Below, one piece after another: positions 1 to 64,000 of a stretch of DNA of 64,000 nucleotides. Origin of the DNA: Mesorhizobium neociceri. GTDB lineage: Bacteria; Pseudomonadota; Alphaproteobacteria; Rhizobiales; Rhizobiaceae. The notes beneath the pieces were generated by a model. The model made no database searches and had not been told where the DNA came from. It saw nothing but the letters and a program-made list of their open reading frames with translations. Numbering within the stretch: the first letter of the stretch is position 1; each line of letters begins with the position of its first letter. Both the position numbers and the translations under genes were made by a program. The stretch covers positions 1 through 64,000 of the forward strand of contig NZ_JACDTY010000013.1 of NCBI RefSeq assembly GCF_013520985.1, given 5' to 3'.

Positions 1-1051
1 TGCGTTCGCTCTCCGCTGCGGAAGCCTGGATGCCGAGCGCTTTGGCGATCTCCCCGCTCATCTCGTCCTGGACGGCAAACACGCCGGCCATGCCACGGTC
101 GAACCGGTTGGCCCACAGATTGTCGCCGGTTGTCACATCGATGAGCTGGGCATTGAGGCGTATCTGCTCGCCGGTGCGGCGGACGCTGCCTTCGACGACG
201 AAGCGGACGCCAAGGTCGCGCGCGACGTCCGCCAGCGCTGCAGGCTTGTTCTTGTAGGCAAACACCGAGTTGCGCGCGATGACGTCGAGACCGGAAAGCT
301 TGGTGAGGTCGGTGATCAGATCCTCGGTGATGCCGTCAGCGAAATAGTCCTGGCTCGGATCACCGCCGAGGTTTGCAAACGGCAGCACGGCAACCGATGG
401 CCGCGATGGCACCGAGAACGTCTGCCATGCGAAAATGCCGGCAAGCACGGCAATCGTCAGGGCGGCGGCGCCTGCCAGGATCATGACGCGCGGACCCGGC
501 CGGTGTGGCGCGGTCACGACCTTGCCCGAGGCCGCGGGATCGAGCAGCAGCCGATACGCGCGAACCGGATCGGCGATGTTCTTGAGGCGCTGCTCGCCAA
601 GGCTGGCAAAGCCGACATCAACCTTGTGGACGGCATGATCGAATGCGGTTCCGGAGATGCAGACTCCGCCTGGCTCGGCCATAGCCTCGAGGCGCGCGGC
701 GATGTTGACGCCATCGCCGTAGATGTCATTTTCCTCGACGATGACATCGCCAAGATTGACGCCGATGCGAAACCTGATGGGGCGGGGGTCGGAGGTGCCC
801 TGGTCTCGGACAGCCATCCGGCGCTGAATCGCGGCAGCGCACTGGACGGCATCGACGACGCTGGCGAACTCGACGAGCGCGCCGTCGCCCATGAGTTTGA
901 CCATGCGCCCGTGGAATTCCTTGATCGCAGGATCGACCAGTTCGCGACGGCAACTTTTCAACCGCTCGAGCGTACCGACCTCGTCCTCGCCCATGAGCGT
1001 GCTGTATCCGACCACATCGGCGGCAAGGATTGCGGTGAGCCGTCGCTCCAT
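1..1051 (-). CDS. Class III adenylate/guanylate cyclase with TolB-like segment (3' part cut by window edge)
   Basis: The frame starts at the ATG at 1051 and stays open to the left edge, giving about 350 residues. The first ~170 residues form a class III nucleotidyl cyclase domain: the start MERRLTAILAADVVGYS supplies metal-binding Asp12, VKLMGDG supplies the second Asp (about residue 56), and IYGDGVNIAARLE is the conserved N/R-containing strand. A hydrophobic segment (ILAGAAALTIAVLAGIFAW) looks like one transmembrane helix. It is followed by a TolB-like periplasmic segment (VAVLPFANLGGDP, YFADGITEDL). Proteins of this architecture usually continue into TPR repeats, which would lie outside the window. 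It would make cAMP or cGMP; substrate choice cannot be read safely. Several overlapping frames here are shadows. Confidence 0.88.
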   Translation of the reverse strand, partial: MERRLTAILAADVVGYSTLMGEDEVGTLERLKSCRRELVDPAIKEFHGRMVKLMGDGALVEFASVVDAVQCAAAIQRRMAVRDQGTSDPRPIRFRIGVNLGDVIVEENDIYGDGVNIAARLEAMAEPGGVCISGTAFDHAVHKVDVGFASLGEQRLKNIADPVRAYRLLLDPAASGKVVTAPHRPGPRVMILAGAAALTIAVLAGIFAWQTFSVPSRPSVAVLPFANLGGDPSQDYFADGITEDLITDLTKLSGLDVIARNSVFAYKNKPAALADVARDLGVRFVVEGSVRRTGEQIRLNAQLIDVTTGDNLWANRFDRGMAGVFAVQDEMSGEIAKALGIQASAAESER

Positions 1052-1235
1052 GTGCGGGTGTCCCGCCTCCCTGGTCAAAGCTTCGCCGACGAGCGTATTC
1101 TAGTACTACTTTGATTGCGAGCACGCTCGGCACCCTTGGGGCAGCGGTCAATGCAACCACGTACCCCCTCTGGCCACTTACTTTGCGTTCAGCTCCACCA
1201 TGTAAGGCTTCGCACTCCCAGGGGGCCGTACGCCA

Positions 1236-1883
1236 ATGCTAGACAATTACGAGGTCGACCGGTTTGGGGTGATCCACCAGATCGACGTCACGCCGATCAA
1301 ATACGACAAGCAATACATGTCCTATTACGAGGATCTGAGCGACCGCACGATCAAGCTCGGCTATCAGCGATTTGGCTGGGTGCTGGGGATCACCGGTGAG
1401 ATACCGCGGTCGGTGCTCGAGATTGGATATGGTACCGGCACATTTATCGAAGCCGCCAAGATTACCGGAGTTGCCGACTGCGCCGGCTGCGACATCACCA
1501 GGTTTCCGCTGCCCAAGGGCGTCCGTTTTGTCGATTGGGAGCAGGCGCTTGCCGGCGCGTGGGATCTCGTCGCCATGTTCGACGTGCTCGAGCACATCCC
1601 TGACCTGAGTTTTCTCGCCCGCCTTCAGACCCGCCATCTGGCCATCGCCGTGCCCTATTGCCGCTGGCGTGAGCTCGGCGCCGATGGCGACGCGTGGTTT
1701 GAGACGTGGCGCATGCGTCTGCCCAACGAGCACCTGCACCATTTCGACCGGGACTCGCTGGTGGCGCTGCTCGCTGACCATGGCTTCGAATGCGTGACGC
1801 TGAATGGCTTCGAGGACGGGATCAGGCTGCGGCCGGGCGAGGTGGGGCCGAATATTCTGTCCGGCTTTTTCAGCAAGCTATAG
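1236..1883 (+). CDS. Class I SAM-dependent methyltransferase
   Basis: A 215-residue protein with the Rossmann methyltransferase core. Motif I is VLEIGYGTGTFIEAA at about residues 67-81, the acidic motif II follows (GCDITRFPLP), and motif IV/post-I is LVAMFDVLEHIPD at about 110-122. The C-terminal part (RMRLPNEHLHHFDRDSL, then a HGFE-type segment) is like the methyltransferase 11/23 group that often modifies sugars or lipids. The substrate cannot be assigned. The gene stands alone between the divergent cyclase and a small secreted protein gene on the opposite strand. Confidence 0.8.
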   Translation: MLDNYEVDRFGVIHQIDVTPIKYDKQYMSYYEDLSDRTIKLGYQRFGWVLGITGEIPRSVLEIGYGTGTFIEAAKITGVADCAGCDITRFPLPKGVRFVDWEQALAGAWDLVAMFDVLEHIPDLSFLARLQTRHLAIAVPYCRWRELGADGDAWFETWRMRLPNEHLHHFDRDSLVALLADHGFECVTLNGFEDGIRLRPGEVGPNILSGFFSKL

Positions 1884-2021
1884 GCTGGGTTTCTTCGCGG
1901 CAGGCGATGCAGGGCACCGGCGCACGGCCCAAGTGATGGCGTCTGGCGAGCCTCGGTATGCGACCCTCCTTGAAAAAGACGAGGCCCGCGAACAGGCCTC
2001 GTCTCGTCGATGGCTGGCCTG

Positions 2022-2282
2022 TCAGCCCTTCTTCATTGCCTTCATGGCCATATCCAGGTGCATCACGCAATCGTCGGCCTTGTTGGCCTTCATGGCCTCC
2101 TTTGCCATGTCCATTTCCTTCATGGCCGTTTCCTTCTTCATGGCGTCGCCGGTCATGGCGTCCATGTCGGCCTGCATCTTCATCATCGATGCGTCGTCGC
2201 ATTTCATCATCGCATCGTCTGCGAACGCCGGTTGAGCGACGACCACTGCCAAAGCAGCTGCTGCAAGGATGGATTTCAGCAT
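2022..2282 (-). CDS. Small secreted methionine- and lysine-rich protein
   Basis: An 86-residue protein starting with a clear Sec signal peptide (MLKSILAAAALAVVVAQPAFA, cleavage after AFA). The mature ~65 residues are made almost entirely of Met, Lys, Asp and Ala in amphipathic helical arrangement (for example AMKEMDMAKEAMKANKADDC). Two cysteines are present (about residues 28 and 73). Met-rich periplasmic peptides of this type can bind metal or act as helical linkers, but no function is established here. Stop is at 2022 and the gene is monocistronic. Confidence 0.72.
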   Translation of the reverse strand: MLKSILAAAALAVVVAQPAFADDAMMKCDDASMMKMQADMDAMTGDAMKKETAMKEMDMAKEAMKANKADDCVMHLDMAMKAMKKG

Positions 2283-2496
2283 GATTTATTCTCCTACCTT
2301 TTCCGAAAAGGGGATGAATCTCCCCCTTGTTGTTTCGGTGACAGGTAAAAAACGTTACGCTCGCGGCCAGTTTAATATTTTCGTTCTCTTGGGGAACCGT
2401 TCAGGGAAACCAGTTTCACGGAGTCTGCAGGCTAGCGTTGCCGACGGATGTCACCGCCGCTCTTTGACATGCTCCGGGGGCCGTCTGCCTGGCACC

Positions 2497-3471
2497 TCAC
2501 CTCTTGGCCTTCACCAGCCGCTCCAGCGCATCCACAATCAGATCGCAGAATTTCGGATGGTCGAGTTTCATCGCCACGGTGTGGCGGAAGTCGGTCTGCT
2601 CGCTCGCCGTGCCGCCGAAATGGTGCATGCCGCCCATCTTCTCGAAATTGCAGACCGTCATGCCCTTGGTCCAACGTCCGGCAAGCTCGACGCGGATATC
2701 GGCCTTCTCCGTGGTGAAGACGGTCGGGTCGATCATGGCCGCGACGCAGCATGCGTCATGCACGGCGGGATACTCGATCTGCAGCAGGCCGCCATGCGTG
2801 GTCGCGATGAATTCCCAGATATCGAGGATGAACTTGGCCATCGGGCCACCGACGGCGCGCACCCGGTCCTGAAGTTCTTTGGTGGCGAGCGCCTGGTGCG
2901 TCAGGTCGAGCCCGACCATGGTGACGTCCCAGTTGGCCCGGAACACCACGTCGGCGGCTTCCGGATCGCCATAGATGTTGAACTCCGCCGCAGGCGTAAT
3001 GTTGCCCCTGGTATAGGCGCCGCCCATGGCGACGACCCGCTTCGCTCGGCTGACGATGCGCGGGTCCTTGCGAACGGCAAGCGCGATGTTGGTGTAGGGA
3101 CCGACCGGCACCAGCGTGACCGTCTTCGGCTCATGCGCCATGACCGTGTCGATGATGAAGTCGACGGCATGGCGCTTGTCGAGCTCGAACGATGCGGGCG
3201 GCAGCACGGGGCCGTCGAGCCCGGTCTCGCCGTGGATCTCGATGGCCAGCACCTGGTCGATGAGCAGCGGGCCGGGAGAGCCTTTCGCCACCGGCACCTT
3301 GATGCCATAGGCGGTGCAGACCGAAAGCGCGTTGCGCGTGGTGTTCTCGACATTGTGGTTGCCCGAAACCGTGGTGATGCCGAGGAGATCGATGTTCGGA
3401 TTGCCTGCCGCAAGCAGGATGGCGATAGCGTCATCATGCCCAGGGTCGCAGTCGAGAATGATCTTCTCCAT
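2497..3471 (-). CDS. Inosine-uridine preferring nucleoside hydrolase
   Basis: A 324-residue protein of normal length for the IunH family, which splits the N-glycosidic bond of ribonucleosides to base plus ribose in purine/pyrimidine salvage. The N-terminal metal site DCDPGHDDAIA (Asp7, Asp9, Asp13, Asp14) is intact. Further family motifs are GITTVSGNHNVENTTRN, the VTLVPVGPYTNIALA strand, VAMGGAY, NIYGDPEAADVV (ribose-binding Asn/Glu) and the C-terminal HDACCVAAM stretch that holds the last calcium ligand. No neighbour on the same strand suggests an operon. Base preference is not readable. Confidence 0.9.
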   Translation of the reverse strand: MEKIILDCDPGHDDAIAILLAAGNPNIDLLGITTVSGNHNVENTTRNALSVCTAYGIKVPVAKGSPGPLLIDQVLAIEIHGETGLDGPVLPPASFELDKRHAVDFIIDTVMAHEPKTVTLVPVGPYTNIALAVRKDPRIVSRAKRVVAMGGAYTRGNITPAAEFNIYGDPEAADVVFRANWDVTMVGLDLTHQALATKELQDRVRAVGGPMAKFILDIWEFIATTHGGLLQIEYPAVHDACCVAAMIDPTVFTTEKADIRVELAGRWTKGMTVCNFEKMGGMHHFGGTASEQTDFRHTVAMKLDHPKFCDLIVDALERLVKAKR

Positions 3472-3739
3472 GGTGGTATTTCCTCCGTCGGCCGAGCCTG
3501 CCGCGACTACAGACTGCCGCTACTTGCGCCGTCAAGGTTCTCGCCCTCGGCAACCATAGTGCCAACTGCTCGCTCTTCACAAAACCCATATGCGATGGCC
3601 GGAAATTAATTTGCATACAAATGTTTCCGGCCGGCATCGCTACGTGAAGCGTTTCACCGTTGCCGCGCAATCGATCGGTTACAGAACCGGTTCAAGAGCG
3701 TGCCCGGGGCAGCGCTCTGCTGCTGCATAGGGGTTACCG

Positions 3740-3895
3740 ATGTTTGAAAGTCTCACCAGAATTCGCGCCGCCTTCGCGCGCGCCAGCAAGCACAGGAAGA
3801 CCGTGCGTGCACTGAATGCGTTGCCGACGGAGATCCAGAAGGACATTGGCTGGACAGAGTCGAAGGCGATCGATGAGATACGCCTGCCATTCTAG
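3740..3895 (+). CDS. Small DUF1127-like (YjiS-type) protein
   Basis: A 51-residue basic protein starting MFESLTRIRAAFARASKHRK. The body reads RALNALPTEIQKDIGWTESK, which fits the YjiS/DUF1127 pattern of an Arg/Leu-rich helix followed by L-x-L-x-x-D-I-G. In alphaproteobacteria such small proteins are linked to RNA turnover and phosphate or carbon metabolism, but the role of this one is unknown. It is a short stand-alone gene between the nucleoside hydrolase and a second small gene. Confidence 0.6.
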   Translation: MFESLTRIRAAFARASKHRKTVRALNALPTEIQKDIGWTESKAIDEIRLPF

Positions 3896-4120
3896 GCGCA
3901 GCAATGGTTGCGGCGCCGAAATCGCACACGCTGCATCGCGGCCATGGCAAAGGGAAGGCGGGCTCGCCGCGCTCCATTACACATTTCCAGCGCCGCTAAT
4001 ATAATCGCTCGCTATGGACCGTCCGAAAGCGTACAGTGGCGAAATCGTCGGCCACTGAAAACGGGCGCCGGCGCTTGGGAGCGACCATCGCACTCCGCCC
4101 CGACAGGAGGCATTGGCGTC

Positions 4121-4294
4121 ATGGTGGAGCAACCAAGACAGTCCGGCCTGAGCACTGAAGCCCTCGCGGCTTTGGCGCGGGAAACCGGGGCCTCCGAGCA
4201 GCAGATACAAGAGATCGCTTCGCTGATCGGCAACGATCGCGCGTCGATCCTGCGGGAAGCGCGCATGGCTGCGGCTGACCGCTCAAAGCGCTGA
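4121..4294 (+). CDS. Small hypothetical protein
   Basis: A 57-residue protein, MVEQPRQSGLSTEALAAL at its start, ending AAADRSKR. I chose the ATG at 4121 because AGGAGG lies about 11 bases upstream and the longer upstream reading is Arg-rich and unlike protein. The sequence is helical (ETGASEQQIQEIASLIGNDR) and resembles small rhizobial proteins with a helix-turn-helix-like or UBA-like stretch. No function can be assigned. Confidence 0.5.
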   Translation: MVEQPRQSGLSTEALAALARETGASEQQIQEIASLIGNDRASILREARMAAADRSKR

Positions 4295-4348
4295 TCCGGA
4301 AAAGATGCCGGATGGATTTATGGGGCGTCGCCCCCTGATTTGTCGGTT

Positions 4349-4363
4349 TTGTACGAAGTACAA
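4349..4363. promoter_or_regulatory. Perfect inverted repeat upstream of the Crp/Fnr-type gene
   Basis: TTGTACGAAGTACAA is a perfect 6-bp inverted repeat with a 3-bp spacer, about 100 bp upstream of the regulator start. Its size and symmetry fit an operator for a dimeric regulator, possibly autoregulation, but it matches neither the classical Crp nor the Fnr consensus exactly. Confidence 0.35.
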
Positions 4364-4465
4364 TGGCTGATTTCGAGTCAGCTATCGTCCAATGACCGTT
4401 GCATTTAGCCAGGGCGCCGACGGCTGGGAGATTACATGTGCTCTTGCCCTTGACGGGAGAGAGCG

Positions 4466-5191
4466 ATGGACCAGTCGGTCAGTAAGGAGAAAAGCGGCCT
4501 TTTGCGCCGTATGAACCCGGCTGACTTCGCATTGCTTGCACCACATTTGCACCATCGTGTGCTCGACCTCAAAGTCCCGCTCGAAATGGCGGGAGAGCCG
4601 ATCAAATCGGTCTGCTTCCTGGAAAGCGGCCTCGCCTCGGTGGTGGCGAGGAACCGGCCGGGAATGGATACCGAGGTCGGCATCATAGGTCACGAAGGCA
4701 TGTCGGGCACGGCTTTGGTGATGGGCGCCGATTGGGCGCCCCATGATTGCTATATGCAGATGCCGGGCGAGGCGGTCTGCATCGATCTTGAGCCGTTCAA
4801 GGCAGCGCTGCAGAAAAGCCCGACGCTTCGCGCCTTCCTGCTGCGCTATGCCCATTATCTGCACAGCCAGACCAAATCCACGGCGCTGAGCAATGCCCGC
4901 GCCAAGCTTGAGGATCGGCTGGCCAGATGGCTCCTGATGTGTGACGACAGGGTCGTCGGCGACCAGATCCTGATCACCCATGAATTCCTGTCCGTGATGC
5001 TCGGCGTCAGGCGTCCGGGCGTCACCATCGGCTTGCAGATCCTGGAAGGGCGCGGCCTGATCCGGTCCAGGCGCGGCGAGATTGTCATTCGCGACAGGGA
5101 CGGGCTGATCGCTGTCGCCGACGGGTTCTACGGCCAGGCGGAGGCAGAATACGACCGGTTGTTGGGTAAGCTTGGCGCAGTCTCAGGCTGA
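4466..5191 (+). CDS. Crp/Fnr-family transcriptional regulator
   Basis: A 241-residue protein with an N-terminal cyclic-nucleotide-binding-type beta barrel (residues ~15-130; VPLEMAGEPIKSVCFLESG, then VGIIGHEGMSG) and a C-terminal winged helix-turn-helix (residues ~150-220; LARWLLMCDDR, then FLSVMLGVRRPGVTIGLQIL as the recognition region). The residues that bind cAMP phosphate in true Crp are not evident, and no Fnr-type cysteine cluster is seen, so the signal is unknown. Start ATG 4466 is preceded by GGGAGAGAGCG. Many rhizobia have several such paralogues in stress and respiration control. Confidence 0.85.
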   Translation: MDQSVSKEKSGLLRRMNPADFALLAPHLHHRVLDLKVPLEMAGEPIKSVCFLESGLASVVARNRPGMDTEVGIIGHEGMSGTALVMGADWAPHDCYMQMPGEAVCIDLEPFKAALQKSPTLRAFLLRYAHYLHSQTKSTALSNARAKLEDRLARWLLMCDDRVVGDQILITHEFLSVMLGVRRPGVTIGLQILEGRGLIRSRRGEIVIRDRDGLIAVADGFYGQAEAEYDRLLGKLGAVSG

Positions 5192-5457
5192 AAATGGCCG
5201 GCGCGAATGCCGGTGAAGCATGTTGCCTGAGCCCGCGCCGGCCATTTGCGGCCATCTGGGGAGAGGCCGCCCGGCATATCTAGCATTGGCCAAACAGTGG
5301 GCAACGAGGCGCCGCTGTTTGGTAAAAAACGTACAGTCGAATCGTGTTGAATCGTGGCTTGGCCGGAGTATGAATCTGATGTCGTCGGTCATTGTATGGG
5401 GCGCTGGCGCTTGAGAATTCGACAAGCTCCCGCCCCTGATGTACGGGGAAAACCGAA

Positions 5458-5646
5458 ATGGCAGAAGTGCTTTTCGATGTATCCGCCTTCGATTGCGACA
5501 TCCTGCGCTCTGCCTTCATCAAATCGGTCGTGGAAGGCAACGTTCCGGAAGAGCGGTGGCGTGCGCTTGCCGCCTCGCTGGTTCGCGACCTGACCGGCCA
5601 AGAAGACGTCGAGACCGACCTGCTGGATTGGCTCACGCGTAAGTAG
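5458..5646 (+). CDS. Small hypothetical protein
   Basis: A 62-residue acidic protein (MAEVLFDVSAFDCDILRSAF... ending LLDWLTRK) preceded by a GGGGAAA-type ribosome site. It looks like a short helical protein. I recognise no family. It lies between the Crp/Fnr-like gene and the convergent sulfotransferase gene. The preceding 266 bases hold no evident gene. Confidence 0.5.
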   Translation: MAEVLFDVSAFDCDILRSAFIKSVVEGNVPEERWRALAASLVRDLTGQEDVETDLLDWLTRK

Positions 5647-5673
5647 CTGGAATCTGACGGCTCTGGTTGGCCG

Positions 5674-6414
5674 CTACCCCAGCCACCACCACAGTGCCGC
5701 CAGCACAACCACGATCGCCGCGATCGACAGCCCCAGCATGATGTAGCTGCCCTTGATGATGTCGCGGATGATCTTCTTGATGCTTTCGCGGTCGTTGAGG
5801 TTGGGGAAGGGTTCGTTGGGCAGCGCGACGCCGACGAAGTCGCAGAGCGGCGCCCAGCCGTCGCTGACCTTGAACACAAGCAGCTTTTCCGGCGGCACCG
5901 CCGCCTTCACTTCCTCGGTATAGGCGTTGTAGCGTGCGATCGCCTTGGCGCGGTCGTCCATCACGCCGGCCAGCGTGCGGCCCCAGACCAGTTTGCTCGA
6001 CATGTCGCCGAATTTCCGGCCGAACGGCGTCAGCCATTCCAGGATCTTGAACTGCCAGACATTCTTGGTGAAGTAGATCGTGTCGATGGTGCTTTCGTAC
6101 CAGGCTTCGGCGCCGCGCGGGTGCAGGGTGAGCAGCACCTTGGCGTCGGGATAGGCGGCCATCAATTCCTGCCACACGCAGCAGCCGGGATTGTCGACGG
6201 TCGCAGTGTAATTGGCGAACACCCGGTTCCAGTCATGCTGGCTGCCGGGCGGACTGTTCGCCACCTTGCGCCAGAAATCGAGATGACCCTTGTTGGCTTT
6301 GTTGATGATGACTTCCTGCATGTGGTAGCTGGGAAAGCCGAGCCTGTTCAGCGCGGCAAAGGTCGACCACGTGCCGGTGCGGCCGAAGCCGGCCCCGATG
6401 AGCTTGAGCGTCAT
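5674..6414 (-). CDS. Sulfotransferase family protein with C-terminal membrane anchor
   Basis: A 246-residue protein with the P-loop-like PAPS site at the very N-terminus (MTLKLIGAGFGRTGTWST), typical of the proteobacterial sulfotransferase group that includes many proteins mis-described as epimerases. The core YPDAKVLLTLHPRGAEAWYES matches the 3'-phosphate-binding strand and helix, although the usual Arg of LxxR is shifted. The last ~25 residues (YIMLGLSIAAIVVVLAALWW) form one hydrophobic segment, so the enzyme is probably tail-anchored. The acceptor substrate is unknown. Confidence 0.78.
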   Translation of the reverse strand: MTLKLIGAGFGRTGTWSTFAALNRLGFPSYHMQEVIINKANKGHLDFWRKVANSPPGSQHDWNRVFANYTATVDNPGCCVWQELMAAYPDAKVLLTLHPRGAEAWYESTIDTIYFTKNVWQFKILEWLTPFGRKFGDMSSKLVWGRTLAGVMDDRAKAIARYNAYTEEVKAAVPPEKLLVFKVSDGWAPLCDFVGVALPNEPFPNLNDRESIKKIIRDIIKGSYIMLGLSIAAIVVVLAALWWWLG

Positions 6415-6653
6415 TCTGCATCCCCCTTAGACCGGTCTCTTTTTGTTCGGCCAGCCAGGAATGAGGTTGCATCCGCGCCTTTGGACGCGCAACAATTTTC
6501 CACGCGCGGCGATAAAAATGTCTTTGCTTTTCGCTTGGGCCACGCGGAATGGCATTCTGGCTATTCCAGCGGAACGGCGAGCCTGATAATAGGTCAGGTA
6601 GATTGACCTAAATTGCGCTGGACAACCCGGCAACATCCAGGGGAGGTGGGCTC

Positions 6654-7862
6654 TTGAGTTTGATGGACCTGTTGGCGTCGCGCGCCTCGCGCATGAAGGC
6701 GTCGGAAATCCGCGAGCTGCTGAAACTGCTCGACCAGCCCGACATCATCTCGTTTGCTGGCGGCATTCCCGACCCGGCTTTGTTTCCGTCGCAAGCCATC
6801 GCCGATGCCTATGCCTCGGTGCTGGGCGGCCCGGACGCGGGCACAGCACTGCAATACCAGGTCTCGGAAGGCTATCTGCCGCTGCGGCGCTGGCTGGCCG
6901 GCCAGATGGGCAAGCTCGGCATCGCCTGCGATGAGCACAACATCTTCATCACCTCCGGTTCGCAGCAGGCGCTGGATTATCTCGGCAAACTGTTTCTGTC
7001 GCCCGGCGATACGGCGCTGGTGACGTGGCCGACCTATCTCGGCGCGCTGCAGGCCTTCAATGCCTATGAGCCGCGCTACGACCGGCTGACACCGGATGGC
7101 GGCAACATGACGCCGGCCGCCTACCAGGCGGCGGCTCTAGCTGCTGGCGGCAAGGTGAAATTCGCTTATCTCGTTCCGGATTTTGCCAACCCGACCGGCG
7201 AGACGCTGAACCGCGCGCAACGCGAGGCGGTGCTCGATCTTGCCGGTGAGCTCGACATCGCCGTCATCGAGGACGCCGCCTATCGCGCCCTGCGCTATGA
7301 CGGCGAGGGCGAGCCGCCGATCCTGGCGCTCGACTGCGAACGCTCGGGCGGCATCGAAAACGCCCGCACGCTCTATTGCGGTTCGTTCTCCAAGATTCTG
7401 TCGCCGGGCATGCGCGTCGGCTGGGTCTGCGCGCCGCGCCGCGTCGTCGAGCGCCTGGTGCTGATGAAGCAGGCCTCGGACCTGCACAGCCCGTCGATCA
7501 ACCAGCTGGTCATGCACCGCGTCTCCGAGGCCGTGTACGACGGCCAGGTGGAAAAGCTGATCGGCGCCTACCGCGGTCGCCGCGATGCTCTGCTTGCCGC
7601 GCTGGAGGCCGAAATGCCAGACGGTGTGAGCTGGAGCCGCCCCGAAGGCGGCATGTTCGTCTGGCTGACGCTGCCTGAGGGGAGTGACGCCACGGCGCTG
7701 CTCGCCCGCTCGGTCAAGGAAGCCCGCGTGGCGTTCGTGCCGGGCAATGCTTTCCACGCCGACGGCACAGGCCGCAACACGATGCGGATGAGCTTTACGC
7801 TGGCCGATGAGCGCGCGGTGGGCGAGGGCGTGCCGAGGTTGGCGAAGTTGATGAAGGGTTAG
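6654..7862 (+). CDS. PLP-dependent aminotransferase class I/II (2-aminoadipate/aromatic type)
   Basis: A 402-residue fold-type I aminotransferase. I chose the TTG at 6654 because GGGGAGGTGGG lies just upstream; an ATG at 6663 is the alternative. The PLP lysine is in CGSFSKILSPGMRVGW (about Lys247). Other motifs are DIISFAGGIPDPALFP at the N-terminus, ITSGSQQALDYLGK (phosphate-binding turn), PDFANPTGETL and the C-terminal RMSF arginine that binds the substrate carboxylate. It is the free-standing enzyme form, without a GntR domain, related to LysN and MocR-catalytic domains. The exact amino donor is unknown. Confidence 0.87.
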   Translation: MSLMDLLASRASRMKASEIRELLKLLDQPDIISFAGGIPDPALFPSQAIADAYASVLGGPDAGTALQYQVSEGYLPLRRWLAGQMGKLGIACDEHNIFITSGSQQALDYLGKLFLSPGDTALVTWPTYLGALQAFNAYEPRYDRLTPDGGNMTPAAYQAAALAAGGKVKFAYLVPDFANPTGETLNRAQREAVLDLAGELDIAVIEDAAYRALRYDGEGEPPILALDCERSGGIENARTLYCGSFSKILSPGMRVGWVCAPRRVVERLVLMKQASDLHSPSINQLVMHRVSEAVYDGQVEKLIGAYRGRRDALLAALEAEMPDGVSWSRPEGGMFVWLTLPEGSDATALLARSVKEARVAFVPGNAFHADGTGRNTMRMSFTLADERAVGEGVPRLAKLMKG

Positions 7863-7863
7863 C

Positions 7864-8055
7864 TAATCTCCCCCCTCGTGGGGGAGATGCCCGGCAGGGC
7901 AGAGGGGGGCGCTGTCCCGCCGGCATTTCCAGATTTCTATTGCGACGATCTACTACAGCTTGCCTAGGCCAATTGCAGGTCTAACGGGAGGTCGCGTTTC
8001 TTCGTGCCCCCCTCTGGCCTGCCGGCCATCTCCCCCACATGGGGGGAGATCGGCA
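7864..8055. repeat. Family A palindromic repeat, inverted pair
   Basis: Two copies of the same ~50-bp element in opposite orientation flank a central spacer. Each copy has a C/G-run hairpin (such as TCCCCC...GGGGGAGAT) followed by a GGCAGGGCAGAGGGGGGCG-type tail. The same element recurs at 33.8, 41.1, 48.6, 50.7 and 54.0 kb. It lies between the aminotransferase and the convergent yghU gene and could serve as a bidirectional terminator. Confidence 0.85.
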
Positions 8056-8066
8056 GCTTCAGCGTC

Positions 8067-8936
8067 TCACCCCGCCGCCACCAGCTTGTCCTGCGTTCTC
8101 GTCTCGAAATCGCCGCCGTCGTGGCGTTCGTGCAGCTGCATCGCCGGATCGCCGAAGGCGCGGTTGACCATGCGGCCGCGCTGCACCGTCGGGCGGGCGT
8201 CGATCGCCTTGGCCCAGCGCTGCACATGTTTGTAGTCCTGCACCGACAGGAATTCGGCGGAATCATTGTACATGCGGCCGAGCGCCAGCCCGCCATACCA
8301 GGGCCACACCGCCATGTCGGCGATCGAATAGCCGGCGCCGCCGAGATATTCGGTCTCTGCCAGCCGCCGGTCGAGCACGTCGAGCTGGCGCTTGGTCTCC
8401 ATGGAAAAGCGGTCGATGGCGTATTCGAATTTCTCCGGCGCATAGGCATAGAAATGACCAAAGCCGCCGCCGAGATAGGGTGCCGACCCCATCTGCCAGA
8501 ACAGCCAGGACAAGGTTTCCGCGCGCGCCGGCTGTTCTGTCGGCAGGAACTCACCGAACTTTTCGGCCAGGTACAAAAGGATCGAGCCGGATTCAAACAC
8601 GCGAACCGGCGTCTTGCCGCTGCGGTCCAGCAGCGCCGGGATCTTGGAATTGGGATTGATGTCGACAAAGCCCGAGCCGAACTGGTCGCCATCGTTGATG
8701 CGGATCAGCCAGGCGTCGTATTCGGCGCCCCTGTGGCCGAGCGCCAAGAGCTCCTCCAGCATGACAGTCACCTTGACGCCGTTCGGCGTCGCCAGCGAGT
8801 AGAGCTGCAGCGGATGCTTGCCGACCGGCAGCACCTTGTCATGCGTCGGGCCGGCGATCGGCCGGTTGATGCTGGCGAACGTACCGCCATTGGGTTTCTT
8901 CCAGCTCCAGACTTTCGGTGGGGTGTATTCGGTCAT
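8067..8936 (-). CDS. yghU: Glutathione S-transferase, YghU/Nu-class disulfide-bond oxidoreductase
   Basis: A 289-residue protein of the right length for YghU (about 288). The N-terminal extension (TEYTPPKVW, then INRPIAGPTHD and LPVGKHPLQLYSLATPNGVKV) is the hallmark of this class and supplies the Thr/Asn that contact two glutathiones. The thioredoxin-like half ends with KIPALLDRSG and VFESGSILLYLAEKFG. The helical half has the WLFWQMGSAPYLGGGFGHF segment typical of the class. It reduces disulfides and organic hydroperoxides with glutathione in the cytoplasm. No operon partner. Confidence 0.88.
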   Translation of the reverse strand: MTEYTPPKVWSWKKPNGGTFASINRPIAGPTHDKVLPVGKHPLQLYSLATPNGVKVTVMLEELLALGHRGAEYDAWLIRINDGDQFGSGFVDINPNSKIPALLDRSGKTPVRVFESGSILLYLAEKFGEFLPTEQPARAETLSWLFWQMGSAPYLGGGFGHFYAYAPEKFEYAIDRFSMETKRQLDVLDRRLAETEYLGGAGYSIADMAVWPWYGGLALGRMYNDSAEFLSVQDYKHVQRWAKAIDARPTVQRGRMVNRAFGDPAMQLHERHDGGDFETRTQDKLVAAG

Positions 8937-9091
8937 GCGAGAAATTCCTTGAATTTGGCGGGGCGGAAACGGCTTCCGCGACAGGCGCGAGACTGACGGC
9001 GGAAAAAAGTCGACTCGAAGCTAAGTACTGACAGAGATAGGTGCAATTCAGAAAGGTTCAACTTCCGTTGAACTATTATCAATGTGAACCT

Positions 9092-9250
9092 CTTCCTTCC
9101 CCCCTTGTGGGGGAAGGTGGCCGAGCGAAGCTCGGACGGATGAGGGGTGTTCCAGGGAGCGCCGACGCCTCACTCCGCTGGAACACCCCTCAACCGTCTC
9201 GGCGCTATCGCGCCGATCCACCTTCTCCCACAGGGGGAGAAGGAGAAGCC
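9092..9250. repeat. Family B palindromic repeat, inverted pair
   Basis: Two inverted copies of an element with a CCTTCTCCC...GGGAGAAGG-type hairpin and a GACGGATGAGGGGTGTTCCA-type tail meet tail-to-tail around 9160-9180. The same family occurs at 10230-10378 and 40203-40388, with a solo hairpin at 46757. This repeat fills most of the 379-base gap between yghU and the HtrA-like gene; I see no gene in the rest. Confidence 0.85.
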
Positions 9251-9314
9251 CCCTTGCGTCTCGTGCAGCGCGGCATACCTATAGAGGGTAATCCCCGCCC
9301 GCCAGGATGAAAGC

Positions 9315-10226
9315 ATGCCCATAGATCCCGTTTCCCCGCTCTTGCGTTCGGTCGTCGCCGTGCGCGCCACGGTTCCCGACGACGCCTTCACGGCGAACGC
9401 ACTGGGGACGCGCCGGGAAGGCAGCGGCGTCGTCATTCGCGGCGACGGGCTGGTGCTCACGATCGGCTATCTCATCACCGAGGCGGAAGAAGTCTGGCTG
9501 ACCGATCAGGATGGCCGTGTCGTGCCGGCACATGCGCTGGCTTACGACCAGGAAACCGGTTTTGGCCTGGTGCAGGCGCTGGCGCCGCTCGGCCTGCCGG
9601 CGGTAGCGCTCGGCGATGCCGAAAAGGCCAAGGTCGGCGATCCCGTGGTGTTTGCCGACGGCACCGGCCGCGCGGTCAAGGCGCACATCGTCACCAAGCA
9701 GGAATTCGCCGGCTATTGGGAGTATCTGCTCGACGAGGCGATCTTCATCGCACCGGCGCATCCGTCCTGGGGCGGCGCGGCGTTGATCGGCCAGGACGGC
9801 AGCCTGCTCGGCATCGGCTCGCTGCTGCTGCAGATGAGCCGCAACGGCGAGGTCGCCGATATCAACATGGTCGTGCCGATCAACCTTCTGACGCCGATCC
9901 TTGACGACCTGTTGACGCGCGGCCAGGTGGCGAAGCCGCCGCGCCCGTGGCTCGGCGCCTTCTCGGCCGAGAGCAACGGTGCGGTCGTGGTGATGAGCGT
10001 CGCCGAAGGCGGCCCCGCCGCCAAGGCGGGCCTGCGCCAGGGCGACATCATCTCCGACGTGCGCGACGGCGAGGTCGACGGTCTCGCCGATTTCTACCGC
10101 AAGCTATGGCAGAACCCGGCAGGGTCGGAGATCCCGCTAAGGGTTGTGCGCGACGGCCGCGAAACCTGGCTCAGGGTAAAATCCGCCGACCGCAACAGTT
10201 TTTTGAAGAAGCCGCATTTGCAGTAG
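9315..10226 (+). CDS. HtrA/Deg-like S1C trypsin-PDZ protein lacking catalytic residues (pseudoprotease)
   Basis: A 303-residue protein with a trypsin-like fold (residues ~10-200) and a C-terminal PDZ domain (~205-295; GAVVVMSVAEGGPAAKAGLRQGD). The family strand GSGVVIRGDGLVLTIGYLI is present, but the catalytic His of LTNNHVV is Tyr52, the Asp of TDLAVL is replaced (TGFGLV, residues 81-86), and the nucleophile loop GNSGG reads PSWGG with no Ser directly before the glycines. All three triad residues therefore appear lost while the fold remains. It has no signal peptide, so it is probably cytoplasmic, unlike DegP. A scaffolding or peptide-binding role is inferred. Confidence 0.78.
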   Translation: MPIDPVSPLLRSVVAVRATVPDDAFTANALGTRREGSGVVIRGDGLVLTIGYLITEAEEVWLTDQDGRVVPAHALAYDQETGFGLVQALAPLGLPAVALGDAEKAKVGDPVVFADGTGRAVKAHIVTKQEFAGYWEYLLDEAIFIAPAHPSWGGAALIGQDGSLLGIGSLLLQMSRNGEVADINMVVPINLLTPILDDLLTRGQVAKPPRPWLGAFSAESNGAVVVMSVAEGGPAAKAGLRQGDIISDVRDGEVDGLADFYRKLWQNPAGSEIPLRVVRDGRETWLRVKSADRNSFLKKPHLQ

Positions 10227-10229
10227 GCT

Positions 10230-10378
10230 TTTCCCTTCTCCCCTTGTGGGAGAAGGTGTCGCCGAAGGCGACGGATGAGGGGTGTTCCAGGGAACGCCAG
10301 CGCCTCACTCCGCTGGAACACCCCCCATCCGTCTCGGCGCTGCGCGCCGATCCACCTTCTCCCACAAGGGGAGAAGGC
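10230..10378. repeat. Family B palindromic repeat, inverted pair
   Basis: Second full copy of the family B element described at 9092-9250: hairpin-tail-tail-hairpin, with the two hairpins at 10236-10258 and 10350-10375. It sits between convergent genes and may terminate transcription from both sides. Confidence 0.85.
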
Positions 10379-10489
10379 AAGAAGCTCGCGGCGGTTCCCA
10401 AGGGGTGAGATGTCCGGAACGAAAACAGTGGGATAGCAGGTTTTGCGCAAGCTACGTCATGGCGGGAAGGGCCGCCACCGGGCGCCTGC

Positions 10490-11101
10490 TCACGCCCCGC
10501 AATCGGTAAAGCTGGCTCCGCTGTCCCACTCGGCGAACGGGACGACCTTGCCTTTCACCGACACGACCTTGTGCACGCTTGTGCCGTCCGGCTGCATCTT
10601 GCTGCTTTTGCCCTTGCCGGTCAGCAAATTGTAATCGCAGTCGCTGGCGACATTGTCTTTCATGTAGTCGTGATAATCATAGGCAAAGCCGGCGACGACG
10701 AAGGCGCCGTTGCGCCAGGCGATGGTCAGCGTCTGGTCAGTCTTCGCGCCATCGATCGGTATCGCCGGTATATAGAGCTTGATCGAGCCGTTCGGCAGCG
10801 CGGTCAGCTCCGGCTCGATGTAGGACGCCTCATAGCCCGGCCGGTCGTAGCCGTTCCATTCGCCATACATTTGCTCCTGCACGATGCCGGCGGGCTTGAG
10901 GAAATTGTGATCCTTGTCCCTGAGAAAAAACCGCATATCCATGGCAACGCCGGGTTCTGTCTCGACGATCATCGCCAGGTCGATGGCGCCGTCGCCGTTC
11001 CAGTCGCCGGTGGCCGCGGTGATGATCTTTTGGCTTTCGATGGGGTCGGCGAGTGCCGAAGCCGGCAGCAAAAGCGCCAGGCAGAACAACAGCGAACGCA
11101 T
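10490..11101 (-). CDS. Secreted hypothetical protein with a DGDG-type calcium loop
   Basis: A 203-residue protein with a signal peptide (MRSLLFCLALLLPASALA). Residues ~30-45 read GDWNGDGAIDLAMIVE, a DxNxDGxxD loop like FG-GAP/dockerin calcium sites. The rest (IEPELTALPNGSIKLYIP, FAYDYHDYMKDN, two to three Cys near the C-terminus) looks like a periplasmic beta-rich domain known in rhizobial genomes without a function. It is alone on its strand. Confidence 0.72.
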   Translation of the reverse strand: MRSLLFCLALLLPASALADPIESQKIITAATGDWNGDGAIDLAMIVETEPGVAMDMRFFLRDKDHNFLKPAGIVQEQMYGEWNGYDRPGYEASYIEPELTALPNGSIKLYIPAIPIDGAKTDQTLTIAWRNGAFVVAGFAYDYHDYMKDNVASDCDYNLLTGKGKSSKMQPDGTSVHKVVSVKGKVVPFAEWDSGASFTDCGA

Positions 11102-11398
11102 GGCATATCCCCCGAGTTGCAGTCTGCCTTGCCCGGCTCGACCAGTCGGGAAACTGCCATGGGCGTCAGCTCAGGCGCAAGCCTCCTTCGGAAGACGCAA
11201 AGGGGGCCGCGGGTCCGTTCGCAAACCAACTGAAACCGGTGGTGGCGGCCGGCCGGAGTTGATATCCCTGCGCCGCTACGAACGAGTTTCCGCGACGCCA
11301 GATTAGCGCCGATGCGAAGTCCGGTCCCTTGCCTTGTCAACGCTGCTGACAGAATTGGCATCGACAACTGATACAGCCGGGAAACAAACGAGGTGATG

Positions 11399-11998
11399 AT
11401 GGCGCCGATCAAGGTCGATCCGGACAAGGTTCGCGAATTCCCCGATCCGGAAAGTTTTTACGCCTGGCTGCGGGAGAACCACGCCGGTGAAACCGAGGTC
11501 TGGATCAAGGTCCACAAGGTCGGCTCGGGCCTGCCTTCAATCACGCCCAAGCAGGCTATCGACGTGGTGCTGTGCTTCGGCTGGATCGATGCGGTGCGCA
11601 AGTCGCTCGACGAGAAGAGCTTTCTGCAGCGCTACACGCCGCGCGGCAAAAAGAGCATCTGGAGCAAGATCAACATCGACAACGTCGCCCGGCTGGTCGA
11701 GGAGGGCCGCATGACCGAACATGGGTTGCGGCAGGTCGAGGCGGCTAAGGCCGACGGCCGTTGGGACCGCGCTTATGGCTCAGGCAAGGACATGAAGATC
11801 CCCGACGATCTGCAGGCTGCCATCGACGCCGAGCCCAAGGCGAAAGAGATGCTGGCAAAACTCAGCGCCCAGAACCGCTTCTCGCTCGCTTTCCGCACCC
11901 ACAACATGAAGACCGAGGCCGGGCGCAGGAAGAAGATCGAGGCTTTCGTCGAGATGCTGAAGCGCGGCGAGACGATCTATCCGCAAGGCAAGAAGTGA
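11399..11998 (+). CDS. YdeI/OmpD-associated family protein
   Basis: A protein of about 199 residues. GTG 11393, ATG 11396 and ATG 11399 are consecutive codons; I prefer 11399 because GAGG at 11390-11393 is then correctly spaced. The family core is visible: FPDPESFYAWLRENHAGE, EVWIKVHKVGSGLPSITPKQ, LCFGWIDAVRKSLDEKSF, then FTPRG-like YTPRGKKSIWSKINIDN and a C-terminal helical part ending in the basic KTEAGRRKKIEAFVEML. YdeI-like proteins are linked to polymyxin or bacteriocin resistance; the mechanism is unclear. The next gene starts 14 bases after the stop, so the two are probably co-transcribed. Confidence 0.83.
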   Translation: MAPIKVDPDKVREFPDPESFYAWLRENHAGETEVWIKVHKVGSGLPSITPKQAIDVVLCFGWIDAVRKSLDEKSFLQRYTPRGKKSIWSKINIDNVARLVEEGRMTEHGLRQVEAAKADGRWDRAYGSGKDMKIPDDLQAAIDAEPKAKEMLAKLSAQNRFSLAFRTHNMKTEAGRRKKIEAFVEMLKRGETIYPQGKK

Positions 11999-12012
11999 CT
12001 GAGGACCGGGCG

Positions 12013-12720
12013 ATGACCACCACCACACCCCACTCCGGCAAGGTCGCACTCGTCACCGGCGGCAATCGCGGCATTGGCCTCGAGACCGGGCGCCAGCTCG
12101 CGGCGCTTGGCTTCACCGTGCTGCTCGGCTCACGCGATCTCGCCAAGGGCGAGGCGGCGGCGAGACAACTGGGCGGCAAGGTAGAGGCCATCGCGTTGGA
12201 TGTCGCGTCACCCCACGCGGCAGCACTCGCTGCAGCCGAGATCGAGCGCCGTTTCGCCCGGCTCGACATGCTCGTCAACAATGCCGCCATCCACTACGAC
12301 CCGCGTGCGCGGGCGCTGAAGCCCGACTGGACGGTGATCCGCGAGGCTTTCGAGACCAATGTCTTCGGCGCCTGGCGCATAGCTGCCGCCTGCGCGCCGC
12401 TGCTCAGCGCCTCCGGCCATGGCCGGATGATCAACGTCTCGTCCGAGGGCGGTTCGCTCGCCTCGATGGGCGCCGGCGCGCCGGCCTATTCAACGACCAA
12501 GGCGACGCTCAACGCGCTGACCTGCATCCTGGCGGCCGAATTGCGCGGCGCCGGCGTGCTGGTCAACGCCATCTGCCCCGGCTGGGTGGCGACCGATATG
12601 GGCGGTCCCGGCGGACGCCCGGTGGCGCAAGGTGCCGCCGGCATCGTCTGGGCCGCGACCTTGCCGGATGACGGCCCGACCGGCGGCTTCTTCCGCGACG
12701 GCAAAAGGCTGCCTTGGTGA
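12013..12720 (+). CDS. Short-chain dehydrogenase/reductase
   Basis: A 235-residue NAD(P)-dependent oxidoreductase. The nucleotide site is VALVTGGNRGIGLETG near the N-terminus, NNAA (about residues 91-94) is the structural motif, and the catalytic set is Ser (MINVSSEGGS) with YSTTKATL (YxxxK). The C-terminal NAICPGWVATDMGG is standard. The length and the GGRPVAQGAAGIVWAATLP end resemble carbonyl reductase-like SDRs. Substrate unknown. The longer upstream reading of the same frame overlaps the YdeI-like gene and is not credible; ATG 12013 follows that gene by 14 bases. Confidence 0.88.
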   Translation: MTTTTPHSGKVALVTGGNRGIGLETGRQLAALGFTVLLGSRDLAKGEAAARQLGGKVEAIALDVASPHAAALAAAEIERRFARLDMLVNNAAIHYDPRARALKPDWTVIREAFETNVFGAWRIAAACAPLLSASGHGRMINVSSEGGSLASMGAGAPAYSTTKATLNALTCILAAELRGAGVLVNAICPGWVATDMGGPGGRPVAQGAAGIVWAATLPDDGPTGGFFRDGKRLPW

Positions 12721-12756
12721 TTGGCTGACCAGGCCTTCCCATTTGGCCCGCACGCC

Positions 12757-12774
12757 ATGCTAAGAAAATAGCAT
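12757..12774. promoter_or_regulatory. Short inverted repeat between the SDR gene and livK
   Basis: ATGCTA-agaaaa-TAGCAT is a perfect 6-bp inverted repeat in the 227-base gap upstream of livK. It could be a weak terminator for the SDR gene or an operator for the transporter. No typical promoter boxes could be fixed. Confidence 0.25.
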
Positions 12775-12947
12775 TCTCGCCTTGCGAAATGTGATGCTAC
12801 CTTCCCGGCGCACCCAGGGCGGAGGGGTTGCCAAGAGGAGAAGTGGCGGGCGCGACGGCCCGAATTTCAGCGAGAATCGGACGGAACTGTTGAACCATTG
12901 CAAGGCGGCCGCGTTTCCCGGCGTCGGCCACAAGGGAGGAACCACCT

Positions 12948-14156
12948 GTGAAAGCATTCTATCTCGTCTCCGCCGCGCTGCTTGCGGCGACTGCGATGCC
13001 GGCGGCGGCCGGCGAAATTTCCGACGGCAAGGTCAAGATCGGCATTCTCAACGACCAGTCGGGTGTCTATGCCGATTTCGGCGGCAAATGGTCGGTCGAG
13101 GCCGCCAAGATGGCAGTCGAGGATTTCGGCGGCAAGGTCCAGGGCGCGCCGATCGAGATCGTCAACGCTGACCACCAGAACAAGCCCGACATCGCCTCCA
13201 ACATCGCGCGCCAGTGGTACGACACCGAGCAGGTCGACGCGATCATGGAACTGACGACCTCCTCGGTGGCGCTCGCCGTCCAGGGGCTGTCCAAGGAAAA
13301 GAAGAAGATCGACATCGTCACCGGCGCCGCATCGGCAGACCTGACCGGCAAGCAGTGTTCGCCGTACGGCTTCCACTGGGTCTACGACACCCACTCCCAG
13401 GCGGTCGGCACCGGTGGCGCGCTGGTGCAGCAGGGCGGCGACAGCTGGTATTTCATCACCGTCGACTATGCCTTCGGCTATTCGCTGAAGGAACAGACCG
13501 CAAAGCTGGTTGAATCAAGCGGCGGCAAGGTGCTCGGCGAAGTGCGCTATCCCCTCGGCTCGACGGACTATTCCTCCTTCCTGCTGCAGGCGCAGTCCTC
13601 CGGCGCCAAGGTCATCGGCCTTGCCAATGCCGGTCTCGACACGTCCAATACCATCAAGCAGGCGGCCGAGTTCGGCATCGTCGCCGGCGGCCAGCGGCTG
13701 GCTGCACTTCTGTTCACCCTTGCCGAAGTGCATGGGCTCGGCCTGCAGGCCGCCCAGGGCGTCGTGCTCACCGAAGGCTATTACTGGGACCGCGACGACA
13801 AGAGCCGCGACTTCGCCGACCGCTTCTTCAAGCGCACCAACCGCATGCCCAACATGGTCCAGGCCGGCACCTATTCGGCGGTGCTGCAATATCTGAAGGC
13901 CATCGACAAGGCCGGCACCGACGAGACCGAAGCTGTCGCCAAGCAGCTGCATGAATTGCCGGTCGACGACGTCTTCACCGCCAACGGCAAAGTGCAGGCC
14001 GACGGCGCGATGGTGCACGATATGTATCTCTACCAGGTCAAGAAGCCCGAAGAGAGCAAGAAGGACTGGGACTACTACACCTATCTGGCGACCATTCCGG
14101 GCGACAAGGCCTTCATCAAGGCCGAAGACAGCGGCTGCCCGCTCGTCACCAAGTGA
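12948..14156 (+). CDS. livK: Branched-chain amino acid-type ABC transporter, periplasmic substrate-binding protein
   Basis: A 402-residue periplasmic binding protein with a signal peptide (KAFYLVSAALLAATAMPAAA). The mature part has the LIVBP fold of type I binding proteins: VKIGILNDQSGVYADFGGKW, then AAKMAVEDFGGKV, IEIVNADHQNKPDIASNIARQW and a MELTTSSVALAV hinge. The sub-group (VLTEGYYWDRDDKSRDFADRF) is one often linked to urea, amides or aromatic ligands, so leucine is not certain. GGAGG at about 12935 supports ATG 12948. It is first of a five-gene liv operon. Confidence 0.9.
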   Translation: MKAFYLVSAALLAATAMPAAAGEISDGKVKIGILNDQSGVYADFGGKWSVEAAKMAVEDFGGKVQGAPIEIVNADHQNKPDIASNIARQWYDTEQVDAIMELTTSSVALAVQGLSKEKKKIDIVTGAASADLTGKQCSPYGFHWVYDTHSQAVGTGGALVQQGGDSWYFITVDYAFGYSLKEQTAKLVESSGGKVLGEVRYPLGSTDYSSFLLQAQSSGAKVIGLANAGLDTSNTIKQAAEFGIVAGGQRLAALLFTLAEVHGLGLQAAQGVVLTEGYYWDRDDKSRDFADRFFKRTNRMPNMVQAGTYSAVLQYLKAIDKAGTDETEAVAKQLHELPVDDVFTANGKVQADGAMVHDMYLYQVKKPEESKKDWDYYTYLATIPGDKAFIKAEDSGCPLVTK

Positions 14157-14953
14157 CGACGGTAGAAGCTGTAGCCGCCCAGTCGGACGGCACAAAGGAC
14201 ACGCCGCGGGTGGTGCTTTCCGCCCGCGGCCTCAGGCGTGACTTCGCCGGTTTCGTCGCCGTCAACAATGTCGATCTCGACGTCCACCACGGCCAGATCC
14301 ATGCGTTGATTGGGCCGAACGGTGCCGGCAAGACGACGATTTTCAACCTGCTGACCAAGTTCCTGCAGCCGAGCAGCGGCAGGATCGAATTGCTGGGCAA
14401 CGACATCACCCGCACCGCGCCGGCCAAGGTGGCGCGCATGGGCCTCGTCCGCTCGTTCCAGATCTCGGCGATCTTTCCGCATCTGAGCGTGCTGGACAAT
14501 GTCCGCGTCGCCCTGCAGCGGCCGAGCCGGCTGGGCTTCCAATTCTGGCGCTCGCTGTCGGCACTCGACGAACTGACGCCGCGGGCGCGCGAGCTTCTCG
14601 CCATCGTCGGCCTCGACGATGTCGCGCATCGTCTGGCCGGCGATCTTTCCTATGGCAGGAAGCGCGTGCTCGAGATCGCCACCACGCTGGCGCTCGATCC
14701 GAAAGTGCTTTTGCTCGACGAGCCGATGGCCGGCATGGGGCACGAGGATGTCGGCACCATCTCCGGCATCATCCGCTCGCTGGCAAAAGACCGCGCCGTG
14801 CTGATGGTCGAGCACAATCTTACCGTCGTTGCCGATCTCTGCGACTGGATCACCGTCATGCAGCGCGGACAGGTGCTCGCCGCCGGCGACTACGCAACGG
14901 TGAGCAAGGACGAGCGCGTCCGCATCGCCTACATGGGGACCGAGCATGAGTGA
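14153..14953 (+). CDS. livG: ABC transporter ATP-binding protein LivG
   Basis: A 266-residue ATPase, start GTG 14153 overlapping the livK stop (GTGA), which suggests translational coupling. Walker A is GPNGAGKTT, the Q-loop region is GLVRSFQISAIFPHLSV, the signature is LSYGRKRVLEIA, Walker B is VLLLDEPMAGM, and the switch His is in MVEHNLTVV. LivG-type features are the IFNLLTKFLQPSSG loop and the C-terminal VRIAYMG end. With LivF it powers uptake through LivH/LivM. Confidence 0.92.
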   Translation: MTTVEAVAAQSDGTKDTPRVVLSARGLRRDFAGFVAVNNVDLDVHHGQIHALIGPNGAGKTTIFNLLTKFLQPSSGRIELLGNDITRTAPAKVARMGLVRSFQISAIFPHLSVLDNVRVALQRPSRLGFQFWRSLSALDELTPRARELLAIVGLDDVAHRLAGDLSYGRKRVLEIATTLALDPKVLLLDEPMAGMGHEDVGTISGIIRSLAKDRAVLMVEHNLTVVADLCDWITVMQRGQVLAAGDYATVSKDERVRIAYMGTEHE

Positions 14954-15650
14954 GCCGCTGCTCGCCGTGCGCGATCTGCATGCCTGGTATGGCGAGGGCC
15001 ATGCGCTGCACGGCGTGAACCTCGACGTATTTCGCGGCGAGACAGTAACGCTGCTCGGCCGCAACGGCGTCGGCAAGACCACCACCTTGCGCGCCATCAT
15101 GGGGCTGGTCCGCAAGCGCAGCGGCAGCGTCACCTTCGACGGCAGCGACCTGATGCGCCTGCCGCTGCACCGCGTTGCTCATCGCGGCATCGGCTTCGTG
15201 CCGGAGGAACGCGGCATCTTCGCCACGCTGACGGTCGATGAGAACCTGATCCTGCCGCCGGTGGTGGCCAGGGGCGGCATGAGTGTCGAGGAAATCTTCG
15301 ACCTCTTCCCGAACCTCAAGGAGCGTCGCAACAGCCCCGGCACAAAACTCTCCGGCGGCGAACAACAGATGCTGGCCATCGCCCGCATCCTGCGGACCGG
15401 AGTTCAGATGCTGCTGCTCGACGAACCGACCGAGGGCTTGGCGCCGGTCATCATCCAGCGCATCGGCGAATTGCTGGCGACCTTGAAAAAGCGCGGCATG
15501 ACCATCCTGCTGGTCGAGCAGAATTTCCGCTTCGCAGCCCGCATCGCCGACCGCTTCTATCTGATGGAGCATGGCAAGGTGGTGGAGGGTTTTGCCGTAA
15601 GCGAGCTTTCTGCTCACACGCAACAGCTGCACGAGGTGTTGGGGGTATGA
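14946..15650 (+). CDS. livF: ABC transporter ATP-binding protein LivF
   Basis: A 234-residue ATPase overlapping livG by 8 bases. Walker A GRNGVGKTT, signature LSGGEQQMLAIAR, Walker B MLLLDEPTEGL and H-loop-equivalent LLVEQNFRFA (Gln in place of His, as usual in LivF) are all present. The C-terminus ends HTQQLHEVLGV, the standard LivF tail. Confidence 0.92.
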   Translation: MSEPLLAVRDLHAWYGEGHALHGVNLDVFRGETVTLLGRNGVGKTTTLRAIMGLVRKRSGSVTFDGSDLMRLPLHRVAHRGIGFVPEERGIFATLTVDENLILPPVVARGGMSVEEIFDLFPNLKERRNSPGTKLSGGEQQMLAIARILRTGVQMLLLDEPTEGLAPVIIQRIGELLATLKKRGMTILLVEQNFRFAARIADRFYLMEHGKVVEGFAVSELSAHTQQLHEVLGV

Positions 15651-15654
15651 CGCC

Positions 15655-16542
15655 ATGACGATGATCTTCGGCATCCCCGTCCAGGCTTTGCTCGGCCAGA
15701 TGCTGGTCGGGCTGATCAACGGCTCCTTCTACGCCATGCTGAGCCTTGGGCTGGCCGTCATCTTCGGCCTGTTGCGCATCATCAATTTCGCCCATGGCGC
15801 GCTCTACATGTTCGGCGCCTTCATCGGCTATCTGCTGCTCGTCCATCTCGGCATCGGCTATTGGCCAGCACTGATCCTGGTGCCGCTCGTCGTCGGCGTG
15901 TTCGGCATGGCGGTGGAGCGCCTGGCGCTGTCGCGGCTCTACCGCCTCGATCCGCTCTACGGCCTGCTCTTCACCTTCGGCCTGGCGCTGGTCATCGAAG
16001 GCGTGTTCCGGTTCTACTACGGTGTGTCAGGCAATCCTTACGCCGTGCCGCCGCGGCTCGCCGGCGGCACCAATCTCGGCTTCATGTTCCTGCCCAACTA
16101 TCGCGGCTGGGTGGTGGTGGCCTCGCTCATCGTCTGCATCGGCACCTGGCTGTTGATCGAAAAGACCAGGCTCGGTTCCTACCTACGCGCCGCGACTGAA
16201 AACCCTGAGCTCGTGCAGGCCTTCGGCGTCAACGTGCCGTTGCTCCTGACGCTCACCTATGGGCTCGGCGCAGCCCTTGCCGGTCTCGCCGGTATCCTCG
16301 CCGCGCCGGTCTACCAAGTCAGCCCGCTGATGGGCTCCGATCTGATCATCGTTGTCTTCGCCGTCGTCGTGGTCGGCGGCATGGGCTCGATCCTCGGTGC
16401 CATCGTCACCGGCTACATGCTCGGCCTCGCCGAAGGCCTGACCAAGGTATTTTATCCCGAGGCGTCGAACCTCGTCGTCTTCGTCATCATGGCGATCGTG
16501 CTGCTCTTGCGCCCCGCCGGCCTGTTCGGAAGGGATGCCTGA
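15655..16542 (+). CDS. livH: Branched-chain amino acid-type ABC permease LivH
   Basis: A 295-residue membrane protein with about eight hydrophobic segments. It starts four bases after livF. Family motifs are GLINGSFYAMLSLGLAVIFG at the N-terminus, RIINFAHGALYMFGAF, and the EAA-like loop in ATENPELVQAFGVNV. The C-terminus ends RPAGLFGRDA, as is normal for LivH. It overlaps livM by 8 bases. Confidence 0.91.
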   Translation: MTMIFGIPVQALLGQMLVGLINGSFYAMLSLGLAVIFGLLRIINFAHGALYMFGAFIGYLLLVHLGIGYWPALILVPLVVGVFGMAVERLALSRLYRLDPLYGLLFTFGLALVIEGVFRFYYGVSGNPYAVPPRLAGGTNLGFMFLPNYRGWVVVASLIVCIGTWLLIEKTRLGSYLRAATENPELVQAFGVNVPLLLTLTYGLGAALAGLAGILAAPVYQVSPLMGSDLIIVVFAVVVVGGMGSILGAIVTGYMLGLAEGLTKVFYPEASNLVVFVIMAIVLLLRPAGLFGRDA

Positions 16543-17530
16543 GATGAGCGAGGCGACCCTTCACGAGCAGCGCACCGCCGCTTCCGTTCGGCTTGAGCGG
16601 GTACTGATAGCATTGGCCATACTGGCGCTCGTCGCCGCGCCCTTCTTCGTCTACCCGATCTTCCTGATGAAGATGCTGTGCTTCGCGCTGTTTGCCTGTG
16701 CCTTCAACCTGCTGCTCGGCTACACCGGGCTTCTGTCCTTCGGCCATGCCACCTTCTACGGCGCCGCCGCCTATTTCTGCGCCTACGCCGTCAAGGCATG
16801 GGGCTGGCCACCGGAAGCCGGCATCCTGCTCGGCACCGCCGGTGCGGCTGTGCTCGGGCTGGTCATGGGCTTCCTCGCCATCCGCCGGCAAGGCATCTAT
16901 TTCTCGATGATCACGCTGGCGCTGGCGCAGATGTTTTATTTCTTCTGCGTCCAGGCGCCGTTCACCGAAGGCGAGGACGGCATTCAGGGCGTGCCGCGCG
17001 GCACGCTGTTCGGCATCGTCGATCTCAACGTCACGCTCAACATGTATTTCTTCGTGCTCGCCGTTTTTCTCCTCGGCGTCTTCGCCGTCTGGCGCATCGT
17101 CAACTCGCCCTTCGGCATGATCCTGCGCTCGATCCGCGAGAACGAGAACCGCGCCATCTCGCTCGGCTATTCGGTCGGCCGCTACAAGCTCGCCGCCTTC
17201 GTCATGTCGGCGGCGCTCGCCGGGCTTGCCGGCGCCACCAAGGCGATCGTCTTCCAGTTCGCCACGCTGACCGACGTCACCTGGCAGATGTCGGGCGAGG
17301 TGATCCTGATGACGCTGCTCGGCGGCATCGGCACCATGGTCGGTCCTGTCGTCGGCGCCGGCCTCGTCGTCGGCCTGGAAAACACGCTCGCCACCTCCGG
17401 CTTCCCGGTGACCATCGCCACCGGGCTGATCTTCATGATCTGCGTGCTGGTCTTTCGCCGCGGCATCGTCGGCGAAATCTACGCGCGGTTTCTGGCGCCG
17501 GCCGGCGGCGAGGGCGGCCGCGCTCAATAG
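16535..17530 (+). CDS. livM: Branched-chain amino acid-type ABC permease LivM
   Basis: A 331-residue membrane protein. FNLLLGYTGLLSFGHATFYG is the hallmark LivM segment, followed by ILRSIRENENRAISLGYSV (the cytoplasmic coupling loop) and AGLAGATKAIVFQFATLTDV. The last codons overlap the 3' end of the convergent pilus tip gene by about seven bases. The final residues (PAGGEGGRAQ) are hydrophilic. Long frames on both strands through this gene are GC-driven shadows. Confidence 0.91.
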   Translation: MPEMSEATLHEQRTAASVRLERVLIALAILALVAAPFFVYPIFLMKMLCFALFACAFNLLLGYTGLLSFGHATFYGAAAYFCAYAVKAWGWPPEAGILLGTAGAAVLGLVMGFLAIRRQGIYFSMITLALAQMFYFFCVQAPFTEGEDGIQGVPRGTLFGIVDLNVTLNMYFFVLAVFLLGVFAVWRIVNSPFGMILRSIRENENRAISLGYSVGRYKLAAFVMSAALAGLAGATKAIVFQFATLTDVTWQMSGEVILMTLLGGIGTMVGPVVGAGLVVGLENTLATSGFPVTIATGLIFMICVLVFRRGIVGEIYARFLAPAGGEGGRAQ

Positions 17531-18486
17531 GTTATGGTCACCACCACCGTGTCGGTATAGACGCCAGCCGAGGGTGTGGTCTGCGGTGGCACGCGACCGT
17601 AGACGGTAAGCGGCTGCGCCGCGCCGGTCCCTGTGCCGGCGACGGTGCTTCCCGGCGTTCCCGCATCGCCCCAGGGCTGCGTCCGCGCCAGGTCCTTGTA
17701 GAGGCCGTAGGTGACCCGTTCGGCGCCCTTCGACATCTTGCGGTTGGTCGGCGTGCCGCCTGTCGTGCCGCCATTCAGCGAGACCGTATAGGCGGTCGAC
17801 GGGGTGCAGGTAACCGAAACCTGGCCGGTGGCGTCGACATTGGCGTCGAGCACGCCCTTGGGGCCGAAATCGATGTTCTGGGTGGCGACCAGGCAATTGG
17901 CCGGCACCGTGGCATTGACGGTGAACGTCGGAGACGGCGCCGTAAAGCCGAACCCGGTGTTGCAGCTGTTGCCGAGCAGGTCGTTCTGGTAGCGAAACTC
18001 GAGCTGGCTGCCGGAAAACGTCGACAGATAGGTGCCGGGCGGAACCGTCGACTGACCGCCTGTCACCCGGCCATAGATCGTTGCGGTGCCTGATGCGTTG
18101 CCGATCAGAACGGGCAGCGCGATGACCGGTGGGCGTGATGCATAGGGCCAGGCATAGGAACCCCACACGACGCTCATTCCGGGGTCCGAATAGAGCTGGT
18201 AGTTGAGGCTGTTGGCGCCGCTCACCATCTGCCTGGCTGCTGCCGACGTCGCACCCCCGCTGCCGGCGCCGATATGCGGGCAGACCAGGATGCGCAACAC
18301 GCCACCGGTGCAATTGATGTTCAACGTCGCCGTCGCGGTGGCAGCGGTGGCTGACAGCGTGTCAATGAGACCGAAATTGATGTTGGTGACGCTAAAACTG
18401 CAGCTCTGCGCGCGGGCCAGCGATGGCAACATCGCCACCAGCATGGCAACGATTGCGGCGCGCAGCATTTGGCCTGGCATTGTCAT
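17524..18486 (-). CDS. Spore coat U (SCPU) domain pilus subunit, two-domain, probable tip adhesin
   Basis: About 320 residues with a signal peptide (MLRAAIVAMLVAMLPSLARA). The mature part has two SCPU/Csu-type domains: one begins SCSFSVTNINFGLIDTLS, the other NCLVATQNIDFGPKGVLDAN and ends in the donor-type strand GVYTDTVVVTITY. A two-domain subunit at the end of the operon matches the CsuE-like tip adhesin. I chose ATG 18486 because it overlaps the usher stop (ATGA), a sign of translational coupling; a longer in-frame start at 18555 would lie inside the usher gene. Confidence 0.82.
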   Translation of the reverse strand: MTMPGQMLRAAIVAMLVAMLPSLARAQSCSFSVTNINFGLIDTLSATAATATATLNINCTGGVLRILVCPHIGAGSGGATSAAARQMVSGANSLNYQLYSDPGMSVVWGSYAWPYASRPPVIALPVLIGNASGTATIYGRVTGGQSTVPPGTYLSTFSGSQLEFRYQNDLLGNSCNTGFGFTAPSPTFTVNATVPANCLVATQNIDFGPKGVLDANVDATGQVSVTCTPSTAYTVSLNGGTTGGTPTNRKMSKGAERVTYGLYKDLARTQPWGDAGTPGSTVAGTGTGAAQPLTVYGRVPPQTTPSAGVYTDTVVVTITY

Positions 18487-20912
18487 TGGCACACCACGTC
18501 CTTGATCGTCACTTGGCGGCCGCGCACCGCCTCGAAGGGGAAATTTGCCCGGCACGAACTGCCGTCGCCGCGATCGACCAGCACTGAATTCTGCCGGGCG
18601 AGGCCCTTGATGTAGGCCTGCCCGTCATAGCCGACGACGAAGTCTTCCGCGCCGCCGTCGAGGCGTCCCGGCAGTCCGGCTTCGAGCGGCGTTCCGCTCG
18701 CATCGACCAGGGTCACCAGGGCTGCCTGCGCCGCCTCCGATACGCCGAACTTCAGCACCACGCCGTTGCGGTCGGCCGGGACGACGGTCTCCTTGGTGGT
18801 CGGAACATCGGCATCGACGGGCAGATTCTTCGGGTCGATGGAGACCGTGTTCAGCTCATAGGAATTGAGACCGGTGACCAGGATGCGGCCTTTGCTGTCG
18901 GTCTTTCCGACCGGCCTGTTCTGATGCAGCACCTCGACGTCAGGCGTGCCGACATCGACGACGGCAAAGGCATCGTCGATGCGGTTGGTGGCGAACACGC
19001 CGCCGCCGGCGACCGCGATGGCACCGTCCATCTGCCCGGTCACGCGAAAATCCTTGTCGAACTGCTGGGCGGCGGCCGCCAGGCGCGCAAACAGCGCCCG
19101 ATAGCTGACCGATGCCGAGCGGTTGGGCGTTTCACCTTCCGACGTGCGCAGCCGCCAGCCGATACTGCCGACCTCCGCCTGTTCGGACTTGGCTAGGTCG
19201 GCAACGACATTGAAGCCGTCAGGCCCTTGCTCAACGCCTGTCGAGGCTGTGATGTCGTCGTTGAACGGGATCGAAAGCCCGGCGAACACGCCGTAGCTGC
19301 TGTCGTCGTCGAGATCGGCAAAGGCCGTGGCGTAGAGCGTGCTGCGCTTGAAGATCGACTGGCTGTAGGACAGGCCGACGATCTGGCTGGTCTCACCTTC
19401 GGCGCTCTTCAAATGGGTGTAGGAGAGGTTGAGGCTGGAGAAATCGATCGGCATCGGCACGCTGAGCGTCACCTGGTCGATCGCGCGCGGCACGCCGGCG
19501 CTGAAACGGGCGAAGTCGTCGGGGTCGAGAACCGGCTGCGCCGTCACCGAGGCGATGTCTTCATAGCCGCCGAAAGCCCGCTGCATGTGCGCGTTGACCG
19601 CCCAGCCGTCATAGCCGAATTCGACGCTGGCATCGACCAGCGAGCCGGTGCGCCCGTCATGATGGCTGCCCGCCACGGCCGCCGACGCCGCACCATAGGG
19701 GCCCAGCGGAAAGGCAGCGCCAATGCCGCCATTGATCAGGTCCGCGCCGCCCTCGGCATGGGCTTCCAGCGTCAGCTGGTCGCTCTGGCCATAGCGCGCC
19801 GTGGCGACGCCCATGATGCGGCCGTCATAATCGTCGGAGGCGATGCCGAAATTGCGCCGCGCCATGCCCGCCTCGACGGAAAAATCGAGCAATCCCTGGC
19901 GCAGCAGCATGTTGGAGGCATAGAACGGCAAGGTGGCGGTGGTCTCGCGGCCGAGGCTGTCGCGCAGCACCACCTGCGCCTGCCCGGCGCCGGTGAACAC
20001 CGGCAGATTGGTGACCTGGAACGGCCCGGGCTGGATGTCGCCGGAATAGGTGCGCACGTTTTGCGTATAGACTTCGAGTGTCGACGGCACCGCCGCCGTG
20101 CCGCCGAAGGACGGCAGCGGCAATGTCACCAGATCCGAACGCAGGCTGAAATTGCGCTGCGCCTGGATGCCGCCGAGATAGACGGGCCGCGTCCACGACA
20201 GGCCACCGGAGACGAAGTCGCCGGCCCGGTAGGTCATCAGCCGGTCGGGGTCTGAATAGCTCCAGGTCGTGTTGAGCCGCGTGAAGCCGCCGAACCTGCC
20301 GTCGGAATAGCCGGCGATGAACGACTGGCCGAGCGTTCCATAAGGGCTGAAAACACGCGTGTCGAAGCCGCCCGAGATGCCCTGGAACAGTTCGTTGTCG
20401 CCGTCGAACAGTGTGTTGGAGCTGGCAAAAAGCGAGTAGTTGAGCACCGCGCCGTAGCCCGATTGCGGCGCCGGCCGGTCCTGCAGGCGCAAGCCGAGAT
20501 CGACGATGCGCGCCTCGCGGCTGTCATTGGCGGCGGTGACGTAGAGGCGCTGCGCCGCCTCGTCGATCTGGAACGACACGTCCGCCAGCTGGTCGAGCCT
20601 GACCAGGCCGCCAGCGTCGGCAGCACCCTCCGGCGACTTCAGCCCGACTTCCTTCAGCTCTTGCGGCGTCGCCGCCAGGCCGCCATCCGGCATTTCGGTG
20701 AAATTGCCGATCAGTTTCGTAGAGGCGTCGTTGATGAAAACCTCCAGATAGAGGCTGCGGCCGGCAGGCAGAACGGGATCAAGCTTTTCGGGGTTCGTCA
20801 CGGCCGGCAGCTCTTGCGAGTTCACTGCCGGGCAAGGTGTGAAAGTCGCCAGCGCTACGATAATCGCGGTGCTAGCGGCCCTTGACGGCAACTTTGGCAT
20901 CGAAGGGTCCAA
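18483..20912 (-). CDS. Outer-membrane fimbrial usher (archaic/Csu-type)
   Basis: An 809-residue usher. It has an N-terminal periplasmic domain (SLYLEVFINDASTKLIGNFT, GLAATPQELKEVGL), a large beta barrel (YGAVLNYSLFASSNTLFDGD through SLPMPIDFSSLNLSYTH-like strands), an internal plug region (FTGAGQAQVVLRDSLGRE) and C-terminal domains (LITGLNSYELN-like VTGLNSYELNTVSIDPKNLP; CRANFPFEAVRGRQVTIKD). It assembles and secretes pilus subunits delivered by the chaperone. The start lies inside the end of the chaperone gene (overlap about 40 bases); ATG at 20900 is an alternative start. Confidence 0.88.
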   Translation of the reverse strand: MDPSMPKLPSRAASTAIIVALATFTPCPAVNSQELPAVTNPEKLDPVLPAGRSLYLEVFINDASTKLIGNFTEMPDGGLAATPQELKEVGLKSPEGAADAGGLVRLDQLADVSFQIDEAAQRLYVTAANDSREARIVDLGLRLQDRPAPQSGYGAVLNYSLFASSNTLFDGDNELFQGISGGFDTRVFSPYGTLGQSFIAGYSDGRFGGFTRLNTTWSYSDPDRLMTYRAGDFVSGGLSWTRPVYLGGIQAQRNFSLRSDLVTLPLPSFGGTAAVPSTLEVYTQNVRTYSGDIQPGPFQVTNLPVFTGAGQAQVVLRDSLGRETTATLPFYASNMLLRQGLLDFSVEAGMARRNFGIASDDYDGRIMGVATARYGQSDQLTLEAHAEGGADLINGGIGAAFPLGPYGAASAAVAGSHHDGRTGSLVDASVEFGYDGWAVNAHMQRAFGGYEDIASVTAQPVLDPDDFARFSAGVPRAIDQVTLSVPMPIDFSSLNLSYTHLKSAEGETSQIVGLSYSQSIFKRSTLYATAFADLDDDSSYGVFAGLSIPFNDDITASTGVEQGPDGFNVVADLAKSEQAEVGSIGWRLRTSEGETPNRSASVSYRALFARLAAAAQQFDKDFRVTGQMDGAIAVAGGGVFATNRIDDAFAVVDVGTPDVEVLHQNRPVGKTDSKGRILVTGLNSYELNTVSIDPKNLPVDADVPTTKETVVPADRNGVVLKFGVSEAAQAALVTLVDASGTPLEAGLPGRLDGGAEDFVVGYDGQAYIKGLARQNSVLVDRGDGSSCRANFPFEAVRGRQVTIKDVVCQ

Positions 20913-21594
20913 GATCGCTCTGTGCCTTCAAAAGCACGGAGCCCGCGGACAGTGATTTGCTGCTGCCGATCGGCCACTGCATGGTCGCGCCGCCCAGCAC
21001 ATAGCCGACAAGCCCGTTTCGGTTGCCGAGCTTCTTGCCGCCCTGGGTCAGCATCAGGTTGGACAGGCGAAAGCGGCTCTCGCCGCTGTTGCTGGCGGTG
21101 AGCATCAGGCTTCCGCCATTGCGCGAAAGGCTCCACGCGATCGCCGGCGCGGCTGCGTCGGCGTTGCGGAAAAACACCGGCACCGAATAGCGCAGCGCAA
21201 GCGCGACCGTACCGGCCCTCTTGCGCGAGGGGTCCGGCAGTTCGTCGACGATGACGCGGTAGCTCTCTTCGGCCCGCACCGGCGCCTTCGAGACGCGCAC
21301 GACGCGAACCACGTATTGGGCGTTGGGTCCGAGCTTGGTTGATGGCGGGCTGGCGACCACGACCGTGGTTGGCGTCAGCGTCTCGATGCCGCCGGACTGG
21401 CTCCATGCGAAGACCCTGATCTGCACATTGATCGGCCGCTCGGTGTCATCGTTGCTGAGGTTGAGAACCGCCGAGGCGTCAGGAGCGATCAGTTCGAGAC
21501 CCGTCGGCGCCACTCTGAGCGAAGCGGCGTGTGAGAGACCGGCGCACAGCAACAGAACAGCCGTGGCGCCAATGCATGAAAGCATGGATCGCAT
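20872..21594 (-). CDS. Periplasmic pilus chaperone (PapD-like, Csu-type)
   Basis: A 240-residue protein with a signal peptide (IGATAVLLLCAGLSHAAS). The first Ig-like domain has LRVAPTGLELIAPDASAVLNLSNDD and QYVVRVVRVSKAPVRAEESYRVIVDELP, which includes the family's Arg and the RLxRxxxxxxxE-type strand. The second domain ends FDAKVAVKGR. It caps SCPU subunits in the periplasm by donor-strand complementation and hands them to the usher. Confidence 0.88.
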   Translation of the reverse strand: MRSMLSCIGATAVLLLCAGLSHAASLRVAPTGLELIAPDASAVLNLSNDDTERPINVQIRVFAWSQSGGIETLTPTTVVVASPPSTKLGPNAQYVVRVVRVSKAPVRAEESYRVIVDELPDPSRKRAGTVALALRYSVPVFFRNADAAAPAIAWSLSRNGGSLMLTASNSGESRFRLSNLMLTQGGKKLGNRNGLVGYVLGGATMQWPIGSSKSLSAGSVLLKAQSDLGPFDAKVAVKGR

Positions 21595-21619
21595 GTCGTC
21601 CTCGTATTAGCGTCGTTGG

Positions 21620-22111
21620 TCAGTAGGTTACGGTGATCGCAACGGTGTCGGTGTAGACGCCTGCCGCCGGCGTCGTTTGCGTTGGAACACGGCCATAGAC
21701 CGTGATGTTCTGCACGCTGCCATTGCCGGTTCCCGAAACCGTTTCGGTGGGAATCGTTGTCCCCCAGAGCTGCGTGCGGGTGCTTTCCCTGTAGATCGTG
21801 TAGTTGATTGTCGCCGACGCCGGTCCGGTCATCTTGCGGACCGCGGTGGTCGCGCCCGCGCCAAGCCCGACACCCAGGCCCACATCGTAGGTCTTGCCGG
21901 TCGTGCATTGCACGCCAATGGTGCTTGTCTGGTCGACATTCGCATCGATGACACCGTGCGTGCCGAAATCAAGATCGCTTGCCGTCTGCACCTTGCATTC
22001 GTCGATAATGGTGATGCGTACCGTCATGTTGCCGGACGCGGTGGCGGCGATCGCGGGCAGGGTTGGAAGCAGCGACGCTCCCGCCAGCAACGCGTATTTC
22101 AGCAATCTCAT
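21620..22111 (-). CDS. Spore coat U (SCPU) domain major pilin subunit (CsuA/B-like)
   Basis: A 163-residue secreted protein with a signal peptide (MRLLKYALLAGASLLPTLPAIAA). The single SCPU domain has NMTVRITIIDECKVQTASDL, DFGTHGVIDANVDQTSTIG and the C-terminal GVYTDTVAITVTY strand, nearly the same as the tip subunit end. First gene of the four-gene operon pilin-chaperone-usher-tip. Regulation would lie in the AT-rich region to its right (22112-22420). Confidence 0.87.
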   Translation of the reverse strand: MRLLKYALLAGASLLPTLPAIAATASGNMTVRITIIDECKVQTASDLDFGTHGVIDANVDQTSTIGVQCTTGKTYDVGLGVGLGAGATTAVRKMTGPASATINYTIYRESTRTQLWGTTIPTETVSGTGNGSVQNITVYGRVPTQTTPAAGVYTDTVAITVTY

Positions 22112-22805
22112 GCGAATGTCCCTCCGTCGGGCAGACTGTTCCTCGCAAACGGTCCTGACCCGGATTTCACCCCTGCAGCTCCTCCCGCTGCATACTCCGC
22201 AATGACATCAACGATATCGGTAATGTCAAAGCGAGCTGCGCAATGATTAATCCAACTTAGATTCGGATTCCCATAGATGAATAACTTCAAGGTACATCAG
22301 GTGATTTTGGTTAAGATTTGGTTAATAGGTGTAAAATCGACATTTTCCAGAAGTGAAAATTCATCCATCGATAATTTATTTTAGTTGCTTGGCTGAAAAG
22401 GCGAAGATCCAAGCTAGATCATCTTAATTTGATAGAATTTTATCTGTCGACTATTATTATCGATTATTTCGCGGCGTATACCGACGCCAAGCGGCCGTCG
22501 CCCTCGCCGCGCCGCTGGTCCGCATGGCCCAAAACGCTGTTCCGGCCTGCCCAAGCCTGTGATGCGAGGGCCGCATTCCCCAAAACCGTGTTCCGCCCAG
22601 CCCAAGCATCGCCGTCCCGGCTGAGATAAATCCACCGCCGTCGGATCGCGGGGACAACATGCGAATCATTGTTGCCACGCTCGCCCCGGTTTCCTTGGGG
22701 AGCGCATCCGCCGGGCGGGAGATGCGCCTGTTGTCCCTTGGAGCCATGATCGCACACCGGTAGCGGCGCGCACCGACTGCCAGACGTCGAGAAAAAGGAA
22801 AGACG
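22112..22805. other. Intergenic region between the pilus operon and the leader-peptide gene
   Basis: A 694-base region. The part at 22200-22470 is unusually AT-rich for this genome and is the likely promoter region of the leftward pilus operon. The part at 22500-22620 holds a degenerate tandem repeat (listed separately). A 34-codon ATG frame at 22659-22763 is possible but unsupported. I see no tRNA or convincing larger gene. Confidence 0.5.
22522..22610. repeat. Degenerate tandem repeat, two 38-bp units, 51-bp period
   Basis: Units at 22522-22559 and 22573-22610 share the skeleton CCCAAAAC-nn-TGTTCCG-n-CC-n-GCCCAAGC. About 9 of 38 positions differ, mostly as isolated or paired changes. No coding explanation is convincing. 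Confidence 0.6.
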
Positions 22806-22898
22806 ATGAAGAAGACCTATGAAAAGCCAAGCCTCGAAAAGCGCCAGAAGCTGTCCTCCGTGACAGCGGTGGCCGCGCCGTCGGCCGGCGAGCTCTGA
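22806..22898 (+). CDS. Putative RiPP precursor with lasso-type leader
   Basis: A 30-residue peptide starting MKKTYEKPSLEKRQKLSSVT. The leader signature of lasso peptides, Y-x-x-P-x-L followed by a Thr near the cleavage site, is visible (Tyr5, Pro8, Leu10, Thr20); the usual Gly at the middle position is Gln14. The tail after Thr20 is only ten residues (AVAAPSAGEL) and has one acidic residue. An AAGGA-type ribosome site precedes ATG 22806. No lasso cyclase, B-protein or kinase is nearby; the next genes are a DUF427 protein and an ECF sigma factor. Whether a mature peptide is made is unknown. Confidence 0.55.
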   Translation: MKKTYEKPSLEKRQKLSSVTAVAAPSAGEL

Positions 22899-22950
22899 GC
22901 TGAAGTCCTGCCTTCAAGATTTTCGAACCAACGGGATAAGGAGAATGGCC

Positions 22951-23340
22951 ATGGATCAGCACGCGAACCCGTCACCGGGCTTCAGGCGCAATCCGGGCAA
23001 GGTGATCACCGTCGAGCCCTTCAAGGGACGCGTCGTCGTGTTTGCCAACGGCACCATCATCGCGTCCTCGGCGAAAGCCAAAATGGTGATCGAGCCGCCC
23101 CATCTCTTCAGCTTCTACATCCCGTTCGAGGACATCGACTTCCGCAAGCTCAGGAAGACGGAGCTGTCGACGCTGTGCCCCTACAAGGGCGATGCCAGTT
23201 ACTGGAACGTGCTGCCGGCGGGCGAGGCGGGCAAGGATGCGATGTGGGCCTACGAACAGCCATTCGACGAGATGGCCGGGATTCGCGACCACGGCGCCTT
23301 CTATCCCGACCGGGTCACCATCGACGCCGCATCGCGCTGA
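22951..23340 (+). CDS. DUF427 domain protein
   Basis: About 129 residues starting MDQHANPSPGF. DUF427 core features are VEPFKGRVVVFANGTIIASS, FYIPFEDIDFRKL, then CPYKGDASYWNV (the family's C-P-x-K-G-x-A-x-Y-W motif) and AWAYEQPF-like WAYEQPFDEM. The family has a beta-tent fold and no firm enzymatic role. ATG 22951 is better spaced from AAGGAG (22938-22943) than ATG 22945. It follows the leader peptide gene by 52 bases. Confidence 0.85.
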   Translation: MDQHANPSPGFRRNPGKVITVEPFKGRVVVFANGTIIASSAKAKMVIEPPHLFSFYIPFEDIDFRKLRKTELSTLCPYKGDASYWNVLPAGEAGKDAMWAYEQPFDEMAGIRDHGAFYPDRVTIDAASR

Positions 23341-23491
23341 GCGCGTCATGACTGTCGCCCAAAAGTGCGCCGCGTTTTTGGAGCCAACGACATTGCATGA
23401 ACAGAGGAATTTTCAGGCCAGCCAAAGCTGCCGTCGCCCGAGGGCGCAGCGGTTTTGCGGCAACGGCATGCCGAAACGAAGACAAAAGGTC

Positions 23492-24049
23492 ATGGACGAA
23501 AAGCAGAGAGCCATCCTCGACGAAATCCCGCGTCTGCGCCGCTATGCGCGCTCGCTGCTGCGCGATCGCGATTCCGCCGACGATCTCGTCCAGGACTGCC
23601 TGGAACGGGCGCTGCTGCGGCTGGACAACTGGCAGACGGGAGAGAGCCCGCGAAAATGGCTGTTCACGATCATGCATCATCTGTTCATCGACCAGATGCG
23701 CAAGGTGAACCGGCGTGGCGAGGCCTCGATGCTGCCGCTGGAAGCCGGCGAGGTGCAGGCCTCGCCCGCCGATCAGTTGGAGAACGTCGCCGCCCGCGAG
23801 ATCATCGACGCGCTGCAGGCGATCAGTCCCGACCGGCGCGCCGCCCTGACCATGGTCGCCATCGAGGGCTTCTCCTATGCCGAGGCCGCCGAGATGCTCG
23901 GCGTACCGGCCGGCACTCTGATGTCGCGCATCGCGCGCGGCCGTGACGAACTGCGCGGCCTGCTCGAGGACAATGCGCGCCGCCGCGCGATAAGGATCGT
24001 CGAACCCGGGCCGGGCCGGGCGGCTCCAATCAGGGCGCCCATGGCATGA
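23492..24049 (+). CDS. ECF-type sigma-70 factor
   Basis: About 185 residues. Region 2 is PRLRRYARSLLRDRDSADDL-VQDCLERAL, then WLFTIMHHLFIDQMRK; region 4 is ALTMVAIEGFSYAEAAEMLG-VPAGTLMSRIARGRDELR. The subgroup resembles rhizobial ECF factors that work without an adjacent anti-sigma factor or with a short soluble one; none is next to it here. ATG 23492 is preceded by AAAAGG; ATG 23468 is possible. Longer upstream readings overlap the DUF427 gene and are unlikely. Confidence 0.87.
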   Translation: MDEKQRAILDEIPRLRRYARSLLRDRDSADDLVQDCLERALLRLDNWQTGESPRKWLFTIMHHLFIDQMRKVNRRGEASMLPLEAGEVQASPADQLENVAAREIIDALQAISPDRRAALTMVAIEGFSYAEAAEMLGVPAGTLMSRIARGRDELRGLLEDNARRRAIRIVEPGPGRAAPIRAPMA

Positions 24050-24188
24050 GGAACCCCGATCGCTCGATGACACACGGCATGATACGAGCCGATTGCAGGC
24101 TTTGCGCCTCGTGCGGGCACGCATCCGGTAACGGTTTCTTGTCTGCTTCCGTGCATAATGGCAGCGATGGGGTGGACGAAACCAGGAC

Positions 24189-26285
24189 ATGGCTGAAGAG
24201 AAAAGACGCAACGGCGAGTTCTGGGCGCTGGCGCTCGAATGCGCTCATCTCGGCGTATGGGACTGGGATATTTTGAGCGGCGACTGCTTCTATTCGCCAA
24301 CCTGGTCGCACATGCTCGGCTATGAGGATGGCGAGCTTGCCGACACCAGCGATCTCTGGCTGAAGCTGACGCATCCCGACGACCGCGAGCGGGCGCTGGC
24401 CAGCGGCGAGCGCCACATTGCCGGCCTGACCGCATCGATCGAGACCGAGCTGCGCCTGAAGCACAAGGACGGCCACTGGATCTGGGTGCTGGACCGCGGC
24501 GGCATTGTCGAGCGCGACGAGACAGGCAAGCCGGTCAGGCTGATGGGCGTCCAGACCGACATCAGCCGGCAGAAAGAAGCCGAAGCCGAACTGGAGCGGG
24601 TCAATGTGCGTTTTCGCCTGGCCTTGGCGGCCAGCGGCACCGGCATCTGGCATCACGATATCGACGCCAACAAGAGCTATTGGGACGCCCGCACCAGGGA
24701 AATCTTCGGCCTCGTCGCCGACACCGACGAGGTGACCGCCGATCTCTGGCACACCTATCTGCACCCTGACGACAAAGTCGCCACCGAGCGCGCCCATCTG
24801 GCGCCGCTTGCGTCAGACGGCGTCGTTGCCTCGCAATACCGCATCATCCGGCGAGACGGCGAAATCCGTCATGTCGAATCGCTGGTGCGCTTCATCGCAG
24901 CCCCGGACTCTGCGGGCCAGATTCTCGGCACCGTGCGCGACATCACCGAGGACAAGAAGCGCGAACGCGAACTCGCCTATGCCGCTCACCACGATGCGCT
25001 GACCGGCCTGTTCAATCGCGCCGCCTTCGACCGGCTGCTGGCCGAACACATCACCACGGAGCGGCTTCTGCCGCTGGCGGTGTTCTATGTCGATCTCGAC
25101 TACTTCAAGGCGCTCAACGACTTTGCCGGTCACGCCGCCGGCGACCTGGCGCTGAAGGGCGTCGCCGCCGGCATACTGGGCTGCCTGCCGGCATCGGCCC
25201 GAGCCGCGCGCCTAGGCGGCGACGAGTTCGCGCTGCTGGTTCCCAATTGCCAGCCGGCCGCGGCCGAGGCGCTAGCCGGCGCCATTCTTGCGGCGGTCCG
25301 CGACGCCGACCTCGGCCTGCCGGCGACGTCGCGCAAGCTCGCGGCCAGCATCGGCATCGCCTTCGTCGACGACACCACCACGACGGTGGCCGATGCGCTG
25401 GCCTGCGCCGACGACGCCTGCTACGCGGCCAAGGCGGCCGGGCGCAACCGTTTCGCGGTGTTTTCGGCCGACGCGGCATCGGGTTCCGGCGGCCTCAACG
25501 CCGCGCGTGTCGCCGCCGATACGGTTGACGCGATGGATGACGGACGGCTGAAACTGTTCGGCCAGGAGATCCATCTGCTTGGGAAACCCTGGCGGGAGAG
25601 CCGTCATGTCGAAGTGCTGGCGCGGATTGTCGGGCGCAATGGCAAGCTGATCCCGCCGGGCGAGTTCATTCCGGTCGCCGAGCGCTTCGGCATTGCCTCG
25701 CGACTCGACCGCTGGATCATCAAGACCGCACTGTCGCGGCATGGCCCGGCCATGAAATCGGGCGCCATCACGCTCGGCTTCAACCTGTCGGCGCAGACGC
25801 TGAGCGACCCGCTGCTATGGGATTTCGTCGACACCGTCATCGCCGAGACCGGGGCGCCGCATTCCGGCATCGGCTTCGAGATCACGGAGACCGCCGCCGT
25901 CACCAATTTCGATGCCGCCGAACAGTTCGTGCGCAAGGCGCGCGAGCGGAAGTGCCGCGTCAGTCTCGACGATTTTGGCGCCGGCATGAGCTCGTTCGAA
26001 TATTTGCGCCGCTTTCCCGTCGATCAGATCAAGATCGACGGTTCCTTCATCGAAAACATCGCCCAGAACAGTTTTGACCGCGAGATCGTCTCGGCGATAT
26101 CAGGCATTGCCAGAAGCCTCGGCTGCTCCGTGGTGGCCGAGAAGATCGAGCAGCAAGCCGCGCTCGAAATCCTTGAAGGCATGGGCGTCGCCTACGGCCA
26201 GGGGTTCCTGCTGCACCGGCCGGAGCCGCTGGAGGCGATCGTCGCAAGGGCGAGTGCCGGGGCGCAGCGCAAGCGGTTCGGCTGA
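24189..26285 (+). CDS. PAS-PAS-GGDEF-EAL cyclic-di-GMP signalling protein
   Basis: A 698-residue protein with no membrane segment. PAS 1 (residues ~10-125) starts FWALALECAHLGVWDWDI and ends with the PAC strand LMGVQTDISRQKEAEAELE. PAS 2 (~130-255) starts FRLALAASGTGIWHHDI and ends LGTVRDITEDKKRERELA. The GGDEF domain has DALTGLFNRAAFDRLL and an intact GGDEF at residues 343-347. The EAL domain has EVLAR in place of EALLR, FNLSAQTLSDPLLWDFV, ITETAAVTNF and DDFGAGMSSFEYLRRFPVD, so most metal ligands are kept. It may have both synthase and phosphodiesterase activity; which dominates is not readable. Confidence 0.92.
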   Translation: MAEEKRRNGEFWALALECAHLGVWDWDILSGDCFYSPTWSHMLGYEDGELADTSDLWLKLTHPDDRERALASGERHIAGLTASIETELRLKHKDGHWIWVLDRGGIVERDETGKPVRLMGVQTDISRQKEAEAELERVNVRFRLALAASGTGIWHHDIDANKSYWDARTREIFGLVADTDEVTADLWHTYLHPDDKVATERAHLAPLASDGVVASQYRIIRRDGEIRHVESLVRFIAAPDSAGQILGTVRDITEDKKRERELAYAAHHDALTGLFNRAAFDRLLAEHITTERLLPLAVFYVDLDYFKALNDFAGHAAGDLALKGVAAGILGCLPASARAARLGGDEFALLVPNCQPAAAEALAGAILAAVRDADLGLPATSRKLAASIGIAFVDDTTTTVADALACADDACYAAKAAGRNRFAVFSADAASGSGGLNAARVAADTVDAMDDGRLKLFGQEIHLLGKPWRESRHVEVLARIVGRNGKLIPPGEFIPVAERFGIASRLDRWIIKTALSRHGPAMKSGAITLGFNLSAQTLSDPLLWDFVDTVIAETGAPHSGIGFEITETAAVTNFDAAEQFVRKARERKCRVSLDDFGAGMSSFEYLRRFPVDQIKIDGSFIENIAQNSFDREIVSAISGIARSLGCSVVAEKIEQQAALEILEGMGVAYGQGFLLHRPEPLEAIVARASAGAQRKRFG

Positions 26286-26301
26286 CGCGGTATTCCGCAG
26301 C

Positions 26302-26802
26302 TCAACCGGCGTCGGCCTTTTCCTGCTTTCGCTGTGCTGCCTCCTTCTTGCGGCGCAGCACCTCGTCGGTACCGACAAGGTCCTTCGAACCGCCCGAAAT
26401 GGAGGTCGAGACGACGGCCGGAGGATCGCTGGCGGGAAAGCTGTCCTCGAGGCCCGATTGCAGCTGCTCCTCGAGCGTATCGGGATTCTCGGAACGGCCT
26501 TCGGCGCGGCGCTCGCCAACGGCCTCGACATCGCTCTTGCTGTCTGGGTGATCGCGGGCCTCCTTCATCGTCGACACCACCAGCTCGATGGTGAACTCCT
26601 TCATCGCCTCGGCTTGCGGTTCATCGACCTCGGAGCCTTCGATCAGACGTATCAGCGACTTTTCCACATCGCCCAGTTCCTTGGTCCCCTGGCAACGCGC
26701 CAGCCGCTTGGCCAGGAAACTGACGAGCACCGGGGCGAAGGTCGAATAGGCTTGCCGGCGCGTCTCGTCGACTTGCTCGGGATGAAGCTTTTGCAGGGAC
26801 AT
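26302..26802 (-). CDS. Hypothetical protein with conserved C-terminal SFPASDPPA motif
   Basis: A 166-residue hydrophilic protein. The first ~80 residues (FAPVLVSFLAKRLARCQGTK, then LGDVEKSLIRLIEG) are helical. The C-terminal part contains LEDSFPASDPPAVVSTSISG, a motif seen in many small rhizobial proteins without a known role, then a Lys/Arg-rich tail (VLRRKKEAAQRKQEKADAG). It is convergent with the GGDEF-EAL gene, 17 bases apart. Confidence 0.65.
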   Translation of the reverse strand: MSLQKLHPEQVDETRRQAYSTFAPVLVSFLAKRLARCQGTKELGDVEKSLIRLIEGSEVDEPQAEAMKEFTIELVVSTMKEARDHPDSKSDVEAVGERRAEGRSENPDTLEEQLQSGLEDSFPASDPPAVVSTSISGGSKDLVGTDEVLRRKKEAAQRKQEKADAG

Positions 26803-26992
26803 TGTTGCTTGACTCCACTCAGGACCGTCCTGCCGGCGGCGGCTGCCGCTGGCCCTTAGGAAACTGAGGGGAGGGCAAGTGGTTCCATGCGGTGGCCGAT
26901 GACGTCGCAGTGTTCAGCTCCAGAACAGGCGCCGAACGCGAGCCGAGATAGGATGTCCGCATTCGGAGATGTCGACGGCCGAGGGCAACCGG

Positions 26993-27304
26993 TCAGCCGG
27001 CTTTTGGCTGGCCCTTGGCTCCGTCCGGCGACGCCAGTTCGTCGAGTATGGAAAGAGCAGCGCTTGGCTTCGAAGGCTTCAGCAAGCCCTGTTGGGCGGC
27101 CGCATTCTTGAAAGCGGCAAAGGCGATGTCGGGGCGGCAAGTGCCGTTCAACGCGTCATCCACCAGCCTGACGGCCGCCTTGTAGGCCGCCGCTTCCTTG
27201 TTCTTCCATGTCCCGCCCAGCGCCTTCCTGGCGTCGGCGATCGACGACACCGTCATCGAACTGCAATCCACGAATTTGATCGTCAGGGGCAGAAATCTGC
27301 TCAT
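26993..27304 (-). CDS. DUF982-like small protein
   Basis: About 103 residues starting MSRFLPLTIKFVDCSSMTVS. The pattern SSIADARKALGGTWKNKEAA-AYKAAVRLVDDALNGTC matches DUF982, a family largely confined to rhizobia. The frame is open further upstream, but the start at 27304 fits the family and follows the next listed small gene by 7 bases. No function is established. Confidence 0.7.
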   Translation of the reverse strand: MSRFLPLTIKFVDCSSMTVSSIADARKALGGTWKNKEAAAYKAAVRLVDDALNGTCRPDIAFAAFKNAAAQQGLLKPSKPSAALSILDELASPDGAKGQPKAG

Positions 27305-27311
27305 CGGAAAC

Positions 27312-27416
27312 TCACCATCCAAACCATTCCCGCGTCCGCCACAAAAGCCCGGCGAAAGGCGCGACCAGAAAGGCAGCGGCGCCCAGGACCAGAATGTTTG
27401 TTGATATCGATTCCAT
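27312..27416 (-). CDS. Possible small membrane protein
   Basis: A 34-residue frame starting MESISTNILVLGAAAFLVAP, one hydrophobic segment ending in LLWRTREWFGW. It lies 7 bases upstream of the DUF982-like gene on the same strand, consistent with a two-gene unit. No ribosome site of note; kept at low confidence. The 370 bases to its right (27417-27786) show no convincing gene. Confidence 0.35.
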   Translation of the reverse strand: MESISTNILVLGAAAFLVAPFAGLLWRTREWFGW

Positions 27417-27786
27417 GGATGGCCTCTGCAAAACGGGATCGCCATAAACGAGGAAATCGCAGAGTGGTTGCAGGCTTGGTACGCTACATGTTGCTTGCCG
27501 GCCGGAACCGCTGGGAAGCGATCGTCGCAAGGGCGAGCGGACAGGGGGCTTCGCCGAAGAGGCGGCCAGCGTAATCCCTTCTGTCGGGCTTTCTCGAACG
27601 CTTCGGAATTTCGCTTCGTAGCTCGACCCATGGCGCGGATGGCTGGCGACCCTGTTTGACGCATCGCCGAATAGAAAAATAAGCAACTGCTAAAATTGCA
27701 ATCACTCATTTAAGGGCGTCGTAATCCGGTCGGCCAATGATCCGCCATCGACAATGGCGGCCAGGTGTGCCGGATGGGAGACGACG

Positions 27787-28167
27787 ATGAAAGCTTTTCC
27801 TCTGCTGGTAGCGGTGGCTTCGGTCAGCCTGCTTGGCGCTCTGGCAGCGGGGCAATCGTTCGCAGGCGAGTTCTCGGATCATGGCGACCAAGTGACGGCG
27901 CCCGTATCGGACGAAGACGACCAGGGCGCCACCGCCAGCCATGAGGGCGATCACGCCGCCGTTGAAAATGACGAAGGCGATCACGATGACGACGGCGTCG
28001 ACAGCGGCTCGCACCAGGGCGACCAGGGTGACGATGAAGGCGATCACGAAGATGGCGATCATCAGGGCGGCGATCACGATGGCGATGGCCATGATGGCCA
28101 TGACGGCGGCGGCGGTGGCGATGGGGGCGGTGACGGTGGCGGCGATAGCGGCGACGGCGACGACTGA
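27787..28167 (+). CDS. Secreted Asp/Gly/His-rich low-complexity protein
   Basis: A 126-residue protein with a signal peptide (MKAFPLLVAVASVSLLGALAAGQSFAG). The mature part is a run of degenerate G-D-H, D-D-x-G-D-H and H-Q-G-D units that turns into a G/D tail (GGGGDGGGDGGG...). It is very acidic with regularly spaced His, so it may bind divalent metals in the periplasm or outside the cell; this is inference. ATG 27787 has GGGAGACGACG upstream. Confidence 0.7.
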   Translation: MKAFPLLVAVASVSLLGALAAGQSFAGEFSDHGDQVTAPVSDEDDQGATASHEGDHAAVENDEGDHDDDGVDSGSHQGDQGDDEGDHEDGDHQGGDHDGDGHDGHDGGGGGDGGGDGGGDSGDGDD

Positions 28168-28231
28168 TCTACGCCGCTGAAGCTGCAATCTCCCCGCTTT
28201 TGAGGAGGAGGGCAGGCGGGAGCGGGCTCGG

Positions 28232-28420
28232 CTACTTGTTCCGCCGGCCGGCGGCCGCCTTCGCCATGCTCAGCGAGCCTTGCGCCTCGCGCATCATCCT
28301 CAGCGCTTCGTCCCGGGTCAGGCCGCATTTGCGCGCAAAATAGCTCGCCTCCTCATAGGCTTCCGCCTGGGAGACCGCCGACATGCCGGGCAATACCGGT
28401 CTGGATTTCTTCTTGGCCAT
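28232..28420 (-). CDS. Small hypothetical protein
   Basis: A 62-residue basic protein (MAKKKSRPVLPGMSAVSQAE... ending SLSMAKAAAGRRNK). The middle, YFARKCGLTRDEALRMMREA, looks like a short helix-turn-helix-like or DNA-associated element shared by small rhizobial proteins. No function known. The 276 bases to the right (28421-28696) hold no evident gene. Confidence 0.55.
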   Translation of the reverse strand: MAKKKSRPVLPGMSAVSQAEAYEEASYFARKCGLTRDEALRMMREAQGSLSMAKAAAGRRNK

Positions 28421-28696
28421 GGCTTCGCAAGCGCTAAATCAATAGTTAGCTAATATAGTGTCCTTGTTTGCCAATGCAAAAGTTCGATATTGTGCCACGT
28501 GATGGTAGGCAAGGCGATGCGACAGGCCCCGTCGGCGACCGACGCCCGGCGGCGCCGACGCAGCTGCAACTCCACCGGACAGTGGCGCCGGGGCCGCGCC
28601 CTTGAAGGTCCATTGAAGCGTAATTATATCAATGACTAAGCGTGCGGTGCACGCGAAACGCAGTGCTTTTGTCAAGCTTCATTCATGGAGGTTGTC

Positions 28697-29056
28697 ATGG
28701 CAATGAAACTGATGGAAGGAAGAAAGGGCCAGGATTGGATCAATCTGGTCCTTGCGATCTGCCTGTTCATCTCACCCTGGATCATCGGTTTTACCGCTGA
28801 AACCACGCCTGCGTGGAACGCCTGGATTGCCGGCTTCGTGCTCGGCGGCCTGGCTCTCGCGACGCTTTCGGTGTTCGCCGAATGGGAAGAGTGGGTGAAC
28901 CTCGTCATCGGGCTTTGGCTGATCGTTTCGCCCTGGCTGCTTGGCTTCATGGCCAGCACCAACGCGATGGCGACGCATGTCGTCCTCGGCGTGCTGGTGG
29001 TTGCCGCGTCGGCCTGGGCGGTCTGGGACTTCCGTCACCCGCACGCGCATGCGTGA
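28697..29056 (+). CDS. SPW-repeat membrane protein
   Basis: A 119-residue membrane protein with two SPW repeats: DWINLVLAICLFISPWIIGF and EWVNLVIGLWLIVSPWLLGF. Four transmembrane helices in two pairs are predicted from hydrophobicity. GGAGG at 28687-28691 supports ATG 28697. The C-terminus HPHAHA is His-rich. The family's function is unknown, though it is often induced in stationary or envelope stress. Confidence 0.85.
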   Translation: MAMKLMEGRKGQDWINLVLAICLFISPWIIGFTAETTPAWNAWIAGFVLGGLALATLSVFAEWEEWVNLVIGLWLIVSPWLLGFMASTNAMATHVVLGVLVVAASAWAVWDFRHPHAHA

Positions 29057-29188
29057 CCGGTGATGGCAGGGTAAGCGGGGGGCCCGGCGCGGGAGCGGCG
29101 GGCTCCTTGGACTATCGGGGCACAGGGCTATGACCGGAGCGGCTTCACGAATTGCTGCAACCGGAAAGTTTTTCGTGCATTCTTGGGA

Positions 29189-29353
29189 ATGGCCTCGATG
29201 CTCCACTCCGACACGCCGGCAAAATGCTGCTCCTATTGCGGTTCGCGCGAGCATGACTACGAGGATTGCCCGAAGCGCAAAGCCGACGCCGAGCGGCAGC
29301 GGAAAGAGCAGCAGGGGCAGGGCCCTGCGCGTGAGGGACTTCTAGCCACCTGA
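29189..29353 (+). CDS. Small CCHC zinc-knuckle protein
   Basis: A 54-residue frame starting MASMLHSDTPAKCCSYCGSR. Residues 14-27 read CSYCGSREHDYEDC, an exact C-x2-C-x4-H-x4-C zinc knuckle with the Gly after the second Cys that nucleic-acid-binding knuckles favour. The rest is a Lys/Arg/Gln/Glu-rich tail (RKADAERQRKEQQGQG). No strong ribosome site was seen; ATG 29198 is the other start. It lies in its own frame between the SPW gene and a convergent hydrolase, and it probably binds RNA or single-stranded DNA if expressed. Confidence 0.5.
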   Translation: MASMLHSDTPAKCCSYCGSREHDYEDCPKRKADAERQRKEQQGQGPAREGLLAT

Positions 29354-29415
29354 ATTCAGGACATTGTGCGAAGACGAGCGGCCGCCGGCGTCAGCCGATG
29401 CTCGACAATCGCCCT

Positions 29416-29952
29416 TCATTCGATGCTTCTGACGAAAGCCATAAGCAGCGCCATTCCTTCCGGCCAGTCGTCGAGGCCGCTGTCGCCGTTGATGTGGCCG
29501 AGCGGCCCGGCAATATGCAGCGCGCTGCCCCATTGCCCGGCCTTCGCGCTGGCATAGCCATGCGGGTCATAGGGGTCGTCCGTGCTGGCGACGACCAAAG
29601 AGGGAAAGCGAAGCGCCTGGCGAGGCGTATCGGCGAAGGGGGTCGCGTAGGCGGGATAGACGGGCGATGCCGGATCGGGAACCGCAACCAGGAACGCGCC
29701 GCTAACCTTCAGCCGCGACACAGCCTGCCAATGCGCCACCAGCAGGCAACTGAGGCTGTGGGCGATCAGCACCGGCGGCGTTGTTGCCTGTGACACCGCG
29801 ATGTCCAGCGCTGCCACCCAGTCGTCGAAATCCGGCAGGTCCCAGCTCGCCGGGCTGAAGCGGCGCATCGCCGGATTGGCCTGCTGCCAGCGCGTCTGCC
29901 AATGGGCCTCGCCCGATCCGCCGCTGCCCGGCAGAATGATGAAGTCGGTCAT
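29416..29952 (-). CDS. RBBP9/YdeN-type serine hydrolase
   Basis: A 178-residue alpha/beta hydrolase starting MTDFIILPGSGGSGEAHWQT. The nucleophile elbow is LIAHSLSCLLVAHW (Ser in HSL), the acid is in VVASTDDPYDPHGYA and the His is in PLGHINGDSGLDDWPEG; this combination is typical of the RBBP9/YdeN family. The start at 29952 removes an N-terminal stretch unlike the family. Substrates are unknown. Confidence 0.85.
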   Translation of the reverse strand: MTDFIILPGSGGSGEAHWQTRWQQANPAMRRFSPASWDLPDFDDWVAALDIAVSQATTPPVLIAHSLSCLLVAHWQAVSRLKVSGAFLVAVPDPASPVYPAYATPFADTPRQALRFPSLVVASTDDPYDPHGYASAKAGQWGSALHIAGPLGHINGDSGLDDWPEGMALLMAFVRSIE

Positions 29953-30064
29953 GGAAAGTCCTGTCTGTTCGCCAGAGATAGCGCCAATTCTAGGTCTTCT
30001 CCTCATTGATGGAATGAGAGATCATCGGAAAGCGGAGAAGAATTCCGATGGATTGAAGGTGCTC

Positions 30065-30538
30065 ATGGCAAATGGCGATTATCGGCCGCGGCTCGATCCC
30101 ACCGACATGGCGATCATCGAGATCATGCAGGAGGATGGGCGCATCGGCATTTCCGAACTCGGCCGCCGCGTCGGCCTGTCCCAGCCCGCCACCTCGGAAA
30201 GGGTGAAGCGGCTGGAGGAGCGCGGCATCATCGCCGGCTACCGGGCGGCGATCGATCCCGCCGCCCTTGGTCTCGGCACCATGGCCATGATCCGCCTGCG
30301 CACCACGCATGAGCACATCCAGACCTGCCTGAAGAAATTTTCTGCCATGCCGGAAGTGGTCGAGGTGTTGCGGGTGACCGGCGAGGACTGCTTTCTCGTC
30401 AAGGTCGTCGTCCCGTCGCCGCCCGACCTCGAAAGCATCGTCGACGCCATCGGCCGCTACGGTGCGGTGACGACCAATGTGGTGTTAAGGGCAGAGCCGC
30501 AGAAGCGGTTGGGACGGGAGCTGATGGCGAAGCTCTGA
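30065..30538 (+). CDS. Lrp/AsnC family transcriptional regulator
   Basis: About 157 residues from ATG 30065 (an ATG at 30014 in the same frame is possible). The helix-turn-helix is IIEIMQEDGRIGISELGRRV-GLSQPATSERVKRLEERGII (residues ~18-60). The RAM effector domain follows (TMAMIRLRTTHEHIQTCLKK, VEVLRVTGEDCFLVKVVVPS). It is transcribed away from the hydrolase gene, 112 bases apart, a pair that may share control. The ligand is probably an amino acid. Confidence 0.87.
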   Translation: MANGDYRPRLDPTDMAIIEIMQEDGRIGISELGRRVGLSQPATSERVKRLEERGIIAGYRAAIDPAALGLGTMAMIRLRTTHEHIQTCLKKFSAMPEVVEVLRVTGEDCFLVKVVVPSPPDLESIVDAIGRYGAVTTNVVLRAEPQKRLGRELMAKL

Positions 30539-30769
30539 GCGAGGTGGGTCGGGACTTGGGTGCTAGCGAAGGCTTGCTCGCGGCTGCAGTTCGGCGCGGC
30601 GGCATCGCGGCAGTGAGGCGAGGGAGGCTGGAGCCTGTCGACATAAAGTAACTGTATTTACCTGAGAGCATGCTGCTTTGTCGTCGGGGTATAAGACGGC
30701 TGGGTCAATTTGTTCTTGTCTCTTTGAGTTCTTGATAAATCCAATAGAGCGAAAAGGGTGGTGAAGGGG

Positions 30770-31393
30770 ATGCCTGCAAAACGTGTTCTTGCGACAGCCA
30801 TCTTGCTCGCGGCGTTAGCCACTACGACCTCATCTGCCGAGACGAGGTCGGAAGAGACTTTCGAGACGATGCAGGCAAAGTTGGGAAGCCTCTTCGCTGC
30901 CAAGGATTGCGACGGCGCTTGGCGGTTAGTTTGGAAAAATCGCGGCAACGACAAGATCCAGCCGTATATGCTCCTGTCTTCTTCTGCCGTTGCGGGCGAG
31001 CACCCTTGGCAGCCTGCCGGCGATCTCGAAGACAGTGAAATCGCTTTCAAGTACGCGGTTCTTGCCTATCGGCACGGGCAAATTCTCAGCGTCAATGCAC
31101 TTCAGAAACTGGAAAACCAATACGAACAGGATTCGCTGTTTCTTCCGTTGGCGGTGGTTGAGGCCTGGATTCAGCACCTGATTTCGAACAAGGAAAGCAG
31201 GTACTACGCTCCGTCCTTCGAAACGTGCAGAAATACACCGCCGGGACTCGAGCAGGGCGTCGACAATTTCGACGTCTGCTTTGGAAGGTTGCTGGACAAG
31301 GTCGATACCTCGGACATAAACGAAACGACGATGAGCCCTCCTGACACCCACATACAGTGCTCCGAAAAGAAATTGCTGGACGGATTTTATTAG
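30770..31393 (+). CDS. Secreted hypothetical protein
   Basis: About 207 residues with a signal peptide (MPAKRVLATAILLAALATTTSSA). The mature protein (SLFAAKDCDGAWRLVWKNRG, YAVLAYRHGQILSVNALQKL) looks helical, like SEL1/TPR-type solenoids, and holds four Cys that could pair in the periplasm. I recognise no family. GTG codons at 30758 and 30761 are alternative starts; the spacing of the purine-rich stretch does not decide between them. The composition is less GC-rich than its neighbours. Confidence 0.62.
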   Translation: MPAKRVLATAILLAALATTTSSAETRSEETFETMQAKLGSLFAAKDCDGAWRLVWKNRGNDKIQPYMLLSSSAVAGEHPWQPAGDLEDSEIAFKYAVLAYRHGQILSVNALQKLENQYEQDSLFLPLAVVEAWIQHLISNKESRYYAPSFETCRNTPPGLEQGVDNFDVCFGRLLDKVDTSDINETTMSPPDTHIQCSEKKLLDGFY

Positions 31394-31552
31394 GGGTCGT
31401 TGCGGCGCTGCCGCGCCACCTCTCACCACATTTGTGGGGCGAGAAAATCAGCGCCCTGCTTTGCCGGGAAGGAATTTTTGCCGGATGATGTCGGATCGGC
31501 GGCGTGTCGCTCGTCCTTGGAGCGAAACCCGTTACAAATCTTGGAGGACATT

Positions 31553-31966
31553 ATGGAAACCGTTCAATCGCCGTGGCAGACCGCCGCCATTCTCATCGCT
31601 CGCCTGATCCTGGCCGCCATGTTCGCGATGGGGGTGGCCTTCAAGTTCATGGATATGAACATGACCGCCGGCTACATCGCCGCTGCCGGCTTCCCGTTCC
31701 CGCTGTTTCTGGCCTGGTGCGCCGCGATCCTTGAAACGCTGCTGGTGATCGCCTTCCTGACCGGCGCGTTCTTCACGCCGGCGGCCCTGGTCGCCGCCGT
31801 CTACGTGGTCTTCCTCGGCTTTGCCTTCCACGGTCCGTCGCACTGGGCCGGCAACCAGGCCGAGTTCGGCGCCTTCATGTCGCATTTCCCGTTCGCCGCC
31901 GGCCTGCTGTTTGCCGCCGTGCACGGCCCGGGCAGCGTGCTGGCGTCGAAGCTCGGCAGGGCGTGA
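31553..31966 (+). CDS. DoxX family membrane protein
   Basis: A 137-residue protein with four transmembrane segments. It starts ATG 31553 after a good TTGGAGG site. The DoxX pattern is visible: ILIARLILAAMFAMGVAFKF, then YIAAAGFPFPLFLAWCAAIL-ETLLVIAFLTG and FLGFAFHGPSHW. DoxX-like proteins are linked to redox and thiol stress; the role here is unknown. Confidence 0.83.
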   Translation: METVQSPWQTAAILIARLILAAMFAMGVAFKFMDMNMTAGYIAAAGFPFPLFLAWCAAILETLLVIAFLTGAFFTPAALVAAVYVVFLGFAFHGPSHWAGNQAEFGAFMSHFPFAAGLLFAAVHGPGSVLASKLGRA

Positions 31967-31978
31967 GGCCGTCCAGCC

Positions 31979-32284
31979 TCACATCTGGTCGTTGTAGGGT
32001 TCCTTCATCTGGCCGACCATGCGCGCCAGCTTCGAGAAGGACGGCATGTCCGTCTCCGGCTGGCACTGATTGGCCAGCTCCAGGAGCCGGATCGGGAAAT
32101 TGACGGCATCGCGGCTCGACTCCGACATGCCGCCGGACCGTTCCTCGCCGGTTTCGATGGCCTCGGCCTTGCGCAGCGCGATGTCGATCTCCTCGACCGT
32201 AAGCACGCCCTTGCGCACCAGCACCTGGTTGATCGAGGCGACGGCCATCAACAGGCCTTCGAGTTGCAGATTGGCGACGTTCAT
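31979..32284 (-). CDS. Hypothetical helical protein
   Basis: A 101-residue protein starting MNVANLQLEGLLMAVASINQ. The segment VLVRKGVLTVEEIDIALRKA resembles small rhizobial proteins with an EF-like or two-helix unit; the C-terminus is KLARMVGQMKEPYNDQM. Convergent with doxX, 12 bases between stops. Function unknown. Confidence 0.65.
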   Translation of the reverse strand: MNVANLQLEGLLMAVASINQVLVRKGVLTVEEIDIALRKAEAIETGEERSGGMSESSRDAVNFPIRLLELANQCQPETDMPSFSKLARMVGQMKEPYNDQM

Positions 32285-32365
32285 AGCTGTTGCTCCCATT
32301 GGCACAGGCTCAACGCATGAGCCTGTATTACGATCCGGACAGGCGAATGCCGGGGAGGCCGCGCG

Positions 32366-32629
32366 CTATTCCTCCATCCACCGGCGGCCATATTCGGCCC
32401 ACAGGGCCTTGACCTCCCTGCTGCCCAGGGCCGAGCCATCGCCATAGGCGATCGACACGGCGCTGATGTCGTAGTGGGGGTGGGCGTCGATGACGAAGCG
32501 GATCGCCTCGCCGAGCGGTCTTCTGCTGATGACGGGATCGGCCTGGCCCTGGCCGACACTGCGAACGCCCGAAACAGTGGCTGGCGCATGCCGCAGCCTG
32601 AACACGGATGCCATGGCTGGTTTGTCCAT
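32366..32629 (-). CDS. Small hypothetical protein
   Basis: An 87-residue protein starting MDKPAMASVFRLRHAPATVS. The C-terminal half, EAIRFVIDAHPHYDISAVSI-AYGDGSALGSREVKALWAEY, appears as a conserved unit in small rhizobial proteins. No function is known. The 222 bases to its right hold the first small-RNA unit. Confidence 0.55.
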   Translation of the reverse strand: MDKPAMASVFRLRHAPATVSGVRSVGQGQADPVISRRPLGEAIRFVIDAHPHYDISAVSIAYGDGSALGSREVKALWAEYGRRWMEE

Positions 32630-32730
32630 GCTGCATTCTCCCCGAGTCGGAGCGGAATGATTCCATAAGAGCCAGCTAATGACCAGTCGGTCGATCCCTG
32701 TCGAAGGCTGCGTGTTGCGATCCGCTGCGA

Positions 32731-32759
32731 TTGCCGGATGAGGGCGGTTATGCTATGAT
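32731..32759 (+). promoter_or_regulatory. Sigma-70-type promoter of small RNA copy 1
   Basis: TTGCCG (32731-32736), a 17-base spacer and TATGAT (32754-32759). The same box order, spacing and part of the spacer (GATGAGGGC) recur in copy 2, which supports a real promoter. Confidence 0.65.
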
Positions 32760-32765
32760 TTGACC

Positions 32766-32815
32766 ATGGTGCTGATTTGCGCCAGCGACCCGCCGCAAGG
32801 CGGGTTTTTCGTTTC
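32766..32815 (+). ncRNA. Small RNA candidate, copy 1 (two-hairpin RNA)
   Basis: The predicted transcript begins about seven bases after the -10 box. It has a 5-bp stem (GGUGCUGAUUUGCGCC), a short linker, and a terminator hairpin (CCCGCC...GGCGGG) ending in UUUUU. Copy 2 at 33721 has the same 5' hairpin base for base and a varied linker. A 21-codon frame (ATGGTGCTG...) exists in it, but the two copies differ downstream in ways that do not preserve the peptide, so an RNA role is more likely. Confidence 0.6.
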
Positions 32816-32851
32816 CGGCGATATCCCGTAGCCAGTTGAAGGTCATCGCGC

Positions 32852-33046
32852 TCAGGCCAGCGAATCCCCCGCTGGCGGCCTGGCGGGCAGGCCGAGCCTT
32901 GTCCGCTCGCCATCGGCAAAATCCTCGGCCGCTGCCTGGGCCTCGAACAGTTGTTGGGTCACCGTGCCATTCTCGGCAACCAGCACCGCCCATTGGCGGC
33001 GGCCAACGCGTTCGACACGAACGTCATCGGGCTCTCCGGCCACCAT
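32852..33046 (-). CDS. Small hypothetical protein
   Basis: A 64-residue protein starting MVAGEPDDVRVERVGRRQWA. The core RRQWAVLVAENGTVTQQLFE, followed by AAEDFADGERTRLGL, looks like a small beta-alpha unit (a DUF2188-like pattern) common in rhizobia. No function is known. The start at 33046 is preferred to the longer basic upstream reading. It lies between mucR and small RNA copy 1. Confidence 0.55.
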   Translation of the reverse strand: MVAGEPDDVRVERVGRRQWAVLVAENGTVTQQLFEAQAAAEDFADGERTRLGLPARPPAGDSLA

Positions 33047-33087
33047 GATCGTGCTCCGGCAGGCGAACGGCGCAGAGGGGCGTCGCG

Positions 33088-33528
33088 TTACGCCTTGGTC
33101 TTGCGCTTGGCCGCGGCTTTGGCGGCCGGCGCCTCTGTTCTGATGCCGAGCCCGAACTCCTTTGCCAGCTCGGATCGCTTGGCGGCGTAGCTGGGCGCCG
33201 TCATCGGATAGTCGCCGGGCAGGTCCCATTTGGTGCGATAGGCCTCCGGCGTCATGCCATGGGCGGAGCCGAGATGGCGCCGCAGCGACCTGAACTTTTT
33301 GCCATCCTCGAGGCAGAAGATGAAGTTCGGCGTCACCGAGCGCTTGCGGCTGACGGCGGGCTCGGGTGCCGGTTGCGGGGGAGCAACCGGATTGTCCACG
33401 GCCGCCAGGGCGGAATTGACGCTCTCGATCAACGCCGGCAGACTTTCAGGAGGCACTGAATTGTTGCGCACGAAGGCCGCGACGATGTCGGCGGTCAAAT
33501 TTATATTTCGGATTTTGTCGTCAGACAT
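33088..33528 (-). CDS. MucR/Ros family transcriptional regulator
   Basis: A 146-residue protein from ATG 33528 (MSDDKIRNINLTADIVAAFV). The MucR/Ros domain has FCLEDGKKFRSLRRHLGSAH-GMTPEAYRTKWDLPGDYPMT and ends PSYAAKRSELAKEFGLG. The Ros zinc site is C-x2-C...H...H; here the second Cys is Asp (CLED), a change already described for several Mesorhizobium Ros/MucR homologues that use other metal ligands or none. The protein binds AT-rich DNA and controls exopolysaccharide, motility and cell-cycle genes in relatives. A small RNA unit lies on each side. Confidence 0.9.
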   Translation of the reverse strand: MSDDKIRNINLTADIVAAFVRNNSVPPESLPALIESVNSALAAVDNPVAPPQPAPEPAVSRKRSVTPNFIFCLEDGKKFRSLRRHLGSAHGMTPEAYRTKWDLPGDYPMTAPSYAAKRSELAKEFGLGIRTEAPAAKAAAKRKTKA

Positions 33529-33686
33529 GGTTTCTGTTACCCCCTTGATGCCAAAGAACAAATTATCAGACAAAACCCGCCGGCGGCATGGCACTTTAGA
33601 ACATATGCATATGACTTGACGCCGAGTATGGTAGCGCTAACATCGCTGAGTCTCTGGCTGATGTAGGAATTGTTTCTTATTTCCTG

Positions 33687-33715
33687 TTGACGGATGAGGG
33701 CAACTATCGTATTAT
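33687..33715 (+). promoter_or_regulatory. Sigma-70-type promoter of small RNA copy 2
   Basis: TTGACG (33687-33692), a 17-base spacer and TATTAT (33710-33715), close to the ideal rhizobial housekeeping promoter. It is the counterpart of the boxes at 32731-32759. Confidence 0.7.
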
Positions 33716-33720
33716 TTCTC

Positions 33721-33772
33721 CATGGTGCTGATTTGCGCCAACAACCCGCCGCCGAGGCGGGTTTTGTTTTTC
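33721..33772 (+). ncRNA. Small RNA candidate, copy 2 (two-hairpin RNA)
   Basis: It begins CAUGGUGCUGAUUUGCGCC, identical to copy 1 in the first hairpin. A linker AACAA follows, then a CCCGCC...GGCGGG terminator with a U-rich end (UUUUGUUUUU). Predicted length is about 50 nucleotides. The retained parts are the promoter, the first hairpin and the terminator, as expected of a duplicated trans-acting RNA. Confidence 0.65.
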
Positions 33773-33816
33773 TGACTGCCCGCAAGGTGCCGATATCGAA
33801 TGTTGGCGGGACAGCG

Positions 33817-33975
33817 CCCCCCTCTGTCCTGCCGGACATCTCCCCCACACGGGGGGAGATCGGATGTCACGACGGCTTTCGCCAATCATCAAACACCGGA
33901 AGGCGGGGCGCGGCCGTGATGCCGCCAATCTCCCCCCAAGTGGGGGAGATGTCCGGTAGGACAGAGGGGGGCGTG
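33817..33975. repeat. Family A palindromic repeat, inverted pair
   Basis: Two family A copies (33817-33865 and 33926-33975) with their hairpins facing inward. They occupy most of the gap between small RNA copy 2 and the first prophage-side gene. The family is described at 7864-8055. Confidence 0.85.
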
Positions 33976-34035
33976 AAGGAACGCTATCCTCCGGTCAAAC
34001 TAGCGACCCCATTTCGCACTATCCTCGAGGACCCC

Positions 34036-34440
34036 ATGTCCAACCGCTATGCCACCATCATCACCGACGATGACGGCCGCGAGCTCGTCAGCGCCATCGG
34101 CGTGTTCGAAGGCGCTACCCCGCAGGCGCGTATCGGCCGCATCGAGTCGGTCGTGCCAGGCGTGCTGATCGGCATGATCCGCGGCGGTCCCGTCGATGCG
34201 ATCGGCGGCTTCGGATTTCCGCGCGGTGCGCCCGACGGCCGGGCGATCGGTCTTGCCAGGGCAAGGCTGAAAGCCGCGCCTGCCGAAAAGGGCTACGCGC
34301 CGGCCGATGCCGCTGCCAGCAAGGCCACGCAAAAACGATCAAGAGCAAAGCCGGCCCGACGCAAGGCCGGCAAGATCAAGCGGGCAAGGCCGGTGAAGCA
34401 GCCCACGGCAGAGCCTGCCGGGATCCCGGATCATGGCTGA
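34036..34440 (+). CDS. Hypothetical protein at the prophage left edge
   Basis: A 134-residue protein from ATG 34036 (MSNRYATIITDDDGRELVSA). A small N-terminal beta-rich domain (IGRIESVVPGVLIGMIRGGP, IGGFGFPRGAPDG) is followed by a strongly basic tail (KRSRAKPARRKAGKIKRARP), which suggests nucleic-acid contact. Its stop overlaps the start of the next phage gene by 8 bases, so it is probably the first gene of the packaging operon. No family recognised. Confidence 0.55.
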   Translation: MSNRYATIITDDDGRELVSAIGVFEGATPQARIGRIESVVPGVLIGMIRGGPVDAIGGFGFPRGAPDGRAIGLARARLKAAPAEKGYAPADAAASKATQKRSRAKPARRKAGKIKRARPVKQPTAEPAGIPDHG

Positions 34441-34822
34441 CCGGACGGCGCCGCGTGCGCGCCCTAGCCGCAAAGCGCCCGCCGGCGCCCCTGCCACAAC
34501 GAAGTGGACGAAGAAGACGCTTGGCGATGATTTTCTCGACGCGGTGCGCGCCGATTTCCGCGCCCATGGCGCCGGTGTCATTGCCACGGTCCGGGCCGAC
34601 AAGCCCGATCAGTATCTGAAGATCGTGCAATCGGTGCTGCCCAAGGATCTGGCCAAGGACCTGCATGTCTCCACCGACAATCTGGAAGTCTTGAGTGATG
34701 ACGAAATCCGCCGCCGTATCCGCGGCCTCGAAGCCGTCCTCGGGCCGTTCGGCGACAAGCCGATCGGCGCGGCGCCACTATCTGGCGCTGCTGCAGGAGC
34801 TGGACCGCAGGCGCAGGAGTAA
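34433..34822 (+). CDS. Putative phage terminase small subunit
   Basis: A 129-residue protein. After a basic, Pro/Ala-rich N-terminus it has the helical core TLGDDFLDAVRADFRAHGAG and ATVRADKPDQYLKIVQSVLP, a pattern found in small proteins directly upstream of terminase large subunits in proteobacterial podophages. It would bind packaging sites and present DNA to the motor. It overlaps the large-subunit frame by 128 bases. Assigned from position and core pattern only. Confidence 0.6.
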   Translation: MADRTAPRARPSRKAPAGAPATTKWTKKTLGDDFLDAVRADFRAHGAGVIATVRADKPDQYLKIVQSVLPKDLAKDLHVSTDNLEVLSDDEIRRRIRGLEAVLGPFGDKPIGAAPLSGAAAGAGPQAQE

Positions 34823-35456
34823 CCAGCTCGCCGCCTACCGGCCTTATCCCAGACAGGCTGAATTCCACGCGGCGGGAGCGTTGAACCGCGAGCGGCTGTT
34901 CATGGCCGGCAACCAGCTCGGCAAGACCAGGGCCGGCGGCGCCGAATGGGCCATGCATCTCACCGGCCGCTATCCCTGGTGGTGGCAAGGCAAGACCTTC
35001 GACAGCGCCGTGCGGCTATGGGCGACCGGGGTGACCGGCGAGGGCACGCGCGACAATCCGCAGCGCGTGCTGGTCGGCCCGCCGCAGCAGCAGGCCGCCT
35101 GGGGCACCGGCATGATCCCGGCCGACGCCATTTTGCACACCACCATGGGCCGCGGCGCGCCGGGTGCGCTCGACAGCGTCGTGGTGCGCTGGGGCGGCGG
35201 CGGCGACGTGCAGGCCGATGAATCCGTGCTGTCGTTCAAGAGCTATGAGAAGGGCCGCGAAAAGTGGCAGGGCGAAACCCTGCACGGCGTCTGGTTCGAC
35301 GAAGAGCCGCCGCTGGATATCTATTCCGAAGGCCTGACCCGCACCAACGCCACGGGCGGCATCACGATCGTGACGTTCACGCCGCTGCTCGGAATGTCGG
35401 ATGTGGTGCTGCGGTTTTTGTCGGCGCAGGAGGTGGAGGGCAGGGCGGGGGGTTGA
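34695..35456 (+). CDS. Terminase large subunit, N-terminal ATPase half (gene split)
   Basis: A 253-residue product with the packaging ATPase: LAAYRPYPRQAEFHAAGALN (adenine-binding region), Walker A FMAGNQLGKTRAG (about residues 70-82), WAMHLTGRYPWWW, DNPQRVLVGPP and Walker B GVWFDEEPP, then ITIVTFTPLLGMSDVVLRFL. The family continues directly into a ...RHVTxMTIDDAEHY nuclease half, but here the frame ends in a divergent tail (SAQEVEGRAGG) and a stop at 35456. The nuclease half resumes at 35999 after an inserted segment. Start ATG 34695 or 34698. Confidence 0.85.
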   Translation: MMTKSAAVSAASKPSSGRSATSRSARRHYLALLQELDRRRRSNQLAAYRPYPRQAEFHAAGALNRERLFMAGNQLGKTRAGGAEWAMHLTGRYPWWWQGKTFDSAVRLWATGVTGEGTRDNPQRVLVGPPQQQAAWGTGMIPADAILHTTMGRGAPGALDSVVVRWGGGGDVQADESVLSFKSYEKGREKWQGETLHGVWFDEEPPLDIYSEGLTRTNATGGITIVTFTPLLGMSDVVLRFLSAQEVEGRAGG

Positions 35457-35515
35457 AGTAGAGCCGCCCGCAAGGGAGGACGCCGGTGCTGCCGCAGCGA
35501 CGCTCGGCATCTAAC

Positions 35516-35848
35516 TCAATGCGGAAGAAGTAGAGAGACCTTTACGCGAGGTGCAAAGAAGCAACGCAAATACAGCTGATTGGTTATGACGTAGGTACTT
35601 TCGCAGATATGGAATTGGCCGTCTGGGGAGTCCTGCACACGGTCCGGTGGGATGATGAAATTATGCGGCAAATAGATGTAACCACCGTCGATCCTGGACA
35701 GCACCGAAGACTGAGGTATGGCGCGGCAATCAGTGCCGCCGCAACACTTGAATTTCGTCTGTGGGTCAATCCTGTCTTCGTACCAATCGTGGGCGCTGGC
35801 GGCCGTCGCGGCGGCGATACACATCGCCGTGAAGATGAATCTTCGCAT
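35516..35848 (-). CDS. Small secreted protein inserted between the terminase halves
   Basis: About 110 residues with a signal peptide (MRRFIFTAMCIAAATAASAHDW). The mature part has WYEDRIDPQTKFKCCGGTDC and RVQDSPDGQFHICE, with four to five Cys. Proteins with this CCGGTDC pattern recur in rhizobial genomes and prophages without a known role. It is on the strand opposite to the packaging genes, as expected of an inserted cargo gene. An ATG at 35860 is also possible. Confidence 0.65.
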   Translation of the reverse strand: MRRFIFTAMCIAAATAASAHDWYEDRIDPQTKFKCCGGTDCRAIPQSSVLSRIDGGYIYLPHNFIIPPDRVQDSPDGQFHICESTYVITNQLYLRCFFAPRVKVSLLLPH

Positions 35849-35998
35849 GGCATTCCTCAAGCATCTGGCAGGCGCTGCTCGTTGGAACGTCTACGTATAT
35901 TAGCGTCCCGTTGAGAATACCATTGGCCGCCGACTGACGGACGCAGCTCCGGCAAGATTGGTTTGACCCTTCCTGGCCATCAATGACCGAGGTGAGGC

Positions 35999-36754
35999 AT
36001 GTCCCGTCACGTCACCTTCATGACCATCGACGATGCCGAGCACTATTCGCCAGACGAGCGCGCCGCGATCATTGCCGCTTATCCCGAGCATGAGCGCGAG
36101 GCCAGGGCCAAGGGCATTCCGGTTCTCGGCTCCGGCCGCATCTTTCCGATTTCCGAACAGCTGATCGCCTGCGAGCCGTTCCGGCTGCCGCGCTACTGGC
36201 CGCGCCTAGGCGCGCTCGATTTTGGTTGGGACCACCCCTCGGCCGCGGTCGAACTCGCCTGGGACACGGAGGCCGATGTCGTCTACGTCACCAAGGCTGC
36301 CCGCGCCTCGCAGCAGACACCGGCCATGCAGGTGCTGGCGCTGAAGCCGTGGGGCGAGTGGCTGCCCTGGGCCTGGCCGCGCGACGGCCGCCGCGAAACG
36401 CTGGAAGGGGCGGGCACCGCGCTCGCCAGACAATACACCGCGCACGGGCTGAACATGCTGTCGGGCCACGCCCGCTTTGCCGACGGCTCGGTCTCGGTCG
36501 AGGCCGGCCTGATGGAGATGCTCGACCGCATGGAGTCCGGCCGCTTCAAGGTGTTCTCGACGCTGCTGCCCTGGTTCGAGGAATTCCGCCTCTACCACCG
36601 CAAGGACGGCCAGGTTGTAAAGCTGCGGGACGATCTGATGGCCGCGACGCGTTATGGCGTGATGATGCTGAGGGAAGCGTTGGTCGATCCGGCGGAGTTC
36701 AAGGCGGCGCGACGGCCGGTGGGGCAGAGCGATCCGCTGGGGGCGTTTCGATAG
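35999..36754 (+). CDS. Terminase large subunit, C-terminal nuclease half (gene split)
   Basis: A 251-residue product starting MSRHVTFMTIDDAEHYSPDE. It has the RNase H-like nuclease: IPVLGSGRIFPISEQLI, LGALDFGWDHPSAAVEL (first Asp), then SVEAGLMEMLDRMESGRFKV and KLRDDLMAATRYGVMMLREA (distal acidic residues). This is normally the second half of one large-subunit protein. A ribosome site (GAGGTGAGGC) stands just before ATG 35999, with a stop codon two codons upstream, so the half could be made as a separate polypeptide. Confidence 0.85.
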   Translation: MSRHVTFMTIDDAEHYSPDERAAIIAAYPEHEREARAKGIPVLGSGRIFPISEQLIACEPFRLPRYWPRLGALDFGWDHPSAAVELAWDTEADVVYVTKAARASQQTPAMQVLALKPWGEWLPWAWPRDGRRETLEGAGTALARQYTAHGLNMLSGHARFADGSVSVEAGLMEMLDRMESGRFKVFSTLLPWFEEFRLYHRKDGQVVKLRDDLMAATRYGVMMLREALVDPAEFKAARRPVGQSDPLGAFR

Positions 36755-36889
36755 GGGCGGTGAAGGTCAGGACGGTTGATAGGAAAAATTGGCGGCGACG
36801 TCGAAATGGTTGGCGGTGTCTCTGGGGAGGTAAATAACAATCCAGCAGTAAAAACAGTTCACTATGCTAGCGCACCCACGACTCGCTTT

Positions 36890-36918
36890 TTGACAGTCGG
36901 CTCTTTATGGGATTACGG
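36890..36918 (+). promoter_or_regulatory. Possible promoter for the kinase/DUF3037 pair
   Basis: TTGACA (36890-36895), a 17-base spacer and TTACGG (36913-36918), 18-24 bases before the kinase start codons. The -35 is perfect and the -10 is weak. It would give the cargo genes their own expression. Confidence 0.35.
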
Positions 36919-36935
36919 AGCAGTCTATTTGTGGG

Positions 36936-37760
36936 GTGGGTATGCTTGCGTGCGGAATAGCTTGCCAGCCGACCGAGATTCAGCGGGAAATAGAGGCATT
37001 TCAGTCAAGTACAAGTCCGGTGCGGGTGGCTACTGACAAGGGAGAGGGTTTCTTAAAATCGCTCGGAAACCCGATGGGTGCTGCTGCGCTCATCTCCGAA
37101 TTGGTGGCAGCCGAGTTGGCGACATGGTTCGGACTGAAGATTCCTCCATTTGCCATAATCCGACAAATGTCGATCGACATAATCATGCCCAAGAATGGGG
37201 TCGCGATGCTGCCTCCTTTATTCTTCTCTTATGCGGTGGACGGAACTCCACGCGATGGCCAAGACACTTTCCCCTCCCGTCTCCGTGACCCGGGCGACAT
37301 AGCGCGACTAGTCGTATTCGACACGTGGATTCGAAATTGGGATCGTTTCCTGGATGGCGAAGCCAACTCCGAAAACCTCCTCTATGTGAGGACCCCTGGC
37401 GGTCGAAAATACGACCTCGTTCCGATAGATCATTCGAATTGCTTTATCGGCGATGATGTCGATTTTCCTACTGGTCCGGCACCAGCCGATTGGGTAACTG
37501 ACCCCAAGGTGTATGGGAAATTTCCTGAGTTCGATTCTTACATCGATGCCCGGTCTGTCACCCAAGCCACTCATAAACTGGCGCAATTACAACGCAATTT
37601 CGTGGTCGAAGTTGTTAACTCCGTACCTGCAGAATGGGGCTTGGGTCTCAATGCCGCAAAGTCACTTGTCGATTTGATTTGTGACCGCGCCGGTTTTGTG
37701 ATGAACACCATATCTGCGAGATTGGTGGATGCACCAGAGATCCCAGGATTGGTCCAGTGA
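36936..37760 (+). CDS. HipA-like (HipA_2) family kinase
   Basis: A 274-residue kinase-fold protein (GTG 36936; ATG 36942 possible). Visible features: the ATP Lys in GFLKSLGNPMG (Lys41), the paired Glu in LISELVAAELATWFGLKIPP, the catalytic-type segment FDTWIRNWDRFLDG (Asp136-Arg137) followed by ENLLYV, and the metal Asp in LVPIDHSNCF (Asp165). All key residues appear present, so it is probably active. There is no HipB-like gene. Its stop overlaps the DUF3037 start, a conserved pairing in this family. Lower GC than the phage genes around it points to transfer. Role inferred: toxin-like or defence kinase. Confidence 0.75.
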   Translation: MGMLACGIACQPTEIQREIEAFQSSTSPVRVATDKGEGFLKSLGNPMGAAALISELVAAELATWFGLKIPPFAIIRQMSIDIIMPKNGVAMLPPLFFSYAVDGTPRDGQDTFPSRLRDPGDIARLVVFDTWIRNWDRFLDGEANSENLLYVRTPGGRKYDLVPIDHSNCFIGDDVDFPTGPAPADWVTDPKVYGKFPEFDSYIDARSVTQATHKLAQLQRNFVVEVVNSVPAEWGLGLNAAKSLVDLICDRAGFVMNTISARLVDAPEIPGLVQ

Positions 37761-38557
37761 TGCGTGAATCGCAAGGATACTACTCGCTCGTGCAGTACTC
37801 GGAGTTCCCCGAGCGCGCGGAGTTCGTGAACATTGGCGTTATCCTTTTCGCCAGTGCGGAGCCGTACGTGCTCGCTAAATTTAGCCAACGGCCCCGGCGC
37901 GCTGAAAAGGCATTCAACGTGCATTTAGGTAATCATTTCAAGTTTTTGCAGGAGTCAATGGAGAGCCGAATTAAGCTAGAATTTGGCTCTGGTTGGAGCA
38001 AAGAACGGATCGAGCAATTTGTCGCGCTGAGATCTGGTAAGGTTCGCCTGTCGCCAGTCCGCTCAATCCTAGTCAAAAACCCAGTGGAGTTGATCGAGGA
38101 TCTCTTTCAGCGATTGGTCGGCGATGTGCCCAATGTCAGGAGAGGACAGCGGCCATCCACCAAACTTGCGCACGCTTTTAAAATGTGCGGCGTTGACAAA
38201 CTCCTTTTGAAGCCGGAGCCGGTTCATTTGCCTGGAGGCGTGAAGATTGAGGCGCCGTTCGCCTATCAGAATGGTTCATTCAATCTGATTGATGCGGTGT
38301 CTCTGGCTGGTGATCCTGACAAAGCTCTCAACCGGGCAAGTCCGCATATGATTGAAGGTGAACTACTCTATCAAGAAACGGCTCTAGCTAATCGCAAGCA
38401 ACTGGTGGTGATTGGTGATGAAGGTGACAGCCAGGATTCGGCATTCTTAGATATGGTTTCGGCGCAGATGGAGCGCCACCATGTGAGATTTTACACGATC
38501 GATCAGATCGAACCGCTGGTGAGAGATATACGCGAGAACTACGCTATTCATCACTAG
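37757..38557 (+). CDS. DUF3037 family protein, partner of the HipA-like kinase
   Basis: A 266-residue protein starting MMRESQGYYSLVQYSEFPER. The DUF3037 N-terminal motif is EFVNIGVILFASAEPYVLAK, followed by ALRSGKVRLSPVRSILVKNP. The C-terminal half has QLVVIGDEGDSQDSAFLDMV and ends IEPLVRDIRENYAIHH. It overlaps the kinase gene by 4 bases (ATGA), so the two are translationally coupled. The family has no established activity; with the kinase it may act as substrate, antidote or sensor. Confidence 0.77.
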   Translation: MMRESQGYYSLVQYSEFPERAEFVNIGVILFASAEPYVLAKFSQRPRRAEKAFNVHLGNHFKFLQESMESRIKLEFGSGWSKERIEQFVALRSGKVRLSPVRSILVKNPVELIEDLFQRLVGDVPNVRRGQRPSTKLAHAFKMCGVDKLLLKPEPVHLPGGVKIEAPFAYQNGSFNLIDAVSLAGDPDKALNRASPHMIEGELLYQETALANRKQLVVIGDEGDSQDSAFLDMVSAQMERHHVRFYTIDQIEPLVRDIRENYAIHH

Positions 38558-38734
38558 GGTTTGTCCACCTGCGGGGCATGGTTTCTTGACGTTGGATACC
38601 TGAAATCCACGCTCTGATCGTCAATCCTCAAGCCACCGAGCGGTTCTCTTGAACCGCACGGATGCTCTCCACGAAACACTTTGTCCTTTTAGCTGATAAG
38701 CACGTTTCGCCGCTACGCAAGGGAGAGCTCTTCC

Positions 38735-38878
38735 ATGCCTCTGGCCTTGACGGTCCAGATCATTCACGCAACCCTGCGCTACCTCAGCTACATCGCTGCC
38801 AATCTGTGCGCTGAGGACCGGGCCGAGATCGATTGTCAGTTCGACCAGTGGTCGCCGGACTTGGTGGCGCTGACGTAA
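38735..38878 (+). pseudogene. Truncated duplicate of the 39437 virion gene start
   Basis: A 47-codon fragment that closely repeats the first ~45 codons of the gene at 39437: ATLRYLSYIAANLCAEDRAE here against ATLRDLSYIAANLRPQDRAE there, then IDCQFDQWSPDLVALT against IDCQLDHWSPALLALT, where a stop follows. It is preceded by a GGGAGAG ribosome site. It appears to be a remnant left where the cargo block joined the phage operon. Confidence 0.75.
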
Positions 38879-38932
38879 TCAGCTTTTGCGTCGAGACCGC
38901 ATTGCTGCGATCCCGCGAATTGACGCCGTGGG

Positions 38933-39304
38933 TTACTCCACGATCTTCCAGTAAGAATCCTTGCGGATCACCTTGCCGTCGCGGAACGTGTAAAAGTCGC
39001 AACCTCGGACCTCCTTTTTCACGCCCTCGCGGGTGGTGCCGGTCAGCATCCATTTGGACATGCCGGTATCGGCAGCCGCATCGACGAAATGCTCGCCGTC
39101 GCCGTAGTGGACATCGGGCAGGCCTTCGAAGCGTGTCGCCAGCGCGTCGCGCACGTTCCGCTTGCCCTCGAAGCGCGAGCCCCAGGGGTTGTTTCCCCTC
39201 GGCATCTCCAGGACGCAGTCGTCGGCAAAGAACGCCATGATGCGATCGAGGTCGTGCGCGTTGAAGGCATCGCATAGCTCCCTCAGTGTCGATCGAATGT
39301 CCAT
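38933..39304 (-). CDS. SnoaL-like / NTF2-fold protein
   Basis: A 123-residue protein of the small SnoaL-like polyketide cyclase/NTF2 fold: LRELCDAFNAHDLDRIMAFF, ADDCVLEMPRGN, then the terminal DFYTFRDGKVIRKDSYWKIV strand pair. Such proteins often act as isomerases or bind small ligands; the ligand is unknown. It stands on the minus strand between a virion gene and its truncated duplicate, so it is cargo of the prophage rather than a phage structural gene. Confidence 0.82.
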   Translation of the reverse strand: MDIRSTLRELCDAFNAHDLDRIMAFFADDCVLEMPRGNNPWGSRFEGKRNVRDALATRFEGLPDVHYGDGEHFVDAAADTGMSKWMLTGTTREGVKKEVRGCDFYTFRDGKVIRKDSYWKIVE

Positions 39305-39436
39305 TCGCCCGTCTCCTCCAGTCGCCCAATTGTTAGTTTCGCTATCCGAAATAGGTCATCGGCAAGAGGGCCGGTCAAGGCCGCGGCTCTCCCCGGCCCA
39401 ACAGCGGGAGCGAACTCCCATGGCTCGAGCCACTGC

Positions 39437-40006
39437 ATGACCCTTCGCATCATCCCAGCCACGCTGCGCGACCTCTCCTACATCGCCGCCAATCTGCGCC
39501 CGCAGGACCGGGCCGAGATCGACTGCCAGCTTGACCATTGGTCGCCGGCGCTGCTGGCGCTCACCGCGCTGCAGGGGTTTGCCTGGGTCGCCGAGCTCGA
39601 CGGCAATCCGGAGGCTGGCTTCGGCGCTGCCGAGCAGCGCAGCGGCCTGTGGATCGCCTGGAGCTGGGGTACGCGCCGCATGAAGCGCTGCGTGCCGGGC
39701 ATTACCCAGTACTTTCACACCGTGCTCGGGCCGCAAGTTGCCGCATGCGGCGCCTGGCGGGTCGAGGCGCGGGCGCTGGCCGCCAATCACCTCGCGCTGC
39801 GCTGGCTCGACCGGCTCGGCGCCACCCAACGCTGCCGGCTGCCGGGGTACGGCCGCAACGGCGAAGATTTTTTCCTCTATGACTGGACAAGAGAAGGCTG
39901 GAACCATGTGTCTCTTTCAAAAGCCGCCGGCGCTGAAGCCGCTGCCACCGACCCCGACCATTGCCGACAAGGACGTGCAGGCGCGCGAGACAGCCTTGCG
40001 GGCTGA
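39437..40006 (+). CDS. Phage protein with GNAT-like core (T7 internal virion protein A/gp13-like)
   Basis: A 189-residue protein. IIPATLRDLSYIAANLRPQD starts the unit, then GFAWVAELDGNPEAGFGAAE, ITQYFHTVLGPQVAACGAWR and LALRWLDRLGATQRCRLPGY-GRNGEDFFLYDWTR give an acyltransferase-like beta-alpha pattern. In T7-like podophages a similar protein lies near the portal and has been equated with gp13. The role in the particle is inferred. Its 5' end is duplicated at 38735. The C-terminal tail overlaps the next gene in another frame. Confidence 0.65.
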   Translation: MTLRIIPATLRDLSYIAANLRPQDRAEIDCQLDHWSPALLALTALQGFAWVAELDGNPEAGFGAAEQRSGLWIAWSWGTRRMKRCVPGITQYFHTVLGPQVAACGAWRVEARALAANHLALRWLDRLGATQRCRLPGYGRNGEDFFLYDWTREGWNHVSLSKAAGAEAAATDPDHCRQGRAGARDSLAG

Positions 40007-40100
40007 ACTCGAACAGCGCCAGGGCACGGCGGCAACGGTAAAAACCGACCTCGCGCCCGGCGATCTCACCGGCCAGCGCCGCGTGCTTTTGGGGGTATGA
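39906..40100 (+). CDS. Small phage protein
   Basis: A 64-residue protein starting MCLFQKPPALKPLPPTPTIA, with a proline-rich N-terminus and a helix (VQARETALRAELEQRQG). It overlaps the end of the preceding gene by about 100 bases in another frame. Small proteins with the MCLF(x)KP start are common upstream of portal genes in proteobacterial podophages. No function known. Confidence 0.6.
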   Translation: MCLFQKPPALKPLPPTPTIADKDVQARETALRAELEQRQGTAATVKTDLAPGDLTGQRRVLLGV

Positions 40101-40192
40101 CCATGACCGCGATGAAGCGCAGTTTCAGGAAGCGCGTGCTGGCGTGGTGGTATTGGCGAAAGCATGCGCGGCTGCTGAAGCGGCGCGGGTGA
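40097..40192 (+). CDS. Small basic peptide
   Basis: A 31-residue frame (MTMTAMKRSFRKRVLAWWYW... ending LLKRRG) that begins inside the stop of the previous gene (ATGA). Net charge is strongly positive with a Trp/Tyr cluster, so it could bind membrane or nucleic acid. Coupled start supports translation; function unknown. Confidence 0.4.
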   Translation: MTMTAMKRSFRKRVLAWWYWRKHARLLKRRG

Positions 40193-40202
40193 GCGCTCTT
40201 AC

Positions 40203-40388
40203 CTTCTCCCCTTGTGGGAGAAGGTGGATCGGCGCGTAGCGCCGAGACGGATGAGGGGTGTTGGACGGAATAAGGCGCTGGTTATCTTGTCGCCGCGCCT
40301 TGTCGCTGGACAGACGAAGTCGCCAAGCTGGAACACCCCTCATCCGACCGAGCTTCGCTCGGCCACCTTCTCCCACAAGGGGAGAAGG
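40203..40388. repeat. Family B palindromic repeat, inverted pair
   Basis: A full family B pair (hairpins at 40203-40225 and 40367-40388) inside the prophage, between the small basic peptide gene and the minus-strand methyltransferase gene. The central ~60 bases differ from the copies at 9.1 and 10.2 kb. Confidence 0.85.
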
Positions 40389-40401
40389 GAAGGACGCCAC
40401 G

Positions 40402-41022
40402 TCACCCCTTCTTCGCGAACGCCCACACCATCAGCGGGTATTCCTCGTCATTGCTGAGATCCCGCCACAGACCATAGGCCCGCACCGGTCCGCCAATATG
40501 CGCCTTGGCGCAGGCCTTGTTGCCCCAGCCATAGGTTTGCACGTCGGCTTCGGCAAAACCGCCTTCGACCATCAGCTGCTTCAGGCCGGTGGGCGTCCAG
40601 CGGTTGTAGTCGTGCGGCCTGGCGTGCACCCTGAACAGGAAGGGTGTCGCCACCATCGCCCAGCCGCCTGGCCTGGTCATGGCATGGATATTCCCGGCCG
40701 CCGCAATCGGTCGCTGCACATGCTCCAGCACCTGGTCGGCGATGACGATGGGATATTGCCGGTCACTGCGGTCCTTGCAGATGTCGAATTCGGGAAAGTC
40801 GACCGAGCGATAGTCGGAGCACAGCGTCTTCCAGTAACGGTTCCAGCCCGGCGAGATCTCGATCACCGCCAAAGACTTGCGGCCGTCCGTTTCCAGGAAA
40901 GCGGTGAACGCCTCGATCTGCCTGATGCGCAGCCAGTTGCGGGAATCGTAGCCGATGAGCCACTTCGCCGCCTGTTTGCCGCGGGTTTTCAAAGTGCCGG
41001 CAAGGCTTAACGTCATTGTCAC
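40402..41022 (-). CDS. SAM-dependent methyltransferase-like cargo gene
   Basis: A 206-residue protein of the methyltransferase 11 type: LAVIEISPGWNRYWKTLCSD stands for motif I (without a perfect GxGxG), VIADQVLEHVQRPIAAAGNI is motif IV, and RPGGWAMVATPFLFRVHARP-HDYNRWTPTGLKQLM follows, a sequence often seen in sugar or lipid methyltransferases. Opposite to the phage genes and flanked by host-type repeats on both sides (40203 and 41094), so it is an insertion into the structural operon. ATG 41016 is an alternative start. Confidence 0.72.
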   Translation of the reverse strand: MTMTLSLAGTLKTRGKQAAKWLIGYDSRNWLRIRQIEAFTAFLETDGRKSLAVIEISPGWNRYWKTLCSDYRSVDFPEFDICKDRSDRQYPIVIADQVLEHVQRPIAAAGNIHAMTRPGGWAMVATPFLFRVHARPHDYNRWTPTGLKQLMVEGGFAEADVQTYGWGNKACAKAHIGGPVRAYGLWRDLSNDEEYPLMVWAFAKKG

Positions 41023-41093
41023 GTCGACCTCCTCCTAGACCCGCCGTGGACGTTTCGTATCACTGCCAAGTGGGCAAAAGATGACAGAGAGCT

Positions 41094-41274
41094 GATCTCC
41101 CCCCTCGTGGGGGAGATGCCCGGCAGGGCAGAGGGGGGCGCTGTCCCTCCGACCCGTCGAGCAACTCCTGGGCGTCACCCTCTGCTGGCTCTCTGCCATC
41201 AATCTGAAACGCCGGCGATCCTTCGCGCCCCCCTCTGTCCTGCCGGACATCTCCCCCACGAGGGGGGAGATTGG
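41094..41274. repeat. Family A palindromic repeat, inverted pair
   Basis: Family A copies at 41094-41143 and 41227-41274 with tails facing inward, just before the portal gene. Confidence 0.85.
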
Positions 41275-41310
41275 CAGCTCCCGCATCCGCGCCAAACAAG
41301 TGAGCCCCTC

Positions 41311-43086
41311 ATGACCGATTCCCGCGCCCGCGATATCCTGTCCCGCCAGTCCGAGCTCGAAACCGAGCGCTGCCAATATGAGGCGGTGTGGGAGCAGGTG
41401 GCGGAATTCTGCGATCCCGATGCGCCCGACGTCTGGAGCGGCCCCAGGACCGGCGGGCCGGACTCGCAGGCCGAGCGGCAGGAGCGGCGCGGTTCTCGCG
41501 TCTACGCCAACACCATCAACTCGGCCGCCAACCGGCTGGCCGCCGGGCTGGAAAGCCTGATCATTCCGCAGTCGGAAAAATGGCACGGGCTGACCACCGC
41601 CGAAATGAACGACGAGGAGACCGACGAGGAAAAGGAATGGGCGGAGGGCTTGCGCGATTTCCTGTTTGCTCTGCGCTATTCCGCCAACTCCAACTTCGTG
41701 CCGGCAACGCAGGCCTGCCTGCGCAATGTCGTGCGCTATGGTCCCGCCTATCTTTATGCCGAGGAAGGCTTTGGCGGCACACTGATCCGCTATGCCTCGA
41801 TCCCCGTCGTCGAGGGTTATCTTGCCCGCAACCGCTGGGGCCAGGTCGATATTTTCCACCGCCGCTATGAGCGCACGGCAAGGCAGGCGGCGCAGCTGCT
41901 GGGCTACGACAAACTGCCGGCGCGGATCAAAATGCTGGTCGACGATCCCGCCAAATGCGAGACCAAGATCTCGCTGATCCAGTGCATCCAGCCGCGCGAC
42001 GAGCGCAAGATGTACCGACTGTCGGGCGCCTACCAGTATCTCGATACGGCATTCGCTTCCTATCACGTCATCGAGGACGAGGAAGAGATCGTCAGGGAAA
42101 GCGGCTTTCGTTCCTTCCCGGTGTCGACCTTCAACTGGCGCCGCTACGAGGGCGATCCCTATGGCATCTCGCCGACCATCGAGGCGCTGACCACGGTGCG
42201 CGAGGAAAACGCCGTGCGCCGCTCCGGCCTGCGCGCGCTGCAGCAGATCACCGATCCGGCCACGGCGTCGAAGGCCAGGCTGGACTATGTGCCGGTGCTC
42301 AACCCCGGCGAGAATTATCCGGGCCTGATCGACGACAATGGAAGGCCGCTGATCCAGCCGATCGCGACCGGACAGAACCCGACCTATGCCTTCAATTATG
42401 CGGCCAGCCGGGCGGAGGAAATCCGCGACATGATGTTCGTCAACCTGTTCCAGACGCTGGTGCAGAACCCGCAGATGACGGCGACCGAAGCCTTGATCCG
42501 CCAGGAGGAAAAGGGCGCGCTGCTCGGCCCCTCGGGCTCGATCATCCAGGCGGGTTTTGCCAGCAATCTCGACCGCGAGCTCGGCATTCTCGAGGACAAG
42601 GGCCTCTATGACGAGGACAGCCGCTTCGCGCCGCCGGAAAGCCTCGCCGGCAAGGCGGTGCGGCCGACCTTCACCGGCCCGCTCGATGTGCTCAGGCGTT
42701 CGGCCGAAGCGCGCGACACCATCCAGGTGGTGACGACGGCCATGCAGATGGCGCAGTTCGATCCCGGCATCATGGACAATATCGATGGCGACGAAGCGCT
42801 GAAGATCGTGCAAAGCGCCGGCCGCAGCCCGCAGCGCATCTTTCGCCGCAAGGAGGAGGTGGACGGTCTGCGCGATGCGAGAGCCAAGGCGCAGACCGCG
42901 CAGGCCGGCATGGCGGCGATCGCCTCCGCCGGCAAGGTCGCCAAGGATGCCGTGCCGGCGGCAGTGCAGGCACGCGACAGCGGCCTGCTCGACGGTCTGC
43001 AGGGACTGCTCGGCGGACAGGCGCCGGCTGGTGAAGCAGGCGGGCAAGCGACGGCCGTGCCGGCCGCGCCGGGGCAGGGCGCATGA
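41311..43086 (+). CDS. Phage portal (head-tail connector) protein, T7 gp8-like
   Basis: A 591-residue protein, normal for podovirus connectors. Family features: RARDILSRQSELETERCQYE at the N-terminus, RVYANTINSAANRLAAGLES-LIIPQSEKWHGL, FVPATQACLRNVVRYGPAYL, the crown region (FPVSTFNWRRYEGDPYGISP, GLRALQQITDPA) and MTATEALIRQEEKGALLGPS. The last ~60 residues are Ala/Gly/Gln-rich. It forms the dodecameric ring for DNA entry and exit. Its stop overlaps the next gene. Confidence 0.9.
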   Translation: MTDSRARDILSRQSELETERCQYEAVWEQVAEFCDPDAPDVWSGPRTGGPDSQAERQERRGSRVYANTINSAANRLAAGLESLIIPQSEKWHGLTTAEMNDEETDEEKEWAEGLRDFLFALRYSANSNFVPATQACLRNVVRYGPAYLYAEEGFGGTLIRYASIPVVEGYLARNRWGQVDIFHRRYERTARQAAQLLGYDKLPARIKMLVDDPAKCETKISLIQCIQPRDERKMYRLSGAYQYLDTAFASYHVIEDEEEIVRESGFRSFPVSTFNWRRYEGDPYGISPTIEALTTVREENAVRRSGLRALQQITDPATASKARLDYVPVLNPGENYPGLIDDNGRPLIQPIATGQNPTYAFNYAASRAEEIRDMMFVNLFQTLVQNPQMTATEALIRQEEKGALLGPSGSIIQAGFASNLDRELGILEDKGLYDEDSRFAPPESLAGKAVRPTFTGPLDVLRRSAEARDTIQVVTTAMQMAQFDPGIMDNIDGDEALKIVQSAGRSPQRIFRRKEEVDGLRDARAKAQTAQAGMAAIASAGKVAKDAVPAAVQARDSGLLDGLQGLLGGQAPAGEAGGQATAVPAAPGQGA

Positions 43087-43406
43087 GCGGCAAACGCTTC
43101 GCCCGTTCGGGACAAGCCGGCGGTCCCGCCAAGGCGCGCGACGCGCTGACCAAGGCTTACCTCAGGGTCTTCTCCGGCGAGGACGGCGAAATGGTGCTGG
43201 CCGATCTCGCGGCAACCGTCGGCTACTACCGCCGCCCGTCCTATGGCGAATGGATGGCCAGGACCAGGACGCCCGCTGGCTTCGAGCTGCACAGTGCCTT
43301 GAGCAATGCGCGCGCCGAAGTGGTGCAGCACATCATGGGGTTTCTGACGCTGGACGAGGCGCAGCTGGCGGCGCTGGAGAAAGCGGCGAGGGCGGAGGAG
43401 GGGTAG
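43083..43406 (+). CDS. Small phage protein (Bbp19-like)
   Basis: A 107-residue protein with LRVFSGEDGEMVLADLAATV-GYYRRPSYG, the pattern of the small Bbp19-like family located after portal genes in podophages of Bordetella and others. It overlaps the portal stop by 4 bases. Function unknown. The 189 bases that follow hold no clear gene. Confidence 0.65.
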   Translation: MSGKRFARSGQAGGPAKARDALTKAYLRVFSGEDGEMVLADLAATVGYYRRPSYGEWMARTRTPAGFELHSALSNARAEVVQHIMGFLTLDEAQLAALEKAARAEEG

Positions 43407-43595
43407 GGCGAACCGGAGGCGCGAGGCACCCCCCTCTGGCCTGCCGGCCTTGCTGTCGAGCGTCTCGCTGGTTCCTAAAAAACGCCCGATCCGACAAACC
43501 CGCGAACGCGACAGCCCGCGTGCGTGCGACCCGGCCGTGCCGTGACCACCGCCGCGCGCGCTTTTGTTCAAAGCCGGTTGGGCAGGGAACAGCCA

Positions 43596-46019
43596 ATGGT
43601 ACACATCATCCCCCTCTCAGTTGCCCAGCGCCGACGCGATGCCGATGCCTCGCCGGTGAGCGGAGCGGCGCAACAGCTCGACGGCTACTGGCAAGAGGTG
43701 GCCGTACGCCACGAGCAGCGCCAGGCGCAGCAGCAGGCCTTCGACACCGAGATTGCAGCCCGCAGGCTGAGCGGCGAGATTGCCAGGGCCGAAGCCGAGG
43801 CCGTGGCGGGCGCCTCGGCCGACGGCGCTGGCCTGCACGAGGCCGTCTACGGAGCGGTCGATCCGCACACCGGCCAAGCGGTGAAGGCCGGCCAGTTCGA
43901 CACGCTGTTTGATAGTTTCCTGGATCAGTCCCCAGCCGATCTGCGCCCTGGCCTTGCCGAGCGCAGAGAAGCGCTGCGCGCGGCAGGCTCGGCGCGCACG
44001 GCGATGCAGCAGCTCCAGCGCCGCAAGGACTATGAACGGGCACAAGTCGACACGGCGCTGCAAACCAACGCCATCGCCATCGGCAAGGCCAACCCCGGCG
44101 ACCACGTCACCTTCGAAGCGGCCAGACAGGACGGGCTCGACCTCATCGACAAGATGGGGGTCGATCCGGGGATCCGGCAACAGCTGGTGAAAGACTGGTT
44201 CAGCACCGCCGCCAAGGTGCGGTTCGAGGCGTTGATTGCCAAGGATCCGAAACGCGCGCTGGCGATATTTGGTGTCGGCATGCCGGCCGCCGGCAGCGAG
44301 ACCGCCGGCGATAGCGCGCAGGGCCGTTTCTTGTCGGATGGCCCAACGATGGCCGGCGGAAAAGAAGGCCGCGTTGGCACGCAGACTCCGGATGAACGCA
44401 TCGCACAGGCGTTCAGGGACGACCTTCCGCAACAGGAACAGGAAGCGCTGGCCCTAAAGGCAAAGGTGGCCAAGTTCTCTCAGGACATCGAGACGCGCGT
44501 CGCGATCGGTCGCGCCGAGGCGGACGCGCCAGACGAGATCGCACGCACGGGCGCCTATTCCGGCGCAATGCCGGGCAAGGATGCCTACAGGATCATCTAT
44601 GGCCTCGACGAGGGCGACAGGCGCCGGCAGGTTTTCGAATGGCGGGCCGATGTCGGGAAGAAGATTTTCGACATGAGGACCATGTCGAACCAGGCGATCA
44701 ATGCCGCCGTGGTCAATGCCGAGCCGGGGCCGGACGCTTCACCAGCGGATCAGGCGAACCAAGAGACAACAGCCGTCGCGGCAAAGCTGGTCTTTGAGAA
44801 GCGGCAGGTTGCCTCGGGTGACTACGTCAGCGGATTGTCTCCAAAGATCGCCGGAGGCTGGGAAGCCGTGTTTGGCAATGAGCCTTCGAATCCGGGGAGC
44901 TACGATCCTGACCTTTACGATCAGACGATAGCCTTGTCCGTCGCCCAGCAAAAAGCATTGGGCATCGAAGATGAAAATCTTCAGCCCATACCGTTTTCCA
45001 ACCTGCTCAAGCTTGCCGAACAGCGCGACAGCGGAAGCGTGGACTTCATGGACAACTACGCCAAGGCAAGCGAGTTGTTCGCGCGCACGAAAGATCCAGT
45101 CGCGCGAGCAGCTCTGGTCCGGGAATTGGATGATGCCGGCCTGGGCGGGATACTCCCCGGCGGCAAGCCTGGCCTTTCAGCGGGCGAGGTGTTTCGAGCT
45201 GACGCCAAAGCCCTTGGCAAGAAGATAGCCAATGTCGGGATTGGTGTAGCCAACGCAAACGATTGGGTTGCCTACGGCATGTCCGGAGGAACGATCAGCC
45301 CTCCAGATTACAAGGGTGCCTACTACGAGCCTTCAAACAATACCGAGAAGGTGATGATGCGTCAGATAGATGACGCATTGGGCTGGGCGATACCGATGCC
45401 CGGGGTTGGTAGAGCCGTCGAGAGCGCAATACCGCGTGCGATTGAGCGGATTGGCGCCGTGGCGGCGGAACGCGCCGAAAACACCATCGCCACCAAACAC
45501 CTCGCGCGTCCTGAGGTGACAGATACCTTAGTCCCGGAAGCTGCGTCCGGCCAAACTCCCGTGGAGACGTCAGGCAGCGGGAAAGCGGCGCCAGTTCAGC
45601 CGACGGCGGAGAAAGGATCTGCAGATATGGCACTGACGCCTATGGATGTACCGGCGAAACAGAAGCGTCCATTTGGATGGGACTACCCGGCTATTCCTGA
45701 TTATGATCTCGAGACTGGCTTGCTTTTTGTTGATACCGCCGGCGATCGTCTCGCTGCTCGGCTTACCGCTGGAAGACGAAAATACAAAGGGGCCGACAAA
45801 GGATTGAATTTTGATCAATTCAGGTCGCTGGCGAACAGCATGGGCGTGTCGGAAATAGAAACTAAAACGCCGGCGGAATTGCGAGAGATAGCAAAAGATC
45901 CAGAAGCGTTCCCTGTGGGAGGTATTGGAATAAATCCAGAAACTGGAAATTTGCGGATAGTTCTTAGGGGTGATCTATCGGATCGGGGGAAGTTGGTGAC
46001 AATCTCTCCCATGAGATAA
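43596..46019 (+). CDS. Ejection-protein paralogue 1, C-terminus lost by frameshift
   Basis: An 807-residue protein (start MVHIIPLSVAQRRRDADASP). It is a paralogue of 55492-58539: GLHEAVYGAVDPHTGQAVKA against GLHDAMYGQVDPHTGKVVKP, EALRAAGSARTAMQQ against EALRAAGSLRMARRQ, and GFDLI/GLDLIDKMG-type blocks. It lacks the transglycosylase insert of the other copy. The last ~150 residues are unrelated (FGWDYPAIPDYDLETGLLFV, NFDQFRSLANSMGVSEIETK, GIGINPETGNLRIVLRGDLS) and end SPMR. Directly behind, another frame encodes SHEISH (see 45985-46114), so a metallopeptidase-like tip seems to have been cut off. Role inferred: internal virion protein with a toxin tip. Confidence 0.72.
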   Translation: MVHIIPLSVAQRRRDADASPVSGAAQQLDGYWQEVAVRHEQRQAQQQAFDTEIAARRLSGEIARAEAEAVAGASADGAGLHEAVYGAVDPHTGQAVKAGQFDTLFDSFLDQSPADLRPGLAERREALRAAGSARTAMQQLQRRKDYERAQVDTALQTNAIAIGKANPGDHVTFEAARQDGLDLIDKMGVDPGIRQQLVKDWFSTAAKVRFEALIAKDPKRALAIFGVGMPAAGSETAGDSAQGRFLSDGPTMAGGKEGRVGTQTPDERIAQAFRDDLPQQEQEALALKAKVAKFSQDIETRVAIGRAEADAPDEIARTGAYSGAMPGKDAYRIIYGLDEGDRRRQVFEWRADVGKKIFDMRTMSNQAINAAVVNAEPGPDASPADQANQETTAVAAKLVFEKRQVASGDYVSGLSPKIAGGWEAVFGNEPSNPGSYDPDLYDQTIALSVAQQKALGIEDENLQPIPFSNLLKLAEQRDSGSVDFMDNYAKASELFARTKDPVARAALVRELDDAGLGGILPGGKPGLSAGEVFRADAKALGKKIANVGIGVANANDWVAYGMSGGTISPPDYKGAYYEPSNNTEKVMMRQIDDALGWAIPMPGVGRAVESAIPRAIERIGAVAAERAENTIATKHLARPEVTDTLVPEAASGQTPVETSGSGKAAPVQPTAEKGSADMALTPMDVPAKQKRPFGWDYPAIPDYDLETGLLFVDTAGDRLAARLTAGRRKYKGADKGLNFDQFRSLANSMGVSEIETKTPAELREIAKDPEAFPVGGIGINPETGNLRIVLRGDLSDRGKLVTISPMR

Positions 46020-46114
46020 GCCATTTAATATATAAAAGGATCAGATCGGTGATAGATTTCTGCGGCGGGCGACTTTGGAGCCAGCTTGCATTAAGTTCCG
46101 ATCAGGCCAATTGA
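45985..46114 (+). pseudogene. Out-of-frame C-terminal remnant with HExxH motif
   Basis: From the five-G run at 45985-45989, the frame shifted by one base reads GEVGDNLSHEISHLIYKRIR and stays open to TGA 46112-46114 (about 42 codons). HEISH is an HExxH zinc-site motif in the right helix context. Adding one G to the run joins it to the upstream protein as ...LSDRG-EVGDNLSHEISH, so one base was probably lost, or the site slips. Confidence 0.55.
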
Positions 46115-46183
46115 GGGGGATTGCAACTTGAGATTGATTTGATCATGCTTTGGTCTCACTTACTAAGTGTCGGATAGGGCGGC

Positions 46184-46684
46184 ATGGCTAAGAAGAAGTC
46201 GAAGAAAGACGAACCGGTGAGCGAGGACGCGCGGCTCGCTTACAGCTGGGACTTCGTACAGGCCGCCTGGGTTTGGCGCCTGAGGACCTGCGATCCAGCG
46301 GAGAAGCCGGCGCTACAAGCCAAGGCCGACCAGCGCGCACAGATTCAGGAGGAAGTGCACCGCCGCCTGGGATGGGAGGTGCGCTGGTTTCCTTCTTTCC
46401 ATGAAACCCTCGATCTCGATGAGATGGAGCGAAGCGTTATGGGGGAACATACGCCGGCAGGGGCGGCCTTGCGCGTCGAACTCGGGCTGCCATACGGGCT
46501 GGACAGGGTGCCAACCGAAGAAGAGCGCATTCTGGCCGAGATCGGGGATGGCTACATGACACCGGCCCAGCGAAAACGGTTGCGATATCTGCGCAAGCAT
46601 CGCGAGCAGGACCAGATTGCAACTGAGTTGATACCCATTTGCGGTGAAAAATATTCAATGAGAGTGCAGGAGTACACTCGTTAA
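46184..46684 (+). CDS. Hypothetical protein, possible immunity partner of paralogue 1
   Basis: A 166-residue hydrophilic protein starting MAKKKSKKDEPVSEDARLAY. SWDFVQAAWVWRLRTCDPAE and the C-terminal MTPAQRKRLRYLRKHREQDQ are its clearest features. I recognise no family. Its place directly downstream of the frameshifted toxin-like tip, as the only plus-strand gene before the host-type repeat, is what would be expected of the cognate immunity gene; this is inference from position only. Confidence 0.5.
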   Translation: MAKKKSKKDEPVSEDARLAYSWDFVQAAWVWRLRTCDPAEKPALQAKADQRAQIQEEVHRRLGWEVRWFPSFHETLDLDEMERSVMGEHTPAGAALRVELGLPYGLDRVPTEEERILAEIGDGYMTPAQRKRLRYLRKHREQDQIATELIPICGEKYSMRVQEYTR

Positions 46685-46756
46685 GCGAGGCAGTGGAACT
46701 AATATGGGACGCCCAGCATCGAGGAATGTCGCGCTGCCCTTCATCCCCCTGCCGGG

Positions 46757-46790
46757 ACCTTCTCCCCGTGAGCGGGGAGAAGGGGGCGCC
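46757..46790. repeat. Solo family B hairpin
   Basis: ACCTTCTCCCCGTGAGCGGG-GAGAAGG-type hairpin without the long tail. It sits between convergent genes and may act as a terminator. Confidence 0.6.
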
Positions 46791-46795
46791 AGTCC

Positions 46796-47113
46796 TCAAT
46801 AATCGCCGTTGTAGTACCGGTCGTCGCAGGGCGCGGTGTAGATGCGGCCGCGGCGGTCCTGGTAGCGGCAGAGCTGTTCGCCGCGGCGCTGCGGCGTGGT
46901 CGACTGGCCGATGACGGCGCCGAGCAGGGCGCCGCCGGCGGCGCCCACGACCGTGCTTTCGGTGTTGCCGCCCAGCGCCTGGCCGGCCAGCGCGCCGACA
47001 CCGCCGCCGATGAGCGCGCCGGTGGTTGCCCTCTGCTGCTGTTCGGTCTGTGTCGCGCAGCCTGCCAGAGCGGCAGTCATGAGCACGGCGGCAATGGCTT
47101 GTCTGATGATCAT
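46796..47113 (-). CDS. Glycine-zipper lipoprotein
   Basis: About 105 residues from ATG 47113 after a good AAAGGAG site. The lipobox is in IAAVLMTAALAGCATQ (Cys near residue 19). A glycine zipper follows (TGALIGGGVGALAGQALGG, then VVGAAGGALLGAVIG), and the C-terminus has the paired Cys segment LCRYQDRRGRIYTAPCDDRY. This is the common rhizobial YMGG/17-kDa-antigen-like outer-membrane lipoprotein. It is host-like cargo inside the prophage, on the minus strand. Confidence 0.85.
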   Translation of the reverse strand: MIIRQAIAAVLMTAALAGCATQTEQQQRATTGALIGGGVGALAGQALGGNTESTVVGAAGGALLGAVIGQSTTPQRRGEQLCRYQDRRGRIYTAPCDDRYYNGDY

Positions 47114-47312
47114 CTTGGAACTCCTTTGAAGCCCCAAACGCGGATTGGAGCGAATGGTTGCCAGTTGCTGGCGCATTGCGGCCAAACGGCGGCACGCCGG
47201 CTCACGAAATGAGACATGGTTTCTCAGGCCTTGAAGATGATGGTCGCCAAAGCGGAAACGCCTTGCGCGAACAAAACGATAGCGCCTCGGCTTGAATCCG
47301 TTTGAGAAGCAG

Positions 47313-47714
47313 CTACGCCGCCTCGTTGCGCATCGCCTTTTTCGCGGCGGCGGTCAGAAATCCAGACCGGCTGTAGCCATGGCGTTCTGCATATTGATCG
47401 ATCTGGCTAAGGACATCTTCGGGGATGGTGACGTTGACGCGCACCACCTTGGTTGCCTCGGCTTTCAGGGCAACCAGGATGGCGACACCGCTGAGATTGT
47501 CCTTGTCCGACATGACATCTTCCAGGGACGATGGCTCAGGAATGGCTTCGCCATCCTCGACCAGACCCTCGACATGGAAGGCCAGTGCCTCCTCGGCCAT
47601 GCCGCGGGCGTCGTCCAGGCTGATGCCGGCAGTGATCACGCCCGGAAAATCGGGAAAGGACACGCCGAAGTCGCTGTCCGCTTCCTTGTGGATCAGTCCG
47701 ATGTAGTGACGCAT
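47313..47714 (-). CDS. hicB: HicB antitoxin
   Basis: A 133-residue protein from ATG 47714 (MRHYIGLIHKEADSDFGVSF). The HicB degraded RNase H fold is seen in FGVSFPDFPGVITAGISLDD-ARGMAEEALAFHVEGLVEDG, and the C-terminus has a ribbon-helix-helix-type DNA-binding part (VVRVNVTIPEDVLSQIDQYA-ERHGYSRSGFLTAAAKKAM). It should neutralise HicA and repress the operon through the palindrome at 47911. The start is 5 bases after the hicA stop. Confidence 0.88.
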   Translation of the reverse strand: MRHYIGLIHKEADSDFGVSFPDFPGVITAGISLDDARGMAEEALAFHVEGLVEDGEAIPEPSSLEDVMSDKDNLSGVAILVALKAEATKVVRVNVTIPEDVLSQIDQYAERHGYSRSGFLTAAAKKAMRNEAA

Positions 47715-47719
47715 TGCCC

Positions 47720-47908
47720 TTACCTCAGCTTCAGGCCGGATTGCTTTTCGATGCTTTTCAGCGTGCCGATTGGAATATCGCGCTTGGGATGCGGAACCGT
47801 CACCCGGCCCGGCCTGGTCGGGTGCTTGAACTGGGCGTGACTGCCTTTCCGGGCCACCTCGTACCAGCCATCCGCCAGCAACCTGTCGATGACATCGGCA
47901 CTCTTCAT
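47720..47908 (-). CDS. hicA: HicA toxin
   Basis: A 62-residue mRNA interferase of standard length: MKSADVIDRLLADGWYEVAR, then the catalytic-His motif KGSHAQFKHPTRPGRVTVPH and IPIGTLKSIEKQSGL. The upstream continuation to 47962 is possible, but ATG 47908 matches the family. It cleaves mRNA, probably on or off the ribosome, when free of HicB. Confidence 0.88.
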   Translation of the reverse strand: MKSADVIDRLLADGWYEVARKGSHAQFKHPTRPGRVTVPHPKRDIPIGTLKSIEKQSGLKLR

Positions 47909-47910
47909 GT

Positions 47911-47926
47911 TGTGTATAGATACACA
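47911..47926. promoter_or_regulatory. Operator palindrome of hicAB
   Basis: TGTGTAT-AG-ATACACA, a perfect 7-bp inverted repeat two bases upstream of the hicA start codon. It overlaps the probable -10 region on the minus strand, as expected for HicB autorepression. Its closeness to ATG 47908 suggests a very short or leaderless 5' end. Confidence 0.6.
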
Positions 47927-48000
47927 CAATTGGCCTGACTGTCCATCTGTAGTTTGACTCATAAGTCGAGAAAATTCCCCCTAAAGATTGGAGAAATGCC

Positions 48001-48573
48001 ATGACCCGAGGTCTTCCCCGGACGCTGTCGCGTGCCGCATCACGCGAGGCCGGACTTGCCCCGCCCAAATTCGGCCTCAAGGCCGTAACCACAGGGCAGG
48101 GCGGATCGTACCGCACCGTCTTAACCCTTGCCGGCATGCAGGTGCCGGTGGCTGACGCGCTGGCCTATGCCAGCCAGAAACTGTTCGATTTCGTCGACGG
48201 CAAGGTACGCATCAAGGGCGGAACGGCCAGGCTGCAATTCGCCGTGCCTACGCCGCGCGCGTCGACCATCAACGACAATGCCGCGCTGACCTGGTCGCTC
48301 GGCTCCGCCGCGGCATCGAGCGCGACGCTTTCCGGCCCCATGGTGAATGTGCTGGCTTCCACGGCCCGTACGCTGGACGGCGTGGGTGCGACGCTGTCCA
48401 CGGCTTCGACCGCCGATGTCGCTGCCGCTGTGACGCTGGACGGCACGGTGACGCCGGTCGACCTCTACCTCAACCTCGCTTTTGCCACCGGCACGGACAT
48501 CGATGCCGACGGCACGCTGGCGGTGACGGGAACGATCACGCTGCTGTGGGAGAACTGGGGCGATAACGCGTAG
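48001..48573 (+). CDS. Phage protein of unknown function (structural neighbourhood)
   Basis: A 190-residue protein starting MTRGLPRTLSRAASREAGLA. After a basic start it is beta-rich and Ala/Thr/Ser-rich (LTLAGMQVPVADALAYASQK, GTARLQFAVPTPRASTIND, LAVTGTITLLWENWGDNA). Similar proteins sit between portal and scaffold genes of rhizobial podophage-like prophages; a capsid decoration or head-completion role is possible but unproven. Confidence 0.6.
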   Translation: MTRGLPRTLSRAASREAGLAPPKFGLKAVTTGQGGSYRTVLTLAGMQVPVADALAYASQKLFDFVDGKVRIKGGTARLQFAVPTPRASTINDNAALTWSLGSAAASSATLSGPMVNVLASTARTLDGVGATLSTASTADVAAAVTLDGTVTPVDLYLNLAFATGTDIDADGTLAVTGTITLLWENWGDNA

Positions 48574-48589
48574 GCGTTGAAACTGCTAA

Positions 48590-48614
48590 TCTCCCCCCAA
48601 GTGGGGGAGATCGG
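48590..48614. repeat. Family A half element (hairpin only)
   Basis: AATCTCCCCCCAAGTGGGGG-AGATCGG-type hairpin alone, between the 48001 gene and the scaffold gene. Confidence 0.75.
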
Positions 48615-48675
48615 TAGCTTCGCCGCCGGCGCCTTACCAACGACAACTCCAGAACCTCAACACAAGGAAAACAAC

Positions 48676-49587
48676 ATGACAGATCTGGCAGACGCCGGGT
48701 CCGTGGCGGCGCGTGCGCAGCCGGCGGGCAACCCAGTACGGCCACCGGCAGGTGCGAATAACGGGTCCGCCGCGCCTCCGGCCAAAAGTTGGTTTGACGG
48801 TCTTTCCGAAGGCAACCGCAAGCTCGCTGAAGCCAAGGGCTGGACCAAGGCCGAAAACCTCGATCGGGTTTTCAACTCCTATGCGGAGCTGGAGCGGCAG
48901 CAGGGCGAAAGCCTGCGCATTCCCGCCGCCGACGCATCCCCGGAAGACTGGCAGAAATTTCATGCCCGGCTGCCCGAGACCATGCGTCCGCTGACATCGC
49001 CCGACAAGGTCGAGTACAGGCGACCGGATGGCCTGCCTGAAAACTTCGCCTATTCGGACGAGCTTGCCCAGGCGTCCAAGGCCTGGGCGGTCGAGGCCGG
49101 CGCCACGCCCAAGGTGGCGCAGGCCTATCACGACCGCTTCGTCGGCTACATGGCCGAGCAGGCCGCGCGCCAGGAAGTCGCGCTTGCCCGCTCGGTCGAG
49201 GCCACTCACGACGATCTCGTGCGCGACTGGGGACCGACCGACAGCGATGGCTTTCGCCAGAAGCTGGAGGTCGCCAACCGGGCGATGAAGAAGCTCGGCC
49301 TGGTCGATGCCTACAAGGCCAAGGGCATCCTTCTGCCTGACGGGGCGTTGACCGATCCGCAGATCGCCAAGGCGTTCCACGCCGTCGGCGAGGCGATGTT
49401 CAGGGAAGACACGATCGACGGCGGTACGGCTTTGAGTGGCGGCAATCCGTTCAAACGCAACGCAACTGGTGACCGCAACATTTCGGCGATATCAGCCCTT
49501 GTCAAAAGCGACCCCGCCCGCGCCCGGCGGCTCGCGCGGGAAGCGGGTGAAAACCCGGATCTATGGATGCCGAACAACCCGCTCTGA
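48676..49587 (+). CDS. Phage scaffolding protein (T7 gp9-like)
   Basis: A 303-residue protein directly upstream of the capsid gene. It is acidic and helical: a low-complexity N-terminus, KSWFDGLSEGNRKLAEAKGW, VFNSYAELERQQGESLRIPA, then PDGLPENFAYSDELAQASKA-WAVEAGATPKVAQAYHDRFV and a C-terminal GGNPFKRNATGDRNISAISA-LVKSDPARA typical of podovirus scaffolds. It guides procapsid assembly and is then removed. ATG 48676 has AAGGAAAACAAC upstream. Confidence 0.8.
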   Translation: MTDLADAGSVAARAQPAGNPVRPPAGANNGSAAPPAKSWFDGLSEGNRKLAEAKGWTKAENLDRVFNSYAELERQQGESLRIPAADASPEDWQKFHARLPETMRPLTSPDKVEYRRPDGLPENFAYSDELAQASKAWAVEAGATPKVAQAYHDRFVGYMAEQAARQEVALARSVEATHDDLVRDWGPTDSDGFRQKLEVANRAMKKLGLVDAYKAKGILLPDGALTDPQIAKAFHAVGEAMFREDTIDGGTALSGGNPFKRNATGDRNISAISALVKSDPARARRLAREAGENPDLWMPNNPL

Positions 49588-49631
49588 TCCCGAGCTACCC
49601 GCCACCAACCCAACCTCAAAGGAAGTGAAAA

Positions 49632-50621
49632 ATGGCAGACGCCTATACCCGCATCGCGGACGCGATCGTTCCGTCCGTTTATGCCCAGTACTCGTTCGAG
49701 GAGCATGTCCAGTCGCTGGAAATCTTCCAGGCCGGCATCCTGTTCAACGATCCGGCCATCACCGCCAAGCTGTCGATGGGCGGCCGCTCCGTCGACATGC
49801 CCGGCTGGAAGGATCTCGGCAACGATCCGTCCGAACCGGTCAATGACGATCCGGCCGATTCCATCGAGATGAAGAAGATCGGCGCCCGCCGCGAGGTCGC
49901 CGCCCGCAATGTCCGCGCCCAGGCCTGGGGCGTTCCGGACCTGACCTCGATCCTGGCCGGCGACGATCCGCAGAAGCTGATCGTCAAGCGCCAGACCGAG
50001 TACTGGCAGCGCGCCAACAAGCTGACCTTGCTCGGCATCCTCAAGGGGGTCGTGGCCGACAACATCGCCAATGATGCCGGCGACCTGGTGCGCGTCACCG
50101 GCGCTTCCATCGTCGACACCGACATCATCGAAGCCGCCTATCTGATGGGCGACCGTGCCGACAAATTCAAGACGATCTGGATGCATTCGAAACAGATGAA
50201 GGCGCTGAAGCTCGCCGACCTCATCGACTATGTACCGTCGTCCGAGCAGGGCGGTCCGCTCATCCCCTATTACATGGGGCTGCGCTGCGTGGTCGATGAC
50301 GACATTCCGGTGGCTGCCGGCGTCTACACCGCCTTCATGTTCAAGGACAAGGCGATCCTGTGGAACGAGCTGCCGGTCAACACCGAAGGCGGGCCGCTGG
50401 AGTTCGACCGCAAGCCGCGCCAAGGCCATGGCGGCGGCGTTACCGAAATGGTCGGCCGCCGGCATTTCGTGCCGCACGTGCCCGGCACCCGCTTCCTCGA
50501 TGCGTCCTCGGCCGGCGAATTCGCCACCGACGCCGAACTGGCGCTCGCGGCGAACTGGGACCGCACGGCGTCCAGCGTCAAGAACATGACGTTCATCGCG
50601 CTGAAGACGAGCGAGGCCTGA
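49632..50621 (+). CDS. Major capsid protein
   Basis: A 329-residue protein. DAIVPSVYAQYSFEEHVQSL-EIFQAGILFNDP starts the N-arm, then VDMPGWKDLGNDPSEPVND and KKIGARREVAARNVRAQAWG (E-loop and spine helix), ASIVDTDIIEAAYLMGDRAD-KFKTIWMHSKQMKALK and the C-terminal RRHFVPHVPGTRFLDAS. The pattern is that of HK97-fold capsid proteins of the N4-gp56/coat family seen in podophages. A good GGAAGTG ribosome site precedes ATG 49632. Confidence 0.85.
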   Translation: MADAYTRIADAIVPSVYAQYSFEEHVQSLEIFQAGILFNDPAITAKLSMGGRSVDMPGWKDLGNDPSEPVNDDPADSIEMKKIGARREVAARNVRAQAWGVPDLTSILAGDDPQKLIVKRQTEYWQRANKLTLLGILKGVVADNIANDAGDLVRVTGASIVDTDIIEAAYLMGDRADKFKTIWMHSKQMKALKLADLIDYVPSSEQGGPLIPYYMGLRCVVDDDIPVAAGVYTAFMFKDKAILWNELPVNTEGGPLEFDRKPRQGHGGGVTEMVGRRHFVPHVPGTRFLDASSAGEFATDAELALAANWDRTASSVKNMTFIALKTSEA

Positions 50622-50680
50622 GCGCTTGCTCGCGAGAGGCGGGGCCGAGGCCCCGCCTCCTTCCAGGCAGCGTTCCTTCG

Positions 50681-50840
50681 CGCCCCCCTCTGTCCTGCCG
50701 GACATCTCCCCCACTTGGGGGGAGATCGGCTATGGCGCCGGCTTTCGCCAATCTCCAGCGTTGAAGAAAGAGCAGCGTCGGCGAAGCTGCCAACCTCCCC
50801 CCTCGTGGGGGAGATGTCCGGCAGGACAGAGGGGGGCGCC
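50681..50840. repeat. Family A palindromic repeat, inverted pair
   Basis: Copies at 50681-50730 and 50799-50840 with hairpins facing inward, filling most of the gap between the capsid gene and tail tube protein A. Their presence inside a structural operon is unusual for an active phage. Confidence 0.85.
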
Positions 50841-50908
50841 GTAGAGCGCTAATCACAGCGATTTGCGTATCCGCACTTCACCCATCCACCCATCACGGAG
50901 GCCTGACC

Positions 50909-51511
50909 ATGGCCGTCACCCCGCTCGACATCGCCAACATGGCGCTCGCCGTCCTCGACGAGGCGCCGATCGACAGTCTCGATCAGGACGTCAAGGCGGC
51001 GCGTCTCTTGAACCTGCATTTCGACCTGACGCGGGAAGCGGAACTCATCAGGCACGCCTGGGTGTTCGCGATCCTCGCCGCCAGCGTCGCAGGCGCCGAC
51101 ACCGGCAGCGGCGATTGCACTTTGAATTTCGCCTATGAACTGCCCGCCGATTGTCTGCGTCCGCTGCCGCAGACGGCAAATGGCGAGCCGGACGGCGTGC
51201 CGGTCTCCTGGCGCCAGGAAGCCGGACTGATCTATTGCGACCAGTCCGGGCCGCTGATCATCCGCTACATCGCCAATCTCACCGACCCCAATGACTGGGA
51301 CGCCCTGTTCACCGAAGTGTTGGTGGCAGCCCTCGCCATCAAGATCGCGCATCCCTTGACCCACAAGGCCGGCATGATCGACATCGCCCGTTCGGCCTAT
51401 GACCGCGCGCTCGACGCCGCCTTTGCCGCCAACGCCGTCCAGCGCGGCGGCCGGCTTTACACCGACTCATGGGCGCAGCAGCGCGGCGACTTCAGGGTGT
51501 TTGGCCGATGA
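50909..51511 (+). CDS. Tail tubular protein A (T7 gp11-like)
   Basis: A 200-residue protein. TPLDIANMALAVLDEAPIDS-LDQDVKAARLLNLHFDLTRE, then HAWVFAILAASV and YELPADCLRPLPQ are the usual gatekeeper (adaptor) segments; SGPLIIRYIANLTDPNDWDA-LFTEVLVAALAIKIAHPLT and the C-terminal DSWAQQRGDFRVFGR complete the family pattern. It forms the ring between portal and nozzle. ATGA overlap with the next gene. Confidence 0.87.
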   Translation: MAVTPLDIANMALAVLDEAPIDSLDQDVKAARLLNLHFDLTREAELIRHAWVFAILAASVAGADTGSGDCTLNFAYELPADCLRPLPQTANGEPDGVPVSWRQEAGLIYCDQSGPLIIRYIANLTDPNDWDALFTEVLVAALAIKIAHPLTHKAGMIDIARSAYDRALDAAFAANAVQRGGRLYTDSWAQQRGDFRVFGR

Positions 51512-53973
51512 CCGCGCTTTACCCGATCCAGGACGTTTTTACGCGTGGCGAGATTTCGCCCAGGCTGCACGCGCGCGCTTCGCTCGATTTCTATCGCGCC
51601 GCGTTGGCGAAATGCGAGAACTTCGTCACGCTGCCGCATGGCGGCATCCGCGCCCGCGGCGGCAGCTATTTCGTCAACGAGGTGAAGAACTCGGCCAGGA
51701 AGACGCGCGCCATCCCCTTCATCTTTTCCTCCGAACAGGCCTACTGCCTCGAATTCGGCGACCTCTACATCCGCGTTTATGCCTATGGCGCACGCGTCGG
51801 GACCGTCGAGGTGGCCTCGCCCTATCTCGAAGCCGATCTGTTCGACCTCGCCTATGTGCAGTCGGCCGACCAGATGTGGATCACGCACAGGAACTATCCG
51901 CCCAAGGTGCTGACGCGCACCGCGCACACGGCATGGGCGCTGACCGACTTCGAATTCCTCGACGGCCCTTATGACGACATCAATACAACCAGCACCACGC
52001 TGACGCCGTCCGATACCGGCCATCTCACGCCCGACATGACCAGCAACACCACGCCCAGCGGTACCGCTTCGGATGGTGGCGGCAGCGCCAATGCCTGGGC
52101 GATATTCGACCGCGACAAGACCCAGAATATCCTGATCTCCGGCGGCGGCGACGGCTATGTCCGCTTTCGCAACGCCGGCGGCGCCCAGCGTGTGGTCGAC
52201 GCCTATTGGGTCACGGCCGCCAACCAGGCGACCCGTGCCTTCGACTATGCGACGGCCTGGGAAATCCAGGGCTCGAACGACGGCACCAACTGGGTGACGC
52301 TCGACACCAGGACCGGCGAAGCCGGCTGGGGCAACGGCGAAACCCGCTACTACGAGTTCACCAACGCAAACGCCTACGAATACCACCAGTTCGTCTTTTC
52401 CGGCGGCGGCGGCGACGATGCCAACAACACCTATCTCGCCGAGATCGCCTTCCACATTGCCGCTACTGACCAGATTCCCTTCGATCTCACCGCGTCCTCG
52501 GCCGTTGGCATCAATGGCGGCGCCGGCTTTCAGACCACCGATGTCGGCCGCGCCGTGCGCCTGCTCGGCGCCGATGGTCTGTGGCGCTGGGCCAAGATCA
52601 CCAGCCGCACCAGCACGACCGTGGTCAAGATCATCCTCTACGGCCATGCGCTGCCCAACACCAATCCGGTCACGCGCTGGCGGCTCGGCACTTTCGTGCC
52701 TGGCAAATATGTCGAGGCGGGCTCGCTCTATGAGGAGCGATTGGCCTTCAGCCGGCGCTTCTCGGTCTATGCATCGGCGACCGGCGACTTCGACAATTTC
52801 GCGCTCGGCGAAAAGGATGACGATGCGCTTGAGTTCATCCAGGCCGGCGGCGGCCAGGCCAACGATATCGTCTGGATCGCCGATTCCGACGGCGCGCTTT
52901 TGATCGGCACCTCAGGCGGTATCCGCGCGCTATCGGGCTCCGGCCTCGACGAGGCGCTGACGCCGTCTTCGTTCAAGAACCGCCGCTCGCGCACCTTCGG
53001 CTGCGCCCGTATCCGCCCGGTCGATGCGGGGCAATCCTTCCTCTATGTCACCCGCTCGCGCAAATCGATCGCCGAACTGACGCAGACCTCGACCAGCAAA
53101 TTCACCTCCGACGACATCGGCCAGATTTCCGAGCACATCCCCAAGCAGGGCGTGGTCGAACTGGCCTTCCAGACCGATCCCGACCCGGTGCTGTGGTTCC
53201 CGCTCGAGAACGGTGAGCTCGGCGGCTACACCCATCAGCCGAGCCAGGAGGTGCGCGGCATGCACCGCCATCGCTTCGGCGGCACCTTCGCTGGTTCGGG
53301 GTGGCCGATCGTCGAGAGTGCGGTGGTGACCCCCGGCCAGAACGGCGTCGACGACATCTGGCTGGTCGTCAAGCGCACCATTGGCGGGGTCACCAGGCGC
53401 TACATCGAAATCATGACCACGCCGTTCGAATATGGCCTGCTGGAGGATGCTTTCCAGGTCGACTGCGGGCTGACCTATTCGGGTGCGGCCGTCAACGTCG
53501 TCTCCGGGCTCGGCCATCTCAACGGCCAGCTGGTCGACGTGCTGGCCGGCGGCACAGTCTATCGCGGCCTGCCCGTCGCTTCCGGCCAGGTAACGCTGCC
53601 CGGCGGCGCCACGGCAGCGAAGTGGCAGGTTGGGCTGCCCTTCCAGTCCGAGGCAAACACGCTGGAGCTCGATGTTGGCGGCCAGGACGGTTCCGTTATC
53701 GGTCGCCGCAAGAAGGTGGCGAAAGTCATCCTGTCGCTGCTCGAGACCGACACGACGGGGTTGCAGGTGCAATCCTTCATCCGCGGCCGCTGGGAGAGCG
53801 TGCGCATGCCAAGCATCGTCGCGCCGGACGGCAAGGCGAAGCTTTACACCGGTAATGTCGATGTGCCGGTCGACGACAGTTGGGAAGGGCAGGGCAGGGT
53901 CAGGATTCGCCACGTCAATCCGACGCCCTGCACGATCCGGGCGTTTACGCCGGTGTTCGATGCCGAGCCGTAG
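51508..53973 (+). CDS. Tail tubular protein B / nozzle (T7 gp12-like) with a discoidin-like insert
   Basis: An 821-residue protein starting MTALYPIQDVFTRGEISPRL. RASLDFYRAALAKCENFVTL-PHGGIRARGGSYFV and RAIPFIFSSEQAYCLEFGDL are the conserved nozzle N-terminus; FVPGKYVEAGSLYEERLAFS-RRFSVYASATGDFDNF and the later GQSFLYVTRSRKSIAEL belong to the body. Residues ~180-330 hold an F5/8-type (discoidin) carbohydrate-binding-like insert (WAIFDRDKTQNILISGGGDG, WEIQGSNDGTNWVTLDTRTG). It forms the tail tip for attachment and ejection; the insert may bind surface sugars. Confidence 0.87.
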   Translation: MTALYPIQDVFTRGEISPRLHARASLDFYRAALAKCENFVTLPHGGIRARGGSYFVNEVKNSARKTRAIPFIFSSEQAYCLEFGDLYIRVYAYGARVGTVEVASPYLEADLFDLAYVQSADQMWITHRNYPPKVLTRTAHTAWALTDFEFLDGPYDDINTTSTTLTPSDTGHLTPDMTSNTTPSGTASDGGGSANAWAIFDRDKTQNILISGGGDGYVRFRNAGGAQRVVDAYWVTAANQATRAFDYATAWEIQGSNDGTNWVTLDTRTGEAGWGNGETRYYEFTNANAYEYHQFVFSGGGGDDANNTYLAEIAFHIAATDQIPFDLTASSAVGINGGAGFQTTDVGRAVRLLGADGLWRWAKITSRTSTTVVKIILYGHALPNTNPVTRWRLGTFVPGKYVEAGSLYEERLAFSRRFSVYASATGDFDNFALGEKDDDALEFIQAGGGQANDIVWIADSDGALLIGTSGGIRALSGSGLDEALTPSSFKNRRSRTFGCARIRPVDAGQSFLYVTRSRKSIAELTQTSTSKFTSDDIGQISEHIPKQGVVELAFQTDPDPVLWFPLENGELGGYTHQPSQEVRGMHRHRFGGTFAGSGWPIVESAVVTPGQNGVDDIWLVVKRTIGGVTRRYIEIMTTPFEYGLLEDAFQVDCGLTYSGAAVNVVSGLGHLNGQLVDVLAGGTVYRGLPVASGQVTLPGGATAAKWQVGLPFQSEANTLELDVGGQDGSVIGRRKKVAKVILSLLETDTTGLQVQSFIRGRWESVRMPSIVAPDGKAKLYTGNVDVPVDDSWEGQGRVRIRHVNPTPCTIRAFTPVFDAEP

Positions 53974-54040
53974 GTGAGATAGCGGCTCAGCGGTTGGCGC
54001 TCTTTCTGCAGCATTGGAGATTTGCGAAGGCCGACGTGAC

Positions 54041-54244
54041 GGCCAATCTCCACCCTTGAGGGGGAGATGTCTGGCAGGACAGAGGGGGGCGCTGTCCCGC
54101 CGAGATATCCGCTTAATCGCAACTGCTTCCTCACGCCGAATTCTGCAGAGAATCATCTGAGCGCAGCTAAGCAAAGCCCGGCGCTCCACGGCGCCCCCCT
54201 CTGCCCTGCCGGGCATCTCCCCCTCTAGTGGGGAGATCGGCAGC
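54041..54244. repeat. Family A palindromic repeat, inverted pair
   Basis: Copies at 54041-54098 and 54191-54244 with tails facing inward. They fill most of the 313-base gap between tail tube protein B and the next phage gene; no gene is seen in the remainder. Confidence 0.85.
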
Positions 54245-54286
54245 TTCGCTGTCGCGCCCATCCCTCCTCACAAGGAACCCACCCCA

Positions 54287-54949
54287 ATGACCCATGCCGA
54301 AGCCCTCGGCAAGGCGCGGACGGCTGCCGATTTTGCAGCTGTCATCGCCTTGCTCGATACCGACATCAACCATGCCGTCGCCCACAGGCGCGAGCTGGAG
54401 CAGGCCGAGGACCGGGCGGTCTTCGGCGACGGCGACCTTGCCGCTGCGCGCGCCGCGCTCGATGCCTGCAACGACGTCATCACCGTGCTGGAAAAGACCA
54501 TCTGCGTCGCCGACACGCGCCGCATCGAAGCCGCCGAGAGCGAAGCTCGCGCCGACATTGCCGCTCTTGGCGACGAGATCGCGGCCAAGGCCGCCACCCT
54601 GACCGAGCGTTGGCGAAGCGCGCGCCGGCTGGTCGAGCAGCTTCGCCAGGAACTGTTCGAGGCCGATGCGCTTGTCCGCGCCATCGCCACCGCCAACGGC
54701 CTGTTCGACGCCGCCGGCGTCGCCGAGCTGAAGGTAAACCTCACCGCGACCCGCCGCGCCGCCATGGCCGTCGCACGCGCCGCAGCACCCGCCCGCCTCA
54801 GCCGCGCCGGGCTCCATGCCGACCGGCTGCTTTTGTCCTTGCTCGCCCCCGGCGGCGCGCTCGACCCGCGCCCTCAACTTGGCGCGCCGGTCGCCGGCGT
54901 CAAAACCAAATTCATTGCCGCAAGCAAAACCCTGAGCGAACGAGGCTGA
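54287..54949 (+). CDS. Helical phage protein of unknown function
   Basis: A 220-residue Ala/Glu/Arg-rich helical, coiled-coil-like protein (HRRELEQAEDRAVFGDGDLA, ADIAALGDEIAAKAATLTER, RRLVEQLRQELFEADALVRA). No family recognised. Its place before the internal core proteins suggests an assembly or internal virion role. It ends 2 bases before the next start. Confidence 0.6.
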   Translation: MTHAEALGKARTAADFAAVIALLDTDINHAVAHRRELEQAEDRAVFGDGDLAAARAALDACNDVITVLEKTICVADTRRIEAAESEARADIAALGDEIAAKAATLTERWRSARRLVEQLRQELFEADALVRAIATANGLFDAAGVAELKVNLTATRRAAMAVARAAAPARLSRAGLHADRLLLSLLAPGGALDPRPQLGAPVAGVKTKFIAASKTLSERG

Positions 54950-54951
54950 CC

Positions 54952-55491
54952 ATGTGCACACTTGCTCTTCTCGGACTGGCAGGGACCGCTTTGTCCGTCG
55001 GCGGCGCGCTGGTCGAGGGCCAGCAGTCGAAGCAGATGGCCGACTATCAGGCCAAGGCCTATGAACAGCAGGCGCAGGCCGATGCGCAAAGTGCTGCCTT
55101 CGAACAGGGCCAGGAGCGCCGCAAGCAGGATCTGCTGCAGGCGCAGGCGCGCGCCCAGGCCGGCGCGTCCGGCGTCGGCATTGCCGGCTCGCCGACCGAG
55201 GTGCTGGCGGCGAATGCCAGGCAAGGCCAGCTCGACCTCAAGACGATCCAGTACGGATCGCAACTGCGCCAGAACAATCTGAACACCCAGGCCGCCATCT
55301 CACGCTTCTCCGGCAAGCAGGCGGTGACGGCGTCGATCTTCAAGGCCGGCAGCAGCCTCGTGTCGGGTCTCTCCGGGCTCTACGACCCGACGAAAAGCCC
55401 AACGTCGAGCATGGCCGCCAGCACGGTGCCGACGCGCTCCGTGATCTTCGGCAGTTCGCCGCTCAGGGCGCCGTGGGCGGGGAACAATTAA
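54952..55491 (+). CDS. Internal virion/ejection protein B (T7 gp14-like)
   Basis: A 179-residue protein starting MCTLALLGLAGTALSVGGAL, a hydrophobic helix, then a long Gln/Ala-rich coiled coil (EQQAQADAQSAAFEQGQERR-KQDLLQAQARAQAGASGVG) and ANARQGQLDLKTIQYGSQLR. This is the usual form of gp14-like core proteins that insert in the host outer membrane on ejection. The downstream gene starts on the next base. Confidence 0.78.
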   Translation: MCTLALLGLAGTALSVGGALVEGQQSKQMADYQAKAYEQQAQADAQSAAFEQGQERRKQDLLQAQARAQAGASGVGIAGSPTEVLAANARQGQLDLKTIQYGSQLRQNNLNTQAAISRFSGKQAVTASIFKAGSSLVSGLSGLYDPTKSPTSSMAASTVPTRSVIFGSSPLRAPWAGNN

Positions 55492-58400
55492 ATGGCGACC
55501 ATACCTCTCCAACTTGCCCAGCGCCGGCTCGATACCGGCAATGTCGTTTCCTATCCCGAGGGATCTCCCGTCGGCAGGGCGATGCAGGGTTTTGGCGACG
55601 AGCTTTCCGCTCTCGCCGAGCACTACCGGCAGATGAAAGAGCGGCAGGAGGCGTTCGACGCCGACCTCGCACGCCGCCGGTTCGACGGCCAGATTGCACA
55701 GGCGGAAGACCAGGTGACGGCGAACGCCTCGGCCGATGGCAGCGGTCTGCATGATGCCATGTACGGGCAGGTCGACCCGCACACCGGCAAGGTGGTCAAG
55801 CCCGGCCTGTTCGACACGCTGTTCGGCAATGCCTTGCCCAACATGCCCGAGAGCAAGCGCGCCAACTTTGCCAAGCAGAAGGAAGCGCTGCGCGCTGCGG
55901 GTTCGCTGCGCATGGCGCGGCGGCAGCAGGCGAAACGCGACGACTACGAGATGGCCGAGTGGACCAAGGTCGACAACATGTCCACCAGCGCCATCGCACA
56001 GAGCGACCCGAACGACACCGCAAATTTCGAGGCGATCCGGCAGAGCGGCTTCGACCTGATCGCCAAGATCGGCAACCCGCTTGCCAGGCAAGCCGCCGAA
56101 GCCGCCTGGCGCACCAACACGGCGAAGGCGCTCGTCCAGGCGATAATCGCTCAGAACCCGAAGCGCGCTGCCGAGATGCTGGGTGCGGTGACGGGTGCGA
56201 AACCTGCCGTCGATACGGTCGTGGACAAGATCATCGGTGTCGAAAGTGGCGGCAATGCCGCGGAAAAAAATCCCAATTCGTCCGCTTCAGGCGTCGGGCA
56301 GTTCCTCGACTCGACATGGGTGCAGACTGTTCGCTCGCACCGCCCCGACATCGCTGCTGGCAAAAGTGCATCCGAGATTATCGCGCTGAAAGGCGACGCT
56401 GAGCTTGGCAGGCAGATGACGGCTGCACTGACGCGCGACAATGCCGAGTACCTGACCAACCGTGGAATTCCGACCACACCGGGTAACCTCTATCTCGCGC
56501 ATTTCCTCGGCTCGGCTGGCGCCGTGAGTGTGCTGAAGGCCGATCCGGGGGTCCCGATCGCCAGCGTTGTCGGCCAGGACGCAGTGCGCGCCAATCCTTT
56601 CCTCGCCGGCAAGACCGTCGCCGACACCCGCGCATGGTCCGACAGCAAAATGGGCGCCTCGGCACAGGGTGACACCGTCGGCAAACCGACGTCGAACGTA
56701 AAAACGACGCAGGCCTCCAGGCAAGCCGACGGCGAGCTCGTCTGGGCGGCGGCTCCATGGATTGCTGACCTGCCACCGAATGATCTGCAGGATCTTGGCC
56801 AGAAGGCCCAGGTCGCGATGACGGAGCAGCTCTTCGACGCGCGCACCAATGTCCAACTCGCCTACCAGAATGCGCCGAGCGCCCTCATGTATACCGGCTC
56901 CTATTCAGGAAAGAAGCCGGACGATGAAGACCTCACTGCGGTCTATGGTGTCGAGGAGGGTGGAAAGCAGTCTCTTGGGGTCGATCGCACGTTCAAGGCT
57001 GGCACTCAGGCATTCGAGATGGTCAGAATGCCTGAGGACGCCATCGAGACGAAAGTGCTCGCGGCCAGGCCCAAGCCAGGCAGTGCGACCCCGGAGCAGG
57101 ATCAGGCGCAGTTTGAGATAACCACGTCCGCAGCCAGGCAGGTTTTGCAGGCTCGCGCCGCCGATCCCGCCGATTTTGTCCGCAAAATCGACCAGGCATC
57201 GGATGCCGACTGGAACGCGATATCGAGCAAGGACAGTTACGATCCAGCTGCTTATCAGAAGGCGGTGGCCCGCTCTGTCGCGGTGCAGTTGCAGCTTGGG
57301 ATCAAGAAGATCCAGCCGCTGCCAATGTCTGTCGTCAAAGACCTGGTCGACACCTTGAACGATGACAGGGTGCCACAACGCGAACGAGACGTGATCCTGC
57401 GCGATCTGTTCGCAGGCACCTCGGATCCGGGTGTTCAGGCAGCCATGGCGCTTCAACTGACCGGCGAGAACCAGTCTCGAATAGGGCGAAGCATCGCAAA
57501 CAATTCAGCTCCGATATCGGCAGAGGAGCGTGTGAGCCGAAATCTGGCGGCTTTTGATGCCCTACCGCTGCCTTTGAAGCCACTGGTAGCGCTCGATGAC
57601 ACCGTTCGTCTGATGGCGGACGGGATGACATTTGGATACGCGGACAAATTCGCCGCTACGATGAACTCGCTAATCTCGGGGAGCAGCTACGAGGAAGAAC
57701 TCGCGTCTGAGCGTGCCTGGACACAAAATGCGCGGGATCGAGCTGGGTCGGCGGGTACCGCGGCGGAGTTGGTTGGCGCCTATCTGACCGGCCGGGGTCT
57801 CGGAGAGGCCGGCATCACCCTCAGCGGTAGGCTCGGCACGGCCACTATGAAGGGGTTGTCTGGCCTCCTTGCCCGCACTGGCCTTGTGGCCGCTGAGGGG
57901 GCTGGGTATGGCGCCGTGGAAGCCGCCGGCCGTGACGAATCCATCGGAACTGGAACAGCTTTCGGTTTCCTTGGAGGGGCTGGTAGCAACGTTGTTGGAG
58001 AAGGCCTTGGTGCCGTTTATCGCCAAGCCGCAGAGTGGATAAAGCGACGTTCGTTTTCTCGCGAACCAATTGGTGACCGAACAGCGACGGAGCTTACTTC
58101 AGATCCTCCGACCCTAGAGGCTAGTTCAAGTTCACCAGCGGGGGACCCAACTAGCCCGGTGCCGGGCCTTGCTACAACCAATGGGGCCTCCGCTGGCCAC
58201 GACCTGCATCTTACCTATATGCCTCATTGGAACGCGGCACAGCGGGCGGCTGCAGATATCAAAGTGAAGATGTTGACGGAAGCTGCCACTGTGGTTAGCC
58301 GTGCGGTTCGCATAGGGAAATCCGCCAGAAAAATCTTTAAGAAGGCAGGTTCTTTAATCCCATTCGGCAACGACATTGACCATGTCATTGACCTGCAATT

Positions 58401-58539
58401 GGGAGGGGCTCATGTCTTATCCAATTTTGCCGTATTGGATTCGAGCGTCAATCGAAGTCTGGGTGCGCAGATATGGAATCAAATAAAAGACTTACCTATT
58501 GGAACTGCCATAAATAAAGTCACGATTGGAGAGCGCTGA
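55492..58539 (+). CDS. Ejection protein with lytic transglycosylase domain and polymorphic-toxin HNH-like tip
   Basis: A 1015-residue protein. Residues ~1-240 and ~440-720 match paralogue 1 (43596). Residues ~245-395 form an SLT lysozyme-like domain: VDKIIGVESGGNAAEKNPNS (catalytic Glu251), SASGVGQFLDSTWVQTVRSH, GNLYLAHFLGSAGAV. Residues ~735-830 are Gly/Ala-rich and hydrophobic (GRLGTATMKGLSGLLARTGL), like pre-toxin membrane-active segments. The final ~80 residues read FGNDIDHVIDLQLGGAHVLS then NFAVLDSSVNRSLGAQI, an HNH-like nuclease pattern (D963-H964...N...N-R) known from Rhs/CDI/T6SS toxins. The stop overlaps the immunity gene start (TGATG). Local GC drops after ~58.0 kb, which suggests tip exchange. 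Confidence 0.85.
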   Translation: MATIPLQLAQRRLDTGNVVSYPEGSPVGRAMQGFGDELSALAEHYRQMKERQEAFDADLARRRFDGQIAQAEDQVTANASADGSGLHDAMYGQVDPHTGKVVKPGLFDTLFGNALPNMPESKRANFAKQKEALRAAGSLRMARRQQAKRDDYEMAEWTKVDNMSTSAIAQSDPNDTANFEAIRQSGFDLIAKIGNPLARQAAEAAWRTNTAKALVQAIIAQNPKRAAEMLGAVTGAKPAVDTVVDKIIGVESGGNAAEKNPNSSASGVGQFLDSTWVQTVRSHRPDIAAGKSASEIIALKGDAELGRQMTAALTRDNAEYLTNRGIPTTPGNLYLAHFLGSAGAVSVLKADPGVPIASVVGQDAVRANPFLAGKTVADTRAWSDSKMGASAQGDTVGKPTSNVKTTQASRQADGELVWAAAPWIADLPPNDLQDLGQKAQVAMTEQLFDARTNVQLAYQNAPSALMYTGSYSGKKPDDEDLTAVYGVEEGGKQSLGVDRTFKAGTQAFEMVRMPEDAIETKVLAARPKPGSATPEQDQAQFEITTSAARQVLQARAADPADFVRKIDQASDADWNAISSKDSYDPAAYQKAVARSVAVQLQLGIKKIQPLPMSVVKDLVDTLNDDRVPQRERDVILRDLFAGTSDPGVQAAMALQLTGENQSRIGRSIANNSAPISAEERVSRNLAAFDALPLPLKPLVALDDTVRLMADGMTFGYADKFAATMNSLISGSSYEEELASERAWTQNARDRAGSAGTAAELVGAYLTGRGLGEAGITLSGRLGTATMKGLSGLLARTGLVAAEGAGYGAVEAAGRDESIGTGTAFGFLGGAGSNVVGEGLGAVYRQAAEWIKRRSFSREPIGDRTATELTSDPPTLEASSSSPAGDPTSPVPGLATTNGASAGHDLHLTYMPHWNAAQRAAADIKVKMLTEAATVVSRAVRIGKSARKIFKKAGSLIPFGNDIDHVIDLQLGGAHVLSNFAVLDSSVNRSLGAQIWNQIKDLPIGTAINKVTIGER

Positions 58540-59156
58540 TGTTCGAGACATTCCAACAAAATTTCCCCATCGAAAGCAGGGTGCCGACGGACGGAAATCC
58601 TCTTCCGGATTCGGGCATATCGGGGCTGAATGAATTGCTCACCAGCTTCGGCGGTGCTTCATTTAAGCAAGGCATGTATCGCATCATCAGGGCACAGGAC
58701 CTCCCAGCCTGGAACGCGAGGGTCAACCTCGGTTTTCCCGAGGCCGCCGGGCGGATCAGGTGCTTTGGTTATGACTGGCAGGGCACCGCGTTTGCGCTCG
58801 ACACGCAGCGGTTGGAGGAAGGGCAACCCGGTGTTCTCATGTTTGAGCCCGGGACAGCCGAAATACTTGAGGTTCCTGCGAATATCGAATCGTTCCACGA
58901 TGCGCTGCTCATTGAAAATCCCGATGCTGCGCTGACGGCCAACATATACGTCGAGGACTGGCTTCCGGCTGGCGGCGCGCAGCCTGCCTTTGATCAGTGC
59001 ATTGGCTATAAGAAACCGCTATTCCTTGGGGGAGAGGATGACATCTCAAACCAGGAATTGACGGATCTGGAAGTCTACTGGCACATTATGGGCCAGGTCA
59101 TCGCCAAGGTGAAAGGGCTTCCGCCGGGGACGCCGGTAAATCTCAGGGGTGGCTGA
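58539..59156 (+). CDS. Immunity protein, GAD-like/DUF1851 (Tdi1-type)
   Basis: A 205-residue protein. The N-terminal half (MFETFQQNFPIESRVPTDGN, MYRIIRAQDLPAWNARVNLG-FPEAAGRIRCFGYDWQGTAF) is GAD-like and the C-terminal half (CIGYKKPLFLGGEDDISNQE-LTDLEVYWHIMGQVIAKVKG-LPPGTPVN) is the DUF1851/Tdi1 immunity pattern known beside T6SS nuclease effectors. It starts on the last base of the toxin stop, the arrangement of cognate toxin-immunity pairs, and should block the nuclease tip in the lysogen. Confidence 0.8.
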   Translation: MFETFQQNFPIESRVPTDGNPLPDSGISGLNELLTSFGGASFKQGMYRIIRAQDLPAWNARVNLGFPEAAGRIRCFGYDWQGTAFALDTQRLEEGQPGVLMFEPGTAEILEVPANIESFHDALLIENPDAALTANIYVEDWLPAGGAQPAFDQCIGYKKPLFLGGEDDISNQELTDLEVYWHIMGQVIAKVKGLPPGTPVNLRGG

Positions 59157-59228
59157 GAAGCGCCGGCCGATCTACTTACGCGAGTGATGGAAGTCACTAA
59201 ATAGCGCAGCGTGCTGCTAGGGGGTTAC

Positions 59229-59513
59229 ATGGGTGCAGGTTATGCTGCGGCACTTTTCGGTGCGCTGGTTCCGACATTTCTTGTGAGCCGCTTGCTGCTG
59301 TGGATCACTAAGCGCTGGAACGGCGGCCTTTTGCGCCTCTTGCTGGTGCACGTCATTTCGGGAGGGCTCAGCTGTACCGCCTCCGCTTACGGCCACTCGG
59401 ATACTGGGGCTCCGAACTGGTCCTACAGCACCGTCTACATCGTTGCCCAACTGATCTGGCTCATTGTAGATTTCGTTCGCGCCCGTCGCCAGCTGAGCAA
59501 GCCTGCGATCTGA
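59229..59513 (+). CDS. Small membrane protein in the immunity array
   Basis: A 94-residue protein with two to three hydrophobic segments (MGAGYAAALFGALVPTFLVS, LLLVHVISGGLSCTASAYG, STVYIVAQLIWLIVDFVRAR). I chose ATG 59229 because AGGGGG lies just upstream; GTG 59211 is possible. No family recognised. Its place between immunity-type genes suggests a membrane-acting immunity protein or an orphan. Confidence 0.5.
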   Translation: MGAGYAAALFGALVPTFLVSRLLLWITKRWNGGLLRLLLVHVISGGLSCTASAYGHSDTGAPNWSYSTVYIVAQLIWLIVDFVRARRQLSKPAI

Positions 59514-59561
59514 CGGCGCGCGGCTGCTGACCTTCAAGCACTGTTTCACGGGAGTTGGCTG

Positions 59562-60035
59562 TTGGCCAACGAAGCCAAACCAGACCTCGCGAGTGTCGTG
59601 CGATTGCCGCCGGTGAATGTCAGCACGGGTGAAAGCGAACTTGACTCTGCCCGCGTTGAGGCTCGCGAACACCTCGAATTCTTCGATTGGGTTTTGTCCA
59701 TCAAGGGCGAGTATCTCGGCTACGGCGCCGAAGGCATCATCTACATCTTTCTGTTCGAGATCGAGCCTGGGAGGCCGGACATACCTGGATGGATTTGGGT
59801 GATCGTCGGCGACGTGCCGCTGACATATATCCCGGCCGACGACACCAGGACCCCGTTCGAGGCTCTGGATGGCTACATCGGTGCGCTTGAAGACTGGGTT
59901 GAGGCCGCGCGTCAGGGAAAGTTCGTGGCGAAATTGATTCCAGTCAATGTCGATGCCACTCCCGCCAACGCCGAGATGTTGGCTGGCCGCCTCAAGTTCC
60001 TCGATGAGAGGATTCTGCCGCTGCTTCAAGGGTGA
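59562..60035 (+). CDS. Putative immunity protein (unassigned family)
   Basis: A 157-residue acidic protein, probable TTG start at 59562 after GGGAG. EAREHLEFFDWVLSIKGEYL-GYGAEGIIYIFLFEIEP, then IPGWIWVIVGDVPLTYIPAD and VEAARQGKFVAKLIPVNVDA-TPANAEMLAGRLKFLDERIL. Acidic single-domain proteins of this pattern occur next to polymorphic toxin genes, but I cannot name the family. Likely an orphan immunity gene. Confidence 0.6.
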   Translation: MANEAKPDLASVVRLPPVNVSTGESELDSARVEAREHLEFFDWVLSIKGEYLGYGAEGIIYIFLFEIEPGRPDIPGWIWVIVGDVPLTYIPADDTRTPFEALDGYIGALEDWVEAARQGKFVAKLIPVNVDATPANAEMLAGRLKFLDERILPLLQG

Positions 60036-60178
60036 TGCCAAGAAGCGTGCGATGGATTTGATAAACAATATATCAGCCAGACCGGGCAAAGCTTTGCCAG
60101 TGATCACGCCCAAGAACCCGGGTGATGCAACTTGTGCCAAGGTACCAACAATTTCCTTATTTGACCTCCGGTAGGTGA

Positions 60179-60454
60179 ATGACGAGATACTTTGAAATTG
60201 AACCAGACGCCGCGGGCGGAATAGGTCGTGGCACCGTCATGGATAGAAGCGTTCATCCGCCTGTCGTGAGCAAACTTGTCTATCAGGTGGAGGGATGGTT
60301 TGGTGACTCTATCGTGACCACCTTTCCCTGTTTCCTCGTGACCGACGAAGCCAAGCGAGGGTTGCTCAAAATTGGCATTTCTGGTGCGAAATTTGCCGAG
60401 GCGGAAGTGACCACCTCCGAGGAATTCCACCAGCGACAGCCCCGATTACGGTGA
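60179..60454 (+). CDS. Putative immunity protein, 3' end replaced by a repeat
   Basis: A 91-residue frame (MTRYFEIEPDAAGGIGRGTV ... VYQVEGWFGDSIVTTFPCFL-VTDEAKRGLLKIGI). The sequence stops short at VTTSEEFHQRQPRLR, and the last codons and TGA lie inside the repeat that begins at 60443. It looks like the N-terminal two-thirds of a longer beta-rich immunity-type protein. Probably non-functional or altered. Confidence 0.5.
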   Translation: MTRYFEIEPDAAGGIGRGTVMDRSVHPPVVSKLVYQVEGWFGDSIVTTFPCFLVTDEAKRGLLKIGISGAKFAEAEVTTSEEFHQRQPRLR

Positions 60455-60548
60455 CAGTGCACTTTTAGTAGCCCGCACCCTGGTGTGAGGCAGAGCGGAA
60501 CCTCTGAACCTGACAAATGGAGAAGAGTGCACTGTCTCCGTAATTCGA
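60443..60548. repeat. 105-bp repeat with inverted ends, copy 1
   Basis: The ends are inverted repeats sharing ATTACGGTGACAGTGCACT (left end direct; right end as the reverse complement with one mismatch). A near-identical copy in the same orientation lies at 61183. The size and structure are those of a MITE or REP-like mobile element. It cuts the 60179 gene and lies 20 bases upstream of the SMI1/KNR4 gene. Confidence 0.85.
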
Positions 60549-60567
60549 AAGACATAGGAGAATAGCA

Positions 60568-60963
60568 GTGGAATATAGTCTAATTGAGGGACGTTTCGAT
60601 CCACCGGCTGAAGCCGCAGTTGTCGATGGCCTGTCCGCAAACCTGGGAGTGACGCTGCCCAAGGATTACACCAATTTCCTTAGGAAGCATAATGGAGGTG
60701 AAGGCTTCATCGGCGACAGCTATATAATTCTTTTCAAAGCCGAAGAGTTGGTAGAATTCAATCGAGAATATGAGGTTGAAAAATACGCACCAGGCATCCT
60801 CTTGTTCGCATCGAACGGAGGAGGGGAAGCCTATGGCTTCGACACCAACGATGTGGAAATGCCAATCGTGCGCATCCCGTTTATACCTATGGAACGGCAA
60901 TCCGCCGACGCGATAGCGCGAGACCTCGCCGGTCTATTTAGTACGCTGAAGGACTTGAAATGA
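60568..60963 (+). CDS. SMI1/KNR4 family immunity protein
   Basis: A 131-residue protein, GTG 60568 with AGGAG seven bases upstream. The SMI1/KNR4 (SUKH) pattern is clear: SANLGVTLPKDYTNFLRKHN-GGEGFIGDSYIILFKAEELV, FNREYEV and LLFASNGGGEAYGFDTND. This superfamily protects against many polymorphic toxin nucleases and other effectors. The gene lies between two direct copies of the 105-bp repeat, so it may have arrived as a cassette. Confidence 0.83.
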   Translation: MEYSLIEGRFDPPAEAAVVDGLSANLGVTLPKDYTNFLRKHNGGEGFIGDSYIILFKAEELVEFNREYEVEKYAPGILLFASNGGGEAYGFDTNDVEMPIVRIPFIPMERQSADAIARDLAGLFSTLKDLK

Positions 60964-61166
60964 AAGTCCAAGATACAGATTCGCGCTCCAAGGGCATGGA
61001 ACTGTTCGAGATCAAACCGATTGCGGTTGGCGGCGATCCAGTTAGTTTGGAGAACAAGATCTGGTTGACCAGACAAGAGCATTTTGAAGCGGTGCGCTTC
61101 TGGAATCGAACTATCGAAATTCAGCGTAAGGCGGCACTGGAAAAGGCGGCACGAAACGGGGAATAG
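60960..61166 (+). CDS. Small partner protein of the SMI1/KNR4 gene
   Basis: A 68-residue protein (MKVQDTDSRSKGMELFEIKP, then GGDPVSLENKIWLTRQEHFE-AVRFWNRTI). It overlaps the SMI1/KNR4 stop (ATGA). The same short ENK-x-WLTR-x-x-HF pattern accompanies SMI1/KNR4 immunity genes elsewhere, as I recall, so it probably belongs to the same unit. Function unknown. Confidence 0.6.
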   Translation: MKVQDTDSRSKGMELFEIKPIAVGGDPVSLENKIWLTRQEHFEAVRFWNRTIEIQRKAALEKAARNGE

Positions 61167-61182
61167 GGTGCAAGGAGCACTG

Positions 61183-61287
61183 CGATTACGGTGACAGTGC
61201 ACTTTTAGTGGCCGCACCCTGGTGTGAGGCAGAGCGGAACCTCTCAACCTGACAAATGGAGAAGAGTGCACTGTCACCGTAATTCGA
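61183..61287. repeat. 105-bp repeat with inverted ends, copy 2
   Basis: Same orientation and nearly the same sequence as 60443-60548 (a few substitutions and one base shorter). Here both inverted ends match exactly over ATTACGGTGACAGTGCACT. The 634 bases between the copies hold just the SMI1/KNR4 gene and its partner. The rest of the gap to the tail fibre gene has a hairpin near 61383-61412 and the terminator below. Confidence 0.85.
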
Positions 61288-61487
61288 TAGTTTTTCGGTA
61301 ATCATCGACCTGCCCGCTCGTTAACGCTTCTACCCAATAAATGACCTATAAATACCCAAATGTATCAAGGTCACGTCGGCTCAAGCCGAGCGGGAGCCCG
61401 AAGCCTCGGCTTAGGAGGAAGAGAAATCCGGAACGGATCGGACGATCATTCCATTTAGCCAGTCCGCCAACTGACCCAAAACCTTCA

Positions 61488-61512
61488 AGCCTCGCTTTCG
61501 CGGGGCTTTTTT
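61488..61512 (+). terminator. Rho-independent terminator before the tail fibre gene
   Basis: AGCCTCGC-TTTC-GCGGGGCT stem of 8 bp followed by TTTTTT. It would end the immunity-array transcript 16 bases before the tail fibre start. Confidence 0.75.
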
Positions 61513-61527
61513 CATGGAGCAAGCCTT

Positions 61528-63402
61528 ATGGCCCGACCTGCAACTGCCGCCGTTCGCTTGTTGACCGGCGAACGCGAACCCGTTCGCCTGGCGACGACCG
61601 GCAACATCACCCTTTACGGCCTGCAGACCATCGACGGTGTGCCGGCCGAGATCGGCGACCGTGTGCTGGTCAAGAACCAGGCCGATGCCCGCGACAACGG
61701 TATCTACACCGCCAGCGAAGGCGCGTGGTTTCGCGCCGCCGATGCCCGCTCGGCCCGCACCTTGCAGAAGGGCACCACCGTGCATGTGCAGCAGGGCGCC
61801 GTCTCGGCCGACTTCGTCTATGTCTTCGAAACGCTCGACCCGGTGATCGGCACCGACGCGATCACGATCGCCTTTTACCTTTCGGAGGACACGTTGGGCG
61901 ATGCAGTGGACGCGGCCAGCGCGGCGGCGGCCAGCGCCGCTGCGGCGTTGACCTCCAAGAACGCTGCCGCTACCAGCGCCACCAACGCCGGCACGTCGGC
62001 CACCGCCGCTTCCGGCTCGGCCACGGCAGCGGCGGGCTCCGCCACGACGGCCGCGACCAGCGCCACCAATGCCGGCAATTCGGCGACGGCGGCTTCCGGC
62101 TCGGCATCGGGCGCGGCGACCAGCGCGACCAACGCCGGCAACTCGGCCACAGCTGCAGCCGGTTCGGCGAGTGCTGCCTCGGGCTCGGCCAGCGCGGCCT
62201 CCACCTCGGCCACCAATGCCGCGACCTCTGCCACCAATGCCGCAACCAGCGCAACGGCGGCGTCAACCTCGGTGGCCGCACTCGGCTATACCTTTTCCAC
62301 GACCACGGCCGACGCCGATCCGGGCAACGGCACCTTGCGGCTGAACAATGTGAGCGCCGCCTCGGCGACCGCGGCCTATATCGACAATCTCGATGCCGGC
62401 GGCGCCACGGTGAGCGGTATCCTCGATGCTTTCGACGACAGTACCAATCTCATCAAGGGCCAGCTGACCCTGCGCTCGAAAGCCTCCGCCGCCATCTCAT
62501 ATGTCTACAATGTCAGCGGCGCGGTGGTGGATGGCACAGGCTACCGCAAGCTGACGCTCACCTATGTCAGCGGCGCCGGAACTTTGCCGACGACGGCCAA
62601 CGGCATCTGGCTGATGTTCGACCGCGCCGGCGACAAGGGCGCCGACGGGACAGGGGCGGGAGATTTCACGGGGCCCGCGTCTTCGGTGATCGACAACATT
62701 GTCACTTTCGCCGGCACGACGGGCAAGGTGGGGAAGGACAGTGGGGTTGCGGTGTCGAGCCTTGCGCCGAAGGCGAACGCATCCTTCACCGGCACCTTCG
62801 GTCCTCCAACCAACAGCACCGCACTCAACACGCTGGTCGATGCGGCGGCGCTTACATTGCTCGGTCGAGCTTCCAACTCTTCAGGCGCTCGCGCAGACAT
62901 CATCGCCGGCTCGGATGACACTTTGCTGCGGCGAGCTTCCTCAGCGCTGGGCTTCGGCCAGTTGACTGCTGGCATGGTACCGGCCGGCATGCTCACCTAT
63001 GCCATGGTCGCTTCTGCCGCCATCGCCTCGAATAGCGAATTCCAGTTGGGGACCGCGAGCAAGCTGTTGACGGCGGCGGCGCTCAAATCGACCGTCGCAT
63101 ACCAGACGCTGACGTCGGGCACGACAGTGGCTTGGGATATGTCGCTCGGGAACAATGGCTCGGTGGCGCTGTCCACCAACGCCACCCTTGGCAACCCGAC
63201 GAATGCCAATCAGCTCTTTGGCTTTGTGCTGAAAGTCACGGCGGTGACATCGTCACGAACGTTGACCGTCAGCGCAAACTTTGTCGTTGCCACCGGCGTC
63301 GAAGCCTTTCCGATTACCGTCACCACGAGCGAAACCGTCTTTCTCGTCGGCTTCGTCGATACAACCAGCCGTCTCGTCATCACCGGCGTGATCCGCACCT
63401 AA
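61528..63402 (+). CDS. Tail fibre protein with Ala/Ser/Thr repeat shaft
   Basis: A 624-residue protein. The N-terminal ~120 residues are a virion-attachment domain (TGNITLYGLQTIDGVPAEIG-DRVLVKNQADARDNGIYTAS, a conserved phage-fibre unit). Residues ~135-245 are a repeat shaft of SATAAxSAT/SATNAGNSATAA-type units likely to form a trimeric coiled coil. The C-terminal part is beta-rich with repeated GTxT elements and a final receptor-binding region (SRTLTVSANFVVATGVEAFP). ATG 61528 follows CATGGAGCAAGCCTT. Host range determinant by analogy. Confidence 0.85.
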   Translation: MARPATAAVRLLTGEREPVRLATTGNITLYGLQTIDGVPAEIGDRVLVKNQADARDNGIYTASEGAWFRAADARSARTLQKGTTVHVQQGAVSADFVYVFETLDPVIGTDAITIAFYLSEDTLGDAVDAASAAAASAAAALTSKNAAATSATNAGTSATAASGSATAAAGSATTAATSATNAGNSATAASGSASGAATSATNAGNSATAAAGSASAASGSASAASTSATNAATSATNAATSATAASTSVAALGYTFSTTTADADPGNGTLRLNNVSAASATAAYIDNLDAGGATVSGILDAFDDSTNLIKGQLTLRSKASAAISYVYNVSGAVVDGTGYRKLTLTYVSGAGTLPTTANGIWLMFDRAGDKGADGTGAGDFTGPASSVIDNIVTFAGTTGKVGKDSGVAVSSLAPKANASFTGTFGPPTNSTALNTLVDAAALTLLGRASNSSGARADIIAGSDDTLLRRASSALGFGQLTAGMVPAGMLTYAMVASAAIASNSEFQLGTASKLLTAAALKSTVAYQTLTSGTTVAWDMSLGNNGSVALSTNATLGNPTNANQLFGFVLKVTAVTSSRTLTVSANFVVATGVEAFPITVTTSETVFLVGFVDTTSRLVITGVIRT

Positions 63403-63414
63403 AGGAGCTTTGCA

Positions 63415-63855
63415 ATGTCTATTCTCGTTCGAAAGATCGATGACGTCTGGCAGGAGTGGCACGGCTCGTCCATCGTCACCCAGATGGTCAGCACCTATAC
63501 CGCCGTCTATGGCGATGGCCGTCAGGTTGATACACCCTGCGATCCGTATCCCGTCGAAATCCAGATGAACGGTGACAGCCTGCGCGGATTGTACGACCAA
63601 GGCATCTGGACACTGGAAGAGGTGCAGGCGACCGGTGGCGACATCGCCCTGCCCTTCGAGGTTCCTGAGGGCGAGCAAACAGTCGGTGCACCGTCCTATG
63701 TCGAGGCGGAGGGGCATATCCGGCAAGTCTTTGAGACAGAGGACGTGCCGCCACCGCCGCCGCCTCCAACAGCTGATGAGAAGGCGACGGCGATGTTGTT
63801 AAGCTACAACCTGTCATTGAGCGAGCTTAAGTCTGTTCTCGGCTTAGAGATCTGA
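63415..63855 (+). CDS. Phage protein downstream of the tail fibre
   Basis: A 146-residue acidic protein (MSILVRKIDDVWQEWHGSSI ... GDIALPFEVPEGEQTVGAPS) with a seven-proline stretch and a short C-terminal helix (ATAMLLSYNLSLSELKSVLG). AGGAG is placed 8 bases upstream. Position suggests a fibre-assembly or accessory tail protein; no family recognised. Confidence 0.6.
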   Translation: MSILVRKIDDVWQEWHGSSIVTQMVSTYTAVYGDGRQVDTPCDPYPVEIQMNGDSLRGLYDQGIWTLEEVQATGGDIALPFEVPEGEQTVGAPSYVEAEGHIRQVFETEDVPPPPPPPTADEKATAMLLSYNLSLSELKSVLGLEI

Positions 63856-63856
63856 A

Positions 63857-64000
63857 ATGCCGATCGATCTGCCTCCAGTTTCCAGGCTTTGGCTCCCGCC
63901 TCAGCCGGCGATCATTCGCTGCGCATCAGATATCAAGCGGGCCGCTCTGCCCGGCTTCGCGCCTCTGCCCGCATCGCAATCGAAGTCGTTGCGGAGCATG
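63857..64000 (+). CDS. Phage protein, 5' part only (cut by window edge)
   Basis: An open frame of 48 codons from ATG 63857, which overlaps the last base of the previous stop, to the window end (MPIDLPPVSRLWLPPQPAII, then LPGFAPLPASQSKSLRSM). Pro-rich. No family can be named from this piece. Confidence 0.5.
   Translation, partial: MPIDLPPVSRLWLPPQPAIIRCASDIKRAALPGFAPLPASQSKSLRSM

Follow-up and report, generated by a model that had tools for sequence, protein, structure and literature searches.

What is the function of two look-alike promoter-hairpin-terminator units that enclose a mucR-type gene in Mesorhizobium neociceri and lie on the opposite strand, the second of them at the head of a cluster of phage-like genes? 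The first-pass annotation suggested that they may be sibling trans-acting RNAs and asked whether they accompany mucR. We address this question by comparing the units of the window (the whole analysed stretch of 64,000 nucleotides) with their relatives, considering their neighbours, their conserved parts and a protein family with which they co-occur.

Structure of the units

The features of the two units and of the gene between them are as follows.

32710..32817, plus strand: unit 1, whole covariance-model match (95.2 bits, E 1.0e-17 for one genome)
32731..32759, plus strand: unit 1, sigma-70-like promoter TTGCCG-17-TATGAT (by sequence)
32767..32784, plus strand: unit 1, 5' hairpin UGGUGC-UGAUUU-GCGCCA at the predicted RNA start (by sequence and folding)
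32787..32816, plus strand: unit 1, intrinsic terminator-like hairpin with a T-rich tail (hairpin itself 32787-32806)
33088..33528, minus strand: mucR/ros-type regulator gene between the units (Pfam ROS_MUCR PF05443, E 3.1e-45)
33666..33774, plus strand: unit 2, whole covariance-model match, heading the phage-like late cluster (98.7 bits, E 1.6e-18)
33687..33715, plus strand: unit 2, sigma-70-like promoter TTGACG-17-TATTAT (spacer contains TGAGGGCA)
33723..33740, plus strand: unit 2, 5' hairpin (by sequence and folding)
33743..33773, plus strand: unit 2, intrinsic terminator-like hairpin with a T-rich tail (hairpin itself 33743-33763)

The coordinates and boxes agree with those given in the first-pass annotation, as does the arrangement, described there as a separation of about 955 bases on the strand opposite to mucR: the distance from unit 1 to unit 2 is 956 bp, with both units on the plus strand and mucR on the minus strand. 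The 5' hairpin is identical in both, again as annotated (GGTGCTGATTTGCGCC at 32768-32783 and 33724-33739), and a short linker separates it from the terminator-like hairpin, and the predicted terminator follows the promoter closely. Folding of the predicted RNAs gives z-scores of -4.1 and -4.6, and in neither case does any of 200 shuffles fold equally well. The 17-base core taken alone is weak evidence within the window, with two matches, a number reached by 9 of 100 shuffles. As far as sequence goes, the units thus look like self-contained sibling short transcription units, as had been suggested. The spacer of unit 1 contains TGAGGGCG, proposed here as a candidate binding element of an antiterminator.

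An AT-rich near-palindrome of the AGGAATTTTTTCCT type lies upstream of the -35 box in the window (33665-33684) and in many units, and could be a site of a further regulator. A large inverted repeat of the CCCCTCTGTCCTGCCGGACATCTCCCCC type occupies positions 33815-33970, and repeats like it flank several unit copies in other genomes.

The window and nine further unit loci yielded no Rfam match at the gathering thresholds, consistent with the earlier statement that no Rfam family could be named. RF00624 (P9) was considered as a candidate, with 29.1 bits for unit 2 (gathering threshold 43), and rejected, because unit 1 scores just 11.2 bits; the similarity of unit 2 to P9 is probably a match of the terminator.

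Distribution in Mesorhizobium

The M. neociceri genome has four copies of the unit, two in the window, one on contig C17 and one on contig C25. The pattern GTGCTGATTTGCGCCNNNNACCCGCC, searched with at most two mismatches, is present in 104 of the 119 genomes of the genus, with 1-30 copies in each, and the reversed pattern, used as a control, has no match in the same 119 genomes. Within a family sample of 151 genomes three match, two of them from the genus; the third match (G092) has no terminator and was judged to be due to chance.

A covariance model was built from 52 of 76 units, selected by divergence. The set of 76 leaves out two chance matches without a unit (L005 and L133), sequence duplicates and units near locus ends. 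The model finds units in 53 of 61 genus genomes, with a maximum of 32 per genome. Some copies, e.g. L111 and L153, have no terminator.

Moreover, the hairpin-terminator part of unit 2 matches nine plasmid records, five of them from Mesorhizobium; the other four matches (two Rhizobium, one Shinella, one Methylocystis) span the terminator end only. A pattern scan of IMG/VR recovers the exact core in 16 stretches, and unit 2 has no DNA match among the phage GenBank records.

Conserved positions and RNA structure

Relative to the hairpin, the 76 units are conserved from about -55 to about +47, and beyond these limits conservation drops to the background level. In particular, 12 of the 17 columns from -31 to -15, comprising the spacer and the start of the -10 box, are occupied by one base in 78-91% of units, versus mostly 30-50% in columns outside the unit. 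The first-pass annotation had named a widespread repeat lacking promoter conservation as an outcome that would speak against its reading. By sequence, the element in the -35/-10 spacer is conserved, and the conserved stretch opens within the promoter, about 55 bases ahead of the hairpin.

The copies within genome G193, where 30 of the 32 model-found units (those with loci) were compared, allow the parts of the unit to be set against each other. A run of 26 consecutive promoter bases, starting five bases before TGCTTTG, is identical in all 30 units; the hairpin and the linker vary, and the flanks have diverged around the constant promoter core. The codons of the possible short peptide change non-synonymously among these copies (by eye), and the hairpin is kept as a structure in G193 and, in part, in phages (with moderate support). 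The elemental-pause consensus was considered for the start of the hairpin and not adopted, as the G193 copies break it. A -10-like NANNNT follows the start in Mesorhizobium, with A in 76 of 76 units and T in 76 of 76, this T belonging to the search pattern; by eye, it is seen in two of five phage lineages.

Covariation, suggested earlier as a check, was assessed on 41 sequences. In these, helix 1 retains 88.8% of its pairing, with double-sided changes at three pairs. The whole structure has seven cells with a two-sided change versus a shuffle mean of 1.6 (none of 500 shuffles reaches seven), and its covariation score of 0.120 is likewise reached by none of 500 shuffles. The best slid version of the structure scores 0.095, and slid versions attain eight two-sided cells and five such pairs. 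Alignment rows L304, L305 and L289 are shifted by roughly one position at the hairpin, and some of their pairs are therefore miscounted. Because slid versions attain these counts and these three phage rows are misaligned, the support from covariation is moderate; the 52 model units alone vary too little to be informative on covariation. With this reservation, the two-sided changes in helix 1 and the non-synonymous codon changes in G193 bear out the earlier impression that the RNA structure is kept while the possible peptide changes.

Genes adjacent to the units

The plus-strand genes downstream of unit 2 include the following.

34036..34440, plus strand: first gene of the late cluster, no family match, recurring downstream of units in other genomes (comparison of unit loci)
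34433..34822, plus strand: small phage-family protein phrog_8771, just ahead of the terminase (E 1.6e-6)
34695..35456, plus strand: terminase large subunit, N-terminal part (PF03237, E 6.1e-19)
35999..36754, plus strand: terminase large subunit, C-terminal part (family matches)
41107..43086, plus strand: head-tail connecting protein of podovirus type (PF12236, E 5.5e-68)
49632..50621, plus strand: major head protein (phrog_247, E 3.2e-85)
50909..53973, plus strand: two tail protein genes (phrog_394, phrog_376)

With its terminase, head-tail connector, major head protein and tail proteins, the late cluster is of podovirus type, judged by family matches. At least one of four late proteins of the window (34036, 34433, 34695, 39437) is encoded near 31 of the 76 units, and in all 31 cases the late genes lie downstream and on the same strand. 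When one locus per genome is taken, 20 of 30 loci have late genes downstream or the two left-hand genes of the window upstream. The reading frame of the terminase large subunit (TerL) is broken in M. neociceri, its parts being about 0.54 kb apart within 34695-36754, and a gene for a HipA-like kinase (PF20613, 36936-37760) sits among the late-cluster genes.

The suggested link to mucR did not hold up. A tblastn search with the MucR protein of the window finds it near four of 76 units, at two of 68 loci, many of which reach 1.5 kb to each side (a 3 kb span). Paired units elsewhere enclose a methyltransferase-like gene (L027, L035) or a CrcB-like gene (L029), these names being given by eye. Hence mucR was rejected as a functional partner on the basis of these counts, and it is probably a bystander of the units. 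The copy on contig C25 (L004 1-1600) points at a gene pair resembling a toxin-antitoxin operon (sequence only, by eye).

Relatives outside the genus

In a family sample of another size (297 genomes), the covariance model matches three genomes outside Mesorhizobium: G295 (48.7 bits), G131 (44.3 bits) and G274 (28.6 bits), the last being taken as a chance match, as its hairpin region does not fit. In both G295 and G131 the unit starts about 20 bases before the stop codon of a gene for a protein of about 198 aa, and phage-like genes come after it. Compared with the DUF6456 family (PF20057, cut-off 26.3 bits), the two proteins score 23.5 bits (L225, below the cut-off) and 27.1 bits (L226, above it).

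A three-protein query of 346 genomes finds the close DUF6456 group outside the genus in G295, G131 and G439 and, truncated, in G292. The unit occupies the same place behind the DUF6456 gene in G439 (44.7 bits), and the model finds none at the truncated gene of G292 (L291). All four IMG/VR contigs in which a relative of the DUF6456 protein was found carry the unit at this place as well (44-50 bits). The units of close-group loci all begin about 20 bases before the DUF6456 stop codon. They represent five distinct lineages, because the unit sequences of L304 and L306 equal those of G295 and G131. TerL families are encoded downstream in G295, L307 and G439, the three of the five lineages that were scanned. 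The phage unit shared by L306 and G131 has no CCCGCC terminator. An order-level search finds the close group in seven of 347 genomes, all of them from Mesorhizobium and none from outside. The DUF6456 protein of G295 has no protein match in the phage GenBank records, and that of G131 has none in plasmids.

DUF6456 proteins are also found beyond this close group. All 17 aligned members match PF20057 (E <= 0.01), a family with a match in the Caulobacter vibrioides control genome too. Among 12 distant DUF6456 loci (L291-L302), four contain TGATTTGCGC, which also occurs in the Mesorhizobium hairpin, as an exact copy at 0-54 nt downstream of the stop codon, and it is the sole exact copy in each of these loci of about 3.3 kb; the exact 10-mer is absent from the other eight. 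Weak model matches (12.8 and 11.3 bits) lie directly behind the distant DUF6456 genes of L293 and L300. Ten DUF6456 loci, including G439 C28 as a single close-group member, were extended downstream by up to 7 kb, and seven encode a TerL family there; the remaining three have a transposase, an uncharacterised family that also matches the terminase of the window, and no ORF of 300 aa, respectively. To judge from this gene order, the units outside the genus are leaders of late operons behind a DUF6456 gene.

The DUF6456 factor of Mesorhizobium

M. neociceri has one DUF6456 gene over the cut-off.

C32:21911-22513: sole DUF6456 gene of M. neociceri over the cut-off (199 aa)

Its product scores 32.1 and 32.7 bits against PF20057 (curated cut-off 26.3) and is 52% and 47% identical to two prophage proteins. 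The gene preceding it (L245 287-1857) has a borderline GcrA match (26.8 bits, cut-off 26.9). There is no unit in the stretch of 13.4 kb examined around the DUF6456 gene, and in Mesorhizobium the factor is unlinked to the units.

The two co-occur nonetheless. The 119 genomes comprise 101 with both the factor and a unit, two with the factor only, three with a unit only and 13 with neither (Fisher p 7e-13, a value that ignores kinship and is inflated, because the absences may cluster in few lineages). The genomes with the factor and no pattern match are G172 and G220, and the model finds one unit in G172; a unit without a DUF6456 protein of the close type is seen in G188, G202 and G233. A PF20057 profile check of ten selected genomes found no match in G188, G233, G155, G203 and G204, a weak one in G202, and the family present in G172 and G220. 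Genomes G235 (170.8 bits) and G265 (28.8 bits) encode PF20057 proteins of another type and have no unit by pattern, so the unit tracks the close DUF6456 group rather than DUF6456 at large.

The structural model of the L304 protein, built from four sequences, has a pLDDT of 62 and a pTM of 0.46. Its residues from about 124 to 191 resemble sigma region 4 (3vfz_A, Z 8.1, rmsd 2.0, 62 aligned), though a Z near 8 can reflect a common helical arrangement. The C-terminal part of the model aligns with phage-21 Q (6p1b_B, Z 6.7, rmsd 3.8, 93 aligned). The best Foldseek E-value for the model is 0.5, and a PDB sequence search with the factor gave E-values of 0.41 and 0.94 only, neither of them credible.

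Dispersed copies

In the G209 clade the unit is located inside an element of about 235 bp with 23-bp inverted ends, identical at 21 of 23 positions in the consensus. Comparison of 26 of the 32 G209 units shows both ends in 21 of the 26 copies. Eight of these 21 lie between duplications no shorter than 7 bp, versus three of 420 mismatched pairs. At the one locus where empty sites were compared (L255, element at 2490-2726), genomes G206, G244 and G179 align on both sides, with the element missing and 39-47 other bases in its place. The element carrying the unit in this clade is a MITE. Ends of this type are absent from the window units and from seven inspected copies of G193 and G166. MITE ends recur at the M. 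ciceri locus L113.

No clear preference in orientation is seen among the dispersed copies, 16 of 28 in G193 being co-directional with the downstream gene (by rough ORF calls). They do not conform to the rule of late genes downstream on the same strand.

Proposed function and alternative explanations

The units are likely phage-derived late-promoter cassettes of the lambda pR'-tR' or GafZ kind, with a terminated RNA of about 48 nt as the expected default product. The sigma-70 promoter, with its element between -35 and -10 (near-palindromic TGMSKKCA, then TATG), would bind an antiterminator of the DUF6456 family. RNA polymerase would start at or next to the hairpin, make the RNA of about 48 nt and normally halt at the CCCGCC/GGCGGG terminator. 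The DUF6456 factor, when present, would load on the polymerase at the promoter, letting it pass this terminator and later ones, and unit 2 would in this way drive the phage-like late genes from 34036 onward. The factor gene stands directly before the cassette in the phage relatives, and in M. neociceri its role would be taken by the gene located elsewhere (C32:21911-22513). On this reading unit 1 would be a duplicate, as would the copies on C17 and C25, and in one clade the MITE would have multiplied the cassette.

It is rather unlikely that the units are instead a family of trans-acting sRNAs, in which the RNA of about 48 nt with its 5' hairpin would be the product, and the copies siblings differing in linker and promoter strength. 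The self-contained set of promoter, structured RNA and terminator fits such a family, as do dispersed copies facing either way, the hairpin kept as a structure in G193 and partly in phages (with moderate support), and the hairpin letters retained in the pattern-selected Mesorhizobium units, a set biased for these very columns. However, the promoter of the G193 copies is under stronger constraint than their RNA, whose hairpin letters change; the relatives head phage late operons behind DUF6456; and no Rfam family matches. Thus, of the proposal of sibling trans-acting RNAs, the sibling units stand, while a trans-acting RNA as their main role is disfavoured by the most constrained part being the G193 promoter and by the late-operon position of the relatives.

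A second reading, limited to the dispersed copies, regards them as passenger sequence, a repeat (the MITE in one clade) carrying the cassette with no role at its new place. The inverted ends, the duplications at eight of 21 copies, the empty sites at one locus and the random orientation agree with it, but it accounts for the G209 clade alone, while units are found repeatedly beside the cluster (20 of 30 loci, one per genome) and the G193 promoter core is identical in 30 copies despite diverged flanks; we consider it improbable. Regulation of downstream genes by attenuation through a leaderless leader peptide (MVLICA...) is very improbable: 71 of 76 units have an ATG where the RNA is predicted to start, but it is missing there in the other five and in the phage relatives, the G193 codons change non-synonymously, the reading frame beyond the linker shifts with the length of the terminator, and the downstream genes of dispersed copies are oriented at random.

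The late-promoter cassette, as the favoured explanation, leaves room for a further step. The units may form a domesticated phage antitermination switch, in which a stand-alone DUF6456 factor, no longer attached to a phage, would govern read-through at several to about 30 chromosomal cassettes, some of them spread by the MITE. We regard this as unlikely; if true, an antitermination regulon spanning the genome and linked to a conserved cluster for phage-like particles would be the work of a transposable element. More generally, what looks like a "small RNA family" throughout a genus can be what an antitermination switch produces by default. The unit provides a DNA signature of a site where factors of the DUF6456/GafZ type may load, and a single genome offers about 30 naturally varying cassettes for mapping which parts are essential. 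No earlier description of such a loading site in Mesorhizobium was found in listings, abstracts and passages of the literature, including the main text of an M. huakuii sRNA paper (PMC5596092).

Comparison with known antitermination systems

The proposed function would link the regulation of the Caulobacter gene transfer agent (GTA) with late-gene control in temperate Rhizobiales phages. A putative dedicated antiterminator gene adjoins the promoter in five phage lineages, and in Mesorhizobium it is unlinked but co-occurring (5 of 119 genomes discordant). The Q gene is located just upstream of pR'. The protein family of AlpA differs, as far as known, from DUF6456, and AlpA acts in another host (Pseudomonas) on other target genes.

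GafZ is reported to be an antiterminator of the Caulobacter GTA cluster that a near-palindrome located between -10 and -35 recruits, to pass terminators, and to share homology with GafA in the C-terminal part of the latter (PMC11150451). GafY and GafZ are presented as two halves of GafA (PMC9632790), and gafA is listed as DUF6456 (PMC9765227). Elsewhere GafA matches are reported as annotated DUF6456 or HTH, with similarity in Hyphomicrobiales limited to the C-terminal part (PMC9638019). The unit shares with this system, as described there, a near-palindromic element between -35 and -10 and a phage-like late cluster, and a sigma-type HTH is predicted for both GafZ and the DUF6456 factor. The Caulobacter element reads GCGCCCG-CTGGCGC and its terminator follows the first gene, whereas the terminator of the unit lies about 20 nt past the predicted start. 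Moreover, unlike the Caulobacter GTA, the unit has a cluster of podovirus type and occurs in several to about 30 copies per genome.

Phage-21 Q and AlpA are described as acting with the help of a terminator, a pause sequence that resembles a -10 box and an element located between -10 and -35, and 21Q as resembling sigma region 4 (PMC6606751, PMC9371919). As in the pR'/tR' regions of lambda and phage 21 (PMC6606751), the unit has a spacer element, a terminator soon after the promoter and late genes downstream; the element of phage 21, as reported, consists of direct repeats (TGAGCA) and that of Mesorhizobium is a near-palindrome; the likeness proposed is one of anatomy. AlpA likewise acts through an element between -10 and -35 with an intrinsic terminator right after the promoter, and has a C-terminal HTH (PMC9371919), a feature predicted for the DUF6456 factor too. 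From the spacer element, the terminator, the late genes and the likeness of the DUF6456 factor, the unit therefore appears, by its anatomy, as a module of the Q/GafZ kind.
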